54,734 bases of DNA. It comes from Desulfocapsa sulfexigens. Its GTDB lineage: Bacteria; Desulfobacterota; Desulfobulbia; Desulfobulbales; Desulfocapsaceae. The notes under the pieces are model-generated. The model searched no databases. It was not told the DNA's origin and was given only the letters and a program-made list of their open reading frames with translations. Made by a program: the position numbers and the translations under genes. Location of the stretch: contig DQTH01000302.1 in the NCBI GenBank assembly GCA_015662865.1, positions 1 through 54,734 on the forward strand, written 5' to 3'. Shown here in pieces: positions 1 to 54,734 of the stretch (the first letter of the stretch is position 1; each line of letters starts with the position of its first letter).

Positions 1-23
1 AAAAGGATTGTATTGTTAATTGC

Positions 24-99
24 TGGTGCCCGCGGCAGGAATCGAACCTGCGGCACCAGGATTAGGAATCCTGTGCTCTATCCCCTGAGCTACGCGGGC
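24..99 (-). tRNA. tRNA-Arg (anticodon CCU)
   Basis: Read on the minus strand this folds as a complete 76-nt cloverleaf: acceptor stem GCCCGCG/CGCGGGC, a D-arm starting TAGCTC, anticodon loop TTCCTAA (anticodon CCU, decoding AGG), T-arm GCAGG-TTCGATT-CCTGC, and an encoded 3' CCA. It lies 52 nt downstream of the glgC stop on the same strand. No terminator is visible between the two, so read-through from glgC is possible. Confidence 0.96.
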
Positions 100-151
100 A
101 AATTGAAGCTCGACTATACCTGAGTAGAAGTAAAACGCAATATTTTTTGAA

Positions 152-1417
152 TCAGATGGTTTCCCCGTCAGCAATTTCGCTTGTTGGATACTTTCCTTCC
201 TCTGTATGTGGATTGATTATGCAATTTCGCCCGATGGTAACTCCGGACGGGACAACCGCCTCCTTGCCAATTAGAGTGATCCCCGTATAAAGATGTGTGG
301 GCTGGATGATGTTTGGAATACCATGATTAGTACCTTCTCCCACCACCGAATCTTCTAATATTGTTACCCTCTTGTCGCAGATTGACAAGTCAACCATGCT
401 GTTTTTCTCAACGACACAATCAGCAAAAAGAATTGAATCGCGAATAACAGCCCCCTCTTCAACCACAACACCAGGTGCAAGAATAGAGTTCTGCACCATT
501 CCCTTAACAATACATCCTGCTGAGACCATGGAACAACTGACACGGGCGCTATTTCCAAATCTGGCTGGTGGCCGATCTGCAGGACGACCATCTGCCTCAA
601 TATTGGTCCTTATTCCCCATTCAGCCGGTGATATTGAACTGCCCCTTCGAACAACTTCCATATTTGCTTCCCAGTAAGACTGTATAGTTCCGACATCCCG
701 CCAGTAGCCATAAAAGGGATAGGCAAAAACATTATCATTATCAATGGCTCTTGGCAGAATATGCATACCAAAATCCACCTCATTTCTATCTCTGTACAGA
801 GTATCGAGAAGATATTTATAATCGAAAACATAAATACCCATTGAGGCCAGGTTGGTCCGTGGATTTTCAGGTTTTTCTTCCCAGTCAACAACCCTGTTTT
901 CACTGTCAATGATTCCCGCCCCAAACTGATAGATTTCGCTTATGGGCACAACCATCATCCCAATGGTTACATCTGCCTTTTTAAAGCGATGATATTCGAG
1001 CATGGCATGGAAGTCCATGTTGTAAATATGGTCCCCAGACAAAAGAACTACTTCATCAGCCGGATTTTTCTCCAGAAAATCTATGTTCTGACGAACAGCA
1101 TCAGCTGTTCCTTTGTACCAGTCTGAATCCTTAAAACCTGTGTGAGGAGGCAAAATTTTCACACCACGGCTTCGGCCGGTAAAATCCCAGGCCTCACCCA
1201 TGCCAAGATGCCGCATGAGAGAAAGGGGTTTATATTGAGTCAGTACACCGACTTTAGTAAGCCCGGAATTCATAACATTACTGAGGCTGAAATCAATTAT
1301 GCGGTACTGTCCGGCAAAAGGTACAGCTGGTTTGGCACGGCTCTGTACCAGGATATTAAGCCGACTTCCAACCCCACCGGCCAGGAGCAAAACCAGAGCT
1401 TCTTTTTTAGCTCTCAT
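152..1417 (-). CDS. glgC: Glucose-1-phosphate adenylyltransferase GlgC
   Basis: 421 aa, normal length for bacterial ADP-glucose pyrophosphorylase, which makes ADP-glucose from glucose-1-phosphate and ATP for glycogen synthesis in the cytosol. The nucleotide-binding loop GGVGSRL (about residues 14-20) is intact, as are the catalytic-Asp region SGDHIYNMD, the sugar-phosphate segment WEEKP and the GIYVF strand. The C-terminal third is a left-handed beta-helix with hexapeptide-like repeats (for example VVVEEGAVIRDSILF). The ATG overlaps the stop of the upstream paralogue by 4 bp (ATGA), with GAGG in front as ribosome site. The two genes are therefore translationally coupled and the products may form a hetero-oligomer. 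This paralogue keeps all recognisable catalytic motifs. Confidence 0.95.
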   Translation of the reverse strand: MRAKKEALVLLLAGGVGSRLNILVQSRAKPAVPFAGQYRIIDFSLSNVMNSGLTKVGVLTQYKPLSLMRHLGMGEAWDFTGRSRGVKILPPHTGFKDSDWYKGTADAVRQNIDFLEKNPADEVVLLSGDHIYNMDFHAMLEYHRFKKADVTIGMMVVPISEIYQFGAGIIDSENRVVDWEEKPENPRTNLASMGIYVFDYKYLLDTLYRDRNEVDFGMHILPRAIDNDNVFAYPFYGYWRDVGTIQSYWEANMEVVRRGSSISPAEWGIRTNIEADGRPADRPPARFGNSARVSCSMVSAGCIVKGMVQNSILAPGVVVEEGAVIRDSILFADCVVEKNSMVDLSICDKRVTILEDSVVGEGTNHGIPNIIQPTHLYTGITLIGKEAVVPSGVTIGRNCIINPHTEEGKYPTSEIADGETI

Positions 1418-2688
1418 CTTAATACCTCACCGCTCGCAACACTTTTTACTGCCGACCATCTTTTGCTGCCAAGATGAGGATACACAGTGGCTCCCTCACC
1501 AATACACATCCCCTCAGGAATAATATTATTCCAACCGATTACTGTCACCTTTTCTGCCCTGGTTCCGATATCCGCACCAACACGCATGCTTTTTCCAAAG
1601 ATTGAATTCACATCTGTAATCACTTTATTGAGGCAACAATCTTCGCCGATATGATTGCTGAAAAAAAGAACAGAATTCTCAATCACTGCCCCTCTCTCCA
1701 CATGAACTCCAGGGAATATAATAGAATTCCTAACTGTTCCTTCAATCAGACAGCCATTGTAAACTAAACTGTTGGTGATTTGCGCCCCTTCCCGTATCAA
1801 TGCCGGTTGAGCATCCCTGATGCCACGATGCTCCATATTCGTGCGTAATCCCCAGGATCCCATGTCAATTGGTGGATTATCACCCAGCAAATCCATGTTA
1901 GCCTGCCAGTATTCCTCTACTGTACCGGTATACCCCCAGTAGCCTTTATATTTGTAGCCATAAACCTTCTTTCCCTGGGCCATGAGTAACGGAATAATAT
2001 CCCTACCAAATTCATACGAAACAGATTGCTGATTTTCCTGCAGAGCCTGATACAAAACTTTGGGTTTAAAAACGAGTACAGTGAGGGAGGCCCAGTCAGC
2101 TTCCGGATTCTCCGGCTTTTCCCAATACTGTTTTACACGTCCACCCAGTTCCCCATCTTCACGATCAATGGATGCAATTCCAAAACGATGAGCTCTGGTC
2201 TTGGCTACCTGAACGAAACCAATGGTAAGATCAGCTTCTTTCTGGTGGTGATATTCAATCAAATCCTGATAGTCCATTTTATAAATATGATCCCCCGAAA
2301 GAATCAAAATGTCTTCAGGATTATGATACTGTACAAAATCTAAATTTTTATATACAGCATCTGCTGAGCCACGATACCAGTCAGTGGTTTCTCTGGTATC
2401 GCTGTTACTTTTAAAGGGGGGAAGGATCGAAACGCCACGGTAACGGCCAATCATATCCCAAGCAGCGCCGGTACCGATATGATTAATGAGGGAATAACTT
2501 CTATATTGCGAAAGGATAGCAACCCGCTCAATACCTGAATGAAGAAGGTTACTTAAAGGAAAATCTATTACTCTGGCAAAACCGCCAAAAGGGATTGCTG
2601 ATTTGGGACGATAATATGTCAGGACATTCAGTTTATCAACACGACCGCCGGCTAAAATCATTGCAAGCGTAGAGGGCTTTTGCATCAT
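1414..2688 (-). CDS. GlgC paralogue with altered nucleotide-binding loop
   Basis: 424 aa, same family and architecture as the downstream glgC: nucleotidyltransferase fold, then beta-helix. The catalytic-Asp motif SGDHIYKMD and YWEKP are present. However, the N-terminal loop reads GGRVDKL instead of GGxGxRL, and the strand after the sugar site reads TVLVF where the paralogue has GIYVF. By homology it is a glucose-1-phosphate adenylyltransferase subunit. Whether it is catalytic, regulatory (as in GlgC/GlgD or plant large/small subunit pairs) or uses another nucleotide sugar cannot be told from sequence. It is first in a two-gene operon; 142 bp separate it from the DHH gene upstream. The start could be either of two adjacent ATGs. 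Confidence 0.88.
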   Translation of the reverse strand: MMQKPSTLAMILAGGRVDKLNVLTYYRPKSAIPFGGFARVIDFPLSNLLHSGIERVAILSQYRSYSLINHIGTGAAWDMIGRYRGVSILPPFKSNSDTRETTDWYRGSADAVYKNLDFVQYHNPEDILILSGDHIYKMDYQDLIEYHHQKEADLTIGFVQVAKTRAHRFGIASIDREDGELGGRVKQYWEKPENPEADWASLTVLVFKPKVLYQALQENQQSVSYEFGRDIIPLLMAQGKKVYGYKYKGYWGYTGTVEEYWQANMDLLGDNPPIDMGSWGLRTNMEHRGIRDAQPALIREGAQITNSLVYNGCLIEGTVRNSIIFPGVHVERGAVIENSVLFFSNHIGEDCCLNKVITDVNSIFGKSMRVGADIGTRAEKVTVIGWNNIIPEGMCIGEGATVYPHLGSKRWSAVKSVASGEVLR

Positions 2689-2830
2689 TCACCAACAAAA
2701 GATTTGATGGCTGGCATAAAGCAAATACAAGCCATCTCAGTTAAGATTACATGCTGCTTAAAATTTTCACATTGCTTTCAAATTTCCAGAAGACAACATA
2801 TCACCCTTCCCTCTCGTATACTAATACTGC

Positions 2831-3841
2831 CTATTTCATGTGTCGTGTTGCCAGACGTTTCAGGGTCCGTGTTGAAAACTCTCTGTCCCCTAGTGAAAGA
2901 TTCTTCAAGGGTACTTCTGCCCTGGCTTTTTCTTTATGGCCGCCAGCAGATCCGACCTCAGAAAAAATTCGTTCTGCCAGTTTCCCCGCGCTCTTGCGAT
3001 ATCCATCACAGCGAAAAATCACCACCAGCTTTTCCGCATAGATGCCCGAGACGAGAACCCAGTCTATTTTATCGACATGATTGAGAAAGTTTGCAATATT
3101 CACCAGGATATCAGGGCTTCTTACCTTACCAAGGTGAGTATAAAAACGCCCTTTGGAATAGGTCAGTTCACTCAGTGCAATATTAAAATATTTCAGTTCA
3201 GAACGACGCATATCCGCAAGCTCAAATTTTTTCACAAGATTGCGGTTGGCTATATTAAAAAGGTAGCGGAAAGAAATACCATCGGCCAGCATGGACTGTT
3301 GAGAAAAATCCTGAGTATCCACCTTAATTGCATAGAAAAGAGCTGTGGCCAGAGCAACTGAAGGCTTCATATTACCGGCTCGCAGGTACTCTATGAGCAT
3401 CGTTGAGCAGGCACCGTACTCCGGACGAATATCTACAAAGGAGGCATCATACTCCCGTGAAACCGGATGGTGATCAATAATTGCATTAAACTCAATTTTT
3501 TCAAAAACAGGAAGGTGAGATGGCTGGGAATCTACCAGAATTTTTTTTGTGAAATTCTGTAATTTTACGTTACCCAGACGCTCGAGAGGAATTTTAAGAC
3601 GTTCAACCATGGCCACATTATTCAAACGATGAATCTCGTTTGGATGAGCAATGATAACCTGTTTTACCCGATAGCGAAGGAGACGTTTAATCGCCAGAGC
3701 GCACGCCAGAGCATCCGGATCGGCATTAATACAAACAAGGACTTCATCTTCCTTGTCAAAAACATCCCAAAATCTTTTGAGACGTTCCTTGGCACTTTTA
3801 CCTGCCCCATTGTGACAACGCTTATATGATTTTTTTGCCAT
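2831..3841 (-). CDS. DHH/DHHA1 phosphoesterase (NrnA-like)
   Basis: 336 aa, the usual length of NrnA/RecJ-like single-domain DHH enzymes. The DHH domain shows NADPDALA near residues 39-46 (metal-binding motif I), a DSQPS motif, and the signature IDHHP. The C-terminal DHHA1 domain ends with the substrate-binding SAGGHKEKA motif. Relatives degrade short RNA (nanoRNase) or dephosphorylate pAp or c-di-nucleotide products. Which of these applies here is not decidable. The N-terminus is Lys/Arg-rich, and no convincing ribosome site precedes the ATG. It stands alone between the RACo-like gene and the glgC pair on the same strand. Confidence 0.85.
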   Translation of the reverse strand: MAKKSYKRCHNGAGKSAKERLKRFWDVFDKEDEVLVCINADPDALACALAIKRLLRYRVKQVIIAHPNEIHRLNNVAMVERLKIPLERLGNVKLQNFTKKILVDSQPSHLPVFEKIEFNAIIDHHPVSREYDASFVDIRPEYGACSTMLIEYLRAGNMKPSVALATALFYAIKVDTQDFSQQSMLADGISFRYLFNIANRNLVKKFELADMRRSELKYFNIALSELTYSKGRFYTHLGKVRSPDILVNIANFLNHVDKIDWVLVSGIYAEKLVVIFRCDGYRKSAGKLAERIFSEVGSAGGHKEKARAEVPLKNLSLGDREFSTRTLKRLATRHMK

Positions 3842-4053
3842 GTAAAGTACCGCGGTTGATAAGTATTTTGTTACGAAAATAACCGACCGGCAGTTCCTTT
3901 CATTTTATTTCCGGACAGTTGCTTCAGCAACAGTTCCCGGACAAAGTGTTCAACTCTTCAAAGACACATTAAAAATGTGCCCTGAAAAACCACAGCACAA
4001 ACCATACCATATCATTTACCAAAATTGCAAGTTTACAGGACACACAAAAAAAG

Positions 4054-5676
4054 TCATGAAGATGGTGTGTCAAACACAGGAACAGACGGAAAAAGAGAAG
4101 GGTCAGTATGGGGAATGAAACGTGCGCCTGAAAAACGAATCATAAATTCCTGGTTCACATTCAATTCGAGATAAGTAATGCTGGAAACAATATGTTCGCA
4201 CTCACGGCGTGCAGAATCGTCGAGTAAAACCAGTTCAGCTCCGCGTAAAGAACTATTACCAATCGCCCGATACGTTGAGAGGGGAAGGTCTGGCAGCATC
4301 CCTAAAGTCATTGCATGCTGCGGATTAATATGCCTGCCAAAAGCTCCGGCCACAGTAATCTCTTCAAGCTCTGTAAACTCCAACCCTACCTGATTGATAA
4401 GGGTCGTAAGAATTGCATACATGGCCGCCTTGGAACGAATCATGGCGTCAAGATCAATCTGTTCAAGAACCACTTCACCCTGCGAATCGTTTTCTTTTGC
4501 GGATGTCACCACAAAACAAAGCCCGCCTTCACGCCTTGAGATGTGTTTTTTCATAAACAACGCTCTGGCCTGATCCTGTTCACCATCCGGGTCCCTGAAC
4601 TTACCACGGATATCTATCATTCGTGTCAGATAAAGCGCAGCCACCAGATCGATAAGACCCGAACCACAAATCCCTTTCGGCCTCACATTACCAATGGTTC
4701 GATATTCCATCTCATAGGTTTCAGGATCAATGGAGACAAATTCTATGGCACCGGGTCCGGCTCGCATTCCCATTCTGGCAACACCACCCTCTAGCGCAGG
4801 CCCTGCAGCACCAGCGCAGGCAATCAGCCACTCACTGTTTCCAAGAACAACTTCGGCATTGGTACCAACATCTATCAACATCCTTGTTTTCTCTGATTTT
4901 GCCATACCTGACGCAAGAATGCCTGAAATCAGATCACCACCAAAATAACTTCCAACTGATGGCATGATCCACACAGGAGATGCAGGATTAATGGCCAGTT
5001 TCAGTTGTCCGGCATCCATCACAGGAGCCCTGTTGAACAAGGGAATATACGGCTCACGACAAATAAAATATGGGTCAAGTCCCAGAAACAAATGTGCCAT
5101 GGTGGTATTTCCGGATACAGAAAGCGCGAGGATCTCACCAGCCGTTACCCCAGCTCGGGCGGCCAGCATTGCGGCAAGTTCATTTATGGCAGTTATTATT
5201 TCGTTTTGCAGTTCTGTCAGCCCGGGATCAAAAAAATCAGGCTCCGGTAATTTTTGCTGCCTTCGTTTTGTAGTTGCATGATGGATACGGCTAAGAATGT
5301 CAGCACCAAAACGAATCTGAGTGTTTTCAAGGTTTGCTTCAGCCAGAATTTCCCCATCCTGAAGATTAACAAGGCTTGCTTCCAAATGAGTAGTGCCAAG
5401 ATCAAGTGCCATACCGGGAATAACGGCGGGTCTGGCAGCAAAAAAATCAATCACCTGCCAACTCTGATCCATATTGTTCAAAAGAGCGTATCCAGAAAAA
5501 CCTGCCAAACGAAATTTCCTGGCAACAGAAGTCATATGCTGATAGGAAACAATAACCGGACGACCATCACCAAGAATACTTGTCAGATCCTGCTGCAGTC
5601 GGTCAATATCAGCGGTATTATCCTCTAGCCCCGGAACTGCTGCATTCACCTTTACTGAACATACTATGGACTTCAT
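4054..5676 (-). CDS. RACo/AcsV-like ASKHA ATPase (DUF4445 family)
   Basis: About 540 aa from the chosen start. The track start 33 bp further out (5709) lacks a ribosome site, whereas MKSIVCS is preceded by an AGGAAGGAAAAGGAAAG purine run. The core has the ASKHA phosphate loop LDLGTTHLEA, a second loop VGTNAEVVLG, and GICGSGLIDLVAAL. These mark the family of reductive activators of corrinoid enzymes (RACo, RamA, AcsV), which reduce Co(II) corrinoids at the expense of ATP. Unlike characterised members, I see no N-terminal Cys-rich [2Fe-2S] domain and no C-terminal ferredoxin motifs; only a short linker of about 80 residues precedes the ATPase. The electron donor would have to be a separate protein, or the role may differ. 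Confidence 0.75.
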   Translation of the reverse strand: MKSIVCSVKVNAAVPGLEDNTADIDRLQQDLTSILGDGRPVIVSYQHMTSVARKFRLAGFSGYALLNNMDQSWQVIDFFAARPAVIPGMALDLGTTHLEASLVNLQDGEILAEANLENTQIRFGADILSRIHHATTKRRQQKLPEPDFFDPGLTELQNEIITAINELAAMLAARAGVTAGEILALSVSGNTTMAHLFLGLDPYFICREPYIPLFNRAPVMDAGQLKLAINPASPVWIMPSVGSYFGGDLISGILASGMAKSEKTRMLIDVGTNAEVVLGNSEWLIACAGAAGPALEGGVARMGMRAGPGAIEFVSIDPETYEMEYRTIGNVRPKGICGSGLIDLVAALYLTRMIDIRGKFRDPDGEQDQARALFMKKHISRREGGLCFVVTSAKENDSQGEVVLEQIDLDAMIRSKAAMYAILTTLINQVGLEFTELEEITVAGAFGRHINPQHAMTLGMLPDLPLSTYRAIGNSSLRGAELVLLDDSARRECEHIVSSITYLELNVNQEFMIRFSGARFIPHTDPSLFPSVPVFDTPSS

Positions 5677-5827
5677 TCTTTCCTTTTCCTTCCTGACCTT
5701 GACGTTCATCTTCTAGGATGTTACCTAGTGCAGACACTGTTATGAACAAGATGCCCTGTTTATAATATTACTGGTCAACGATAAATATAAACCACTATAC
5801 ATTTTAATCCCATTTAAGGGGCTCAGC

Positions 5828-5980
5828 ACCGGTAATAAACGGTAAACCGGCATAAGAACCTTCACCAAATTCTTTTCAAAGGAGACGAAAAGAATTTATA
5901 AGGCACTAAATACCTTATCAGAATATTTTCTTAAAAAAAACAGGTAAGCACAGTCTTCGAGAAAATATCAGATAAGGTGC
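5828..5980. repeat. Cluster of three palindromes before crcB
   Basis: Three consecutive dyads lie in the divergent gap between the RACo-like gene and crcB. The first is ACCGGT...ACCGGC (5828-5851). The second is a perfect 11-bp dyad AAATTCTTTTC/GAAAAGAATTT with an 9-nt loop (5867-5897). The third is a long imperfect palindrome with arms TACCTTATC...GATAAGGTGC and inner TATTTTCTT/GAGAAAATA (5911-5980), whose loop carries ACAGGTAAGC. The third aligns without gaps to 12477-12549. The first and part of the third resemble 51417-51500. Both flanking genes point away, so these are not terminators for annotated genes. They look like a REP-like or regulatory repeat. Confidence 0.6.
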
Positions 5981-5995
5981 AAAATCACGCACAGA

Positions 5996-6373
5996 ATGTA
6001 TAAAATACTTGCAGTAGCTCTTGGCGGAGCAATGGGATCGATTGGAAGGTACCTGATTGCCCTGGCTGCCAGCGAATTCCATACTCATACATTCCCGGCA
6101 GGAACGTTTATAGCCAACCTGCTTGGATGTCTTGTTATGGGTATTTTATGGTCATTATTTGACAGGATACATATCAGTAATGAGTTCAGATTATTTTTAT
6201 TCACAGGCTTTCTCGGCGGGTTTACCACCTTCTCGACCTTTGCCAGGGAAACTGTTCAACTGTTCAAAGCCGGCGAACACATACAGGCTTTTACATATTT
6301 GGCCATTTCAAATGTTTCCGGCCTTGGCATGGTTGCTATTGGCTTTGTCCTGGCCCATCGCTTTCTTCGGTGA
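5996..6373 (+). CDS. crcB: Fluoride channel CrcB/Fluc
   Basis: 125 aa with four predicted membrane helices, the standard size of a Fluc subunit, which acts as an antiparallel dimer exporting fluoride through the inner membrane. Family motifs are present: GGAMGSIGRY at the N-terminus, GTFIANLLGC in helix 2, and GFLGGFTTFSTF around the TM3 break that lines the pore. There is only one gene copy, so a homodimer is expected. The right arm of the upstream palindrome (AAGGTGC) sits about 12 nt before the ATG and may serve as a weak ribosome site. I could not recognise a crcB-motif fluoride riboswitch upstream. lptG starts 9 nt after the stop. Confidence 0.93.
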   Translation: MYKILAVALGGAMGSIGRYLIALAASEFHTHTFPAGTFIANLLGCLVMGILWSLFDRIHISNEFRLFLFTGFLGGFTTFSTFARETVQLFKAGEHIQAFTYLAISNVSGLGMVAIGFVLAHRFLR

Positions 6374-6382
6374 TAATCTTCC

Positions 6383-7465
6383 GTGACACTTCTTAATCGC
6401 TATATACTCTCCCAGTTTGTCCGCACATTTTTCATTGTCGCAGCTGCATTTCTGGCCATCTACATTCTCATAGACTTTTTTGAAAAGATCGATAATTTCA
6501 TGGAAGCTGGAAAATCCATGAACCTTGTCCTGAAATTTTTTCTTCTCAATATCCCGTTTATTATAGATATGCTTGGGCCTGTTCTCATTCTGCTCTCCAG
6601 CGTTATCAGCCTAGGCATATTGAGTCACAACAATGAACTCACCGCAATGATGGCCGGCGGGATCCACATGCGCACCATAATCAACCCCATTCTCATCGGT
6701 GCGATGATTTTCACAATGCTTTTTCTTGCAATGGCCCAGTGGCTTTTACCACGAACCATTGAAGCAACCAATACCATCTGGTATGAAAATGTCAAAGGTA
6801 TGGTACCACTTGGAATCTATCGCAACGGACGCTATTACTATAAGGGAAAAGAAGGATTTTTCTCTTTTGCCAGACCCTGGCCGGACAAAAATATATTTCT
6901 CGATTTTTCCTACTCTACCTGGGACGACAAACACAGACTGAAAACTCTTATCGCTGCAAAAAAGGCGGAATGGAACGAAGCCGGCTGGCACTTATCATAT
7001 GGTCAAATCCAGGACCAAACCGGTCAGAACGAATATCTGACAACCCCTTTTGTTTATAAAATATTTTCATTTCCTGGACGCCCGGACTTCTTTTTCATCC
7101 CCAAGTACCAATCTGCTGAGCTCTCTCTGACGGAGCTGTTCCAGGCCATTCACAAACAGGAAACCCACAATGAAACCGTCATCGCCAAAACAAATTTCTA
7201 CAGCAGGATCTCTTATACCCTCCTTGGCTTACCTTTGCTCTTATTAGGACTACCTGTACTTCTCTTGTCCTACAAAAAGTGGGGAAAAGATCTTTCAGTC
7301 GCAATTCCAGTAAGTTGCGGAATGGCCTTTGTTGCATGGGGATTCTGGGGTGCGTTACAATCCCTTGCCAGGGTGGATTATATTTCACCTCTGCTGGCAG
7401 CAAGCCTGATCCATGTCATATTTGGTCTCAGCGGATTCCTTCTCCTACACAAACAGGCTTCATGA
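6383..7465 (+). CDS. lptG: LPS export permease LptG (YjgP/YjgQ family)
   Basis: 360 aa inner-membrane permease with three N-terminal and three C-terminal membrane helices around a periplasmic beta-jellyroll segment, the LptF/LptG layout. The N-terminus (RYILSQFVRTF) and the MMAGGIHM cytoplasmic coupling segment are family hallmarks; LptG rather than LptF is my reading. With LptF and the LptB ATPase it extracts lipopolysaccharide toward the LptC-A-D bridge. The start is GTG, 9 nt after crcB, with no strong ribosome site. Its stop overlaps the next ATG by 4 bp (ATGA), coupling it to the HgdB-like gene. No lptF is in the window. Confidence 0.88.
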   Translation: MTLLNRYILSQFVRTFFIVAAAFLAIYILIDFFEKIDNFMEAGKSMNLVLKFFLLNIPFIIDMLGPVLILLSSVISLGILSHNNELTAMMAGGIHMRTIINPILIGAMIFTMLFLAMAQWLLPRTIEATNTIWYENVKGMVPLGIYRNGRYYYKGKEGFFSFARPWPDKNIFLDFSYSTWDDKHRLKTLIAAKKAEWNEAGWHLSYGQIQDQTGQNEYLTTPFVYKIFSFPGRPDFFFIPKYQSAELSLTELFQAIHKQETHNETVIAKTNFYSRISYTLLGLPLLLLGLPVLLLSYKKWGKDLSVAIPVSCGMAFVAWGFWGALQSLARVDYISPLLAASLIHVIFGLSGFLLLHKQAS

Positions 7466-8217
7466 TGACTTCATCACCAATACAGCGGGCAGGTATTGTT
7501 GGAATTCCACCGCTTTCTGTTATGGAGCTCATCACAACTCCGGACTATGAAATATTTGACCTTGATGAACCACAGGGAAGAGTTGATCTTGAAACAGCCT
7601 CTCCTTTCCTGCCCCGCGTCTACTGTGGTATCCTGCGTACAGTAATTGCAAACAGTCTGGCCATCCAACCGGATATCATCTATATCGACACTGGTGCCGG
7701 GAAATGTGACTGTGCAGTACACACTGCAACGGTTCTGGAAGACATGCTGCCAGCCACCCGGATCATCAGGACCAGAAATAATGATTCCGTTGATTTTGGA
7801 ACACCTCTTTGCAAAACACAGATGAGCCTCATGGAAAAGATGTCAGCAGTTACGGCATCAGTACAAAAGACAGCGCCATATCCAGAGCTTCCCACATGCG
7901 CACCTACAGCCGGTTTCTGGGGCGTTCCTCCAAGAGATTTCTCTATCCTGAATTTCTTTCCGGACACCACTCATATTTATGGGTGGGCACGTTGTATGGA
8001 AAACAAAACACCGGACAACATGGATCTTGAGCTCCACTACAACCCTGACATTCCCACTGTGTTTTTTGCTCAGTCGTTTTGTGCCAAGACCGCTCTTGCC
8101 AGACATCTTGCCAGCAAACATCCCCGTGGCCTCTATCTCGACTGTGATGTAACAGCTGGAAACAGCGCCAAAGCAAAAATCCAGGCATTTCTTGAACTGT
8201 CAGGAATAGACGCCTGA
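7462..8217 (+). CDS. Short HgdB-like cysteine-rich protein, function unknown
   Basis: 251 aa. The track ORF starts at 7279, but the real start is the ATG overlapping the lptG stop (ATGA). I do not recognise a characterised orthologue. The C-terminus (LYLDCDVTAGNSAKAKIQAFLEL) resembles the end of 2-hydroxyacyl-CoA dehydratase beta/HgdB-like subunits, where a D-x-D segment precedes a QxKTRIEAFLEM helix. The N-terminal GIPPLSVMELI and the segment with CGILRTVIANS also fit loosely. Eight cysteines are spread along it, including KCDC and single Cys in PTCAP, ARCME and QSFCAK, enough to bind an Fe-S cluster. It is much shorter than HgdB (about 400 aa). It is followed after 7 bp by an HgdC-like activase, which strengthens the HgdB reading. 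Confidence 0.5.
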   Translation: MMTSSPIQRAGIVGIPPLSVMELITTPDYEIFDLDEPQGRVDLETASPFLPRVYCGILRTVIANSLAIQPDIIYIDTGAGKCDCAVHTATVLEDMLPATRIIRTRNNDSVDFGTPLCKTQMSLMEKMSAVTASVQKTAPYPELPTCAPTAGFWGVPPRDFSILNFFPDTTHIYGWARCMENKTPDNMDLELHYNPDIPTVFFAQSFCAKTALARHLASKHPRGLYLDCDVTAGNSAKAKIQAFLELSGIDA

Positions 8218-8224
8218 GGCTCCC

Positions 8225-8896
8225 ATGTTACTCGCTGATTTCGGCACGTCCTACTGCAAACTACTCGACACTCAGTCAACTACAACAGTCCCCCGTCTGA
8301 TCGCTACCAGATCCATTGACAGGAGCATGAAAGTTGATATCGCCACCGGACATAATGGCAAGAGATATACCACTCACTATGTCAATGAGCTCACAGCACT
8401 TGCCAGAGGAGGATTAAGCCTGACCAGAGAACAATCCTTCACCCTGCTCGATTGTGGCAGTCGTGATATTAAATATGTTGTTTACGGTGATGGAAAGATT
8501 AAAGATATGGGATGGAATGCGGAATGTGGCGCCTCCATGGGGTTCACCATAGAGCTGCTTGAAAAATATTACACTCTTGATTTTTCTAAAATGGATGTTC
8601 CCAAAAGTTCTTTTTCTGTCACCTGTGGAGTTTTGGGGATGAGTCACATCTTTGATGCTGTAGTTACAGGGGCCAGTGAAGCAGAGGCCGTGGCCAAATT
8701 TGTTAAGGGTATTGCAATCAATGCCTACAACTTTGCCAAACAACCTGAAAAAATCTATCTTTCCGGTGGACTCTGCGACAATCCGCTTTTTGTAAATTCT
8801 TTTCCCTGTCCTGTGGTATCACTGGGCCGTTTTGTACTCCTGGAAGGTCTTCTGAATTCGCTTCACTTGCCTTCATTCAGCGATCTTCAACCATGA
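8225..8896 (+). CDS. HgdC/BadF-like ASKHA activase, short form
   Basis: 223 aa, slightly short for the roughly 260-aa activators of 2-hydroxyacyl-CoA dehydratases and benzoyl-CoA reductases. Visible motifs are phosphate loop 1 LLADFGTSYCKLL, phosphate loop 2 LLDCGSRDIKYV, and the adenosine motif IYLSGGLCDNP. Two cysteines stand where HgdC uses Cys pairs across the dimer to hold one [4Fe-4S]: NAECGASMG and SVTCGVLGMSH. It may therefore be an ATP-driven one-electron donor, probably to the HgdB-like protein upstream. The ribosome site GAGG lies 5 nt before ATG, 7 bp after the upstream stop. No acyl-CoA metabolic genes adjoin it, so the substrate is open. Confidence 0.7.
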   Translation: MLLADFGTSYCKLLDTQSTTTVPRLIATRSIDRSMKVDIATGHNGKRYTTHYVNELTALARGGLSLTREQSFTLLDCGSRDIKYVVYGDGKIKDMGWNAECGASMGFTIELLEKYYTLDFSKMDVPKSSFSVTCGVLGMSHIFDAVVTGASEAEAVAKFVKGIAINAYNFAKQPEKIYLSGGLCDNPLFVNSFPCPVVSLGRFVLLEGLLNSLHLPSFSDLQP

Positions 8897-8968
8897 TAAA
8901 AAAGACCTGATCAAATCCGATAGCCGAAAGACGTCAAAGAAACGCAGGCAAATTGCTCCGCTCGCCCA

Positions 8969-9730
8969 TTAAGAATAGTTCTTGCTCCACTGATTTAAAG
9001 CCACCTTTTCCTCATCTTCAAGAAGTTCAGCAACAGCAGAGAGAAGTGGGCCAATATCCTCTTTAGCCAGCATCTCAGGACTTAAATCCATTTGTTCGAA
9101 AGCATCTTCAACAAGAACAGCTCCTGCCGGACCGACCAGACCCATCAATTCATCATTCAATGCGGTTAAAAATTTATTTTGCTCCTGGCTGGACATCACC
9201 TCTTTCGATGCAGCTTCCTTTTCCTTTGCCACGCCTGCAAGCAATAATCGACAAATTCGGGTCAACACGGCAAGCTCAGACTGGCCGGACATTGCAATAA
9301 TCTGAGCAATATCTCGTTGCCCATCTATCAACAATGCCATTTTATAATCACTGGCATTAAGCTTTGCAGCGTTATTAAGTTTTTCCGGATCGACCTGAAA
9401 AATGACGTTGTCATCAGGAATTTTATCATTAATTATAGTAATATTTTTAAACGTCTTCTCCAGAAAAGAAAGAAGAGACATTGTGTCGATTGATGGGTCC
9501 GGGGTATAATTGGTATGATTCCCTTCCTGGAAGGTGGCCGATATACTGACCCAGCGCATACAGCTTGAAGCAGCGTCTTTTCCCTGTATGCTTTTTGTCT
9601 CAACCTGTTCAACAATCCCTTCTTTTATATAGAGTCGTGCCGTATCATCGTATTTATGGACGACTTCAAGTGTTCCGCTTTTTCCTTCAAAAACCAACGG
9701 TTTTAATATGGGTAACAGTGATTGATACAT
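8969..9730 (-). CDS. DUF4388-type protein, possibly regulatory
   Basis: 253 aa, soluble, no signal peptide. The first 90 or so residues (FEGKSGTLEVVHKYDDTARLYIKEGIVEQVET) resemble the DUF4388/PATAN-like domain common in deltaproteobacterial and myxobacterial signalling proteins. The last 60 (LMGLVGPAGAVLVEDAFEQM) resemble the small C-terminal domain that often accompanies it. The middle segment is helical. Function is unknown; such proteins usually work with receiver domains or small GTPases in gliding, motility or polarity control. The start has GAGGA 10 nt upstream. It lies 348 bp beyond the repeat protein on the same strand and converges on the HgdC-like gene 72 bp away. Confidence 0.55.
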   Translation of the reverse strand: MYQSLLPILKPLVFEGKSGTLEVVHKYDDTARLYIKEGIVEQVETKSIQGKDAASSCMRWVSISATFQEGNHTNYTPDPSIDTMSLLSFLEKTFKNITIINDKIPDDNVIFQVDPEKLNNAAKLNASDYKMALLIDGQRDIAQIIAMSGQSELAVLTRICRLLLAGVAKEKEAASKEVMSSQEQNKFLTALNDELMGLVGPAGAVLVEDAFEQMDLSPEMLAKEDIGPLLSAVAELLEDEEKVALNQWSKNYS

Positions 9731-10078
9731 AAAATATGTTCCTCAAGGGAATAAGTGCTTAACACATCAAAAAGTATACTTCTCTAATGATCCCGATACG
9801 ATTTCACATTGTACTATTGAATAACTGGACTATAGGATATGACATATTTCCAGTCTGTTTCAAGGTAAAACGCATCCCGGCCAGTTTATTTTTCGTAACA
9901 GGTAACAGTAATCGATACCGATCTTATACCACTTACCGTTGAGTCTGTCTGTAGGGTTACGCTAGTGTCGCGTCAACGATGCTCTAACGCATCTTACTTG
10001 TTCTTTTTCTCGTTGCTATCCATCTGACTTCAAGAACATAGCGCCTGTCAGGAATAACAATTCCGGAGTCCCCCTTGC
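9731..10078. other. 348-bp intergenic stretch without gene
   Basis: Upstream region of the DUF4388-type gene (minus strand). I see no convincing ORF, tRNA or terminator. It contains one ACAGGTAA string (around 9899) like the core of the palindromic repeat family, but without its arms, and a weak GGAATtgttATTCC hairpin just after the four-repeat gene that lacks a T tract. A promoter must lie here if the DUF4388 gene is not read from upstream. Confidence 0.4.
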
Positions 10079-10855
10079 TCACAGAGGTCTTGAGTCCTCT
10101 CCTTTGCGGGGCAGATGTTTAATAAACACATCAATAATCTCCGTTGGTGGAGACTCACCATAAACCCTCTCATAGGCTTTACGAAACTGTAGAATTGTTG
10201 GAATGAGCCCATTAGAGACAGTTTTGGCAAAATTAATCTTTGCCTCAAAGTCTTTTCTATCCTGCTCATTGTCCTCAGGCGGAGGAGCGTCCTTAATGGT
10301 TTTTAAAAAAAATCCGGTTATTTCCTCCGTCGGAGGAGACCCAAACTGCTTTGTGTACTCTTTGCGCAGCTTTAATACTGTGGGATGATTTCCATAGGCA
10401 ATTTTCTTTGCAAAATCAAGCTGTACCTGTTTGTCTCCTTTTACTGGTCGTTCCCGGTGATCGCCTTGCACTCTTTGTAAAAAGTATTTTATCTGTTTTT
10501 CTGATGGCGGTTCATTGTATTCGCTAATGAACGCCTGACGAAATTTCAGGACGGTTGGATTATCATCACCAGCAACTTTATTAACCAGCTGTTTAAAATC
10601 AGACGTTGATACTTCCTTTTTTAGTTTTTTTTCCGATTTCCCAATATATGATAAATACTCTTCCACCTCTTCTTTGGGAATGTCAGCTATACCTATAAAA
10701 TATTTTATGAGATCTGGTCCAGGCAACTGACCGATTTCCTCCAGCACTTCATGGTGCAACTTGGCTAAAGATGGTCTGGGTAACTTAGCAGCAGCATTGG
10801 CAATCGACACCTGTACGTCCCAGAATCTGTTCTCTTTTCTTTCACCATTCAACAT
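10079..10855 (-). CDS. Four-repeat protein of unknown function
   Basis: 258 aa, acidic/basic mixed, no signal peptide or membrane segment. I do not recognise the family. Three clear repeats of about 42 residues lie near residues 87-130, 148-188 and 209-249. Each has the pattern F-x-K-x(3-6)-P-T-[VI]-L-[KQ]-[FL]-R-[KQ]-x-[YF], then P-[ST]-E-x-[IE]-I and an aromatic-rich helix (KYFLQRV, GFFLKTI, DVFIKHL). A fourth degenerate copy is at about 17-58 (PSLAKLHHEV...GPDLIKYFIGIA). Charged linkers of about 20 residues separate the units. Each looks like a small helical module, possibly protein- or nucleic-acid-binding. It is 53 bp downstream of the Cache-HAMP sensor, likely cotranscribed. Confidence 0.6.
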   Translation of the reverse strand: MLNGERKENRFWDVQVSIANAAAKLPRPSLAKLHHEVLEEIGQLPGPDLIKYFIGIADIPKEEVEEYLSYIGKSEKKLKKEVSTSDFKQLVNKVAGDDNPTVLKFRQAFISEYNEPPSEKQIKYFLQRVQGDHRERPVKGDKQVQLDFAKKIAYGNHPTVLKLRKEYTKQFGSPPTEEITGFFLKTIKDAPPPEDNEQDRKDFEAKINFAKTVSNGLIPTILQFRKAYERVYGESPPTEIIDVFIKHLPRKGEDSRPL

Positions 10856-10908
10856 TTAACTCACATATAAAAGTAATTCTTTACTCTTCCTCGTTAAGGA
10901 AAACAAGC

Positions 10909-12099
10909 TTATTGCTTCTTCTTTCGTTTCAGCAGGATAATCATTGATTTTCTCAAACGTTCAATGGATTCAGCTAATAGTTTGGTTTCATCTTTTGTGT
11001 TCACTGAAATGGGAGAATCCAGTTTTCCTTTGCTCATATCGAGTGTAGCTTCAGTCAGATAGACAAGAGGTTTAGTAATTGATTTTGCAAGACCAATGGC
11101 CAAAAACAAAGTTGCAAGGAAAACAATTACGCCGATGAGTACAAAAATATTTCGAAATGTTGTAACAGACTTGAGAACTTCCTTAGTCTGGGCTACATCA
11201 ACTATACTGCCAATCATTTTACTTTTATCTTTGCCGAGAAAAACCGGAGTAGCAGCAATAATATGCTCTCCCTGAGAAACTATACTTGCACTTTTTGATC
11301 CAACAATCTGGCTTCCCAATTCAGGGTAATCCTTTTTAAAAGTATGGCCGGAATCAAGATCAGAAGGCCCACCCCATACCTTGTCGCTGGCCGGGTTTGA
11401 ATAGTAAAAGCCATTATTATCAATGAAAAAAATCTGTTCGCTACTGGTATTCTCCCGGTAAACAAGTTCGAGAAAGTTCTCTGCCATTACATTAAACAAT
11501 ACAATTCCCTGTAATTTGTCATTGTGATCATAGACTGGGGTTCCATATCGAATAACCGGTCGAAGAGGACGTTCCACCTCTCCTCTTTCCCGATTGAGAT
11601 CAAGTGGAGAAATCATCATCTTGCCAGCGGCCAACTTTGCAGTATCTGCAAAATAATATCTCTTCTTCTTATTTTGTAATCTGTCTTCTGAGACAATTAC
11701 ACTTTTCCCTACATTTCGGTCCACCCTGACAACTTCCATTCCCTCTGCATTTAAAAAACGAACCTGATGGTAAATTTTCTTATGCTTGGAAAAAGCCAGA
11801 AAATCCTTTTCAAGGTTTTCAATGGCTGTAGATGTGGAGAAAACAGAATTTCTATCAATATTTTCAGCTACATTGCTCAATGTCACGGAATCACGCAGAT
11901 AAAACAGATCATTGGCAACACTCTTGAGAAAATCTTCAATTTCAAAAGAAATAAGCGACACTTTATCATTCAATTTACCGATACTGGCAGACTCAAGTGA
12001 CTTACTGATACTGGTCACACCGTAGCCCCCAAGAACAATAAGAGGAATCAGTGAAACCAGAATAAATGAAAGTAAGAGCCTGTTTCTAATTTTATTCAT
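10909..12099 (-). CDS. Cache-HAMP membrane sensor lacking an output domain
   Basis: 396 aa. Membrane helix 1 at about residues 8-28 (LLLSFILVSLIPLIVLGG) is followed by a periplasmic region of about 290 residues with double-Cache features (RFLNAEGMEVVRVD, GTPVYDHNDKLQGIVLF, IFFIDNNGFYYSNP). Membrane helix 2 is at about 318-341, then a HAMP domain (SITKPLVYLTEATLDMSKGKL). The protein ends about 20 residues after HAMP with a KRKKKQ tail. Chemoreceptors, kinases and cyclases with this front end continue with a signalling domain, but none is present and no frameshifted continuation is visible downstream. The ribosome site GGAG lies 8 nt before ATG. It may signal through the repeat protein encoded next. 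Confidence 0.8.
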   Translation of the reverse strand: MNKIRNRLLLSFILVSLIPLIVLGGYGVTSISKSLESASIGKLNDKVSLISFEIEDFLKSVANDLFYLRDSVTLSNVAENIDRNSVFSTSTAIENLEKDFLAFSKHKKIYHQVRFLNAEGMEVVRVDRNVGKSVIVSEDRLQNKKKRYYFADTAKLAAGKMMISPLDLNRERGEVERPLRPVIRYGTPVYDHNDKLQGIVLFNVMAENFLELVYRENTSSEQIFFIDNNGFYYSNPASDKVWGGPSDLDSGHTFKKDYPELGSQIVGSKSASIVSQGEHIIAATPVFLGKDKSKMIGSIVDVAQTKEVLKSVTTFRNIFVLIGVIVFLATLFLAIGLAKSITKPLVYLTEATLDMSKGKLDSPISVNTKDETKLLAESIERLRKSMIILLKRKKKQ

Positions 12100-12476
12100 T
12101 GTGCATTCTCCACAAAATCTCCCAGTAAAGGTTAGAAGTATAATTTCACTATATTTTCAAAGGATTGGTCGTTTGCAGTAGCAACCTCAACATGGTCTGC
12201 CTACTGCTCACAACTATCAATATTGTACAGTACACATATGAAGTTTATCAAATTGCCTAAAAGGAATCAATACTGTTTGCAAGTATTTATATACTCTTTA
12301 TTTTTATCTGGAAGATAATTCCTAATCACCTCACGGATGGCTACTGATCAGACCTTAAAACACGCTGTCATCAAGTTTATCTGCCGCCAATCATATACTG
12401 ATCGTTCCGCTCTATTTGAGCATAAGATTCAACACACACCCCGCAAGGGGGTATAAACACCCCACAAGGAAATATT
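12100..12476. other. 377-bp intergenic leader of the Cache-HAMP gene
   Basis: AT-rich gap upstream of the minus-strand sensor gene and downstream of the transporter operon terminator. It must hold the sensor promoter, but I cannot name -35/-10 boxes with confidence. A short CCCC-GCAA-GGGG hairpin (about 12440-12451) has no T tract on either side. No ORF or RNA gene is supported. Confidence 0.4.
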
Positions 12477-12549
12477 AGTATTTTATGAGAATATTTTCTT
12501 TGAAAAAACAGGTAAGCCTAGACTCCGAGAAATTATTCTGTAAGGTACT
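12477..12549. repeat. Palindromic repeat, second copy
   Basis: Imperfect palindrome with arms AGTATTTTATGAGAATATTTTC and GAGAAATTATTCTGTAAGGTACT. It aligns ungapped with the third palindrome before crcB (5903-5980), sharing GAATATTTTCTT, AAAAAACAGGTAAGC and a CGAGAAA right arm. The two loci are unrelated, so the shared sequence marks a dispersed element rather than a gene-specific operator. Confidence 0.65.
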
Positions 12550-12570
12550 AAGTACTAACAATCCAGAAAC

Positions 12571-12604
12571 AAAAAAAGGCACTCTCCATTACCTGGAGAG
12601 TGCC
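12571..12604 (-). terminator. Intrinsic terminator of the binding-protein/symporter operon
   Basis: On the minus strand a perfect 10-bp stem GGCACTCTCC/GGAGAGTGCC with a 7-nt loop is followed by TTTTTTT. It lies 23 bp after the stop of the 93-aa gene, closing the operon. Confidence 0.93.
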
Positions 12605-12627
12605 ACAATACCGGAGCAAAGCAGTTG

Positions 12628-12909
12628 CTATAGTCTTGATTCTTCGATGAAAAGTTTGTTTTCTTCGATAATCTCAGTTGCGATATTAACTGCTTCCTGA
12701 AGATCTTTAATGCCGCCTCGAATAAAACTGTCGCGTAGCCGGATCATGTACTCGAGATTGCCTTCTTTGTCGGCAATTGTCTGAATAAACAGACTCATGC
12801 GGGAACCCAGACGAATATAATGGGCACTCTGCAGCTCCTTACCTTTATATGTCCACCGACCTGCCACATCATGTAACATAAAGTCGTGGATCTGTTTTGG
12901 AAATTCCAT
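12628..12909 (-). CDS. 93-aa protein of the transporter operon, unknown function
   Basis: Small soluble protein starting MEFPKQIH. The track start (MNKEKS) overlaps the symporter stop by 4 bp, but AAGGAG lies 6 nt before the internal ATG used here, so that start is preferred. I do not recognise the family. Notable segments are HDVAGRWTYKGKELQ, GSRMSLFIQTIADKEG and a C-terminal amphipathic helix ending EENKLFIEES. It is mixed alpha/beta and has no cysteine. Its position directly behind the symporter and before a strong terminator suggests an accessory or modulatory role in uptake. Nothing in the sequence shows the mechanism. Confidence 0.65.
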   Translation of the reverse strand: MEFPKQIHDFMLHDVAGRWTYKGKELQSAHYIRLGSRMSLFIQTIADKEGNLEYMIRLRDSFIRGGIKDLQEAVNIATEIIEENKLFIEESRL

Positions 12910-12923
12910 ACTTTTCTCCTTGT

Positions 12924-14261
12924 TCATGCAGTGGTAGGTACTTCAACACCATCCAATTCGGTTTTTTCTCTAATGGCACCCTCAGCGCGGCCAACAACAA
13001 CGGCTGCTGTAGCATCACCCCATACATTAATTGCTGTACGGAACTGGTCAAGTATACGGTCAATCGCAAGAATCAATCCAATTCCATCAAGTGGCAGACC
13101 GGCTGCGGTGAGAACAATACCCATAGTAACAAGACCGGCGCCGGGAATCGCGGCAGCACCTACTGCAGCAAGTGAGGCAGTAATAAAAATTACGATCTGG
13201 GTTCCGATGGTCAGGTCAATTCCCATGAGTTGGGCTATGAATATTACTGCCACTGATTCATACAGTGCAGTACCATCCATATTGATTGTTGCACCCAGAG
13301 GTAAAACAAAATTACCAATCCGTCCGTCAACTCCTGCCCGTTTTTCCAGGTTACTCATGGTCATGGGAAGTGTAGCAGCTGATGAGGCTGTGGACCAAGC
13401 AGTCATCATGGCAGGAGACAGAGCCTTCAACAGTCTGAATGGATTGTAGCGACCGAGCAGAAGCACAAGAATCGGCAAGGTTACAAATCCATGGATGAAC
13501 AGACCAAGCAGAACTGTTGCACCATACTTACCAAGGGCCTTCAGGGCCGGGAATCCAAGGTCCATGAAAATGGCAGTTACCAGCATAAAAATGGCATAAG
13601 GGGCAATTTCCATAACTGCCATGATCCCCCTCTGCATTATTCTGTCTATGCCGTGTATCACATTGGTCAGCGGTTCTGAATCTCTACCGACAATTGCAGC
13701 AAAAACAGCAAGAAAAATAGTAAAAAAGATAATCTGTAAAATATTTCCTTTGGCAAAGGCAGCTGCAGGATTTTTCGGAATCATATTCACAAATGTATCA
13801 ACGATAATGATTGTTGCACTTCGCTCACCAACACCTTGGCTGCTAACTTTTGCCGGTACTTCTGTTGAAATATTCAAGGCGGAAAGGGCTTCTTTATCAA
13901 TCCCCAAACCCGGGTTCATAATATTAACAACAATAAGTCCTGCAAGGACTGCAAGAGCTGTGGTCAACATATAGTAACCAATCGTTTTGCCGCCTATTTT
14001 ACCAAGAGTACGAACATCACCCAGATTTGCAACAGCCATATAGATTGATGCAAAAACCAGTGGCACAATCAGCATACGCAACAGGCGGATAAAAATATCA
14101 CCACCATACTTAAAAAAAGTTTTCATCATGAAGAGAGGGCCTTCAGAAATCCCCGGCCCAATTGTCATGTTTATCCAGATACCAAGACCGATACCTCCCA
14201 CAATTCCAATTAAGATCTTCCACTGAAGATCCAGTCCTTTTTTCTTTTTTGTCTCTGCCAT
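12924..14261 (-). CDS. Dicarboxylate/amino acid:cation symporter (DAACS, GltP/DctA type)
   Basis: 445 aa. MAETKKKK is chosen as start because GGAGGAG sits 6 nt before it; the track start is five codons earlier. About eight membrane helices plus two re-entrant hairpins are expected. Family signatures are present: the serine-rich hairpin STASSAATLPMTMSNL and the substrate-binding NMDGTALYESVAVIF. Members couple Na+ or H+ to uptake of C4-dicarboxylates, glutamate or aspartate; the choice here is not settled by sequence. The ribosome site lies within the end of the binding-protein gene, and the ATG follows that TGA by one base (TGATATG), so the two are coupled. The DctB/DctD-like regulators upstream favour a dicarboxylate or amino-acid substrate. 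Confidence 0.92.
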   Translation of the reverse strand: MAETKKKKGLDLQWKILIGIVGGIGLGIWINMTIGPGISEGPLFMMKTFFKYGGDIFIRLLRMLIVPLVFASIYMAVANLGDVRTLGKIGGKTIGYYMLTTALAVLAGLIVVNIMNPGLGIDKEALSALNISTEVPAKVSSQGVGERSATIIIVDTFVNMIPKNPAAAFAKGNILQIIFFTIFLAVFAAIVGRDSEPLTNVIHGIDRIMQRGIMAVMEIAPYAIFMLVTAIFMDLGFPALKALGKYGATVLLGLFIHGFVTLPILVLLLGRYNPFRLLKALSPAMMTAWSTASSAATLPMTMSNLEKRAGVDGRIGNFVLPLGATINMDGTALYESVAVIFIAQLMGIDLTIGTQIVIFITASLAAVGAAAIPGAGLVTMGIVLTAAGLPLDGIGLILAIDRILDQFRTAINVWGDATAAVVVGRAEGAIREKTELDGVEVPTTA

Positions 14262-14262
14262 A

Positions 14263-15177
14263 TCAGTCTCCTCCATAATAATCTTCGTTGAGATTGTAGC
14301 TTCGGGTTACCACCTTGGATGAAATCGGCAGGTATTTCCCAATGAACTGCTCAACTTGACCATTTGACTGAAGTTCCAGAACAAAAACATTCAGCAGGTT
14401 TAATAAATCCTGGTTCCCTTTACGTATTGCGATACCATAATAATCAGCTTTAAAAGGCGGATCGAGCACAACAACGCGGTATTGTGCTGTCTTTGAATTC
14501 TCTTTCAACCAGACTTTCAGAAAAATCTCATCATGCACCATGATATCAGCTTCTCCCTGAAGAGTAGCTTTGGCTGCATCTTCATTACTGGAATAGCTCT
14601 GCACTATTGCACCCGGAAAAAATTTTGGTATAGCTCGTTCCGGAGCCTTACCTCTGGTAACAGCAACTTTGAGCTGATTCATTTTTCCATTTGAGGAAAG
14701 TTCCTTGATAAGTGTTGTATAATCAGGGGCAGCCGATACTCCAAGGCGAACCGTACTCACTTTATTCAGCAGAATTGAAAGGCCGGTATAGAAATATGGA
14801 TCTGAAAAATCGATCACCCGGGCTCGATCAAAAGTAACACTCATCCCTGCCATGATCATATCAATCTGATTATTTTCCAACATCGGAATGAGTTCCGAAA
14901 ATGATTTTGGCACAATAATCTTTACTTCTACACCTAATTTTTTGGCGAGCAGAGTGGCAATATCGATATCAACACCTGCCTGCTGGCCGTCCTTCACAAA
15001 GGAAAAAGGTTTAAACAAAGGGTTAACACCAACTCTTAGAACTTTGGTCTGTAGTATTCCAGACAGAGTTGGCGAACTGTGTTGTGCCTCCTGGGCTGAC
15101 AATCCGGTTGCCGACATTATTATAAAAAATAATGCGATAACCAGTAATTGTACTCCACAACGACTGGTGTGTTTCAT
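14263..15177 (-). CDS. Periplasmic solute-binding protein, family 3
   Basis: 304 aa. It has a Sec signal peptide (basic start, hydrophobic VIALFFIIMSATG, likely cleavage after GLSA). The family-3 fold follows: LRVGVNPLFKPFSF, GVDIDIATLLAKKLGVEV, LIPMLENNQIDMIMAGMSVT and RARVIDFSDPYF. Relatives bind polar amino acids for ABC importers, but no ABC permease or ATPase is nearby. Instead it is translationally coupled to a secondary symporter. It may deliver substrate, act as an extracytoplasmic sensor for the DctB-like kinase, or serve a distant ABC system. The leader is long and carries a sigma-54 promoter candidate about 210 bp upstream. Confidence 0.9.
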   Translation of the reverse strand: MKHTSRCGVQLLVIALFFIIMSATGLSAQEAQHSSPTLSGILQTKVLRVGVNPLFKPFSFVKDGQQAGVDIDIATLLAKKLGVEVKIIVPKSFSELIPMLENNQIDMIMAGMSVTFDRARVIDFSDPYFYTGLSILLNKVSTVRLGVSAAPDYTTLIKELSSNGKMNQLKVAVTRGKAPERAIPKFFPGAIVQSYSSNEDAAKATLQGEADIMVHDEIFLKVWLKENSKTAQYRVVVLDPPFKADYYGIAIRKGNQDLLNLLNVFVLELQSNGQVEQFIGKYLPISSKVVTRSYNLNEDYYGGD

Positions 15178-15386
15178 GGTACCTCCTTTTGAAAAAAAAT
15201 AATTATTTCATCATGTTGTACTGTACGAACCGAAACGCCCCTCAGACAGCAATCCACACACAATGCTCGCGATCTGACAGTAAAAAAAGGACTGAACAAA
15301 GAGTTACAGCCAAAAAATAATACAAGATGACAAGATGATTCGGTTTCCCGTAGCCTGGGTAAATCCCGAGCGGCTATTCTCAACAG

Positions 15387-15402
15387 AGCAAAATAGATAC
15401 CA
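15387..15402 (-). promoter_or_regulatory. Candidate sigma-54 promoter for the uptake operon
   Basis: The minus strand reads TGGTATCTATTTTGCT, matching TGGYAY-N5-TTGCW with the required 10 nt between the GG and GC dinucleotides. A short dyad GTTTG-N7-CAAAC lies immediately upstream. It sits 210 bp before the binding-protein ATG, and the adjacent gene encodes a sigma-54 activator. The remaining gap (15178-15637) shows no ORF. Confidence 0.6.
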
Positions 15403-15637
15403 GTTTGTCCTGTGCAAACCTGTTTATTTTATTAAGAAAACTCTTGACAGAGAATGGACTAGGAGGACTGCTGGAGGTTCTTTTATGAATGGACGGAAAC
15501 TCAACGAATAAAAGAGATCGTTCGGTCAGCAAAGACTTTCATGTGAAGGATTGATTCAGGAAATCAGAATCGAAAAAATGGAAAGAGAGGAATATACACT
15601 GCAGCAGAGGACAAAACCCTGGGTAAGCGCGGGGAAC

Positions 15638-15672
15638 TTTTGACCCATTGCCACTTCAGCGATGGGTCAAAA
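15638..15672. other. Long symmetric stem-loop after the dctD-like gene
   Basis: TTTTGACCCAT...ATGGGTCAAAA forms an 11-bp perfect stem, extendable by ATTGC/GCGAT with one wobble. It begins 4 bp after the dctD-like stop. In both directions the run after the stem is A rather than T, so it is not a classical intrinsic terminator. It could be a Rho-independent stop of weak type, an RNA stabiliser, or an upstream binding dyad for the response regulator about 240 bp from the sigma-54 promoter. Confidence 0.55.
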
Positions 15673-15676
15673 TGGT

Positions 15677-17014
15677 CTATTTAAGAAGGCCGTGTTTCTT
15701 CATTTTGTAATACAGCGTTTTACGCGACAGACGAAGAGATTTGTAGGTGGCAGTTATATTATCATTATTTCGCTCAAGCTCCTGGGCTATGAGACATTTC
15801 TCGAAGGCGTTGATCTTGCCTCCCAGAGAAACAGTATTTCCATTGGATTCTGCCTCTTCCATATCCAGTGAACAGACAACTTCAAGACCAAGAACCTGAC
15901 GTTCGGCAACATTTTCCAGTTCCCGGACATTTCCCGGCCATCTGCGCTGCATCAGGTCATGCAGCAGCATTGAAGTAATATCAGGAACCGGGCGGTTGAG
16001 ACGTTGCGCAGCCCTGTCGAGAAATAATGCAAAAAGAATTGGGATATCATCAACCCGCTTGCGCAATGGAGGGATTTCAATGGTCGCCACATTGAGACGA
16101 TAATAAAGATCTTCACGAAACTGCCCTTCTTCACATGCTTGTCGGAGATTTTTTTTACTGGCAGCAACAATACGCAGGTTGAGGGGAATTAACCGGGAAC
16201 CGCCGAGACGTTCTATACTTCTCTCCTGCAAAACTCTGAGTAAACGGACCTGCAGAGTATTGGGCATGGATTCGATTTCATCAAGAAACAGTGTACCGCC
16301 ATCAGCCTGTTCAAATTTTCCAATATATACCTGATCCGCCCCTGTAAACGCACCGGGTTCGTGACCAAACAATTCATTTTCAATAATTGTCTCTGCTATG
16401 GCGCCGCAGTTAATAGCCACAAACTGCTTTCGACACCTGCTTGACTGTTCATGGAGACAACGGGCAACAAGCTCCTTGCCTGTCCCGGTTTCCCCCCTGA
16501 TCAGTACATCAGTATCTGTATCAGCGATATTAAGGATGGTTCTCCGTAACTGGGCAATGCCGGCGCTCCTGCCAATAATAATAGATTCAAGTCCCTCTTT
16601 TTCTTCGACACGGGCACGAAGAATGCGATTATCCAGAACCAGTTTTCGTTTTTCATGGGCCCTTGAAACCACATCGATCAAATGCTTGGTGGAAAGCGGC
16701 TTTTCGATAAAATCATATGCCCCATTATGCATGGCCTCAACAGCCATGGTTACATCACCATGACCAGTTATCATAATGACAGGCAAGTCAGGATCCCGCT
16801 GGGTGACAAGATTCAGGAACTCAAAACCGTCAATACCATCCATCCTGACATCGGTCACAACTATTCCAGGCCAGTCCGGTGCTATCTCTTCAAGAGCTGG
16901 TTCGGCTTCCAGAAAACAAAACACCTCAAAACCGGCCAGTTCCAGAGTCTGCCCTGCTGCGCGGCAGACATGGGGATCATTGTCAACCAGAATCACTTTA
17001 CCTGTTTTTTTCAC
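15677..17014 (-). CDS. dctD: Sigma-54-dependent response regulator, DctD-like
   Basis: 445 aa with three domains. The receiver (residues about 1-120) carries phospho-acceptor Asp55 in VVTDVRMDG and the switch Lys in EKPLS. The AAA+ domain has Walker A GETGTGKE, the sigma-54 contact loop GAFTGA and Walker B GTLFLDE. The C-terminal Fis-type helix-turn-helix includes LSRKTLYYKMKKHG. It activates RNA polymerase-sigma-54 when phosphorylated. Its start overlaps the stop of the kinase gene by 4 bp, so they form a cognate pair. Size and order match DctB/DctD. The likely target is the adjacent uptake operon. Confidence 0.9.
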   Translation of the reverse strand: MKKTGKVILVDNDPHVCRAAGQTLELAGFEVFCFLEAEPALEEIAPDWPGIVVTDVRMDGIDGFEFLNLVTQRDPDLPVIMITGHGDVTMAVEAMHNGAYDFIEKPLSTKHLIDVVSRAHEKRKLVLDNRILRARVEEKEGLESIIIGRSAGIAQLRRTILNIADTDTDVLIRGETGTGKELVARCLHEQSSRCRKQFVAINCGAIAETIIENELFGHEPGAFTGADQVYIGKFEQADGGTLFLDEIESMPNTLQVRLLRVLQERSIERLGGSRLIPLNLRIVAASKKNLRQACEEGQFREDLYYRLNVATIEIPPLRKRVDDIPILFALFLDRAAQRLNRPVPDITSMLLHDLMQRRWPGNVRELENVAERQVLGLEVVCSLDMEEAESNGNTVSLGGKINAFEKCLIAQELERNNDNITATYKSLRLSRKTLYYKMKKHGLLK

Positions 17015-18939
17015 TTATGGGCTCCTTCTTCCAGATGACAAGACTTCAGGATAAATTTGAAAACTGCGCCCTGCTCCGCATGGTTCTCTGCAGTAATCCG
17101 GCCGCCAAAATCCTTAATAATTGAACGGGAAAGAGACAAACCAAGCCCAAGTCCTTTCCCCTGCTGCTTCCGGGTAAAGAAAGGTTCAAAAATATTTTCA
17201 ATATGCTCCTCAGCAATACCTGGCCCGGAGTCGCGCACAATGAGTTTCACCTCATCTCCATGTTTCTCCGAAGAGATAAAAATCAATTTTTCCGGCTGAT
17301 TAGTAACAGCATCGAGAGCGTTTGAAAAGATATTCATGAGTACCTGCTCCAGACGAACCTGATCAGCCAGGACATATGTCTCCTTTGCCACAGTGCAGTG
17401 ACAGACGGTACCTGTTTTTCTCATTTCCATGGACAACAGGACCATTACATTACCTACTGCCATTTCCAGGTCAACCGGTTCGAGTGTAGCACGGGATTTA
17501 CGTGCAAAGGATTTAAGATGGCTGGTTATCCGTGACATTTTAATGACAAGATCAGCAATATCATTCAGATTCATCCGAACCTGTTCCTGTCGCTGTTCAT
17601 CAAGGAGGATCAGGGAATTTTCTGCAAACATTCGGATGGCAGCCAGAGGCTGGCTTATTTCATGGGTAATACTCGTGGCCATCTGGCCAATTGCTGCAAG
17701 TTTTCCGGCCTGGATCAATTCTTCCTGGGCAGCTCGTAATTCATTTTCTGTTCGGCTTCGTTCTGTCACCTCCCGGGTAAGATGAATATTAGTCAGGGTC
17801 AGTTCGCGGGTTCGCTCATGCACACGCTGTTCCAACTGTTCATTCATCTCCTGCAGGGCCCTACGTGAATGCGCTTCAAACTCATTCTGTTTCAGGCGAG
17901 CACGTCTCTTGTTATAAAAAAGTACAGCACTCAGGAACAATATGACCAGTAGAAAGGCAACGAGAAGCACTATATTTCGCACCTGCCCGTCTACATGAGA
18001 GATATCTGACAGAACATGAACAGTCCAGCCCGCATCAGGCATATTATGTGAATGAATAAGATATCTGCGGTCAGTCCGTGAAGATGTTTTGCCATCCACG
18101 AGAGGTGCGGCATCTGTTTTCAGACTTATAAAGTGCAAACCATTTTTATCAGATGACAGCTGACCTGTTCCAATGGAATCCGGATAAATATCACCATAAC
18201 GCATACTATTACGAAGAGTCTGCACAGCTTCTGTAGTCAAAGGAACCAAGGCACGGAACTGCCAGGGCCTGTAACTGGAAATAAAAATCACTCCATGGGG
18301 ATCGGTGACAACCACCTTTTCAGATCCCTTGGCCCAATTCTCTTCCAGCCGCTGCAGGTGCACTTTAACCGTTAACACTCCGATGATTTCCGGACCATTG
18401 AACATGGGGGCAGAAAAATAATAGCCCCGTACATGGGATGTGTTGCCAAGGGCAAAATAGCGTCCGGGATTACCTTGAATTGCCTGTTGAAAATAGGGCC
18501 GGAAACTCAAATCCTCTCCAATGAAAGAAACCTTTTCATTCCAGTTGCTGGTTGCAAGAGCATGCCCTGTTTTGTCCAGAATATAAATCGCCGAGGTTTC
18601 GGCAAGCGTATTAACTCGCTCCAGTTCCCGGTTGACGCTATCCAGTTTTTTCGTATCATGGAGCTCAACAAGAAGCTGCAGAAACAGCGGGTTTTTAGAC
18701 AGGATATAAGGTAACGCCTCAAACTTATCCAGCTCTATCTGCAAGTCTCCAGTGTAGACGTTCAAGGAGTCGCCGGCCTTGGTATTGATATGATCAAGTT
18801 CACTGCTTCTTGTCCAGTGTCCGGTCTGTACAAGAATCACACCAAATAAAAATAAAAGAACTATAGCGGCCAGCCACAGGATCAGCTTTCTGTTGGGTTG
18901 AGCAGCCTTCATATGATGATTTTGCCTGATCTCATTCAT
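17011..18939 (-). CDS. dctB: Membrane sensor histidine kinase, DctB-like
   Basis: 642 aa. Membrane helix 1 is at about 18-38, a large periplasmic double-Cache sensor at about 40-320 (IYILDKTGHALATSN, GRYFALGNTSHVRGYYF), and helix 2 at about 322-343. A coiled coil (QEMNEQLEQRVHERTREL) leads to HisKA with His about 426 in TSITHEISQPLAAI. The HATPase domain has an N box, DSGPGI and GLGLGLSLSRSI. This is the DctB arrangement, in which C4-dicarboxylates bind the periplasmic domain. Ligand identity here is inferred from context. The first or the tenth codon could be the start; neither has a strong ribosome site. 125 bp separate it from ktrA. Confidence 0.88.
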   Translation of the reverse strand: MNEIRQNHHMKAAQPNRKLILWLAAIVLLFLFGVILVQTGHWTRSSELDHINTKAGDSLNVYTGDLQIELDKFEALPYILSKNPLFLQLLVELHDTKKLDSVNRELERVNTLAETSAIYILDKTGHALATSNWNEKVSFIGEDLSFRPYFQQAIQGNPGRYFALGNTSHVRGYYFSAPMFNGPEIIGVLTVKVHLQRLEENWAKGSEKVVVTDPHGVIFISSYRPWQFRALVPLTTEAVQTLRNSMRYGDIYPDSIGTGQLSSDKNGLHFISLKTDAAPLVDGKTSSRTDRRYLIHSHNMPDAGWTVHVLSDISHVDGQVRNIVLLVAFLLVILFLSAVLFYNKRRARLKQNEFEAHSRRALQEMNEQLEQRVHERTRELTLTNIHLTREVTERSRTENELRAAQEELIQAGKLAAIGQMATSITHEISQPLAAIRMFAENSLILLDEQRQEQVRMNLNDIADLVIKMSRITSHLKSFARKSRATLEPVDLEMAVGNVMVLLSMEMRKTGTVCHCTVAKETYVLADQVRLEQVLMNIFSNALDAVTNQPEKLIFISSEKHGDEVKLIVRDSGPGIAEEHIENIFEPFFTRKQQGKGLGLGLSLSRSIIKDFGGRITAENHAEQGAVFKFILKSCHLEEGAHK

Positions 18940-19064
18940 TCAGAACACATTTTCCTTCTTATAATATCCCCTGCTGTCCGGGGTTATGACAGCCCTGCCA
19001 ATGGCAGAAGACACATAGACTGTTTCCGTGCTCCAGAAATCGGGCTAGCCTACTAAAACTTCTG

Positions 19065-19715
19065 TCAGGAATGAATTTCATGACTATCGCTGGTCCGTCG
19101 TATAACAATCAGTTTATCCCCTGTCTGCAACTCATATTGAGCATTTGGAATGAACCGGAAATTATTTTCGCTCTGCCCCCGAATGGCAATAATCTGCATC
19201 CCATACTTATTTGTCAGATCAAGCTCAAGCAGTGTTTTTCCAGCCCATTTCTCAACCACCAGTTCCTGAAATGACATTTCCGTATCAAAACTGGCATACT
19301 GTATAAAACCGGGGATCGCAACTTTTGAAGCAAGCTGAACTGCGGCCAGCTGTTCAGGAATAATTACCGTATCCACTCCCAGTTTATAAAGTAGACGCTG
19401 GTGATCAGGATTGACAGCCTTCACCCACACCTCTTTCACTCCAATCTCTTTCAAATACATGGCAATCATGGAAGAAGCGGCAATTGAATCACCGACACTG
19501 ACCAATACCGGAGACATCTCCTGAATAGCAAGCTGCTCCAGAGTCGCATATTTGCTGGCATCAGCACGATACACCTGGGCAAGGACATCTTTGGCCTGCT
19601 GGACCTTTGATGCATGGGTATCAATGCCCACTACAGACATCCCCAGTTCAGCAAGTGTCTGTGCAAAATAAAACCCGAATTTCCCAAGACCAATAACAGC
19701 TATTTCCTGTTTCAT
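19065..19715 (-). CDS. ktrA: Potassium channel gating subunit KtrA (RCK)
   Basis: 216 aa, typical KtrA/TrkA-single-repeat length. The N-terminal RCK domain begins with the Rossmann motif GLGKFG (residues 9-14) and ends the second strand with GIDTHASK, an acidic residue for nucleotide ribose. The C-terminal TrkA-C domain covers about 135-216. It forms a cytoplasmic octameric ring that gates KtrB in response to ATP/ADP or NAD(H). It lies 13 bp downstream of ktrB on the same strand, so the pair is a complete two-component K+ uptake system. Confidence 0.93.
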   Translation of the reverse strand: MKQEIAVIGLGKFGFYFAQTLAELGMSVVGIDTHASKVQQAKDVLAQVYRADASKYATLEQLAIQEMSPVLVSVGDSIAASSMIAMYLKEIGVKEVWVKAVNPDHQRLLYKLGVDTVIIPEQLAAVQLASKVAIPGFIQYASFDTEMSFQELVVEKWAGKTLLELDLTNKYGMQIIAIRGQSENNFRFIPNAQYELQTGDKLIVIRRTSDSHEIHS

Positions 19716-19728
19716 TATTTTCTAGACC

Positions 19729-21093
19729 TCAGCCAATGAGTAGATTTCCTTCCGGACGATAGTAAACTTCTTCACTCTGCAATTCCTGCATGAGTGCAAG
19801 AAAAATTAAAGGACCAAGTCTCCCAACAAACATAAGTACAATAATGACGTACTTCCCGAGAAACGACAACGTTCCGGTTAAACCTGTGGAGAGTCCGGCC
19901 GTCCCCAGGGCTGATGTCACTTCAAAAGCAATTTCCACCACCAGACCTCTCGACTGGGAATGTAAAACATCCCCCCCTTCCGTCAGATGCAGCAGGAGAA
20001 CAGCACAGGCAAGTAATGTCAGTGAGAAAAGCGTGAGGACAAGAGCCTTGTTCACTGTAGTTCTGTTGACTGCAATGGCACCTATCACTGCTTGCTTTCG
20101 TCCCATTATCTGTGAACTATAGAAAGATGTCAGAACCCGTAGAGTCGTCACCTTAACCCCTCCGGCAGTGGAACCTGGTGCACCGCCAACCCACATGAGA
20201 AACATCATAATCATCAAAGAAACGTTGGTCATGCTGCCTATTTCCACTGTATTAAAACCTGCGGTTCTACAGGTTACAGACTGAAAAAGGCTCGTAACAA
20301 GTGCTGTTTTAAGGGGAACCTGCTCCTGATATCCAATGTTTTCCGTAAAAAACAAAACAATCCAGCCGCCAATGAGCAGAACCAGTGTTGTTGACAGGAC
20401 GACTTTCGCGTACCAGGCCAACTGTCGAAATCGATGTTTCCGATTCCAGCTCAAACGGTTGAAGACCCATTCCCCTGTTTCAGCTAAAACAGAAAAACCC
20501 AAACCTCCCAAAATAATAAGACCAATGAAAATCAAATTTACGGGAATATCACTTTGCCAGCGCATGAGGCTATCTGAGTATAAGGAAAAACCAGCATTAC
20601 AAAAGGCGGATATGGAGTGAAACAGAGCATGAAAAAAAGAAATGTTTTCAGGAACCACCATAAAAAGAAGCACTGCCCCGATCAGTTCAACTGAGAAAGT
20701 GAGGGCAACAATGCCTACCAGAAAACGACCAAGATTAAATTCTGCATCAAAAAGAAGGTTCTGCCCCACAGCAATGCGGTCAGTGAGCGAGACACGCTGC
20801 CGCATTAGATAAAACGCCAGTGATGTGAGTGTCATGATTCCAAGCCCGCCAATCTGGATCAGGATCATAATCACACACTGCCCAAAAGGAGTAAAAAAAG
20901 ATCCTGTATCAACCACAACCAATCCGGTTACACAGGTTGCCGATGTGGCGGTAAACAGGGCGTCAGTCCAGGAAAAACTGCTACTTCCATGACTGACACC
21001 AAGATGGAGCAGGCAGGCTCCAAGGAGAATAGTTATGCCGAAAAAAAGAACTGGAAGAAGAAGGGGGTGAGGAAAAAAATGACGTCTGTTCAT
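19729..21093 (-). CDS. ktrB: Potassium uptake channel subunit KtrB
   Basis: 454 aa integral membrane protein of the SKT (Trk/Ktr/HKT) superfamily. All four pore loops with their filter glycine are visible: ATCVTGLVV, FCNAGFSLY, CRTAGFNTV and LGTAGLSTG. A Gly-rich intramembrane segment (GGAPGSTAGG) marks the third repeat gate. It imports K+ coupled to Na+ and is gated by KtrA. No clear ribosome site precedes the ATG. Upstream is a 247-bp AT-rich gap to the nitroreductase gene, in which no other feature stands out. Confidence 0.94.
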   Translation of the reverse strand: MNRRHFFPHPLLLPVLFFGITILLGACLLHLGVSHGSSSFSWTDALFTATSATCVTGLVVVDTGSFFTPFGQCVIMILIQIGGLGIMTLTSLAFYLMRQRVSLTDRIAVGQNLLFDAEFNLGRFLVGIVALTFSVELIGAVLLFMVVPENISFFHALFHSISAFCNAGFSLYSDSLMRWQSDIPVNLIFIGLIILGGLGFSVLAETGEWVFNRLSWNRKHRFRQLAWYAKVVLSTTLVLLIGGWIVLFFTENIGYQEQVPLKTALVTSLFQSVTCRTAGFNTVEIGSMTNVSLMIMMFLMWVGGAPGSTAGGVKVTTLRVLTSFYSSQIMGRKQAVIGAIAVNRTTVNKALVLTLFSLTLLACAVLLLHLTEGGDVLHSQSRGLVVEIAFEVTSALGTAGLSTGLTGTLSFLGKYVIIVLMFVGRLGPLIFLALMQELQSEEVYYRPEGNLLIG

Positions 21094-21340
21094 GACGTTA
21101 TCAAGTTGAAATGGACTTTATATTTCGCATTTTTCAGTGAAAAGCATCAATTGTTTTCCTTTGGGATAGAGACATTTGTTTTTTCATTGCTTCCTCAAAC
21201 ACCAATTCTGAGCATAACTTTCTTACATGAAAATCGTGTCGTGAGTTCCTCTTATCACAATCTTGTCAGTATCCCCCTGGACTGATCAAGAGCTACCTGT
21301 CAGGGCAAAAGAATAGACTCATAATGAAAAAAACAAAAAA

Positions 21341-22141
21341 CTATTTCCAGGTTACTTTTAACGCATCCCGCTGTGGGATATGCCTGTATCTGAATTTTGG
21401 ATAGCCCAGCATAAGGGCTGTATATACTTTGTGGTTCTCAGGCAGATTCAAGGTTTCAAGAATTGGCTGATACTGATGATGAATTGCCTGGACAAGAAAC
21501 CCGGCCCAGCAGCTCCCAATGCCGTGAGAAAATGCAGCAAGATCCAGATAAGCAGTGGCAAGTGTGCAATCTTCAAGGGGATGCTCGCTTGAATCCGGAT
21601 CCGCATGACTTATGGCCAGATGAGGGGCGCTCCGCAGAACTTTGTCAATACCCTGATCCCAGGCACGAATCAGCCCCGGAAATACTTTCAGTCCGGTCAT
21701 CCAGTCAACCACCATACCGGCAAGGCGTTTAACTTCCTCCGAGTTTTCTACCATCAGCCAATGGACAGGCTGAGCGTTATGGGCACTGGGAGCGTATCGG
21801 CTGATAGCTAAAATTTTCTCCAGAGTGGCATGGTCAGCAACCTTTTTTTTGTATGTTCTGATGGACCGCCTGCTTGTGAGAAAATGCTCGATGGTATCAG
21901 GCCCGGGAAACAGATTTCGATCCACGGATGGACTTTCAGAAAGAGGCGATATGGTGATATCCAGAGCATCTGTACTGCAAACAGCCATACAGTGTCCACA
22001 TCTGATACACTTTTTCACCGCAGCTCTCCTTAACTGCGGCAAACCCTCTTTATCCTCATTGATGAGGTCAAAGGGACATTCTGATATACAGGCATAACAC
22101 TTTATACATGTTTCCTGATCGACACTGATGCTGATTTCCAT
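21341..22141 (-). CDS. Ferredoxin-nitroreductase fusion protein
   Basis: 266 aa. The N-terminal 2[4Fe-4S] ferredoxin has two CxxCxxCxxxC motifs (CIKCYACISEC and CIRCGHCMAVC). It is followed by an FMN-dependent nitroreductase domain from about residue 85 (SRRSIRTYKKK phosphate-binding segment; YAPSAHNAQPVHW). Such fusions are common in strict anaerobes and probably reduce organic substrates with electrons from the built-in ferredoxin; the physiological substrate is unknown. It is divergent from the DUF362 gene with 156 bp between, suggesting shared control. Confidence 0.9.
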   Translation of the reverse strand: MEISISVDQETCIKCYACISECPFDLINEDKEGLPQLRRAAVKKCIRCGHCMAVCSTDALDITISPLSESPSVDRNLFPGPDTIEHFLTSRRSIRTYKKKVADHATLEKILAISRYAPSAHNAQPVHWLMVENSEEVKRLAGMVVDWMTGLKVFPGLIRAWDQGIDKVLRSAPHLAISHADPDSSEHPLEDCTLATAYLDLAAFSHGIGSCWAGFLVQAIHHQYQPILETLNLPENHKVYTALMLGYPKFRYRHIPQRDALKVTWK

Positions 22142-22297
22142 AAAAACTCCAAATTATTCTGCAAAACGGATTGGGCATGATGCTTCATTTTATATTATAA
22201 TCGGGGCATTCTGTAAAGGGAGTATGCTTGCCAGGAGGCAAATACAACTCCGCCCGACATAACTATATTTTACCAAGCAATATCAACATATTACAAT

Positions 22298-23112
22298 ATG
22301 AACCAGCCAGAACTTCACGTCACAACAATCACTTCTCCGAAAAGCAGTTTATCAAACCTTCTCACTGCAGCATCTCTTCCGGATATCATCCCCAAAACTC
22401 AGACGATATTGCTAAAGCCCAATCTGGTTGAGGCATTAAAACCACCTGTTACAACCCCGACACAACTCATTTCCCTTGTGGTTGAGTATTTGCAAAAAAA
22501 CATCCCGAAAGTTCAATCATTATTGGAGAAGGCACAGGTTCTTTGAAATATGACACTTTCCACCCGTTTCAAATGCTTGGATATACAAAACTGGCATCAG
22601 AAAAAAATATCTCCCTGATTGATCTCAACACTGAAAAGCTGGCGACAAAAGAAAATCCAGCCTGTAAAAGATTACCAGTCATGTATCTTCCAGCTATGCT
22701 TGATGATGTTTTTCTGCTGTCAGTACCTGTTCTCAAGGCTCATACTCTGGCAAGGGTTACACTGACCATGAAAAATATGATGGGTTGTGTTCCTCCATCA
22801 CACTTTCGAGGAAAGGGTTGTTGGGCAAAATCCGCATTCCACAAACAGCTCCATGAGGCAATTTTCGACCTTAACCGTTATCGCAGTCCGGATTTCACAT
22901 TGCTTGATGCATCCATCGGTATGTCACAGGCTCATCTCTGGGGAGCACATTGTAATCCACCGATCAATATGCTGGCAGCGTCTACAGACCCGGTGGCCAT
23001 TGATGCTTTTGGCGCCTCATTGCTGAACAAAAAATGGGAAGATATCGGCCATATCCGCATGGCCGATAAAATTCTCGGATCAGCCACTGTCACTGCAACC
23101 CGCATTCCATAA
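22298..23112 (+). pseudogene. DUF362 protein gene interrupted by a frameshift
   Basis: Two track ORFs (22298-22546 and 22543-23112) are halves of one DUF362-family protein of about 271 aa. The first half runs ILLKPNLVEALKPP...LVVEYLQ. Adding one A to the A7 run at 22494-22500 would continue KKHPESSIIIGEGTGSL straight into the second half, which carries VPVLKAHTLARVTLTMKNMMGC and DPVAIDAFGASLLNKKW. DUF362 proteins are poorly understood; many are tied to ferredoxins. This could be a true inactivating deletion, polymerase or ribosome slippage on the A run, or a sequencing error. The stop abuts a hairpin. No obvious ribosome site precedes the ATG. Confidence 0.8.
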
Positions 23113-23143
23113 AAAAAGGCCCAGGAACAGATGTTCCGGGGCC
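23111..23143 (-). terminator. Intrinsic terminator after the small Cys/Lys gene
   Basis: Minus-strand hairpin GGCCCCGGAAC/GTTCCTGGGCC (one mismatch, ATCT loop) followed by TTTTTTT. It closes the FKBP-small peptide transcript and, in the opposite sense, sits right behind the DUF362 stop, where the trailing bases are A-rich but include ATTTTTT further on. It is probably bidirectional. Confidence 0.88.
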
Positions 23144-23153
23144 AGATAAAAAA

Positions 23154-23279
23154 TTATTTTTTACCCTTTTTCTTTTTTTTCTTCTTCTTGTTTTTCTTCT
23201 TTGAAGATTCAAATAAAGGGCAGCTTTTGCAGCATTTCCCCTTTTTTTCTATTTTTTTACAGCACTTTGTTTTTGCCAT
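23154..23279 (-). CDS. 41-aa Cys/Lys-rich small protein (not in ORF track)
   Basis: Minus-strand ORF of 42 codons starting ATG GCA AAA with GGAGG 7 nt upstream, an ideal ribosome site. The product begins MAKTKCCKKIEKKGKCCK and contains CC, CC and a single C (pattern CC-x9-CC-x2-C), then a tail of nearly pure lysine ending GKK. The five cysteines suggest a metal or redox site; the tail is strongly nucleic-acid- or membrane-surface-like. It lies 40 bp downstream of the FKBP gene, before a strong terminator, so it is in the same transcript. I do not recognise it. FKBPs of the SlyD/FkpA type can assist metal proteins, but a link here is only inference. Confidence 0.65.
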   Translation of the reverse strand: MAKTKCCKKIEKKGKCCKSCPLFESSKKKNKKKKKKKKGKK

Positions 23280-23319
23280 TTTCGGCCTCCGGGGAAATAA
23301 AAATCATGATGAAAGCCGA

Positions 23320-24036
23320 TTATTTCTTTTCCTTTTTCTCAATGGAAATCAGGTCGACGTCAAAGACAAGCACAGAATTAGGCTCAATCATCGGCGGAGC
23401 ACCCTGCTGTCCGTAAGCAAGCTCTGAGGGGATAACAACCCGATAGCTTGCACCTTCTTTCATGAGCTGCAGAACTTCAGTCCAGCCGGGGATGACTTGT
23501 GTCACACCAAAGATTGCAGGCTCACCCCGCTTGTTGGAATCATCAAAGACTGTCCCATCAATTTTTGCGCCCTTATAGTGAACTTTAACAGTATCTTCAA
23601 CTTTGGGCTGAGCACCTTTGCCTTCTTTAATCACTTCATACTGCAGGCCACTCTCAGTGACTATCACGCCTTTCTTTGTTTTATTTTTGGCAAGATATTC
23701 ATCTCCTGCTTTCTTATTTTTTTCCTGCATAGCCTTCAGCTGAGCTTCCTGTTTTACCTTCATCTTCTGGGCAAACTCTTTCTGAACCTTCTGCATCTCT
23801 TCCATGGTCAGAAGTGATTTACTTCCATCAAAACCATTCTGGAGCCCAAGCAGCACACGATCATAGTCCAGTTCTTCCCTGACACCATTCAAATAACTTC
23901 CCATATTGATCCCGATGCTGTAACTGAGTTTATCTTTAAAACTCTTCAGTTCGAGTGCTTTTCCCGGCTCTGTCGCGTGAACAAGTCCTGGAACAGCAAG
24001 GCATGCAACAAGGGCTATTCCTGCAATTCGTCTCAT
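23320..24036 (-). CDS. Periplasmic FKBP-type peptidyl-prolyl isomerase (Mip/FkpA-like)
   Basis: 238 aa. A signal peptide (RRIAGIALVACLAVPGLVHA) precedes a helical dimerisation domain with a long charged coiled coil (KMKVKQEAQLKAMQEKNKK). The C-terminal FKBP domain is at about 125-235 with VKVHYKGAKIDGTVFDDS, VIPGWTEVLQLMKEG and PSELAYGQQGAP. It catalyses prolyl isomerisation and has chaperone activity in the cell envelope. AAGGAG lies 7 nt before the ATG. A mobile-looking element ends its own copy 24 bp upstream of the start, so the promoter must be inside or beyond that element. Confidence 0.93.
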   Translation of the reverse strand: MRRIAGIALVACLAVPGLVHATEPGKALELKSFKDKLSYSIGINMGSYLNGVREELDYDRVLLGLQNGFDGSKSLLTMEEMQKVQKEFAQKMKVKQEAQLKAMQEKNKKAGDEYLAKNKTKKGVIVTESGLQYEVIKEGKGAQPKVEDTVKVHYKGAKIDGTVFDDSNKRGEPAIFGVTQVIPGWTEVLQLMKEGASYRVVIPSELAYGQQGAPPMIEPNSVLVFDVDLISIEKKEKK

Positions 24037-24060
24037 TTAAAAACTCCTTTTAATTAATAA

Positions 24061-24234
24061 TAAACTCGTAAAAAGCTACAATCTAAGATGGATTTGTAAA
24101 AAACTTCATATTCGAGGTGCGCCTATACCCTTTGGTGAAAAAAAAACAAATTATTTCATCGCATTAGAGCACGCTGAAATGATTTGTTTTTTTTTGCAGC
24201 AACGAAGAAGATGGAGAGTTTTTACGAATCCATC
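24061..24234. mobile_element. MITE-like element, copy A, with 8-bp target duplication
   Basis: 174 bp starting TAAACTCGTAAAAAG and ending TTTTTACGAATCCATC, an imperfect terminal inverted repeat sharing TCGTAAAAA. It is flanked exactly by ATTAATAA on both sides (24053-24060 and 24235-24242). The inside has no ORF and contains smaller dyads (AAATTATTTCA...TGAAATGATTT). It shares ends and internal blocks (CATATTCGA, GAAATGATTT) with copy B at 37048. It lies between the FKBP and Smr genes, immediately upstream of the FKBP ribosome site. Confidence 0.75.
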
Positions 24235-24323
24235 ATTAATAATAAAACAGCCTTTGGCCGTTCATTCAATAACAGGTAAGCACTCTTAAGTATCCTGCAA
24301 GGCAACACCGTTATGGCTCGACA

Positions 24324-24785
24324 TCAAAACAGGACCACCAGAGTAATACCTTTATTTGCGTTATTCAGGTGAGGATGGCGTGAAAGCTCAGGAAAACGGT
24401 GCAGCAAATGTTTCACAGCACCGGAACGACGATTGAAATTTTCTCCGAAAAACACATCACTGATTTCACCTTTACTGCGGAGATAATCCAAAGTTTTCCT
24501 GCATTCCTGCCGGATGGTTCCACCCTTTCCTGAAGAGCCATATCCGTGAATGAGAGTCAGTACGCGAATATGCTCATGTCTGGCTGCAGCTATTGCCTGT
24601 TGGAGCCTGTGCAGAGCCTGTTCAACCGTTGGCAGCCCTTGTTCAAGGTTCACTGTTTTCTGGTAAAACTTTTTGGAGAAAGACAATGACTGACCCTGCT
24701 GTCCATTTTCCTGGTCACTTCCGCAATGGGGACAACGGGACAGGGCAACATCGATTTCATTGCCGCAGATCTGGCAAGAATGCAT
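24324..24785 (-). CDS. Zinc-ribbon plus Smr-domain protein
   Basis: 153 aa. An N-terminal zinc ribbon has Cys4, Cys7, Cys18 and Cys21 (CQICG...CPHCG). A linker and helix follow, then an Smr (MutS2 C-terminal-like) domain with TLIHGYGSSGKGGTIR, the conserved HGxGxGxLR-type loop. Smr domains nick or bind branched DNA, or cleave RNA at stalled ribosomes. Standalone zinc-ribbon versions are uncharacterised. It sits 16 bp after the broken antitoxin gene on the same strand. No clear ribosome site precedes the ATG. Confidence 0.8.
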   Translation of the reverse strand: MHSCQICGNEIDVALSRCPHCGSDQENGQQGQSLSFSKKFYQKTVNLEQGLPTVEQALHRLQQAIAAARHEHIRVLTLIHGYGSSGKGGTIRQECRKTLDYLRSKGEISDVFFGENFNRRSGAVKHLLHRFPELSRHPHLNNANKGITLVVLF

Positions 24786-24801
24786 ATATTTACGTGATTA
24801 T

Positions 24802-25077
24802 TTACAGGAGCAGGTTTGCAGCAGCATTTCTGGCTTCAACAATGGCCTTTTCAAGTTTCTTTGACTTGGGTCCTTTTATTTTTTTTATGAGCTTTTCAAG
24901 CGCATCGTGCATCTCCTGTCCACCAGCCTGAAGCTCTTCAAGCTGACTCACAGAAACCAGGGCAGCCATTGGCCGGCCTGCTCTCTCAATCACTTAGGAT
25001 TCGCCAAGAAGAGATGTCTTATCCAACAAACGACCAAAATTCTTTCTGGCATACATGGCAGTGATATTCTCTTTCAC
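24802..25077 (-). pseudogene. Phd/YefM-type antitoxin gene with in-frame stop
   Basis: The track shows only the 63-aa tail. Upstream in the same frame a GTG start with GGAGGAG in front (25077) encodes MKENITAMYARKNFGRLLDK, the DNA-binding start of Phd antitoxins. A TAA at codon 28 (24994-24996) then falls between LLGES and VIERAGRPMAALV, where intact relatives have one residue. The remaining 63 codons continue the family to a helical C-terminus. The gene is therefore broken by a single nonsense change. No toxin gene (Doc, YoeB or PIN) is beside it. It is a decayed or solitary antitoxin between rel and the Smr gene. Confidence 0.8.
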
Positions 25078-25103
25078 TCTCTCCTCCTGTATTTTCTATG
25101 GGA

Positions 25104-27296
25104 CTAAATTCTTCTGGCTGTTATTACCTGATCCATCTGACGAAGATGCAAAAGAACCCTCTGCAGATGCTCCAAACCTTCAACTTCCACAGCTATATGA
25201 AAATCAGCAGTATCGGCAGGTGTTGTACGGGCAGTAATCTCTACGATATCCGCATCATCTGCACTGATGGCTGCACTGATGGCTGCAAACACACCTTTTC
25301 CATTTTCAGCACTGACTTGAATCTCCACCCTGTGACCCGCCTCTTCAGTGGTTATCCACTCCACATCGATCCAACGCTGAGGATCAGTGGCACGCAGGTT
25401 AACACATTCCGCCTTGTGTACGGAAATTCCACGACCATTGGTGATAAAACCCATGATAGGATCTCCTGGAACCGGATTGCAGCAGCGACTGATTTTAATC
25501 ATCATATCATCAATACCGTCAATATGAATCGACGATCCTGTTCCTGCTTTCCTGGGTCCGGGAGTTGTGACAGTCTGTTTCTTGGAATCAGTGGTTTCAG
25601 CACTGATGAGCCGCTCCTCTTCTTCCTTTCTGATTTCAGGAGGCTGAAGGGTTTTCACAAGATGTGGGATGGTGATCATTCCACTTCCCACTTTGGCAAG
25701 CATATCTTCCAGTGAATTGCAGTGCAGATCTTTTAACAGAACCTTCACGTGCCCGCTTTTGACCATCTTTTTAAGCGTGGTATCGTAGCGTTTCAGCTCT
25801 TTTTCACATATCTCACGTCCAAGATTCAGGGATTTTTCTCTCTCTGCCTTACGCAACCATGAACGCACACGGGAACGTGCGCGGCTTGTTTTGATCAGTT
25901 CAAGCCAGCCCCTTCTCGGACGCTGATTCTTCGAAGTAATGATCTCGATAATATCCCCATTCTGGATGGAATATTTCAGAGGAACCAGTTTTCCGTTTAC
26001 CTTGGCCCCCACACAATGATCTCCGACTTCAGTGTGAATTGCATAGGCAAAATCAATGGGACTACTGTTTACAGGAAATTCTTTCACTTCACCGGCAGGA
26101 GTCAGGGCATACACCTCAGGTGTATAAAGCTCACCGTGTACTGATTCCAGGAACTCTCCGGGATCTTCAACTTCCTGCAGAGTTTTGACCAGACTTTTCA
26201 GCTCTTTAAATACCCTGGCATCATTCTCAGAAGCGCTCTGCCCTTCTTTATATGCCCAGTGGGCAGCAACACCTTCCTGGGCAATACGATCCATCTCTTC
26301 GGTACGGATCTGAATCTCGATAAAATGATCTCTTGGCCCCACCACTGTGGTGTGCATTGACTGATAATTATTGGCTTTGGGGACTGAAATAAAATCTTTT
26401 ATGCGGCCAGGAACCGGTGACCAGTTGGCGTGGATGACACCCAGCGCCTCGTAGCATTCCTTCACGGTATTGACAATAATACGAAAGGCGACCTTATCAT
26501 AAACCCTCTCCAGGGGGATTTTCTGAGCCACCAGTTTTTTATAAATGGAATACAGATGTTTGGGTCTGCCGATGATACGCGTAGGAGTGACAGCACTTTC
26601 TGCAAGTTTTCCATGAATAATGGATATCACCTCATCCACATAATTCTGTCTTTCCTCAAGAGAGCTTTCAAGCCTGGAAACCAGATCAACATATTCATCA
26701 GGATAGAGAAACTGAAAAGATAAATCTTCCAGTTCACGTTTCATCCAGTCAATACCAAGGCGTGATGCCAGGGGGGCATAGAGGTCTTTGGTTTCCCGGG
26801 CGATTTCAAGCTGACGATCAGGCTCCACGGTGTCTAAGAGACACATATCCTGAAGTCTGTCTGCCAGTTTAACAAGCAATACCCTGACATCACTGGCAAT
26901 GGCCAGCAACATTTTCCTGACATTTTCAGCCTGATGAGCCAGTTTTGAATTGTAATGAACCTTTGTAATACGGGTACAGCCATCAACGATCGTTGCAACA
27001 CTGTCACCAAACGCCTTACGCAGTGTGGAAAGCTCCACGCCCTCTTTCAGAACACCATGCAGCAGGCCAGCCACAATGGTATCCAGATCCAGATGCATGG
27101 AAGCAAGGGTAGAGGCCACGTTCAGCGCATGATCCAGGTACGGAGTTCCGGAAAAATGTTTTTTATCGGTATGAACTGATACCGCTAACTCCCAGGCCTT
27201 ATCAAGGGGACTGAGATCTATCCCGTGCAGATAACTCCTTGTGAGTATTTTCAGTCCTTCCTGATTAACCATAACAGTGAGTTCCTTATCCATCAC
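25104..27296 (-). CDS. rel: Long RelA/SpoT homologue with degenerate hydrolase site
   Basis: 730 aa with the full long-RSH layout: HD hydrolase, synthetase, TGS, helical, zinc-finger (RCCNP...HKAEC) and ACT domains. The synthetase site looks intact (GRIKDFISVPKANNYQSMHTT, EIQIRT, DKVAFRIIV). In the hydrolase domain the HDxxED motif reads HGVLKE, the upstream Arg is replaced (KHFSGTPY), and the late motif is ADRLQDM instead of ADRLHNM; only the first His, the motif His and the late Asp remain. It is probably a (p)ppGpp synthetase with little or no hydrolase activity. It overlaps proS by 4 bp (GTGA), so the start is GTG or the next ATG. It is the last gene of the superoperon. Confidence 0.93.
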   Translation of the reverse strand: MMDKELTVMVNQEGLKILTRSYLHGIDLSPLDKAWELAVSVHTDKKHFSGTPYLDHALNVASTLASMHLDLDTIVAGLLHGVLKEGVELSTLRKAFGDSVATIVDGCTRITKVHYNSKLAHQAENVRKMLLAIASDVRVLLVKLADRLQDMCLLDTVEPDRQLEIARETKDLYAPLASRLGIDWMKRELEDLSFQFLYPDEYVDLVSRLESSLEERQNYVDEVISIIHGKLAESAVTPTRIIGRPKHLYSIYKKLVAQKIPLERVYDKVAFRIIVNTVKECYEALGVIHANWSPVPGRIKDFISVPKANNYQSMHTTVVGPRDHFIEIQIRTEEMDRIAQEGVAAHWAYKEGQSASENDARVFKELKSLVKTLQEVEDPGEFLESVHGELYTPEVYALTPAGEVKEFPVNSSPIDFAYAIHTEVGDHCVGAKVNGKLVPLKYSIQNGDIIEIITSKNQRPRRGWLELIKTSRARSRVRSWLRKAEREKSLNLGREICEKELKRYDTTLKKMVKSGHVKVLLKDLHCNSLEDMLAKVGSGMITIPHLVKTLQPPEIRKEEEERLISAETTDSKKQTVTTPGPRKAGTGSSIHIDGIDDMMIKISRCCNPVPGDPIMGFITNGRGISVHKAECVNLRATDPQRWIDVEWITTEEAGHRVEIQVSAENGKGVFAAISAAISADDADIVEITARTTPADTADFHIAVEVEGLEHLQRVLLHLRQMDQVITARRI

Positions 27297-29002
27297 CCTT
27301 TCATGGCTTCATCAATTAACGCAACAATCCTTGCTACTACACTCTCAGGTTCAAGCTCCTCTGTTGCACCGTCTTTCCGCTTGCGGAGCTCTACAACGCC
27401 GTCTTTTGTCAGTCGTTTACCAACCGTTACCCGCAGAGGAATGCCTAAAAGATCAGCATCTTTAAACTTTGAACCGGGACGTTCATCACGATCATCGAAC
27501 AGGACTTCAACTCCTTTTTCCTGCAACTCAAGGTACAGGGATTCCGCGGTTTTAGTTATCTGCTCATCCTTGAGGCCAAGGTTCAGCAGAATAACCTGCA
27601 CAGGAGCAAGGGGCATGGGGAAAATCATGCCGTTCTCATCATGATTCTGCTCAATGGCAGCTGCGACGATACGGCTTACCCCAATTCCATAACATCCCAT
27701 AACCATGGGTCTGTCCTGTCCATTGCTGTCCTGGTACACTGCATTCATGGCAGCGGAATAACCCGTTCCCAGTTTAAAGACATGGCCAACTTCAATTCCC
27801 TCTTTCATGCCAAGGGCAGCACCACAGACAGGACAGGGATCAGTATCGGTAATCTGCCGCAGATCAGCCACAGCAAACGGTTCAAAATCCCGGCCCATAT
27901 TTACGTTTCTAAAATGAAAATTCTTTTCATTGGCTCCGGTTACAAAGTTTCGCATTGCAGCCACTTCCGCGTCAACCACCAGTTTAACCTTTATGCCAAC
28001 GGGCCCGAGATAGCCAGTTGGAACACCGGTTGCATCAAATACGCCTTTGTCATCCAGCATTTCAACATCAACAGCGCCAAGGAGATTTTTAAGCTTTACT
28101 TCCTGCACTTCACGGTCACCACGAACCAGAACAGCAACAACTTCTTCCCCTGCTTTATAGACCATGGTCTTCACAAGTTCGTGTGACTCAATGTTCATAA
28201 ACTCACACACCACCGGAACTTTCCGTTTGCCGGGAGTTTCAACTTTTTCGAGCTCCAGCATGGGGCTCTCATCTGCAGCCGGTGCAATGACTGCTGCCTT
28301 TTCGCTGTTTGCTGCATAGTCACAGGCAGAACAGATCACCAGGGTGTCTTCGCCAGTATCAGCAAGCACCATAAACTCATGGGAAAAACTACCGCCAATT
28401 GTTCCGGAATCCGCTTCAACAGGACGGAAATCCAGTCCGCAGCGGGTAAATATCCGTTTATAGGCATCATACATGCGCTGATAGGATTCTCCTGAAGCCG
28501 TATCATCAACATCAAAAGAATATGCATCCTTCATGATAAACTCACGGCCGCGCATCAAGCCGAATCGCGGCCTGATCTCGTCACGGAATTTGGTCTGAAT
28601 CTGATAAAGGTTTATGGGCAGATCCCGATATGATCGTATTTCCCGACGTGCAAGGTCTGTTATTACTTCCTCATGGGTCGGTCCAAGGCAGGACTCGCGG
28701 TCATGACGATCAACAAATCGCAGCAATTCAGGCCCATATTTTTCATAACGTCCGGTTTCATGCCAGAGATCAGCAGGCTGTACCATTGGCATGAGAAGTT
28801 CCTGGGCACCGGCCCTGTTCATTTCTTCTCGGACAATCTGTTCAACTTTACGAATTGCAGCAAGACCAAGTGGCAGATATGTATAAATTCCTGCAGTCAA
28901 TTTCCTGATATAACCACCACGTAAAAGAAGGCGATGGCTGACAACTTCCGCTTCAGCAGGGTTCTCTTTAAGGGTGGGGATAAGTGATTTTGAATATCTC
29001 AT
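27293..29002 (-). CDS. proS: Prolyl-tRNA synthetase
   Basis: 569 aa, the bacterial-type ProRS with editing domain. Class II motif 2 is visible as FRDEIRPRFGLMRGREF, and motif 3 as GCYGIGVSRIVAA. The insertion domain that deacylates Ala-tRNA-Pro spans about 225-400, and the anticodon-binding domain (QVILLNLGLKDEQ...DDRDERPGSKFKDADL) closes the chain. It charges tRNA-Pro in the cytosol. It lies 4 bp after ispG and overlaps rel by 4 bp. Confidence 0.97.
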   Translation of the reverse strand: MRYSKSLIPTLKENPAEAEVVSHRLLLRGGYIRKLTAGIYTYLPLGLAAIRKVEQIVREEMNRAGAQELLMPMVQPADLWHETGRYEKYGPELLRFVDRHDRESCLGPTHEEVITDLARREIRSYRDLPINLYQIQTKFRDEIRPRFGLMRGREFIMKDAYSFDVDDTASGESYQRMYDAYKRIFTRCGLDFRPVEADSGTIGGSFSHEFMVLADTGEDTLVICSACDYAANSEKAAVIAPAADESPMLELEKVETPGKRKVPVVCEFMNIESHELVKTMVYKAGEEVVAVLVRGDREVQEVKLKNLLGAVDVEMLDDKGVFDATGVPTGYLGPVGIKVKLVVDAEVAAMRNFVTGANEKNFHFRNVNMGRDFEPFAVADLRQITDTDPCPVCGAALGMKEGIEVGHVFKLGTGYSAAMNAVYQDSNGQDRPMVMGCYGIGVSRIVAAAIEQNHDENGMIFPMPLAPVQVILLNLGLKDEQITKTAESLYLELQEKGVEVLFDDRDERPGSKFKDADLLGIPLRVTVGKRLTKDGVVELRKRKDGATEELEPESVVARIVALIDEAMKG

Positions 29003-29006
29003 TGTT

Positions 29007-30089
29007 CTAAGCCTTGTCTGTTGCCTCTTCTATTTTTTTTAGTTCGCGAAGAAAAGTATCAAGTAGGTCATCCTCTTTAACCTTCTTATATAATTTACCT
29101 TTTTTAAATATAATACCGACTCCGTTTCCACCGGCAAGACCAATATCAGCTTCTTTTGCCTCACCTGGACCATTCACCACACAACCCATAACAGCGACCT
29201 TGATAGGCTTTGCCATGGTTTGTACATAGCGCTCAACTTCTTCTGCAATGGAAAAAAGATCAATCTGTGTTCTGCCGCAGGTTGGGCAGGAAATCAACTC
29301 TGGGCCACGTTCCCGAATTTTAAGGGAGCGCAGCAACTCAAATCCAACACGAATTTCCTCCACCGGATCACGGGTAAGAGAAATACGAAAAGTATCTCCG
29401 ATTCCCTGGTGAAGCAGTATTCCGAGGGCAACGCTTGACTTCACTGTTCCTGCAATCAGGCCGCCAGCTTCAGTTACACCAAAATGCAGTGGATAGTCCG
29501 TGAGCTTTGAAAGCTGCTGATAGCCACTGATGGTGGTGAGAGTATCTGAAGATTTAATGGAAATCTTGATTTCCTCAAACCCCTGATCTTCAAGAAGACG
29601 CACATTTCTAAGTGCACTTTCGATTAGGGCCGTTGGGTTATCCTCACTGGGATAACCATATTTTTTCAGAAGATCCTTTTCAATTGAACCACTGTTCACG
29701 CCCACCCGGATAGGAACTTTATGTAATTTGGCGGCATCAACAACACGGGCCAGTTTTTCAGGACCGCCAAGGTTTCCGGGATTAATACGAATACCCTGTG
29801 CACCATTTTCCATGGCTGCCACAGCAAGACGATAATCAAAATGAATATCTGCTATGAGCGGAATCAGGATATTTTCCCTGATTTCCCGGATGGCTGCTGC
29901 CGCCTCCTGGTCTAGTACAGCCACGCGGATTATCTCACATCCGGCATCCTGTAATCTTTCAATCTGAGTAAGAGTTGTCGCCACATCCCGGGTATCAGTG
30001 TTGGTCATGGATTGCACTGAAATCGGGCTGCCGCCTCCCACTGGCAGACCGCCGACATGAATTAATCTGGTCTGTTTTCTAAGTATCAT
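29007..30089 (-). CDS. ispG: 4-hydroxy-3-methylbut-2-enyl diphosphate synthase IspG
   Basis: 360 aa, the two-domain bacterial form: TIM barrel (VQSMTNTDTRDV, IRINPGNLG) followed by the [4Fe-4S] domain with ligands in SCPTCGRTQ and MGCVVNGPGEAKEAD. It reductively converts MEcPP to HMBPP, the penultimate step of the non-mevalonate isoprenoid pathway. dxr is four genes upstream in the same operon and uppS uses the end products. It overlaps tsaB by 4 bp. Confidence 0.97.
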   Translation of the reverse strand: MILRKQTRLIHVGGLPVGGGSPISVQSMTNTDTRDVATTLTQIERLQDAGCEIIRVAVLDQEAAAAIREIRENILIPLIADIHFDYRLAVAAMENGAQGIRINPGNLGGPEKLARVVDAAKLHKVPIRVGVNSGSIEKDLLKKYGYPSEDNPTALIESALRNVRLLEDQGFEEIKISIKSSDTLTTISGYQQLSKLTDYPLHFGVTEAGGLIAGTVKSSVALGILLHQGIGDTFRISLTRDPVEEIRVGFELLRSLKIRERGPELISCPTCGRTQIDLFSIAEEVERYVQTMAKPIKVAVMGCVVNGPGEAKEADIGLAGGNGVGIIFKKGKLYKKVKEDDLLDTFLRELKKIEEATDKA

Positions 30090-30820
30090 CTGTCCTGTTC
30101 CTGTTGCTCTTTTTTTACCAGGCTGAGTTCAGCATCAGATGCTCGAACATACATGGGAACAGCGGATTCCAGATCCATGATGTCTCCCATGTGCAGCTGT
30201 TCACAACATAAAAAACCAATGGCCACGGCTGATGGATAATTCAGGGGAAGAGGAGCAGTGGTTACAAAATTCCCTGGAATTTTGTCAAAAATTTCCCCAT
30301 ATGGAAACAGTCCGTCCCCCACCATCAACACAGGTTCGCTTACCTCTGAGGCAAGCTCATCCGGTGAGAGAGCCTGAATGTTGCCCTGGCGCCTATACAC
30401 GCCCTTAGCATCCGGCAGATACCATCTTCTATAAACTTCTTTCTTTCTGGCATCGAGCAGAACACAAAGGGGTTTGTCCCCCGGACAGCAAAGAGCCAGC
30501 GCATCCAGAGTTGACACACCAAGCAGCGGTTTATCCATGGCCGTAGCCAATCCCTTCACCGTAGCCATACCGATACGCAGTCCGGTGAATGATCCGGGCC
30601 CAAGCCCCACTGCCAGACCGTCAATATCAGCAAAATCGATCCGGTTTTCACTGAGCAGCCAGTCTATTCCAGTGAGCAGTCGCCTGGAATGGGTGAGCTT
30701 ACTGTTTAAATTCAACGATGCAATGAGCTCTCCATCATGGACATCACCATATGTAAGTGCCACGGAGCTGCAGGCTATTGCGGTGTCTAAAGCAAGAAGC
30801 AGGGGGCGGACTTTGCTCAC
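30086..30820 (-). CDS. tsaB: tRNA threonylcarbamoyladenosine factor TsaB
   Basis: 244 aa ASKHA-fold protein starting LLLALDTAIACSSVAL, with the TsaB signature GLGPGSFTGLRIGMATVKGLA near residues 70-90. It partners TsaD and TsaE to place t6A at position 37 of ANN-decoding tRNAs. It lacks the metal-binding motifs of TsaD, as expected. It is flanked by 4-bp overlaps on both sides (rseP and ispG). Confidence 0.94.
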   Translation of the reverse strand: MSKVRPLLLALDTAIACSSVALTYGDVHDGELIASLNLNSKLTHSRRLLTGIDWLLSENRIDFADIDGLAVGLGPGSFTGLRIGMATVKGLATAMDKPLLGVSTLDALALCCPGDKPLCVLLDARKKEVYRRWYLPDAKGVYRRQGNIQALSPDELASEVSEPVLMVGDGLFPYGEIFDKIPGNFVTTAPLPLNYPSAVAIGFLCCEQLHMGDIMDLESAVPMYVRASDAELSLVKKEQQEQDR

Positions 30821-31896
30821 GAGCTGAAAATCCTGGCAATATCGTTATAAAAAACAAAAACCATGGCTGTGACTAAAAAGGCGATTCCAATCTGCTGCCC
30901 AATAATCTGCATTTTTTCTGATATAGGTTTTTTTCGGATTGCCTCAATGGTGAGAAACATCAGATGTCCACCGTCAAGCACAGGAATGGGCAGAAGATTG
31001 AGGATACCGAGATTGACACTGAGCAGCCCCATAAAAAATACCAGATTGACCCAGCCGGCCTGCATCTGTTTGCCTGCAATCTGAGCAATGAGAATCGGCC
31101 CTCCCAGCTCTGAAACCGGTACCACCTGCTGGATAAGTTTCACAAAACCCAAGACCGTCAGACTGATATACATCCAGGTCTGGGAGCAGGCAGCCAGAAA
31201 AGCACCAACCGGCCCTGTTGGCGAATAAAAGAGTTCCTCAGCCTTGACAATGCCGATCATGAAACGTTCTCCGACCTCTTCACCAAAAATACTTTTTACC
31301 GGCTGCTTTGCAGGTGTTACAACGAGGGTAATCTCTTCACCTCCGCGGGCAAGAAAGAAGGTCAGTTCTTCACCATTTGAATCTTTGACCAGATTCAGAA
31401 CATCCATCCAATGCTGTGTCGGATGACCATTGATAGTAATGATGGTATCGTCCACCTGAAAGCCTGCAGCAGCTGCTGGAGTGCCCGGATTGACCTGTCC
31501 AATTTTTGTTGTGTCATGGCTGTCCGGCAAACCCATCACAGCAAAAACCATGAAAAAGAGAACAAGAGTGAAAAGCAGATTAAATAGAGGACCGGCAAAA
31601 ACGATTAAAAACCGCTGCCATACCGGCTTGTGTGCAAAGGAAGCCTCTCGTTCCTCTTCACCTGCGTCCTTTTGTTCATCCGGATTTTCCCCAAACATCT
31701 TTACATAGCCGCCCAGAGGCAGAGCACTCAGCTGGTATTCAGTTTCACCCACAGTTTTGCTGTATATCCTGGGACCGAAACCAAGGGAAAATTTGAGTAC
31801 TCTTACTTTAAAAAGCTTGGCAAAAAGAAAATGCCCCAACTCATGGACAAAAATTAGAATGCCTAAAACAATAATAAATGCAACTGCCGTATTCAT
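30817..31896 (-). CDS. rseP: Site-2 membrane zinc protease RseP
   Basis: 359 aa, four membrane helices. The catalytic HELGH motif is in the first helix, LLPIPVLDGGH supplies the third zinc ligand, and the periplasmic part has a single recognisable PDZ domain (GTPAAAAGFQVDDTIITING); E. coli RseP has two. Family members cut membrane-spanning anti-sigma factors and remnant signal peptides. The location between dxr and tsaB is the common cdsA-dxr-rseP neighbourhood. Confidence 0.95.
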   Translation of the reverse strand: MNTAVAFIIVLGILIFVHELGHFLFAKLFKVRVLKFSLGFGPRIYSKTVGETEYQLSALPLGGYVKMFGENPDEQKDAGEEEREASFAHKPVWQRFLIVFAGPLFNLLFTLVLFFMVFAVMGLPDSHDTTKIGQVNPGTPAAAAGFQVDDTIITINGHPTQHWMDVLNLVKDSNGEELTFFLARGGEEITLVVTPAKQPVKSIFGEEVGERFMIGIVKAEELFYSPTGPVGAFLAACSQTWMYISLTVLGFVKLIQQVVPVSELGGPILIAQIAGKQMQAGWVNLVFFMGLLSVNLGILNLLPIPVLDGGHLMFLTIEAIRKKPISEKMQIIGQQIGIAFLVTAMVFVFYNDIARIFSS

Positions 31897-31929
31897 ATAA
31901 AAACCTTCGCAGGTTGATTGATAGAGAAA

Positions 31930-33090
31930 TTATGCTCTCTTCCTGATGAGAAGATTTGCCTCTTCCCTTGCCTGACGATCAGCAAGCAGGATATCCTCAA
32001 TGGAATCCTCACTGCCGTCTCTTACTTCGTCCATAACCTTAGCCACGATTAAAGTAATATCAAGAAAGGAAATCTCTCCTTCAAGAAAGGCATCCACAGC
32101 AACTTCATTGGCAGCATTGAGTACTGCCGGTTGAACACCACCACTACGAATAGCTTTAAAAGCAAGGGAAAGAGCAGGGAAACGATCATAATCAGGATCA
32201 TGGAATTCAAGATTAGAACAGTTTGCCAGGTTTAACCCAGGCAATGACATGGGAAGCCGTCTTGGATAAGACAAGGCATAGGCAATGGGAATCCGCATAT
32301 CGGGAATACCAAGCTGTGCAATCACTGAACCATCCTGATACTCCACCAGAGAATGAACAACGGATTGGGGGTGCACAACCACTTCAATATCATCCACAGA
32401 GACGTTAAAAAGCCATTTGGCTTCAATAACCTCGAGGCCTTTGTTCATAAGAGTTGCAGAATCTATGGAAATTTTGCGTCCCATATCCCAGTTGGGATGC
32501 GCAAGGGCCTGGTCAGGGGTAACGGTTTCCAGTTCCCGGCGGCTCTTTTCTCTGAATGGTCCGCCAGATGCTGTGAGAATAATCTTTGCCACATCATCAC
32601 GATGCCCTGCCTCCAGCGCCTGAAAGATAGCACTGTGCTCAGAATCAACCGGCAGGAGTTTGACACCTTTTTCCCGGCAACGATCCATTACAAGTTTACC
32701 GGCCATGACCAGGGTTTCCTTGTTGGCAAGCCCTATGTCCTTGCCAGCCTCAATGGCTGCAAGAGTAGGGAGCAGACCTGCGGCACCGACAATGGCAGAA
32801 ATTGTCATACTCGCAGATGCCAGAGCTGCTACTTCCCGGCTGCCTTCTGCGCCATATTTAACCCTGTCATGATATTTCTCCGGGAGTTGCTGGCGGAGTT
32901 GATCCGCACCGTCACTTTCTGCAACAGAGATCAGTTCCGGATCAAATTCCAATACCTGATCGTACAGTTTTGAGATATTTTTCCCCGCAGCAAGACCAGT
33001 AACACTGTAGAGATCCGGAAAACTCCGGACAACATCCAGAACATTACACCCTATGGAGCCTGTGGAACCGAGAACAGTGAGTTTCTTCAT
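31930..33090 (-). CDS. dxr: 1-deoxy-D-xylulose 5-phosphate reductoisomerase
   Basis: 386 aa. The NADPH loop [14 protein letters not shown] opens the protein. The metal and substrate site is [13 protein letters not shown], followed by [13 protein letters not shown], and [14 protein letters not shown] is the catalytic-domain signature. It converts DXP to MEP, the committed step of non-mevalonate isoprenoid synthesis. It overlaps cdsA by 4 bp and precedes rseP by 33 bp. Confidence 0.97.
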
Positions 33091-33875
33091 ATAAGTTGCA
33101 GGAGGTAATAGAGGACAGGAGCAGCAAATAATATGGAGTCTGCACGATCAAGAATACCCCCATGGCCGCCGAGAATAGTTCCGGAGTCTTTTGTTCCTGT
33201 TGCCCTTTTAATAACCGATTCAACCAGATCACCACAAATTCCAACAACAGCCAAAAAAATGGCAGAAAAAAGTAGAAACAGCCAGGGAACAGAATCCAGA
33301 AAAAGGAATGCTAAAAGTATAGCCACAATCATTCCGGCAACAATTCCGCCAACTGCACCCTCAATGGTTTTATTGGGACTGATCAATGGACTGAGCTTGT
33401 GTTTGCCCAAGGCACGCCCGGTGTAGTAGGCACCGGAATCAGATCCTGCTGTGATTCCGGTGAGAATGAGCAGCCAATAATTTCCGTCCGGCATCCCTCG
33501 TATCAATAGCAGATGTGCACCAAGAAAACCAACCCAGAGCAACCCGAGACTGCAGCGTGAAAAAAAACCATAGCTGTCAAAATCTTTTTTATAGCTTCCG
33601 AGCGTCCAGAATGATAACAGCAGAAATGCGAGTACGAGTCCGCCACTGATACCAAGTTGAGGAGTGGTAGCGACTGAGAGGAGAGGGAGAACTGATAAAA
33701 ACGCCAGAACAGCGGAGCCCCAAAAAGAATCATCAGAAAGAGCCATTTTTCCATACTCGTAAGCTCCTATGACAAGTCCGACGATGAGGACAAGGGCAAA
33801 AAGAGTAAAAGACCCTTTAAGCAAGAGAAGCAGCCAGCAACCGGCTAAAGCAAGACCTGGAATGACCCGATTCAT
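33087..33875 (-). CDS. cdsA: Phosphatidate cytidylyltransferase CdsA
   Basis: 262 aa, about eight membrane helices. The C-terminal family signature is present: [13 protein letters not shown] followed by [12 protein letters not shown]. It forms CDP-diacylglycerol from phosphatidate and CTP at the inner membrane, feeding all phospholipid synthesis. The start is 3 bp after uppS. Confidence 0.95.
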
Positions 33876-33878
33876 ATT

Positions 33879-34625
33879 TTACCCACTTTCGACTTGAGCG
33901 CTGGTTTTTCCAAAACGCCGCTCTCGTCTCTGATATTCTGCAATGGCACTAGCAAAAGCTTCCTCACGAAACTCGGGCCACATTGCGTCTGTAAAATATA
34001 TTTCAGCATAGGATGCCTGCCAGAGAAGGAAATTGGAAAGCCTGGCTTCCCCACCGGTCCGGATAAGGAGGTCAGGATCAGGAAGACCAGCCGTATAAAG
34101 ATGACTGTCAATGAGTTTTTCATCAATGTCATCTGTTTTGATATCTCCGGATTTTACTTCAGCAGCAATCATACGGACGGCACGGATCATCTCTGATCGT
34201 CCGCCATAACTCAAGGCCAGGTTCAGTGTAAGCTTATCATTTTTTGATGTGTCACTGATAGTATTTTTAAGGACTTTATGGACATCTTTTGGAAGCTTCT
34301 CAACATCCCCTATACATGTGAGCCGAATATTGTTTTTCAGCATCCTGGAAAGCTCTTTCTGAAGATAATTTTTTAACAGCCCCATGAGCCCGCCCACCTC
34401 ATCAGCAGGACGTTTCCAGTTTTCAGTGGAGAATGCGTACAAAGTCAACACTTCTACACCCCACTCGGCAGCACACTCAACAATTGCCTGAACTGAGTCA
34501 ACACCTACCTTATGACCGTACAAGCGAGGTTTATTCTGCTGTTTAGCCCAGCGCCCGTTTCCATCCATGATAATGGCCACATGACGGGGAAGATGTTTAG
34601 GATCTATTGATTGCGGTACAGACAT
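33879..34625 (-). CDS. uppS: Undecaprenyl diphosphate synthase UppS
   Basis: 248 aa cis-prenyltransferase. Catalytic IMDGNGRWA near the N-terminus, the flexible YAFSTENWKRP segment, and DLLIRTGGEARLSNFLLWQ with SYAEIYFTDAMWPEF at the C-terminus are all present. It elongates FPP with IPP to the C55 lipid carrier for peptidoglycan and O-antigen. It is the first gene of the lipid block; 146 bp with a weak hairpin (TTCCTGT...ACAGGAA, no T tract) separate it from frr. Confidence 0.97.
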   Translation of the reverse strand: MSVPQSIDPKHLPRHVAIIMDGNGRWAKQQNKPRLYGHKVGVDSVQAIVECAAEWGVEVLTLYAFSTENWKRPADEVGGLMGLLKNYLQKELSRMLKNNIRLTCIGDVEKLPKDVHKVLKNTISDTSKNDKLTLNLALSYGGRSEMIRAVRMIAAEVKSGDIKTDDIDEKLIDSHLYTAGLPDPDLLIRTGGEARLSNFLLWQASYAEIYFTDAMWPEFREEAFASAIAEYQRRERRFGKTSAQVESG

Positions 34626-34771
34626 GATTACTTAAGAGATTCACATGGACAAATTCGACAAAAAATATATGCAAAAGCATATAAAGCAACTATTCCTGTC
34701 ACGTGGGTTAAATGCGTCACAGGAACGGATAGTGTATTACAATAAAATGGATGTCAGATTTTTTTTATCAA

Positions 34772-35326
34772 TCAGACTTCCATCATTTCTTTTTCTTTGT
34801 GCTCAGTCACTTCGTCAATTTGCTTAACATAAGTATCTGTTTCTTTCTGGGCGTCATCCTGAAGTTTGAAAAGATCGTCCTCAGAGATTTCCTTGTCTTT
34901 TTTCTGCTGCTTCAGGGTATCAATGGCTTCACGCCTGACATTTCGAATTGCAACTCTGAACTCTTCCGCAACTTTGCGAACCTGTTTAACAAGTTCTTTT
35001 CGACGTTCTTCAGTAAGCTGAGGAATGGTGAGGCGAATAACCTTGCCGTCATTTGCCGGAGCCAGACCTAGATTGGACTTTAGAATGGCTTTTTCAATGG
35101 CCGGCACCATTTGAGGATCCCAGGGCTGGATGGCAATCATCCTGCTTTCGGGAATAGTCATTGTGGCAACCTGATTCATGGGCATTGGACTACCGTAGGC
35201 ATCAACGGAAATCCCATCGAGAAGCGATATGGAAGCTCGTCCGGTGCGTACTTTTGAAAGCTCATTTTTAAAAGCTTCCACACTTTTGTCCATCTTATCT
35301 GCCATTTCAATAATCACTTCACTCAT
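34772..35326 (-). CDS. frr: Ribosome recycling factor
   Basis: 184 aa, normal RRF length. The tRNA-mimic three-helix bundle includes LSKVRTGRASISLLDGISVDAYG and the hinge region MNQVATMTIPESRMIAIQPWD. It splits post-termination ribosomes with EF-G. It is downstream of pyrH with a 208-bp gap that contains no recognisable gene or terminator. Confidence 0.97.
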   Translation of the reverse strand: MSEVIIEMADKMDKSVEAFKNELSKVRTGRASISLLDGISVDAYGSPMPMNQVATMTIPESRMIAIQPWDPQMVPAIEKAILKSNLGLAPANDGKVIRLTIPQLTEERRKELVKQVRKVAEEFRVAIRNVRREAIDTLKQQKKDKEISEDDLFKLQDDAQKETDTYVKQIDEVTEHKEKEMMEV

Positions 35327-35534
35327 GCCACATTCTCCAGATTCATTATTGCTTTATTGGTGAAAATAATCGTAACCAATCACAGGGTTTGTAACTACCG
35401 GTTTCGCATATTCGATTTCATAGGCCTTCACAGGTACCTCATACTTTTGTAACACGCCAGAACGCTATAGCCCATATGCTGGTGGGCGTAACCGTGAAAA
35501 GATGACACCTGTAAACTTACAAATAATCTTCTAC

Positions 35535-36248
35535 TCAACTTCCGATAAGACTGCCTATCTTCTCCCCAGCTACTGCTCGGCGAATACTACCAGATTTTGT
35601 CATATTGAGAACCAAAATCGGCTTGTTATCTTCTTTGGCGAGTGCGATCCCTGAAGCATCCATAACACGAAGATTTTTTGAAAGGACATCGTCATAGGTT
35701 AATTTGTCATATTTAACAGCATCTGCGTGAAGGACAGGGTCCTTATCATATACGCCATCTACTTTAGTTGCCTTAATGATGATATCAGCATCTATCTCAA
35801 GTGCGCGAAGGACACCAGCAGAATCTGTAGTAAAGTATGGATTTCCGGTACCTGCAGCGAAAATTACTGCCCGTCCTTTCTCCAGATGCCGCGTTGCCCG
35901 ACGTCGAATGTACGGCTCACACACAAGGCGCATGGGGATCGCAGACATAACCCGTGTCACCACACCACCACGCTCAAGTGCATCCTGCAAGGCTAAAGAA
36001 TTGATAACCGTTGCAAGCATTCCCATGTTGTCGGCAGCGGTTCTGTCCATGCCCTGACTAGCACCCTTTACTCCACGGAATATGTTTCCGGCACCAATCA
36101 CGATGCCGACTTCCACACCAAGATCAATGATCCCTTTAATTTCTTCTGAAATTTCTCCAAGAACATCGGTATTGATACCAAAAGAGTCATCTCCCATAAG
36201 GGCTTCACCACTCAATTTCAATAGTATCCTTTTATACTTCAGTTCCAT
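35535..36248 (-). CDS. pyrH: UMP kinase PyrH
   Basis: 237 aa amino-acid-kinase-fold enzyme: [14 protein letters not shown] phosphate-binding start, GAGNIFRG, the UMP site [16 protein letters not shown], and [16 protein letters not shown]. It phosphorylates UMP to UDP and is usually controlled by GTP and UTP. It sits between tsf and frr in the conserved order rpsB-tsf-pyrH-frr. Confidence 0.97.
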
Positions 36249-36277
36249 AGCAACTCCATATTAAGAGAAATAAAGAG

Positions 36278-36310
36278 CTCCTGTCAGAGATTAAAGTTCT
36301 ATGACAGGAG
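36278..36310 (-). terminator. Hairpin between tsf and pyrH
   Basis: Minus-strand stem CTCCTGTCA/TGACAGGAG (9 bp, 15-nt loop) starts 11 bp after the tsf stop and is followed by CTCTTTATTTC. The T content is modest, so it is more likely an attenuator or processing site than a full terminator. Confidence 0.45.
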
Positions 36311-36321
36311 TTGAATAAGAC

Positions 36322-36915
36322 TTACGCGCCAACCTGAAAACGGGAAAAACGTTTGACAGAGATAGACTCTCCCATTTTTCCGATAAGGTCGGTAATGAGT
36401 TCCTGAATGGTAAAATCAGGATCTTTAACAAATGGCTGGTCAAGGAGACAAATCTCTTTAAGAAATTTTTCCATTTTTCCCGATACCATCTTTTCAACAA
36501 TGTTTTCCGGCTTTCCAGAATCAAGTGCCTGCTGCACGTAAATCTCTTTCTCACGGGCAATAACGTCCTCAGGAACGTCTTCACGGGTGATGGCCACAGG
36601 GTTAACAGCAGCAACATGAAGTGCAAGATCACGGGCAAATTCCTTAAAACCATCAGTTTTTGCTACAAAATCACTTTCGCAGGAAAGCTCAACCATTGCG
36701 GCAATCTTACCACCTGCATGGATGTAACATTCGATGGTTCCTTCACTGGTTGCACGCCCTGCTCTTTTTGCAGCAACAGCCAGACCTTTCTGACGAAGAA
36801 GGTCAACGGCTTTTTCCATATCGCCGTCAGTCTCGCTCAGCGCTTTTTTACAATCCATCATTCCTGCAGCAGTTTTATCACGCAGGTCTTTAACCATTTG
36901 ACTTGTAATTTTCAC
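36322..36915 (-). CDS. tsf: Elongation factor Ts, short form
   Basis: 197 aa, the short EF-Ts form with one core subdomain (as in Thermus) rather than the roughly 280-aa enterobacterial type. The N-terminal UBA-like domain VKDLRDKTAAGMMDCKKALSE and the EF-Tu-contacting ESDFVAKTDGFKEFA motif are intact. It recycles EF-Tu-GDP. The usual short gap to rpsB is here enlarged to 409 bp by an inserted repeat element. Confidence 0.97.
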   Translation of the reverse strand: MKITSQMVKDLRDKTAAGMMDCKKALSETDGDMEKAVDLLRQKGLAVAAKRAGRATSEGTIECYIHAGGKIAAMVELSCESDFVAKTDGFKEFARDLALHVAAVNPVAITREDVPEDVIAREKEIYVQQALDSGKPENIVEKMVSGKMEKFLKEICLLDQPFVKDPDFTIQELITDLIGKMGESISVKRFSRFQVGA

Positions 36916-37047
36916 AATATATCTCCCAATTTGATAGCCTGGTGATTTATATCACAAAAGCATCTAAAATATAGTTTTTGTTATCTTTATATGTAATTAG
37001 CAATCTGGTTTATAATCTTCATTGTCAAAAGAATAGTTTAACAATGA

Positions 37048-37240
37048 TAAACTCGTAAAAAGTTAACATTTAAAATGGATAAAAAAAACTCCATATTCGA
37101 TCTGCATTTATGCCCTTAGATGTATAAATTAAATTATTTTGGCTTAACAGGGTATGTTGAAATGATTTAATTTTTGTATCTCAAGGGGCACTTCCTTCGG
37201 GTGCACAACGAAAAAGAGGGAGCGTTTTTACGAATCCATA
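37048..37240. mobile_element. MITE-like element, copy B, inserted between rpsB and tsf
   Basis: 193 bp beginning TAAACTCGTAAAAAG and ending TTTTTACGAATCCATA, flanked exactly by AACAATGA (37040-37047 and 37241-37248), an 8-bp target duplication. It is in the same orientation as copy A, with matching ends and internal blocks (CCATATTCGA, TTGAAATGATTT), but it diverges elsewhere and carries an extra GCACTTCCTTCGGGTGC hairpin. There is no ORF. It splits a pair of genes that are normally cotranscribed closely. On the rpsB side a short GGGGC/GCCCC hairpin (about 37268-37285) lacks a good T tract. Confidence 0.75.
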
Positions 37241-37324
37241 AACAATGAGATTCATGCAGACACGACAAAGGGGCCTATACAGCCCCTGTGTTAAAATCGT
37301 GTTCATACCGGATATGGCACAAAC

Positions 37325-38140
37325 TTAATTTGTTGTTTTCGCGCCTTCTCCACCTTCTGCTGCTTCACTTGAGGTTCCCTCAACGACTTCTACCTGTTCT
37401 GCAGTGGCATCACCCATGGCAGCAAGCATAGCTTCATCAGAGGCTTCTTCACCATCGTGGGCAGCCTGGCCGGCAAGAACACCTTCAGCAAGCTGGCTGC
37501 AAATAAGACGAATCGAACGAATGGCATCATCATTACCTGGAATGATGTAATCGATACCATCTGGATCACAGTTAGTATCAGCAAGAGCAATCACAGGGAT
37601 GTTAAGTTTTCTTGCTTCATTGATTGCTATGGCCTCATTTCTAGGATCGATTACAAGAATCGCACTGGGAACATTACGCATATTTTTGATACCACCGACA
37701 TTACGCTCCAGTTTTATACGCTCTTTGCCCATTAACAGAATCTCTTTCTTTGGAAAGCGATTAATTGATCCGTCTTCCTGCATGGATTCTATTGATTTAA
37801 GACGTTCAATGGAATTTTTAATGGTCTGAAAGTTGGTGAGCATGCCACCAAGCCAGCGATGATCAACATACGGCATGCCACAACGCACGGCCTCTTCCTT
37901 AATGATATTTCTGGCTTGTCGTTTGGTGCCTACGAAAAGTAAATTTCCGCCTTTTGCTACTTCATTTATTACAAAATCATTTGCTATATCAAAAAGTTTC
38001 TTACTTTTATCAAGATTGATAATATAAATACCATTGCGGGGTCCATAGATAAATGGCTTCATCTTGGGGTTCCAGCGACGGGTCTGATGGCCGAAATGTA
38101 ATCCGGCTTTCAGCATTTCTTTAACAGTTACTTTTGCCAT
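37325..38140 (-). CDS. rpsB: 30S ribosomal protein S2
   Basis: 271 aa. It opens [30 protein letters not shown] and contains [45 protein letters not shown] and the nucleotide-like [11 protein letters not shown]. An acidic, low-complexity tail of about 40 residues extends beyond E. coli S2. S2 joins the 30S back late in assembly and contacts S1. It is the first gene of the rpsB-to-rel superoperon, with a promoter candidate about 150 bp upstream. Confidence 0.97.
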
Positions 38141-38292
38141 TCTATTCTCCTATCCGGTTTAACGTCCATCCCGCCTTCATCACAATTTTTCACTAGCAAA
38201 AATGGTGACACCGGAATACGGGGGATGTGTGAATTATGTTCTTTCTACCCACTGTAGAAAAAACTGCTACAAATTTCATTTCTAAACACTTT

Positions 38293-38321
38293 TTATTACC
38301 ATACTACCCATAGTCACGCAA
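38293..38321 (-). promoter_or_regulatory. Candidate sigma-70 promoter for rpsB
   Basis: Minus strand: TTGCGT, 17-nt spacer, TAATAA, placing the start about 145 nt before the rpsB ATG. A long leader is usual for rpsB, whose mRNA is often bound by S2. A CGCAA/TTGCG dyad overlaps the -35 box. Confidence 0.45.
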
Positions 38322-38382
38322 GTTTTTGCGCCAATCTACAGCAAAGAAATTTATGCCACCGACTGTTTAAAGCTCCAGCACA

Positions 38383-39147
38383 CTATTTTTTCAGTAGAGA
38401 GGATGGTGCGCCAAGAAAATTCTTTATCCATTCAAAGGCAAATTTCAGCAATTCAGTGTCGGATTTATTAATTCTACGCTTCTGATCACGTGAAACTGTA
38501 AATCTCTCAAGTAGTGAATGTTTAGCCACCATTAATCTGAAATTATCAATATCATAACAAGCGGTGAAGGCAACCTGCTGCTTGGGGCCTCCGCTTCCTT
38601 CGCCGGCCCATGGATTTCCTGCAAATACGGTATCCACTTCAGCCCACAGATCATTCATCAGATTAAAATCATCAAGCCGTTGATTACGGATCCATTTTCT
38701 GACGGTAAAGCTTTTTTCCTCCTGATGACCATGACAATAGTCATGATTGGTTAACAGATAAAAATCTGTTGCCATACCTTTTTCAGGAGAACGATCAACC
38801 CCACGTTCCAGAGGGTAAGTTCTGCATGCAGACGGTCTATCCATATATACTTCACAACCATCATCCCCTAAAAACGGACATGACTTTTTCTCGTCTTTAG
38901 TTAAACGCAGCATAATGGATGGAAAATAAGGATGACTGACACCTTGAACAACTGTGGTGTAATTCTCCATAAATTCCTGAGAAGAAATTTTGAGAGCCTG
39001 TTTAAGACGCAGGATATCATAAGGATAGAGAAACATATCAACGTTTCTGCAGCAGACCATATAACAATCGACACCGGGATGGCAGTGAAAGCTAAATTTC
39101 TTCTTTCCAAGGGGCTCCATTCCAGGTGGTAATTCTTTATTTATCAT
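38383..39147 (-). CDS. YkgJ-family cysteine-cluster protein
   Basis: About 254 aa. The track start is a TTG; the in-frame ATG 12 bp later, with GGA 7 nt upstream, is preferred. Cysteines cluster in CHPGVDCYMVCC near the N-terminus and in CPFLGDDGCEVYMDRPSACRTYPL, the CxxxxxxCxxxxxxxxxCRxYP signature of putative zinc- or iron-chelating YkgJ/PF03692 proteins. The second half is charged and helical. Biological role is unknown. It stands alone between the alpha operon terminator and the rpsB leader. Confidence 0.82.
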   Translation of the reverse strand: MINKELPPGMEPLGKKKFSFHCHPGVDCYMVCCRNVDMFLYPYDILRLKQALKISSQEFMENYTTVVQGVSHPYFPSIMLRLTKDEKKSCPFLGDDGCEVYMDRPSACRTYPLERGVDRSPEKGMATDFYLLTNHDYCHGHQEEKSFTVRKWIRNQRLDDFNLMNDLWAEVDTVFAGNPWAGEGSGGPKQQVAFTACYDIDNFRLMVAKHSLLERFTVSRDQKRRINKSDTELLKFAFEWIKNFLGAPSSLLKK

Positions 39148-39201
39148 CCTATCGTCCAATTATGTGTAAAGTATGGGAAAATAATTAGTCAAAAAAACAA
39201 G

Positions 39202-39236
39202 AAAAAAAAAGCTGATATGAACGTGTTCATATCAGC
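39202..39236 (-). terminator. Terminator of the ribosomal protein cluster
   Basis: Minus-strand perfect 12-bp stem GCTGATATGAAC/GTTCATATCAGC with a minimal GT loop, followed by nine T residues. It lies 37 bp after the rplQ stop and ends the S10-spc-alpha transcript. Confidence 0.95.
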
Positions 39237-39272
39237 TTCAGAGAATCGGGTGGCAAGAAGAGCATTGCTACA

Positions 39273-39659
39273 TTAACTTTCGCTCTCTTCTTCGATATCC
39301 TCACTATAGGTAACAAGCTCAAGAATTGCCATGGGTGCGGCATCACCACGTCTTTGGCCTGTTTGAATAATGCGGGTATATCCACCATTTCGGTTTTCAA
39401 ATTGTCCTGAAATTTCATCAAAAAGTTTAGCAACGACATCACGGGACCGAATGAAACTCAGAGCCTGGCGCCTGGCATGTAAATCCCCACGTTTGGCAAG
39501 AGTGATCATTTTATCAACGACTTTTCTTACTTCTTTTGCCTTTGGAGTAGTTGTAACGATACGCTCATGCTCAAAGACTGAAGTGACCATGTTGCGAAAC
39601 ATCGCTTCTTTATGGGAAGTGGTTCGACCGAGTCTTCTTCCTGATTTTCCATGTCTCAT
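39273..39659 (-). CDS. rplQ: 50S ribosomal protein L17
   Basis: 128 aa. It starts [24 protein letters not shown], the L17 signature, with [20 protein letters not shown] in the middle. L17 sits near the peptide exit tunnel opening. An acidic tail ([10 protein letters not shown]) extends the conserved core. It is the last gene of the alpha operon, 58 bp after rpoA. Confidence 0.97.
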
Positions 39660-39717
39660 AATTCTATCCTCAACTCAATTCCTGAAAATCAGAAATTGAT
39701 TTATAATAATATCTTCT

Positions 39718-40764
39718 TTATAACTCGCTGTCGTCGCCAGCTTCTGCAACTTCGGGTGGAGTCCAGTTTTCTATCTTCATCCCTAGAGTTAAATCCATTT
39801 CAGTGAGTAGGGATTTAATTTCATTGAGAGACTTTCGACCGAAATTCTTGGTCTTCAACATTTCTTGATCAGACTTTTGAGCCAACTCACCAATGAAGTT
39901 AATATCAGCATTTTTAAGACAGTTTGCGGATCGCACTGAAAGCTCAAGATCTTCTACCGGTTTATCAAGGTTTGGATTCAAGGGCTCAATGTCACCTTTA
40001 TCTTCTTCTGTCTTCTCAGGCTCGACTTCAGCTTCATCAAAGTTAATAAATGGTGCGAGTTGCTCTTTCAGAATTTTTGCTGCAAAAGCCAATGCATTTT
40101 CAGGTTTTACACTACCGTCAGTTTCAACTTCAATGGTCAACTTATCATAGTCTGTCTGCTGACCTACACGCGAATTGGAAATACTGTATTGAATCTGACG
40201 AATTGGGGTGAAAATAGCGTCAATGGGAATCTGCCCAATGGCAAGATCATCCTTTGATTGCTTTTCTGCAGGTTGATATCCTTTACCCCATTCAACAGTC
40301 AGTTCAGCATGAAATTCAGTGTCTCCTGTCAAAGTACAGATCAACTGATCACCGTTCATCACTTCAATAAATGCATTGCCAGCAATATCTGCAGCAGTAA
40401 CTTCACCAGGACCTTTTTTATCAATGGTAACAGTCTGGGCTTCATCAGAGTGCAACTGAAGCCTTACCTGTTTAAGATTAAGAATAATCTCACTGACATC
40501 TTCCTTCACATCAACCATGGATGTGAATTCATGAAGGGCGCCTTCAATCTTAACGCTCGTTATTGCTGTCCCCTGTATGGAAGAAAGCAGAATGCGTCGC
40601 AGAGAGTTGCCTATGGTTGCAGCAAAACCGCGTTCAAGTGGCTGGCAGACGAATTTACCATATGTATTAGTATGCTTTGACTTATCTACTTCAAGTGGCT
40701 CTGAATGAATAAGTTCGTGCCAGTTGCGATAAATAGGGAGTGTCTCTTCAGCAGTTTGGGTCAT
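39718..40764 (-). CDS. rpoA: RNA polymerase alpha subunit
   Basis: 348 aa, slightly longer than E. coli (329). The N-terminal dimerisation domain carries ERGFAATIGNSLRRILLSSIQGTAIT. The acidic linker follows at about 240-265, then the C-terminal domain with LSVRSANCLKNADI, which holds the Arg/Asn residues that contact UP elements and activators. It is essential for polymerase assembly. It lies between rpsD and rplQ as in most bacteria. Confidence 0.98.
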   Translation of the reverse strand: MTQTAEETLPIYRNWHELIHSEPLEVDKSKHTNTYGKFVCQPLERGFAATIGNSLRRILLSSIQGTAITSVKIEGALHEFTSMVDVKEDVSEIILNLKQVRLQLHSDEAQTVTIDKKGPGEVTAADIAGNAFIEVMNGDQLICTLTGDTEFHAELTVEWGKGYQPAEKQSKDDLAIGQIPIDAIFTPIRQIQYSISNSRVGQQTDYDKLTIEVETDGSVKPENALAFAAKILKEQLAPFINFDEAEVEPEKTEEDKGDIEPLNPNLDKPVEDLELSVRSANCLKNADINFIGELAQKSDQEMLKTKNFGRKSLNEIKSLLTEMDLTLGMKIENWTPPEVAEAGDDSEL

Positions 40765-40821
40765 AAGTTTCCTACCTTCTGAATTTGCAATACGATTACC
40801 GAGATACCAAATTCAGTATGA

Positions 40822-41451
40822 TTATTTGGAATACAACTCAACAATAAGTTGTTCCTGAATAGGCATGGTAATTTCATCGCGATTAGGCAGAGCCTTAACC
40901 GTGGCTTTAAATGCGTCTTTATCAAGCTCAAGCCATGATGGAATTCCACGTCTGGCAACAGCTTCCATACTTTCCACGAGGTACGAATTAGTGCGGCTTT
41001 TTTCCTTGATGGTTACAATGTCACCAACAGAAACAAGGAAGGAAGGGATATTGACCTTTCTACCATTCACGAGAACATGATTATGACGCACCAGTTGTCT
41101 CGCCTGTTTCCTTGATGATGCAAAACCAATGCGGAAAATCGTGTTATCCAGGCGTCGCTCAAGTAATATAAGGAGGTTTTCACCTGTAATTCCTTTCTGC
41201 AGATCGGCTTTGTGAAAATAAGTACGAAATTGTCTTTCGAGCATTCCATAAATATTTTTAACTTTCTGTTTCTCTCTCAGCTGAACGCAATAGTCGGAAA
41301 CCTTTCTAAAACGCGCCTGACCATGCTGACCGGGAGGTACAGCTCTTCTTTCATATGCGCACTTATCTGAATAGCAGCGATCACCTTTGAGATGTAATTT
41401 CAGATTTTCTCGTCTACAACGACGACAGGCTGCTCCTGTATATCTAGCCAC
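40822..41451 (-). CDS. rpsD: 30S ribosomal protein S4 (zinc-binding form)
   Basis: 209 aa. The N-terminus has four cysteines ([11 protein letters not shown]...CYSDKC), the C+ zinc-binding version. The S4 RNA-binding domain follows ([25 protein letters not shown]). It is a primary 16S binder at the 5' domain; in many bacteria it represses the alpha operon. Confidence 0.97.
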
Positions 41452-41507
41452 TTTATTCTCCGATTAATAGAATATAACGTAAAAAAAAATTATTCAGCCA
41501 GGATTAA

Positions 41508-41906
41508 TTAAACCCGACGTCGTTTCGGTGGTTTGCAACCATTGTGAGGAATTGGAGTTACATCAACAATTTTGCTAACTTCAAATCTTGTATTTATAAG
41601 GGCCCTGAGTGCAGCTTCGCGTCCAGGCCCGGGTCCCTTAACACGTACTTCAATTTTTCGAAGACCATGTTCAACGGCTTTTTCCGCAGCTTCAGCCATT
41701 GCCTTCTGAGCGGCAAAAGGTGTTGATTTTCTTGACCCTTTGAAGCCAAGAACCCCGGCAGAACACCAGGAAATCACATTACCCTGCTTATCAGAAATAG
41801 TTACAATTGTATTGTTAAAGGTAGAGTATATAAAAACTATTCCTTCTGGAATGTTCTTTTTTACTCTTTTCTTATTAGACGATCCGGCACGTTTTGCTCC
41901 AGCCAT
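41508..41906 (-). CDS. rpsK: 30S ribosomal protein S11
   Basis: 132 aa. [39 protein letters not shown] and the C-terminal [17 protein letters not shown] are diagnostic. S11 forms the platform beside the mRNA exit channel. It lies 22 bp after rpsM. Confidence 0.98.
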
Positions 41907-41928
41907 TATTTACACCTGTATGAATATA

Positions 41929-42294
41929 TTATTTACGGCTACCCGCGCCACGACGAGGACCTTTTTTGGTTCTGGCATTCGTTTTTGTCTTCTGGCCACG
42001 ACAGGGTAGTCCCATACGATGACGACGTCCACGATAGCATCCAAGGTCAGTGAGACGTTTGATATCCATGGACACCTCACGTCGTCTGTCTCCTTCAACA
42101 GTGTATTCAGATTCAATAATCTTACGAATACGTGTAATGTCTTCTCCACCAAGATCATCACTGTTCATGGTGTATGGTAAATCAACCTTATCAAGTATTT
42201 GCTTGGCTGAGGTCAATCCAATTCCATGGATATAGGTAAGCGCACGATCCATGTGTTTATTTTTAGGAAGATCTACTCCTGATATACGTGCCAA
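41929..42294 (-). CDS. rpsM: 30S ribosomal protein S13
   Basis: 121 aa. [25 protein letters not shown] opens the chain, [16 protein letters not shown] is in the middle, and a basic tail [17 protein letters not shown] reaches into the P site. It forms head-to-50S bridges with L5. It begins the alpha operon proper after rpmJ. Confidence 0.98.
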
Positions 42295-42355
42295 AATACG
42301 TACTCCTTAGAAAAAGTGACAATAGACTATATTGCCTGTCACAAAGATGAGATAA

Positions 42356-42469
42356 TTATCCCTGACGCTGTTTATGTTTTTTTACTTTACAGCTAACCCG
42401 GACAACGCCTTTACGCTTAAAAACTTTACAATCACTACACATTTTTTTGACAGATGACCTGACTTTCAT
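42356..42469 (-). CDS. rpmJ: 50S ribosomal protein L36 (not in ORF track)
   Basis: 37 codons, too short for the track. The protein begins [21 protein letters not shown] and ends with a basic stretch after VSCKVKKH. The zinc ligands Cys11, Cys14, Cys27 and His32 are in place, so this is the C+ form. It lies between infA (12 bp) and rpsM (61 bp), the canonical position. Confidence 0.96.
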
Positions 42470-42481
42470 GTGATAACTCTC

Positions 42482-42718
42482 TTATTTTTTCTTTTTATTA
42501 TTCTTGGCCCGGAATGTTACCCTTCCCCTTGTCAAATCATATGGGGAAAGTTCTATTGTAACACGATCACCAGGCAAAATTTTAATGAAATGCATTCGCA
42601 TTTTACCTGAGATATGAGCAAGAACTTTGTGGCCGTTATCCAACTCTACGCGAAACATCGCATTGGGAAGCGGCTCTACTATGGTACCTTCTACTTCAAT
42701 GGCTTCTTCTTTGGCCAT
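42482..42718 (-). CDS. infA: Translation initiation factor IF-1
   Basis: 78 aa, a single OB-fold: [35 protein letters not shown] and [25 protein letters not shown] short lysine tail (NNKKKK) extends the usual 72-residue length. It blocks the A site during initiation. It sits between map and rpmJ. Confidence 0.97.
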
Positions 42719-42799
42719 AATTATACTCCTGAAACGAACATAAACAGATCGAAAAAGGGTTGATAATAATATATCTACTCAAAAAAGAGAAGGATTATT

Positions 42800-43606
42800 T
42801 TACCGGCAACCTGAAAAATTATCTCTGGTACTGAGAACCAAAGGTCCTTCAGTTGTAACCGCAATAGAATGTTCAAAATGTGCAGATGGTTTTTTATCTG
42901 CTGTAATTACAGTCCATCCGTCGCGAAGAACTTTTACCTTATGGGTTCCCATGTTCACCATAGGTTCAATAGCAATAACCATACCTTCAATCAGTCTCGG
43001 AGACTGACCACCCTGAACATAGTTAGGTACCTCAGGACCTTCATGAAGCGAGCTTCCAATACCATGGCCAACAAACTGCCGAACAACAGAATATCCTTGC
43101 GATTCAACATAGTCCTGAACGACTTTTGAAACATCGGAAATCCTGTTACCAATTACAACCTGTTCTATGGCAAGATCCAGTGAATGCTTGGTAGCCTGCA
43201 AAAGTTTGTGTGTCTCATTTTTAACCTTACCAACCGGAATGGTTATCGCAGAATCACCATAAAAACCTTTATAGCAAACGCCGAAATCAACAGATAGAAT
43301 ATCACCTTTCTTTAATTTGCGTTTGCGCGATGGTATACCATGCACAACTTCTTCATTGATAGAAACACAAAGACTTGAGGGAAAACCGTGATATCCTTTA
43401 AATGCAGGTACTGATTTTCTCCTCATACAAAGTTCTTCAGCCATCTTATCAAGATCGAAGGTAGTGATCCCAGGCTTAACACTGTCCTGCAAAAGACACA
43501 AAACTTCAGCAACTATCTGATTTGCCTCCTGCATGAGCTTTATCTCATCAGGTGTTTTCACCAGAATAGGCTTTGATGCCTGCTGTCCTCCTGCGCTGCT
43601 GGTCAC
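42800..43606 (-). CDS. map: Methionine aminopeptidase, type I
   Basis: Up to 268 aa. Metal ligands are recognisable in LSVDFGVCYKGFYGDSAIT (two Asp), GHGIGSSLHEGPEVPN (His), AIEPMVNMG (Glu) and HFEHSIAVT (Glu). It removes initiator Met from nascent chains. The start is uncertain: the track GTG, 10 bp after secY, has no ribosome site and adds about 15 residues (SSAGGQQASKP) beyond the usual ILVKTPDEI start, while no ATG occurs until LMQEAN. adk, often located between secY and map, is absent. Confidence 0.95.
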   Translation of the reverse strand: MTSSAGGQQASKPILVKTPDEIKLMQEANQIVAEVLCLLQDSVKPGITTFDLDKMAEELCMRRKSVPAFKGYHGFPSSLCVSINEEVVHGIPSRKRKLKKGDILSVDFGVCYKGFYGDSAITIPVGKVKNETHKLLQATKHSLDLAIEQVVIGNRISDVSKVVQDYVESQGYSVVRQFVGHGIGSSLHEGPEVPNYVQGGQSPRLIEGMVIAIEPMVNMGTHKVKVLRDGWTVITADKKPSAHFEHSIAVTTEGPLVLSTRDNFSGCR

Positions 43607-43616
43607 AATATACCGT

Positions 43617-44912
43617 TTACTTTTTGCCGCTTGATTTCATAAACCCTTCGTAATTTGTCATGACCATTTGTGATTGTACCTGTGATACCGTATCAATAGC
43701 AACACCAACTACAATCAGAAGGGCAGTTCCACCAAAATAGAAAGGCAGGTTAAATTTTGATATCAGAATAGTTGGAAGTACACAAACAACGCTTAAATAT
43801 ATTGCTCCTACAACTGTCAGTCTAGTGAGCACCTTATCTATGAAATCAGCAGTTTTTCTTCCAGGACGGATACCCGGAATAAAGCCACCATTCTTTTTCA
43901 GGTTTTCAGCAACATCATCTGGCTTAAATGTGACGGCTGTATAAAAAAAGCAGAAGAAAACTATCATCACGACATACAGCAGATAGTAATAAAAAGTTCC
44001 AGGCGCCATAGCAGCTGATACTTTTTGAACCCATTCTACCTGAACAAATCCACCAATTGTTGCTGGAAACATCATGATGGAAGAGGCAAAAATCGGTGGT
44101 ATAACGCCTGCGATATTAATTTTAAGTGGCAAATGTGAACTCTGGCCACCATACACCTTTCTTCCTACCACACGTTTTGCGTATTGAATTGGAATACGGC
44201 GTTGGGCAGTTTCAAAGAAAACAATAATACCGACCACACCAACCATGAAAGCAATGATCAAAGGTACAAAGAAAAGTGTTATTTCCCCAGCTTTAATAAG
44301 CTGAAAGGAGTTCACCAGAGCAGCAGGACCACGGGCTACAATACCCGCAAAGATAATGAGTGAAATACCATTACCAATTCCACGTTCTGTCATCTGTTCA
44401 CCCAGCCACATTATAAATGATGTACCAGCTGTCAATGTAAGCATTGTCATAAGCACAAATGGGGTGCCTGGATTTAAAACTATAGGTTCTCCGCCAGGCC
44501 CAACCATACTCTGCAGGCCGGTAGCTATGAATGTACCTTGAATAATACTTAAACCAACAGTTCCATACCTTGTATACTGAGTGATTTTCCTTTGTCCTGA
44601 AGCTCCTTCTTTCTTAAGGGTTTCAAGCTGAGGAATCACCACAGTCAGTAACTGAATAATGATTGATGCTGAAATGTAAGGCATGATTCCCAGTGCAAAT
44701 ATAGAGAAATTCTCTAAAGCACCACCGGAAAACATATTGAACATACCGAAAAGCGTTCCTGCATTTTTAGTGAAAAATGCGGCGAGCGCCTCACCATTAA
44801 TACCGGGAGTGGGAACCTGAACACCCATCCTGTATACAGCCAGCATCGCCAGCGTAAAAAAGATACGTTTTCTTAACTCAGATGATTTTGCTGCATTCTG
44901 CAGTCCGCTCAT
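43617..44912 (-). CDS. secY: Preprotein translocase subunit SecY
   Basis: 431 aa, ten membrane helices. Visible landmarks are RKRIFFTLAMLAVYRMGVQVPTPGIN, the plug-region MFSGGALENFSIFALGIMPYISASI, cytoplasmic loop 4 (RIPIQYAKR), and GGFIPGIRPGRKTADFID in loop 5, which contacts SecA and ribosomes. It forms the Sec channel with SecE and SecG. It lies 55 bp after rplO. Confidence 0.98.
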   Translation of the reverse strand: MSGLQNAAKSSELRKRIFFTLAMLAVYRMGVQVPTPGINGEALAAFFTKNAGTLFGMFNMFSGGALENFSIFALGIMPYISASIIIQLLTVVIPQLETLKKEGASGQRKITQYTRYGTVGLSIIQGTFIATGLQSMVGPGGEPIVLNPGTPFVLMTMLTLTAGTSFIMWLGEQMTERGIGNGISLIIFAGIVARGPAALVNSFQLIKAGEITLFFVPLIIAFMVGVVGIIVFFETAQRRIPIQYAKRVVGRKVYGGQSSHLPLKINIAGVIPPIFASSIMMFPATIGGFVQVEWVQKVSAAMAPGTFYYYLLYVVMIVFFCFFYTAVTFKPDDVAENLKKNGGFIPGIRPGRKTADFIDKVLTRLTVVGAIYLSVVCVLPTILISKFNLPFYFGGTALLIVVGVAIDTVSQVQSQMVMTNYEGFMKSSGKK

Positions 44913-44967
44913 AATCTATATCCGTATAGAAGCTGTTAGATCAAAGCTTCAATTGGTTATTTTTCGC

Positions 44968-45420
44968 TTATTTACTCTTAGCGGCTTCTACAACTTTACC
45001 GCCTGCAGCTTCAATCTTTGATTTTGCACCAGCACTAACTTTGTCAACAGAAACTGTGACAGCCTTGGTAATTTCACCATTTGCTAGAATCTTAACCGGC
45101 AGACCCTTATCAGCCATACCTTTCTCTACCAGCAATGACCCATTTATCTCTGAACCCGCCTCAAAGCTATCAAGCTGGCTAAGAGAGACAATCGAGAATT
45201 TAATGGTGTTAATATTGGTGAAACCACGTTTGGGCAACCGACGTTGCAAGGGCATCTGGCCCCCCTCAAATCCTGGTTTAATACCAGACCCTGACCGAGA
45301 TTTAAAACCTTTATGACCACGTCCTGCAGTTTTTCCATGTCCAGATCCTGGACCACGGCCAAGACGTTTCCTCTGTCTACTTGCTCCCTTGTTTGGAGAG
45401 AGATTTCCTAAATTAATCAT
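44968..45420 (-). CDS. rplO: 50S ribosomal protein L15
   Basis: 150 aa from MINLGNLSPNKG, chosen because GAGGAGG lies 6 nt upstream; the track start is 11 codons earlier and inside rpmD. The Gly/Arg/Lys-rich RLGRGPGSGHGKTAGRGHKG is typical, as is the globular C-terminal domain. The start is one base after the rpmD stop, so the genes are coupled. Confidence 0.97.
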   Translation of the reverse strand: MINLGNLSPNKGASRQRKRLGRGPGSGHGKTAGRGHKGFKSRSGSGIKPGFEGGQMPLQRRLPKRGFTNINTIKFSIVSLSQLDSFEAGSEINGSLLVEKGMADKGLPVKILANGEITKAVTVSVDKVSAGAKSKIEAAGGKVVEAAKSK

Positions 45421-45421
45421 T

Positions 45422-45604
45422 TTACGCCTCCTCGATACGGACAAGGTGTGCAACTTTGTTCAGCATACCCTTAATTTCAGGGGTTGCTTTACGGGTCACG
45501 CTCTTATGCATTTTTGTCAGTCCAAGACCTGTAAGAGTGGCACGAATTTTTTCTGTACTGCCTATTCCGCTCTTGACCAAAGTAAATGTAATTGTATCGG
45601 ACAT
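45422..45604 (-). CDS. rpmD: 50S ribosomal protein L30
   Basis: 60 aa: ITFTLVKSGIGSTEKIRATLTGLGLTKMHKSV, followed by a helix and the strand KVAHLVRIEE, is the complete bacterial L30. The ribosome site AAAGG precedes the ATG. An unusual terminator-like hairpin separates it from rpsE upstream. Confidence 0.96.
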   Translation of the reverse strand: MSDTITFTLVKSGIGSTEKIRATLTGLGLTKMHKSVTRKATPEIKGMLNKVAHLVRIEEA

Positions 45605-45633
45605 TAGACTACCTTTAACTCAATATTAAATAG

Positions 45634-45684
45634 AAAAAAAGCACGGCATAACCTGAGCACACTGCCCAGGGTCAAACCATGCTT
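45634..45684 (-). terminator. Terminator-like hairpin inside the spc operon (rpsE-rpmD)
   Basis: Minus strand: AAGCATGG pairs with CCGTGCTT (8 bp, one G-T), with an inner CCTG/CAGG stem, followed directly by TTTTTTT. It begins about 12 nt after the rpsE stop and ends about 30 nt before the rpmD ATG. It has the form of an intrinsic terminator, yet rpmD, rplO and secY lie beyond it. It may be a partial terminator that lowers downstream expression, or an attenuator. Confidence 0.7.
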
Positions 45685-45695
45685 AATGCTTTCCA

Positions 45696-46208
45696 CTACG
45701 CCTGAATTTCTTCTACGCTTTTGCCACGCATTTCAGCAATTTTCTGAGCAGAACGAAGACTCTTCAATCCATTAAGAGTGGCTTTAACCATATTATGCGG
45801 ATTGTGAGATCCTAGACACTTGGTCAGGATATTATGAATGCCAACTGCCTCAAGAACTGCGCGAACAGGTCCACCCGCTATAACACCGGTTCCTTCAGAT
45901 GCTGGCTTAAGTAAAACCTTGCCAGCGCCATATCTTCCAATAACCTGATGCGGTATGGAGGTTTCAGTAAGAGAGACGTGAGTCATATCCTTTCTGGCTC
46001 TTTCCACACCTTTTCGAATTGCCTCGGGCACGAGATTGGCCTTCCCAAGTCCATATCCAATTTTACCTTTACCGTCACCAACAACAACAATGGCACTGAA
46101 ACTGAACCTTCGTCCACCTTTTACAACTTTAGCTACACGATTAATGAATACAATTTTTTCAATGAATTCATCGGAACTCTCGTTCCTTGAACGTTTAAAA
46201 TCAGCCAA
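45696..46208 (-). CDS. rpsE: 30S ribosomal protein S5
   Basis: 170 aa. The dsRNA-binding-like N-domain has [38 protein letters not shown]; the C-domain has [24 protein letters not shown]5 forms part of the mRNA entry helicase centre and proofreading interface with S4. It lies 26 bp after rplR. Confidence 0.98.
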
Positions 46209-46234
46209 GGGAAATCCCCCTATAAATTATATCG

Positions 46235-46600
46235 TTAAAATTGAAGCCCACCTTCCCGGGCTCCCTCAGAAAGTGCTTTCACTCGACCATGATAAATATA
46301 TCCGCCCCGGTCAAAGACGACCTTACTTACACCAGCATTCTTGGCAGCCTCCGCAAGCAATATACCGACTTTTTTTGCCTTGCCGGTCTTATCGTCGTCA
46401 TCAGACTTCTGAAATCCCTTATCCATGGTAGACATGGATACTAAGGTTTTGCCAGCAGAGTCATCAATGATTTGAGCATAAATGTGTTTATTACTTTTAA
46501 AAACTCTAAGACGCGGTTGTGCACTGTTACCAGTGATTTTTTTGCGAATGCGTCGAATACGTTTGGCCCTGGCTGTTTTCTTAGGATGTGTCTTAGCCAT
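46235..46600 (-). CDS. rplR: 50S ribosomal protein L18
   Basis: 121 aa. The basic N-terminal tail ([21 protein letters not shown]) binds 5S r[20 protein letters not shown] and [26 protein letters not shown] are diagnostic. It is part of the central protuberance with L5 and 5S rRNA. Confidence 0.98.
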
Positions 46601-46652
46601 TTTTCCTTACCATAATTTGATAAACAATCGCAATATGCGAATGCTAGTTTAC

Positions 46653-47195
46653 TTAAGCTGCAGCTCCGGCTTTACCTACCTTACGAACAATATGTTCATC
46701 GTCGTAACGAATTCCTTTACCTTTATATGGCTCAGGTTTACGAATCTCACGAATCTTTGCACTGGTAAGACCGAGAAGCTCTTTATCAATGGATTCAACA
46801 ATAATTTTATTATTTCCATCAACATTGATTTGGATACCCTCAGGAATTGCAAATTCAACAGGATTTGAATATCCCACATTTAAAGTGAGAGTCTTCCCGG
46901 ATACATTAACTTTATATCCAACACCTTCCACTATCAGGGTCTTTTTAAAACCTTCATTAACACCGACAACCATGTTGTTAATAAGGCTTCTAGTCATTCC
47001 ACGGAATGCATTAGTTCTTTTACTGTTATCCCGGTTATTAACAATAATCTCCTGATCCTTCATGGAGACTTCAAGTTCCGGTAAAATTTCACGTTCCAGA
47101 TTTCCTTTTTTACCAGAAACTGAAATGTTCTGTCCTTTGATATCAACTTGAATATCAGCTGGAACAGGAATAGGTTGTTTTCCAATACGAGACAT
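46653..47195 (-). CDS. rplF: 50S ribosomal protein L6
   Basis: 180 aa with two related alpha/beta domains. SRIGKQPIPVPADI starts the first. The C-terminal KIREIRKPEPYKGKGIRY segment contacts the sarcin-ricin loop region where translation factors dock. It lies 24 bp after rpsH. Confidence 0.98.
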   Translation of the reverse strand: MSRIGKQPIPVPADIQVDIKGQNISVSGKKGNLEREILPELEVSMKDQEIIVNNRDNSKRTNAFRGMTRSLINNMVVGVNEGFKKTLIVEGVGYKVNVSGKTLTLNVGYSNPVEFAIPEGIQINVDGNNKIIVESIDKELLGLTSAKIREIRKPEPYKGKGIRYDDEHIVRKVGKAGAAA

Positions 47196-47219
47196 GATTA
47201 CCTCCGTTGTTTGCTGGTC

Positions 47220-47618
47220 TTACCAGACCTCGCAAAGAATCTCACCGCCGACATTACTGGCCCTTGCGGTTTTATCAGTAATAACGCCCTTTGAACTTGA
47301 CAGAATTGCTATACCAAGCCCGTTGAGAACTTTTGGTATTTCCCCAACTCTGGCATATTTACGCAGGCCCGGTTTGCTGATACGTCTGATACCTGTAATT
47401 ACCGGTATCTGCTCAGCCCCATATTTAAGATCAATGGTAAGAGTTCCCTGAGGACCTTTTTCATCAACATGATAACCAGTAATAAATCCTTCATCTTGAA
47501 GGACTTTAGCTATATTTACTTTTGTTTTTGAAGTTGGCATTACAACTGAATCAAACTTTGCCATTACTCCATTTCTAATCCTGGTCAGCATATCTGCCAG
47601 GGGATCGCTCATGGACAT
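47220..47618 (-). CDS. rpsH: 30S ribosomal protein S8
   Basis: 132 aa: SDPLADMLTRIRNGVMAKFDSVVMP and the C-terminal GIAILSSSKGVITDKTAR match S8. The first ATG has GGAGAG at 6 nt spacing and is retained, although MSDPLAD two codons on is the more conserved start. S8 binds helix 21 of 16S rRNA and in E. coli represses the spc operon. Confidence 0.98.
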   Translation of the reverse strand: MSMSDPLADMLTRIRNGVMAKFDSVVMPTSKTKVNIAKVLQDEGFITGYHVDEKGPQGTLTIDLKYGAEQIPVITGIRRISKPGLRKYARVGEIPKVLNGLGIAILSSSKGVITDKTARASNVGGEILCEVW

Positions 47619-47667
47619 CGCGAACTCTCCTTATCAAAATAGTATTTTGATCCGATGGGTTGAAAAA

Positions 47668-47853
47668 TTACCAGGATGATTTTGTTACACCTGTAACCTG
47701 ACCACTGGATGCTAATTTACGAAAACAGATACGGCACATACCGAATTTACGAATGAACGCTTTCGGGCGTCCACAAAGAGGGCATCTGTTATATTTCCTT
47801 ACCGCAAATTTTGGCGTTCTTTTTGCTTTCGCAATGAGAGATTTCTTTGCCAA
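47668..47853 (-). CDS. rpsN: 30S ribosomal protein S14, zinc type
   Basis: 61 aa, the short zinc-dependent S14. Ligands are in CPLCGRP and CRICFRKLA (CxxC-x12-CxxC), preceded by a basic N-terminus. It sits in the 30S head. 100 bp separate it from rplE. The long zinc-free paralogue is not in this window. Confidence 0.97.
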
Positions 47854-47953
47854 ACCGACCTCCGATTATAATAATTCTAACTTATTATGTACTTAAAAAT
47901 AACTGCCAGCTACGTTAATTTACGAAAAATAGCAAATTAGCTAAGCCGAGTGA

Positions 47954-48493
47954 TTATCCTTTAAAAGGCATACCCATAAGTTTCAATAAACTAAGAGCTT
48001 CCTTGTCAGTAGGAGCAGATGTTACAATAGTGATATTTAAACCTTTAATTTTATCAATCTTATCGTAATCAATTTCAGGGAAAATAATCTGCTCTTTAAC
48101 GCCCATGGAGAAATTACCTCTTCCGTCGAAACACTTCGGTGAGATACCACGGAAGTCACGAACTCGCGGGAGAGCAATATTTACAAGCTTACTGAAAAAA
48201 TCGTACATGATATCAGATCGCAATGTAACACGACATCCGATAGGCATACCTTCCCGAAGCTTAAAACCGGCGATAGATTTTTTTGCCCTTGTTACAACCG
48301 CTTTACGCCCGGCAATACGAGTGAGTTCCTCTACAGCTCCATCAATTATTTTTGGATTCTGTACAGCTTCACCAAGTCCCATATTTAAGACGATTTTCTC
48401 GACCTTGGGAATCTGCATCGTATTTGTGTAACCAAATTCTTTCTGCAGAGCAGGTTTACATTCATTTTTATAGTGGTCTTTAAGCGAACCCAT
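47954..48493 (-). CDS. rplE: 50S ribosomal protein L5
   Basis: 179 aa. [54 protein letters not shown] and VREQIIF-like [16 protein letters not shown] identify L5. It binds 5S rRNA and touches the P-site tRNA and S13. Confidence 0.98.
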
Positions 48494-48519
48494 TTAATAC
48501 TCCTGGTAATTGCCTTTTA

Positions 48520-48852
48520 CTATTTACTTTCGATGGACTCGCCACAGCTCTTACAAAAGCGTACCTTGGTCCCATCATCTAAGAATTTTTTGCCAATTCG
48601 GCCGGTCTTAGTACATTCCGGACAGATTAACTGCAGATTGGACACGTGGATCATAGCCTCACGATTAACGATCTGTCCCTGCTGGTTCATCTCAGTGCCC
48701 TTGGTGTGACGCTTAATCATATTAATGCGTTCAACCAGTGCTTTCTCTTTACCAGGAAAGACTTGTAGAATCTTACCTACTCTTCCTTTATCTTTACCTG
48801 CAATAACTTCTACCTGATCATCTTTTTTCAGGTATGTTTGTCCCTTTGCCAT
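48520..48852 (-). CDS. rplX: 50S ribosomal protein L24 with Cys4 tail
   Basis: 110 aa from [12 protein letters not shown], chosen because AAAAGGTG precedes this ATG; the track GTG is three codons earlier. The KOW motif is [20 protein letters not shown]. The C-terminal part carries [11 protein letters not shown] and FCKSCGESI, four cysteines able to bind zinc, found in many but not all L24. L24 initiates 50S assembly near the 5' end of 23S rRNA. Confidence 0.97.
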
Positions 48853-48908
48853 CTTCAGCACCTTTTACTAGAACCTCAGCAAATGAGGTTGGATTGCTTT
48901 AACACCAA

Positions 48909-49277
48909 TTATAAAACTTCTGGTGCCAAGGAGATAATTTTCATAAATCCCTGGTTACGCAGTTCTCTTGCTACCGGTCCGAAAATTCGTGTTCCAACAG
49001 GATCACCTGTTCCTGAAAGAATTACGGCTGCATTTTCATCGAATTTTACCCAGGTATCATCCATACGTTTAATCTCTTTGGCCGTTCGCACAACTACTGC
49101 CTTTATAACATCACCCTTTTTAACTTTGGCGTTTGGAAGGGCTTCTTTGACAGTGGCTACGATGACATCACCAATGGATGCATATCTTCTCCTGGTACCA
49201 CCAAGAACTCTAATGCAGAGTACTTTTTTTGCTCCTGAATTATCTGCAACATTCAGAACTGTTTCGCTTTGTATCAT
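48909..49277 (-). CDS. rplN: 50S ribosomal protein L14
   Basis: 122 aa: [27 protein letters not shown] and [28 protein letters not shown] are the full L14. It forms inter-subunit bridge B8 and binds the silencing factor RsfS. Confidence 0.98.
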
Positions 49278-49335
49278 AGTTTCACCTGATTGATAATCAG
49301 TTGTATTTCAAAAAAATGGCGTCAAACGAAAATGA

Positions 49336-49596
49336 TTAAACAGCTTCCCGAATGATATCTCTTAAGCGCCACCGTTTTTGTTTACTTAGTGGCCGACATT
49401 CTTCGATCTTTACAATATCGCCAATATTACAGTTATTCTCTGGATCATCAGCAAGGTATTTCACACTCTTTTTGATATATTTACCATAGAGTTTGTGACG
49501 AACCTTTCTTTCAACGCGAACAACTATACTTTTTTCCATCCTGTTACTGACAACAGTACCAGTTCTGGTCTTCTTTATTTTTTTTGTCTCGCTCAT
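49336..49596 (-). CDS. rpsQ: 30S ribosomal protein S17
   Basis: 86 aa from the ATG ([13 protein letters not shown]); the track begins at a GTG three codons before it and neither has a clear ribosome site. The OB-fold motifs [28 protein letters not shown] and [22 protein letters not shown] are diagnostic. It is a primary binder of the 16S 5' domain. Confidence 0.97.
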
Positions 49597-49660
49597 GATT
49601 GACACAATTTTTATTATATTGATGTACTTCGGTTAATTAACAAATTTTGCAGAATACACA

Positions 49661-49843
49661 TTAATTTTCATTAAAAAGAGTATTAATACGTGCAATATCC
49701 TTCCGGAGCTGTTTCAAAGTTGAAGTATTCTCAAGAGGCCTGATTTTATGCTGAAATGTAAGATTGGAAATTTCCTCTTTCATTTCGACCAGTTTCTTCT
49801 GCAAATCATCAGAAGACATTGAGCGCAGTTCTGACATTTTCAT
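49661..49843 (-). CDS. rpmC: 50S ribosomal protein L29
   Basis: 60 aa two-helix protein: [26 protein letters not shown] and [14 protein letters not shown]. It lies at the exit tunnel rim near the trigger-factor dock. GAGGAG lies 6 nt before ATG; the start overlaps the rplP stop by 4 bp (ATGA). Confidence 0.97.
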
Positions 49844-50256
49844 AGTGTGCTCCTCTTTATAATCACCTTGGTTTTGAAAGGTAATTTCGCGCCTGCTAGA
49901 GTCAACGCTCTAATTGCCAGCTCTTCTTCAACTCCGGCAAGCTCGTAAATAATCTTACCGGGTTTGGTCACAGCTACCCAGTATTCAGGACTTCCTTTAC
50001 CCTTACCCATACGTGTTTCAGCAGGCTTCTTCGTAACAGGTTTGTCGGGGAAGACACGAATCCAAACCTGTCCACCACGTTTGATCTTCCTGTTAATGGC
50101 AATACGTGCAGCCTCGATTTGCTGGGCTGTCAATTTACCGCTTTCTACAGCTTTCAGGGCATAGTCACCAAAAGAAATTGTAGAGCCGCGATGAGCTTTG
50201 CCTCTATTCTTTCCTTTAAAGACTTTTCTATGTTTGACCTTTTTAGGACTTAACAT
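49840..50256 (-). CDS. rplP: 50S ribosomal protein L16
   Basis: 138 aa: [63 protein letters not shown] and the Arg-rich loop are intact. It positions A-site tRNA and is required late in 50S maturation. Confidence 0.98.
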
Positions 50257-50304
50257 TTCTAAACTCCAATATTAATTCAGGATTTCCGAAAAACCGGGCT
50301 CTTG

Positions 50305-50955
50305 CTATATCTCTGCAGGAGCATCCTTTGCATTCAGGACTTCACCTTTAAAAATCCATACTTTGATACCAATGATACCATAAGTGGTGTTTGCTTCAGC
50401 CAGTGCATAATCAACATCAGCTCGCAGGGTATGCAAAGGAACACGACCTTCACGGACCCATTCACAACGAGACATTTCAGCGCCACCAAGTCTGCCGGAG
50501 CAGGAAATTTTAATTCCTTTCACACCAAATCTCAGGGCTGAATTTACTGATTTTTTCATTGCACGTCTGAAAGCAACCCGCCTAACAAGTTGCTGAGCAA
50601 TATTCTCTGCAACCAGTTGCGCATCTGCCTCAGGTCGACGTACTTCCTGGATATCAATGACAGCTTTTCTATTGATCAGTTTCTCAAGCTCTTTTTTGAG
50701 GATCTCAATTTCAGAACCTTTTTTACCAATAATTATACCTGGTCGAGCCGTAAAAAGCTTTACACGGACCTTATCGCCTGTTCGCTCAAGGATAATTTTC
50801 GAAAGAGCAGCATGTTGAAGACGAGTCTTAAGAAATTTTCTGATTTTCTGGTCCTCAATAAGATTAACCGAGTAATCCTTATTGGCATACCAAATCGAAT
50901 CCCATGTGCGAGTAATATTAAGTCTGAGCCCTAACGGGTTAACTTTCTGCCCCAA
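50305..50955 (-). CDS. rpsC: 30S ribosomal protein S3
   Basis: 216 aa. It starts [20 protein letters not shown]. The KH domain is at about 60-110 with [18 protein letters not shown]; the C-domain includes [13 protein letters not shown] and [17 protein letters not shown]. It forms the mRNA entry site with S4 and S5. Confidence 0.98.
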
Positions 50956-51036
50956 AATAGTCCTCCAGCAATACGCTTAGTCTGTATAAATAAAAAAATT
51001 GAGAGTCATACTAATTACAGCTGATAAAGTAAAGAT

Positions 51037-51369
51037 TTAATTTTCATCAAGCACGACAGTAATATGACTTGTACGTTTTATAATAGATGTTGCACGTCCC
51101 ATAGCACGTGGACGTATTCTTTTAAAAGATGGTCCACCATCTATGAACACTTTCTTAACGTAAAGGTTATCAACATCAATCTGATCATCCTGAGTAGCAT
51201 TAGCCACTGCTGATTCGATGACTTTACGCAATATTACAGCACCCTTTTTCGGCATAAACCTGAGAGTGGTTATCGCTTTGTCAACGCCCATCCCCCTAAC
51301 CACATCAGCAACAAGTCTTGCTTTCTGAGGTGAGATCCGAATACGTCTCCCTACGGCGCGAGCTTCCAT
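51037..51369 (-). CDS. rplV: 50S ribosomal protein L22
   Basis: 110 aa: RRIRISPQKARLVADVVRG and the beta-hairpin region FIDGGPSFKRIRPRAMGRATSI that lines the exit tunnel and influences macrolide binding. Upstream is an unusually long 132-bp gap to rpsS containing repeat-like dyads. Confidence 0.98.
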   Translation of the reverse strand: MEARAVGRRIRISPQKARLVADVVRGMGVDKAITTLRFMPKKGAVILRKVIESAVANATQDDQIDVDNLYVKKVFIDGGPSFKRIRPRAMGRATSIIKRTSHITVVLDEN

Positions 51370-51416
51370 AGTATTACTCCTAGTAAATCTTATCTAAACT
51401 ATATTATAGTTATCTT

Positions 51417-51500
51417 GCCGGTAAGTGTTAAGTAGACCGGCATAAATACCTTATTAGAATTATCTCTATTATGAGCGTTAAGATAATCTACAGGTAATTA
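51417..51500. repeat. Dyad-rich spacer between rpsS and rplV
   Basis: GCCGGT...ACCGGC hairpin (6-bp stem, 13-nt loop) followed by CATAAATACCTTATTAGAATTATCT, then AGATAATCT and ACAGGTAA. The first part matches 5827-5860 (CCGGTAA...ACCGGCATAA), and AAATACCTTAT-AGAAT matches 5908-5924. This is a diverged relative of the palindromic repeats near crcB, here inside the S10 operon. Confidence 0.45.
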
Positions 51501-51501
51501 G

Positions 51502-51774
51502 TTAACGAGACTTTCTGTCAGAGGCATGACCGTAAAAGGTCCTGGTGGGTGAAAACTCACCGAGCTTATGCCCAACCATATTCTCTGAAACAAAGACAGG
51601 GATAAATTTTCTGCCATTGTGTACTGCAAAAGTCAGCCCAACCATATCCGGAGAGATATCAGAGCGTCTGGACCAGGTTTTAATAACTTTGCGAGATCCA
51701 CTTTCGATTGCAGCATCGATCTTCTTCTGCAGATGATCGTCGATAAAAGGTCCTTTTTTGACTGAACGAGCCAT
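51502..51774 (-). CDS. rpsS: 30S ribosomal protein S19
   Basis: 90 aa: [44 protein letters not shown] and the [15 protein letters not shown] segment. It sits in the 30S head beside S13, contacting bridge B1. It lies 16 bp after rplB. Confidence 0.98.
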
Positions 51775-51790
51775 ATTTCTATCCTCTTAA

Positions 51791-52612
51791 TTAACGTCTT
51801 TTCTTGACAATATACTTGTCAGACTCGGTATTCTTTCTCGTTTTATATCCCTTGGTCGGGTATCCCCATGGAGTACATGGATGGCGACCACCGGAACTTT
51901 TACCCTCACCACCACCCATCGGATGATCAACAGGGTTCATGGCAACACCACGTACATGAGGACGTTTACCCATCCATCTGGTACGACCTGCCTTACCAAG
52001 TTTTTGACTTTCATGTTCACGGTTGCCAACCTGACCGATGCAGGCACGGCAAAGTTTGTGAAATTTTCTCACTTCACCGGATGGCAGCCTTACCAGAACA
52101 TACATGCCCTCTTTGGCCATAAGCTGAGCGGAAACCCCAGCACTTCGCACAAGCTGCCCGCCCTTTCCAATCTTCATTTCAATATTATGAATGATTGTAC
52201 CAAGGGGGATGTTCATCATGGGTAGACAGTTGCCTGGTTTGATATCAACAGAATCGCCTGCAATCACCTGGTCACCTACTGAAATACCAGCAGGGGCGAG
52301 GATATATGTTTTCTGGCCATCCAAGTATGATAACAAAGCAATATTTGCTGATCGATTAGGATCATATTCTATGGAAACAACTTTGGCACTTATATCGATC
52401 TTATTACGTTTAAAATCAATAATACGATACTTGCGTTTATGACCACCACCAATATGGCGGGAGGTAATTCTGCCGTAGTTGTTTCGTCCACCGGTTTTTG
52501 ATAGGCTCGTAAGCAGGCTTTTCTCAGGCCCGTTTTTAGACAGCTCAGAGTTCTGTATAGACACATAGTGTCTTTTACCGGCTGATGTTGGTTTATATGT
52601 CTTTATTGTCAT
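51791..52612 (-). CDS. rplB: 50S ribosomal protein L2
   Basis: 273 aa. [34 protein letters not shown] and the peptidyl-transferase-proximal [21 protein letters not shown] (with the conserved His) are present. It is needed for subunit association and peptide bond formation. Confidence 0.98.
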
Positions 52613-52698
52613 AATTATCTAATCGCTCCATCAAGGCTATGTTGGATTGATAGCTATACTAAATTCGTTTATCTGGGATCCTAATTTTTCAGTTAGTT

Positions 52699-52986
52699 TT
52701 ACAGTTGATCTGCAAAATTAATCTCACCTTCAGACAAAGTTACGTATGCTTTTTTCCAGTCATTGGTAAAGCCGGTGAAGCGTCCCACGCGTTTCTGTTT
52801 ACCATGCATATTTGTAGTGTGGACATGTTTAACTTTTACATCAAACATTTTCTCTACTGCCTTCTTAATTTCTATCTTATTTGCATTGGGATCTACTTTG
52901 AAAACAACTTTTCCATCAACTTCAAGTTGAAGGTTAGCTTTCTCAGTGAGACATGGTCCCCTTAAAATCTTATGATCACTTTTCAT
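52699..52986 (-). CDS. rplW: 50S ribosomal protein L23
   Basis: 95 aa: ILRGPCLTEKANLQLEVDGKVVFKVDPNANKIEIKKAVEKMFDVKV and GRFTGFTNDWKKAYVTL. It forms the dock for trigger factor and SRP at the tunnel exit. Its ATG overlaps the rplD stop by 4 bp. Confidence 0.97.
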   Translation of the reverse strand: MKSDHKILRGPCLTEKANLQLEVDGKVVFKVDPNANKIEIKKAVEKMFDVKVKHVHTTNMHGKQKRVGRFTGFTNDWKKAYVTLSEGEINFADQL

Positions 52987-53606
52987 GGAGTCAACCTCTT
53001 CTCAAGACTCTCGACTGCCGGTTTAACCAGCATCAATTTCTTATGCAGCAAAATATCATAAACATTCAAACCATCAACTGTCATGACTTTAAATCCATGA
53101 ACATTTCTAGCTGATTTATTCAGATTATTATTGCTTCCTTCGGTGATAACAAGACAGTTCTCGAAATCAAAACCTTTCATGATTCCAACAAAATCTTTGG
53201 TTTTGATTTTATCCATGATAAAATCGTCGACAACCACAAGATTACCTTCCTGCAATCTTGCACTCATGGCCATGGCAAGAGCTTGTTTCTTTACTTTACG
53301 ATTAAGCTTGAAGCTGTAATCACGCGGTTTAGGACCAAAAGTGACACCACCACCTCTCCAGATAGGAGAATTTCGGGTACCAGCACGTGCTCGTCCTGTT
53401 CCTTTCTGGCGCCATGGTTTGGCACCACCACCACGAACCTCAACTCTTGTTTTGGTGCAGGCATTACCAGCGCGTTTTGCGGCACGCTGCATACGAACAA
53501 CATCGTGGAGCATGTGCTCTTTAACAGTCAAATCAAAAACATCAGCATTCAGCTCGATCTCGCCGACTTTTTCATTGCTGGTATTTACTATATCTACGGT
53601 AGACAT
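52983..53606 (-). CDS. rplD: 50S ribosomal protein L4
   Basis: 207 aa. The extended tunnel loop KPWRQKGTGRARAGTRNSPIWRGGG (macrolide region) and VVVDDFIMDKIKTKDF in the globular part are present. In E. coli L4 also represses the S10 operon by attenuation. It lies 37 bp after rplC. Confidence 0.98.
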   Translation of the reverse strand: MSTVDIVNTSNEKVGEIELNADVFDLTVKEHMLHDVVRMQRAAKRAGNACTKTRVEVRGGGAKPWRQKGTGRARAGTRNSPIWRGGGVTFGPKPRDYSFKLNRKVKKQALAMAMSARLQEGNLVVVDDFIMDKIKTKDFVGIMKGFDFENCLVITEGSNNNLNKSARNVHGFKVMTVDGLNVYDILLHKKLMLVKPAVESLEKRLTP

Positions 53607-53643
53607 TGTTTACTCCTTGAACCGATCAATCTCTTTCGGCTGT

Positions 53644-54273
53644 TTACTTGCTAAAAAGCTTCAGAAGACTCTGTTTTGCTCCTGGTACCGGCCCTTTCAC
53701 GAGGATAAGGTTTTCATCACCTCGAACATCTACAACAAGTACATTTTTCTTCAGCACAGTGTCATTACCCATTCGACCGGGCAGTTTCTTACCTTTAACA
53801 ACCCTGGCCGGCCAGGCACTACAACCAATAGATCCTGGTGCACGATGAAACTTGGAACCATGTCCTCCCGGGCCACCACGAAAACCATGACGTTTCATAA
53901 CACCTTGGAAACCTTTACCTTTAGAAGTTCCCTGCACATCTATGATATCGCCTACTTTAAAGATCTCATCAAGACAGATATCCTGTCCTGCTTCAAAGTC
54001 TCCAGGATTAGTAACCCTGAACTCTCTGATATTATAAAAACCTTCAGAGCCAGCTTTGTTAAAATGTCCGGCAAGTGGTTTTGTCACTCTTTTTGCTTTC
54101 TTCATACCAAAACCGACCTGGATAGCATTATAGCCATCCTTATCGTCAAGTTTGACCTGAAGCACCTTACAGGGGCCAGCTTCTATAACAGTGACGGGAA
54201 TAACTGCACCCATCTCGTTATATACACGGGTCATACCAATTTTCTTACCTAATAAGCCCATTGTCTTCGGCAT
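53644..54273 (-). CDS. rplC: 50S ribosomal protein L3
   Basis: 209 aa. GLLGKKIGMTRVYNEMGAVIPVTVIEAGPC, FQGVMKRHGFRGGPGGHGS and the central-extension GSIGCSAWPARVVKGKKLPGRMG reach toward the peptidyl-transferase centre. AGG at 8 nt supports the first ATG. It lies 48 bp after rpsJ. Confidence 0.98.
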   Translation of the reverse strand: MPKTMGLLGKKIGMTRVYNEMGAVIPVTVIEAGPCKVLQVKLDDKDGYNAIQVGFGMKKAKRVTKPLAGHFNKAGSEGFYNIREFRVTNPGDFEAGQDICLDEIFKVGDIIDVQGTSKGKGFQGVMKRHGFRGGPGGHGSKFHRAPGSIGCSAWPARVVKGKKLPGRMGNDTVLKKNVLVVDVRGDENLILVKGPVPGAKQSLLKLFSK

Positions 54274-54321
54274 AATTATTACCTATACATCTTCAAATTA
54301 AGCGATAAATAAAAAAAATCG

Positions 54322-54636
54322 CTATGGCAGTTTAATCTCTACATCAACACCGGCAGACAACTCAAGTTTCATCAGCAAATCGATGGTCTGCTGAGTGGGC
54401 TCAAGGATGTCGATCAGGCGACGATGGGTTCTCATCTCGAACTGCTCACGGGATTTTTTATCAACATGCGGTGACCGGAGGACACAGAACTTGTTAATAG
54501 ATGTTGGCAGAGGAATCGGACCTGCAACAGCAGCTCCTGTCCGACGTGCAGTCTCAACAATCTCGTGAGTAGACAGATCAAGAAGTTTGTGATCATAAGC
54601 CTTGAGGCGAATACGAATTTTATCTGTAGGTATCAT
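54322..54636 (-). CDS. rpsJ: 30S ribosomal protein S10 / NusE
   Basis: 104 aa: [40 protein letters not shown] and [23 protein letters not shown]. It is part of the 30S head and, with NusB, of rRNA antitermination complexes. Its AAGGA ribosome site overlaps the tuf stop codon, so the two are cotranscribed. Confidence 0.98.
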
Positions 54637-54644
54637 GATCTTCC

Positions 54645-54734
54645 TTATTCGATAATTTCACTGATAACGCCGGCACCTACTGTTCGGCCACCCTCGCGGA
54701 TTGCAAAACGAAGACCAACATCCATGGCAATCGG
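54645..54734 (-). CDS. tuf: Elongation factor Tu, C-terminal end (partial)
   Basis: Last 29 codons and stop of EF-Tu domain [19 protein letters not shown] then [13 protein letters not shown]. The gene runs off the right edge of the window. Its stop is 8 bp before rpsJ, the usual str-S10 junction. Confidence 0.96.

Follow-up and report, generated by a model that had tools for sequence, protein, structure and literature searches.

Two small adjacent genes downstream of lptG in Desulfocapsa sulfexigens, here called P1 and P2, probably encode a compact two-component iron–sulfur reductase, in which an ATP-driven activase would supply low-potential electrons to a single-chain partner protein. They lie within a stretch of 54,734 nucleotides (contig DQTH01000302.1), which was analysed as a whole and is called the window in the following. 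The initial annotation had suggested a minimal system for ATP-driven low-potential electron transfer, and this suggestion is supported here, as it fits both the evidence given below and the absence of a CoA-channel domain. A more tentative proposal, which may well hold, is that the pair represents a new subfamily of ATP-driven radical reductases that is single-chain, has no CoA-binding module and catalyses an as yet undescribed reaction of a non-CoA substrate in most Desulfobulbales.

Results and Discussion

Both open reading frames, of 251 and 223 amino acids, were confirmed as initially annotated with a gap of 7 bases between the stop codon of P1 and the start codon of P2, and the ATG of P1 shares bases with the stop codon TGA of lptG in an ATGA at 7462–7465 (Table 1). 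We collected more than 90 orthologous P1/P2 pairs from Desulfobacterota loci, with relatives of P2 on 80 named contigs, and the differences at the three codon positions are 0.12/0.09/0.38 and 0.14/0.10/0.43 for the two genes. Among the named relatives, Desulfocapsa MAGs are the nearest. Thus P1 and P2 are real genes, as shown by the number of orthologous pairs and by change that is biased to the third position. It also holds that both proteins are shorter than the characterised components (P1 has 251 aa compared to about 420 aa in the double-cubane protein DCCP, and P2 is smaller than known activases) and that acyl-CoA genes are missing nearby, as none was seen when the long open reading frames of the window were read. 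Convergent with P2 a 253-aa protein is encoded (8969–9730, minus strand) that matches no Pfam family and shows a faint PqqD-like stretch (E 0.028). Another gene of the window (38383–39159, minus strand), located between rpsB and rpoA, encodes a cysteine-rich protein that reads like a member of the YkgJ-type CxxCxxCC family.

Table 1: Genes and selected cysteine codons of the lptG–P1–P2 locus, with positions in the window.
Feature	Position	Strand	Assignment and evidence
lptG	6383..7465	+	LPS export permease; PF03739 E 1.5e-59, TIGR04408 E 9.4e-53; operon partner upstream in Desulfobulbales only
P1	7462..8217	+	predicted compact BCR/HAD/DCCP-fold Fe-S protein, 251 aa; AF2 model, Foldseek, profile ranking
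P1 Cys55 codon	7624..7626	+	putative proximal [4Fe-4S] ligand; 93/93; aligned with HGD-D LPRN-C and HadC FAC
P1 Cys82 codon (GKCD)	7705..7707	+	putative proximal [4Fe-4S] ligand; 93/93; 27 residues after C55
P1 Cys117 codon	7810..7812	+	extra conserved cysteine; 91/93
P1 Cys178 codon (RCMEN)	7993..7995	+	matches distal-cluster cysteine BzdN C293 / L143 C314; 93/93
P1 Cys207 codon (QSFC)	8080..8082	+	putative proximal [4Fe-4S] ligand; 93/93; aligned with HGD-D QFC / LTFC and HadC KFC
P2	8225..8896	+	predicted HgdC/DCCP-R-type ASKHA activase, 223 aa; Foldseek 7yyl_E, PDB profile search 1hux, model
P2 Cys101 codon	8525..8527	+	putative inter-subunit [4Fe-4S] ligand; NDKC-AAGTG position of HgdC; 98/98
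P2 Cys134 codon	8624..8626	+	putative inter-subunit [4Fe-4S] ligand; TC-TVFAESE position of HgdC; 98/98

Judged by its sequence and its predicted structure, P2 is a bona fide activase of the HgdC/BadF type, even if it stays below the curated cut-offs. The match to TIGR00241 (acyl-CoA dehydratase activases) is significant with E 7e-8 but reaches 32.3 bits against a cut-off of 125.4 bits, and for PF01869 16.6 bits were obtained against 31.5 bits. Using a profile of 54 P2 sequences as query, the PDB search returned HgdC (1hux, E 2.2e-10), the DCCP reductase DCCP-R (7yyl, 8.4e-10) and HadI (4eht, 2.4e-9). The predicted structure (pLDDT 91.5, pTM 0.88) has the ASKHA ATPase fold, and the ten best Foldseek matches are all activases of benzoyl-CoA reductases (BCR), 2-hydroxyacyl-CoA dehydratases (HAD) or DCCP with E 2.8e-13 to 1.1e-11, the first of them being chain 7yyl_E of DCCP-R with a TMq of 0.76. 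The ASKHA motifs DFGT..K, DCGSRD.K and SGGL are present in nearly all P2 sequences, and C101 and C134 align with the two cluster cysteines of HgdC, giving two cysteines per subunit as in that activase. Thus the reading of P2 as an ASKHA activase that retains both HgdC cysteines is borne out. In the phylogenetic tree the P2 sequences group separately (100/100 support) from those activases of the phylum that go with ordinary HGD-D proteins, and the branch leading to this P2 clade is very long, with about 10 changes per column in total separating P2 from known activases. A plasmid search with P2 gave two weak activase matches only.

For P1 the model points to the two-domain fold of benzoyl-CoA reductase, 2-hydroxyacyl-CoA dehydratase and double-cubane protein over the whole chain. 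The AF2 model built with 71 orthologues, cofactor-free like that of P2 (pLDDT 88.4, pTM 0.84), was compared with 350,542 solved chains by Foldseek and its two predicted alpha/beta domains match the HAD fold, as the top six hits all belong to BzdNO, DCCP or HadBC (E 8.8e-5 to 1.5e-3, TMq 0.51–0.63) and are followed by unrelated folds with a TMq of about 0.24. The best of these matches is the class I benzoyl-CoA reductase BzdNO/BzdPQ (PDB 8s02, E 8.8e-5, TMq 0.62). The initial annotation had described an HgdB-like C-terminus and had named the lack of structural similarity to HgdB as a reason to give the idea up; the predicted HgdB fold stands, while its restriction to the C-terminus does not, as the likeness extends over all of P1, with its maximum in the N-terminal half.

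At the level of sequence the relationship is much fainter. P1 matches no Pfam family at E ≤ 1, including HGD-D (PF06050), and no NCBIfam family, so that of the family HMM searches proposed initially those for P2 were positive (TIGR00241 and 1hux) and those for P1 in Pfam and NCBIfam were not. With a P1 profile HadC was the sole match at E ≤ 10 among 177,635 PDB sequences (E 0.51), and the alignment is collinear through both domains. When the profile was run against 1563 pooled open reading frames, the 23 best matches after the P1 orthologues were all located in HGD-D loci (E 0.012–0.45), and at least 21 of these 23 are full-length proteins of HGD-D size. A hhalign comparison of P1 with HGD-D gave a probability of 2–3%, and only the register of the N-terminal and the last cysteines was taken from it; a global hhalign comparison returned no alignment. 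As the best single E-value is 0.012, the family assignment of P1 is based on a combination of the predicted fold, the rank in the profile search and the register of the cysteines.

TudS is another member of the superfamily, small and single-chain, and its [4Fe-5S] cluster is the site of sulfur transfer (PMC11971306; PMC10611767); P1 might accordingly be a scaffold or a desulfidase-like protein for sulfur transfer instead of an electron-accepting reductase. We regard this as highly improbable, as the obligate activase partner P2 would then be superfluous, no TudS protein is found among the 23 best matches of the P1 profile and genome G000 carries a TudS gene elsewhere. TudS/DUF523 thiouracil desulfidases also differ from P1 in consisting of a domain of about 140 aa that works on sulfur and has no activase partner.

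The cysteines of P1 agree with the predicted fold. P1 has a three-cysteine site of the proximal type, with C55 and C82 in the N-terminal and C207 in the C-terminal domain, and the spacing of 27 residues between C55 and C82 equals that in HadC and that of C73/C100 in BzdN. In the latter protein the double cubane is bound by Cys36/73/100/263/293/327, and the single cluster of BzdO by Cys95/128/380 (PMC11971306). By analogy with the homologous BzdO site, C73, C100 and C327 of BzdN would hold the proximal sub-cluster. BzdN and P1 also share a glutamine three residues before the last cysteine (Q324/C327 and Q204/C207), and C178 corresponds to BzdN C293 when 28 residues are aligned by eye, without gaps, with HGD-D proteins. 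Poor conservation of the cysteines, the second observation that had been named as speaking against the system, was not found, since C55, C82, C178 and C207 of P1 and both P2 cysteines occur in every sequence compared. From the predicted fold and the proximal cysteine triad we thus assign P1 to the BCR–HAD–DCCP superfamily.

Within this superfamily P1 differs from both the CoA-dependent dehydratases and the full double-cubane proteins. The region between its domains consists of a single helix (123–135), about 100 aa are missing compared to HGD-D, and with them the helical middle domain from which the CoA channel of known CoA-dependent dehydratases and benzoyl-CoA reductases is built. At the positions of BzdN C36 and C263 P1 has residues other than cysteine, so that four of the six double-cubane positions are kept. 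One could still imagine P1 as a protein with a DCCP-like [8Fe-9S] cluster in which the non-homologous C117 and C146 replace the two missing ligands: both are well conserved (C146 in 82/93 sequences), four ligand positions are in place and the DCCP reductase is the best match of P2. But the missing positions, G14 and the W153–P156 loop, are occupied by conserved residues other than cysteine and C146 is absent in family f42, making a double cubane quite unlikely.

The closest known system in design is DCCP/DCCP-R from Carboxydothermus (PDB 7yyl), which likewise consists of two components, with DCCP-R as the closest solved structure to P2 and DCCP among the top folds for P1, and DCCP reduces small non-CoA molecules (PMC11971306); P1 is much shorter, has no helical domain in the middle and keeps four of the six cluster cysteines. 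The dehydratases HgdAB and HadBC with their activators HgdC and HadI (PDB 3o3m, 1hux, 4eht) share the proximal [4Fe-4S] cysteine triad with P1 and the activase cysteines and ATP-binding motifs with P2. In contrast to HgdAB/HadBC, P1–P2 comprises one gene for a catalytic subunit instead of two, is found outside any acyl-CoA context and gives no Pfam HGD-D match. Compared to BzdNO/BzdPQ the gene for a second catalytic subunit, the CoA-binding domain and nearby CoA genes are all missing. A HAD-family reductase/activase acting outside CoA catabolism, as proposed for P1–P2, is known from the plasmalogen synthase PlsA–PlsR and the DUF2229 activase fusions, the latter being proteins of about 1400 aa in the relatives scanned, with no specific similarity to P1 seen.

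Our preferred model for P1–P2, a reductase energised by its activase, follows these characterised relatives with respect to the clusters, the flow and direction of electrons, the coupling to ATP and the dimeric state. A P2 homodimer would hold one [4Fe-4S] cluster between its subunits, with C101 and C134 contributed by each, and would receive an electron from a ferredoxin-like donor. Binding and hydrolysis of ATP on P2 would then push this electron into P1, where a [4Fe-4S] cluster on C55, C82 and C207, its fourth iron being either open or bound by C178, would reduce the substrate. As the helical domain of the CoA channel is missing, this substrate is probably not a CoA thioester.

The co-occurrence of the two genes was surveyed across the Desulfobacterota, as had been proposed in the initial annotation. 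In 95 of the 96 loci with both genes the gap between them is below 240 bp, and in most of them P1 and P2 either share 4 or 14 bases or almost abut. The only locus with P1 and P2 apart (L062:2279-6654) carries an insertion of about 3 kb between them. Divergence of P1 and P2 is correlated with r = 0.93, which partly reflects their shared descent. Of 243 Desulfobulbales genomes 188 contain P1 (120 of the 149 good ones); in a sample of 395 genomes of the phylum it was found in 28, all of them from Desulfobulbales and the families f20 and f42. A genome-wide search, made for P1 only, found it absent from six genera of the family to which the window belongs (g251, g252, g256, g257, g259 and g260) and from genome G088. 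The lptG locus was read in 11 of the pair-less genomes, and each of them has an intact lptG with neither P1 nor P2 behind it. Such empty sites (L289 and L293–L305 except L297 and L302) keep the lptG synteny, often with DHH and crcB upstream, and DUF362-like, FKBP-like or other genes follow lptG. A tree calculated from the joined P1 and P2 sequences places f20 within the Desulfobulbales (98/94), from which a transfer of P1 and P2 together and without lptG is probable. The pair is thus a self-contained unit, being absent as a unit at clean lptG loci and transferred jointly to f20; like the predicted folds and the cysteine conservation, this obligate pairing, joint absence and joint transfer were computed directly.

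Where a Desulfobulbales locus extends far enough, lptG is almost always located upstream of the pair, often with a second LptF/LptG gene before it. This could mean that a lipid or LPS precursor is reduced or dehydrated by the pair, which would explain a co-transcription with lptG, and some further observations are in line with such an envelope-lipid enzyme. In f20 (L008–L012, L129 and L130) the pair precedes genes that read by eye as lysS–lolC–lolD–bamA, plasmalogen synthase, which acts on membrane lipids, belongs to the HAD family (PMC12838417), and no large DUF2229 activase fusion was found in genome G000, which also has no PF06050 match and no HGD-D protein. We nevertheless consider a role in envelope lipids unlikely: pair-less genera keep lptG in place, P1 has no membrane segment in sequence or model, and unrelated genes can stay together through conserved synteny. 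Moreover, in f42 (L131–L134) the pair is located between two genes for metallo-beta-lactamase-fold hydrolases, and lptF and lptG are found elsewhere in the f20 and f42 genomes, with none found in one f20 draft (G091). Thus, the absence of the pair as a unit at clean synteny and its transfer without lptG make the link to lptG look positional. Of the translational linkage to lptG claimed initially the ATGA overlap holds, but its functional weight is weakened, as the coupling to lptG is specific to Desulfobulbales, the pair occurs without adjoining lptG in two other families and lptG is kept in place by genera that lack the pair. The neighbourhood in f42 could give a hint at the substrate. A cysteine-rich 270-aa protein without Pfam match is also encoded near the f42 pair.

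A second neighbour is a RACo-like gene divergent to the lptG–P1–P2 operon, which is found in about 51 Desulfobulbales loci and in the window at 4054–5709 (minus strand). The RACo/AcsV-like ATPase of the window matched only positions 116–632 of the AcsV model and apparently misses the N-terminal [2Fe-2S] domain of a normal RACo, and P1–P2 might therefore feed electrons into this ATPase for corrinoid reactivation. The distribution contradicts this role and renders it very improbable, since no RACo_C_ter match was found in the pair-bearing genomes G052, G117, G171 and G281 and in most f42 genomes. RACo was thus rejected as a required partner of the pair.

Conclusion

In summary, P1 and P2 probably act as a reductase and its activase, present or absent together and jointly transferred. 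Automatic annotation probably leaves P1 nameless, as none of the curated family cut-offs tested is reached by the genes, and our literature search found no paper combining Desulfobulbales with hydroxyacyl-CoA dehydratases. Reductions performed by this enzyme family are among the most demanding in biology, and CoA thioesters are the substrates of most of its known members. That most genomes of a major sulfur-cycling order keep a compact version without CoA channel suggests a so far unrecognised reaction in these bacteria, as does the fact that in the loci seen P1 is never separated from its activase, apart from the one insertion between the genes. P1–P2 would, moreover, lend itself as a convenient minimal model of ATP-driven electron injection.
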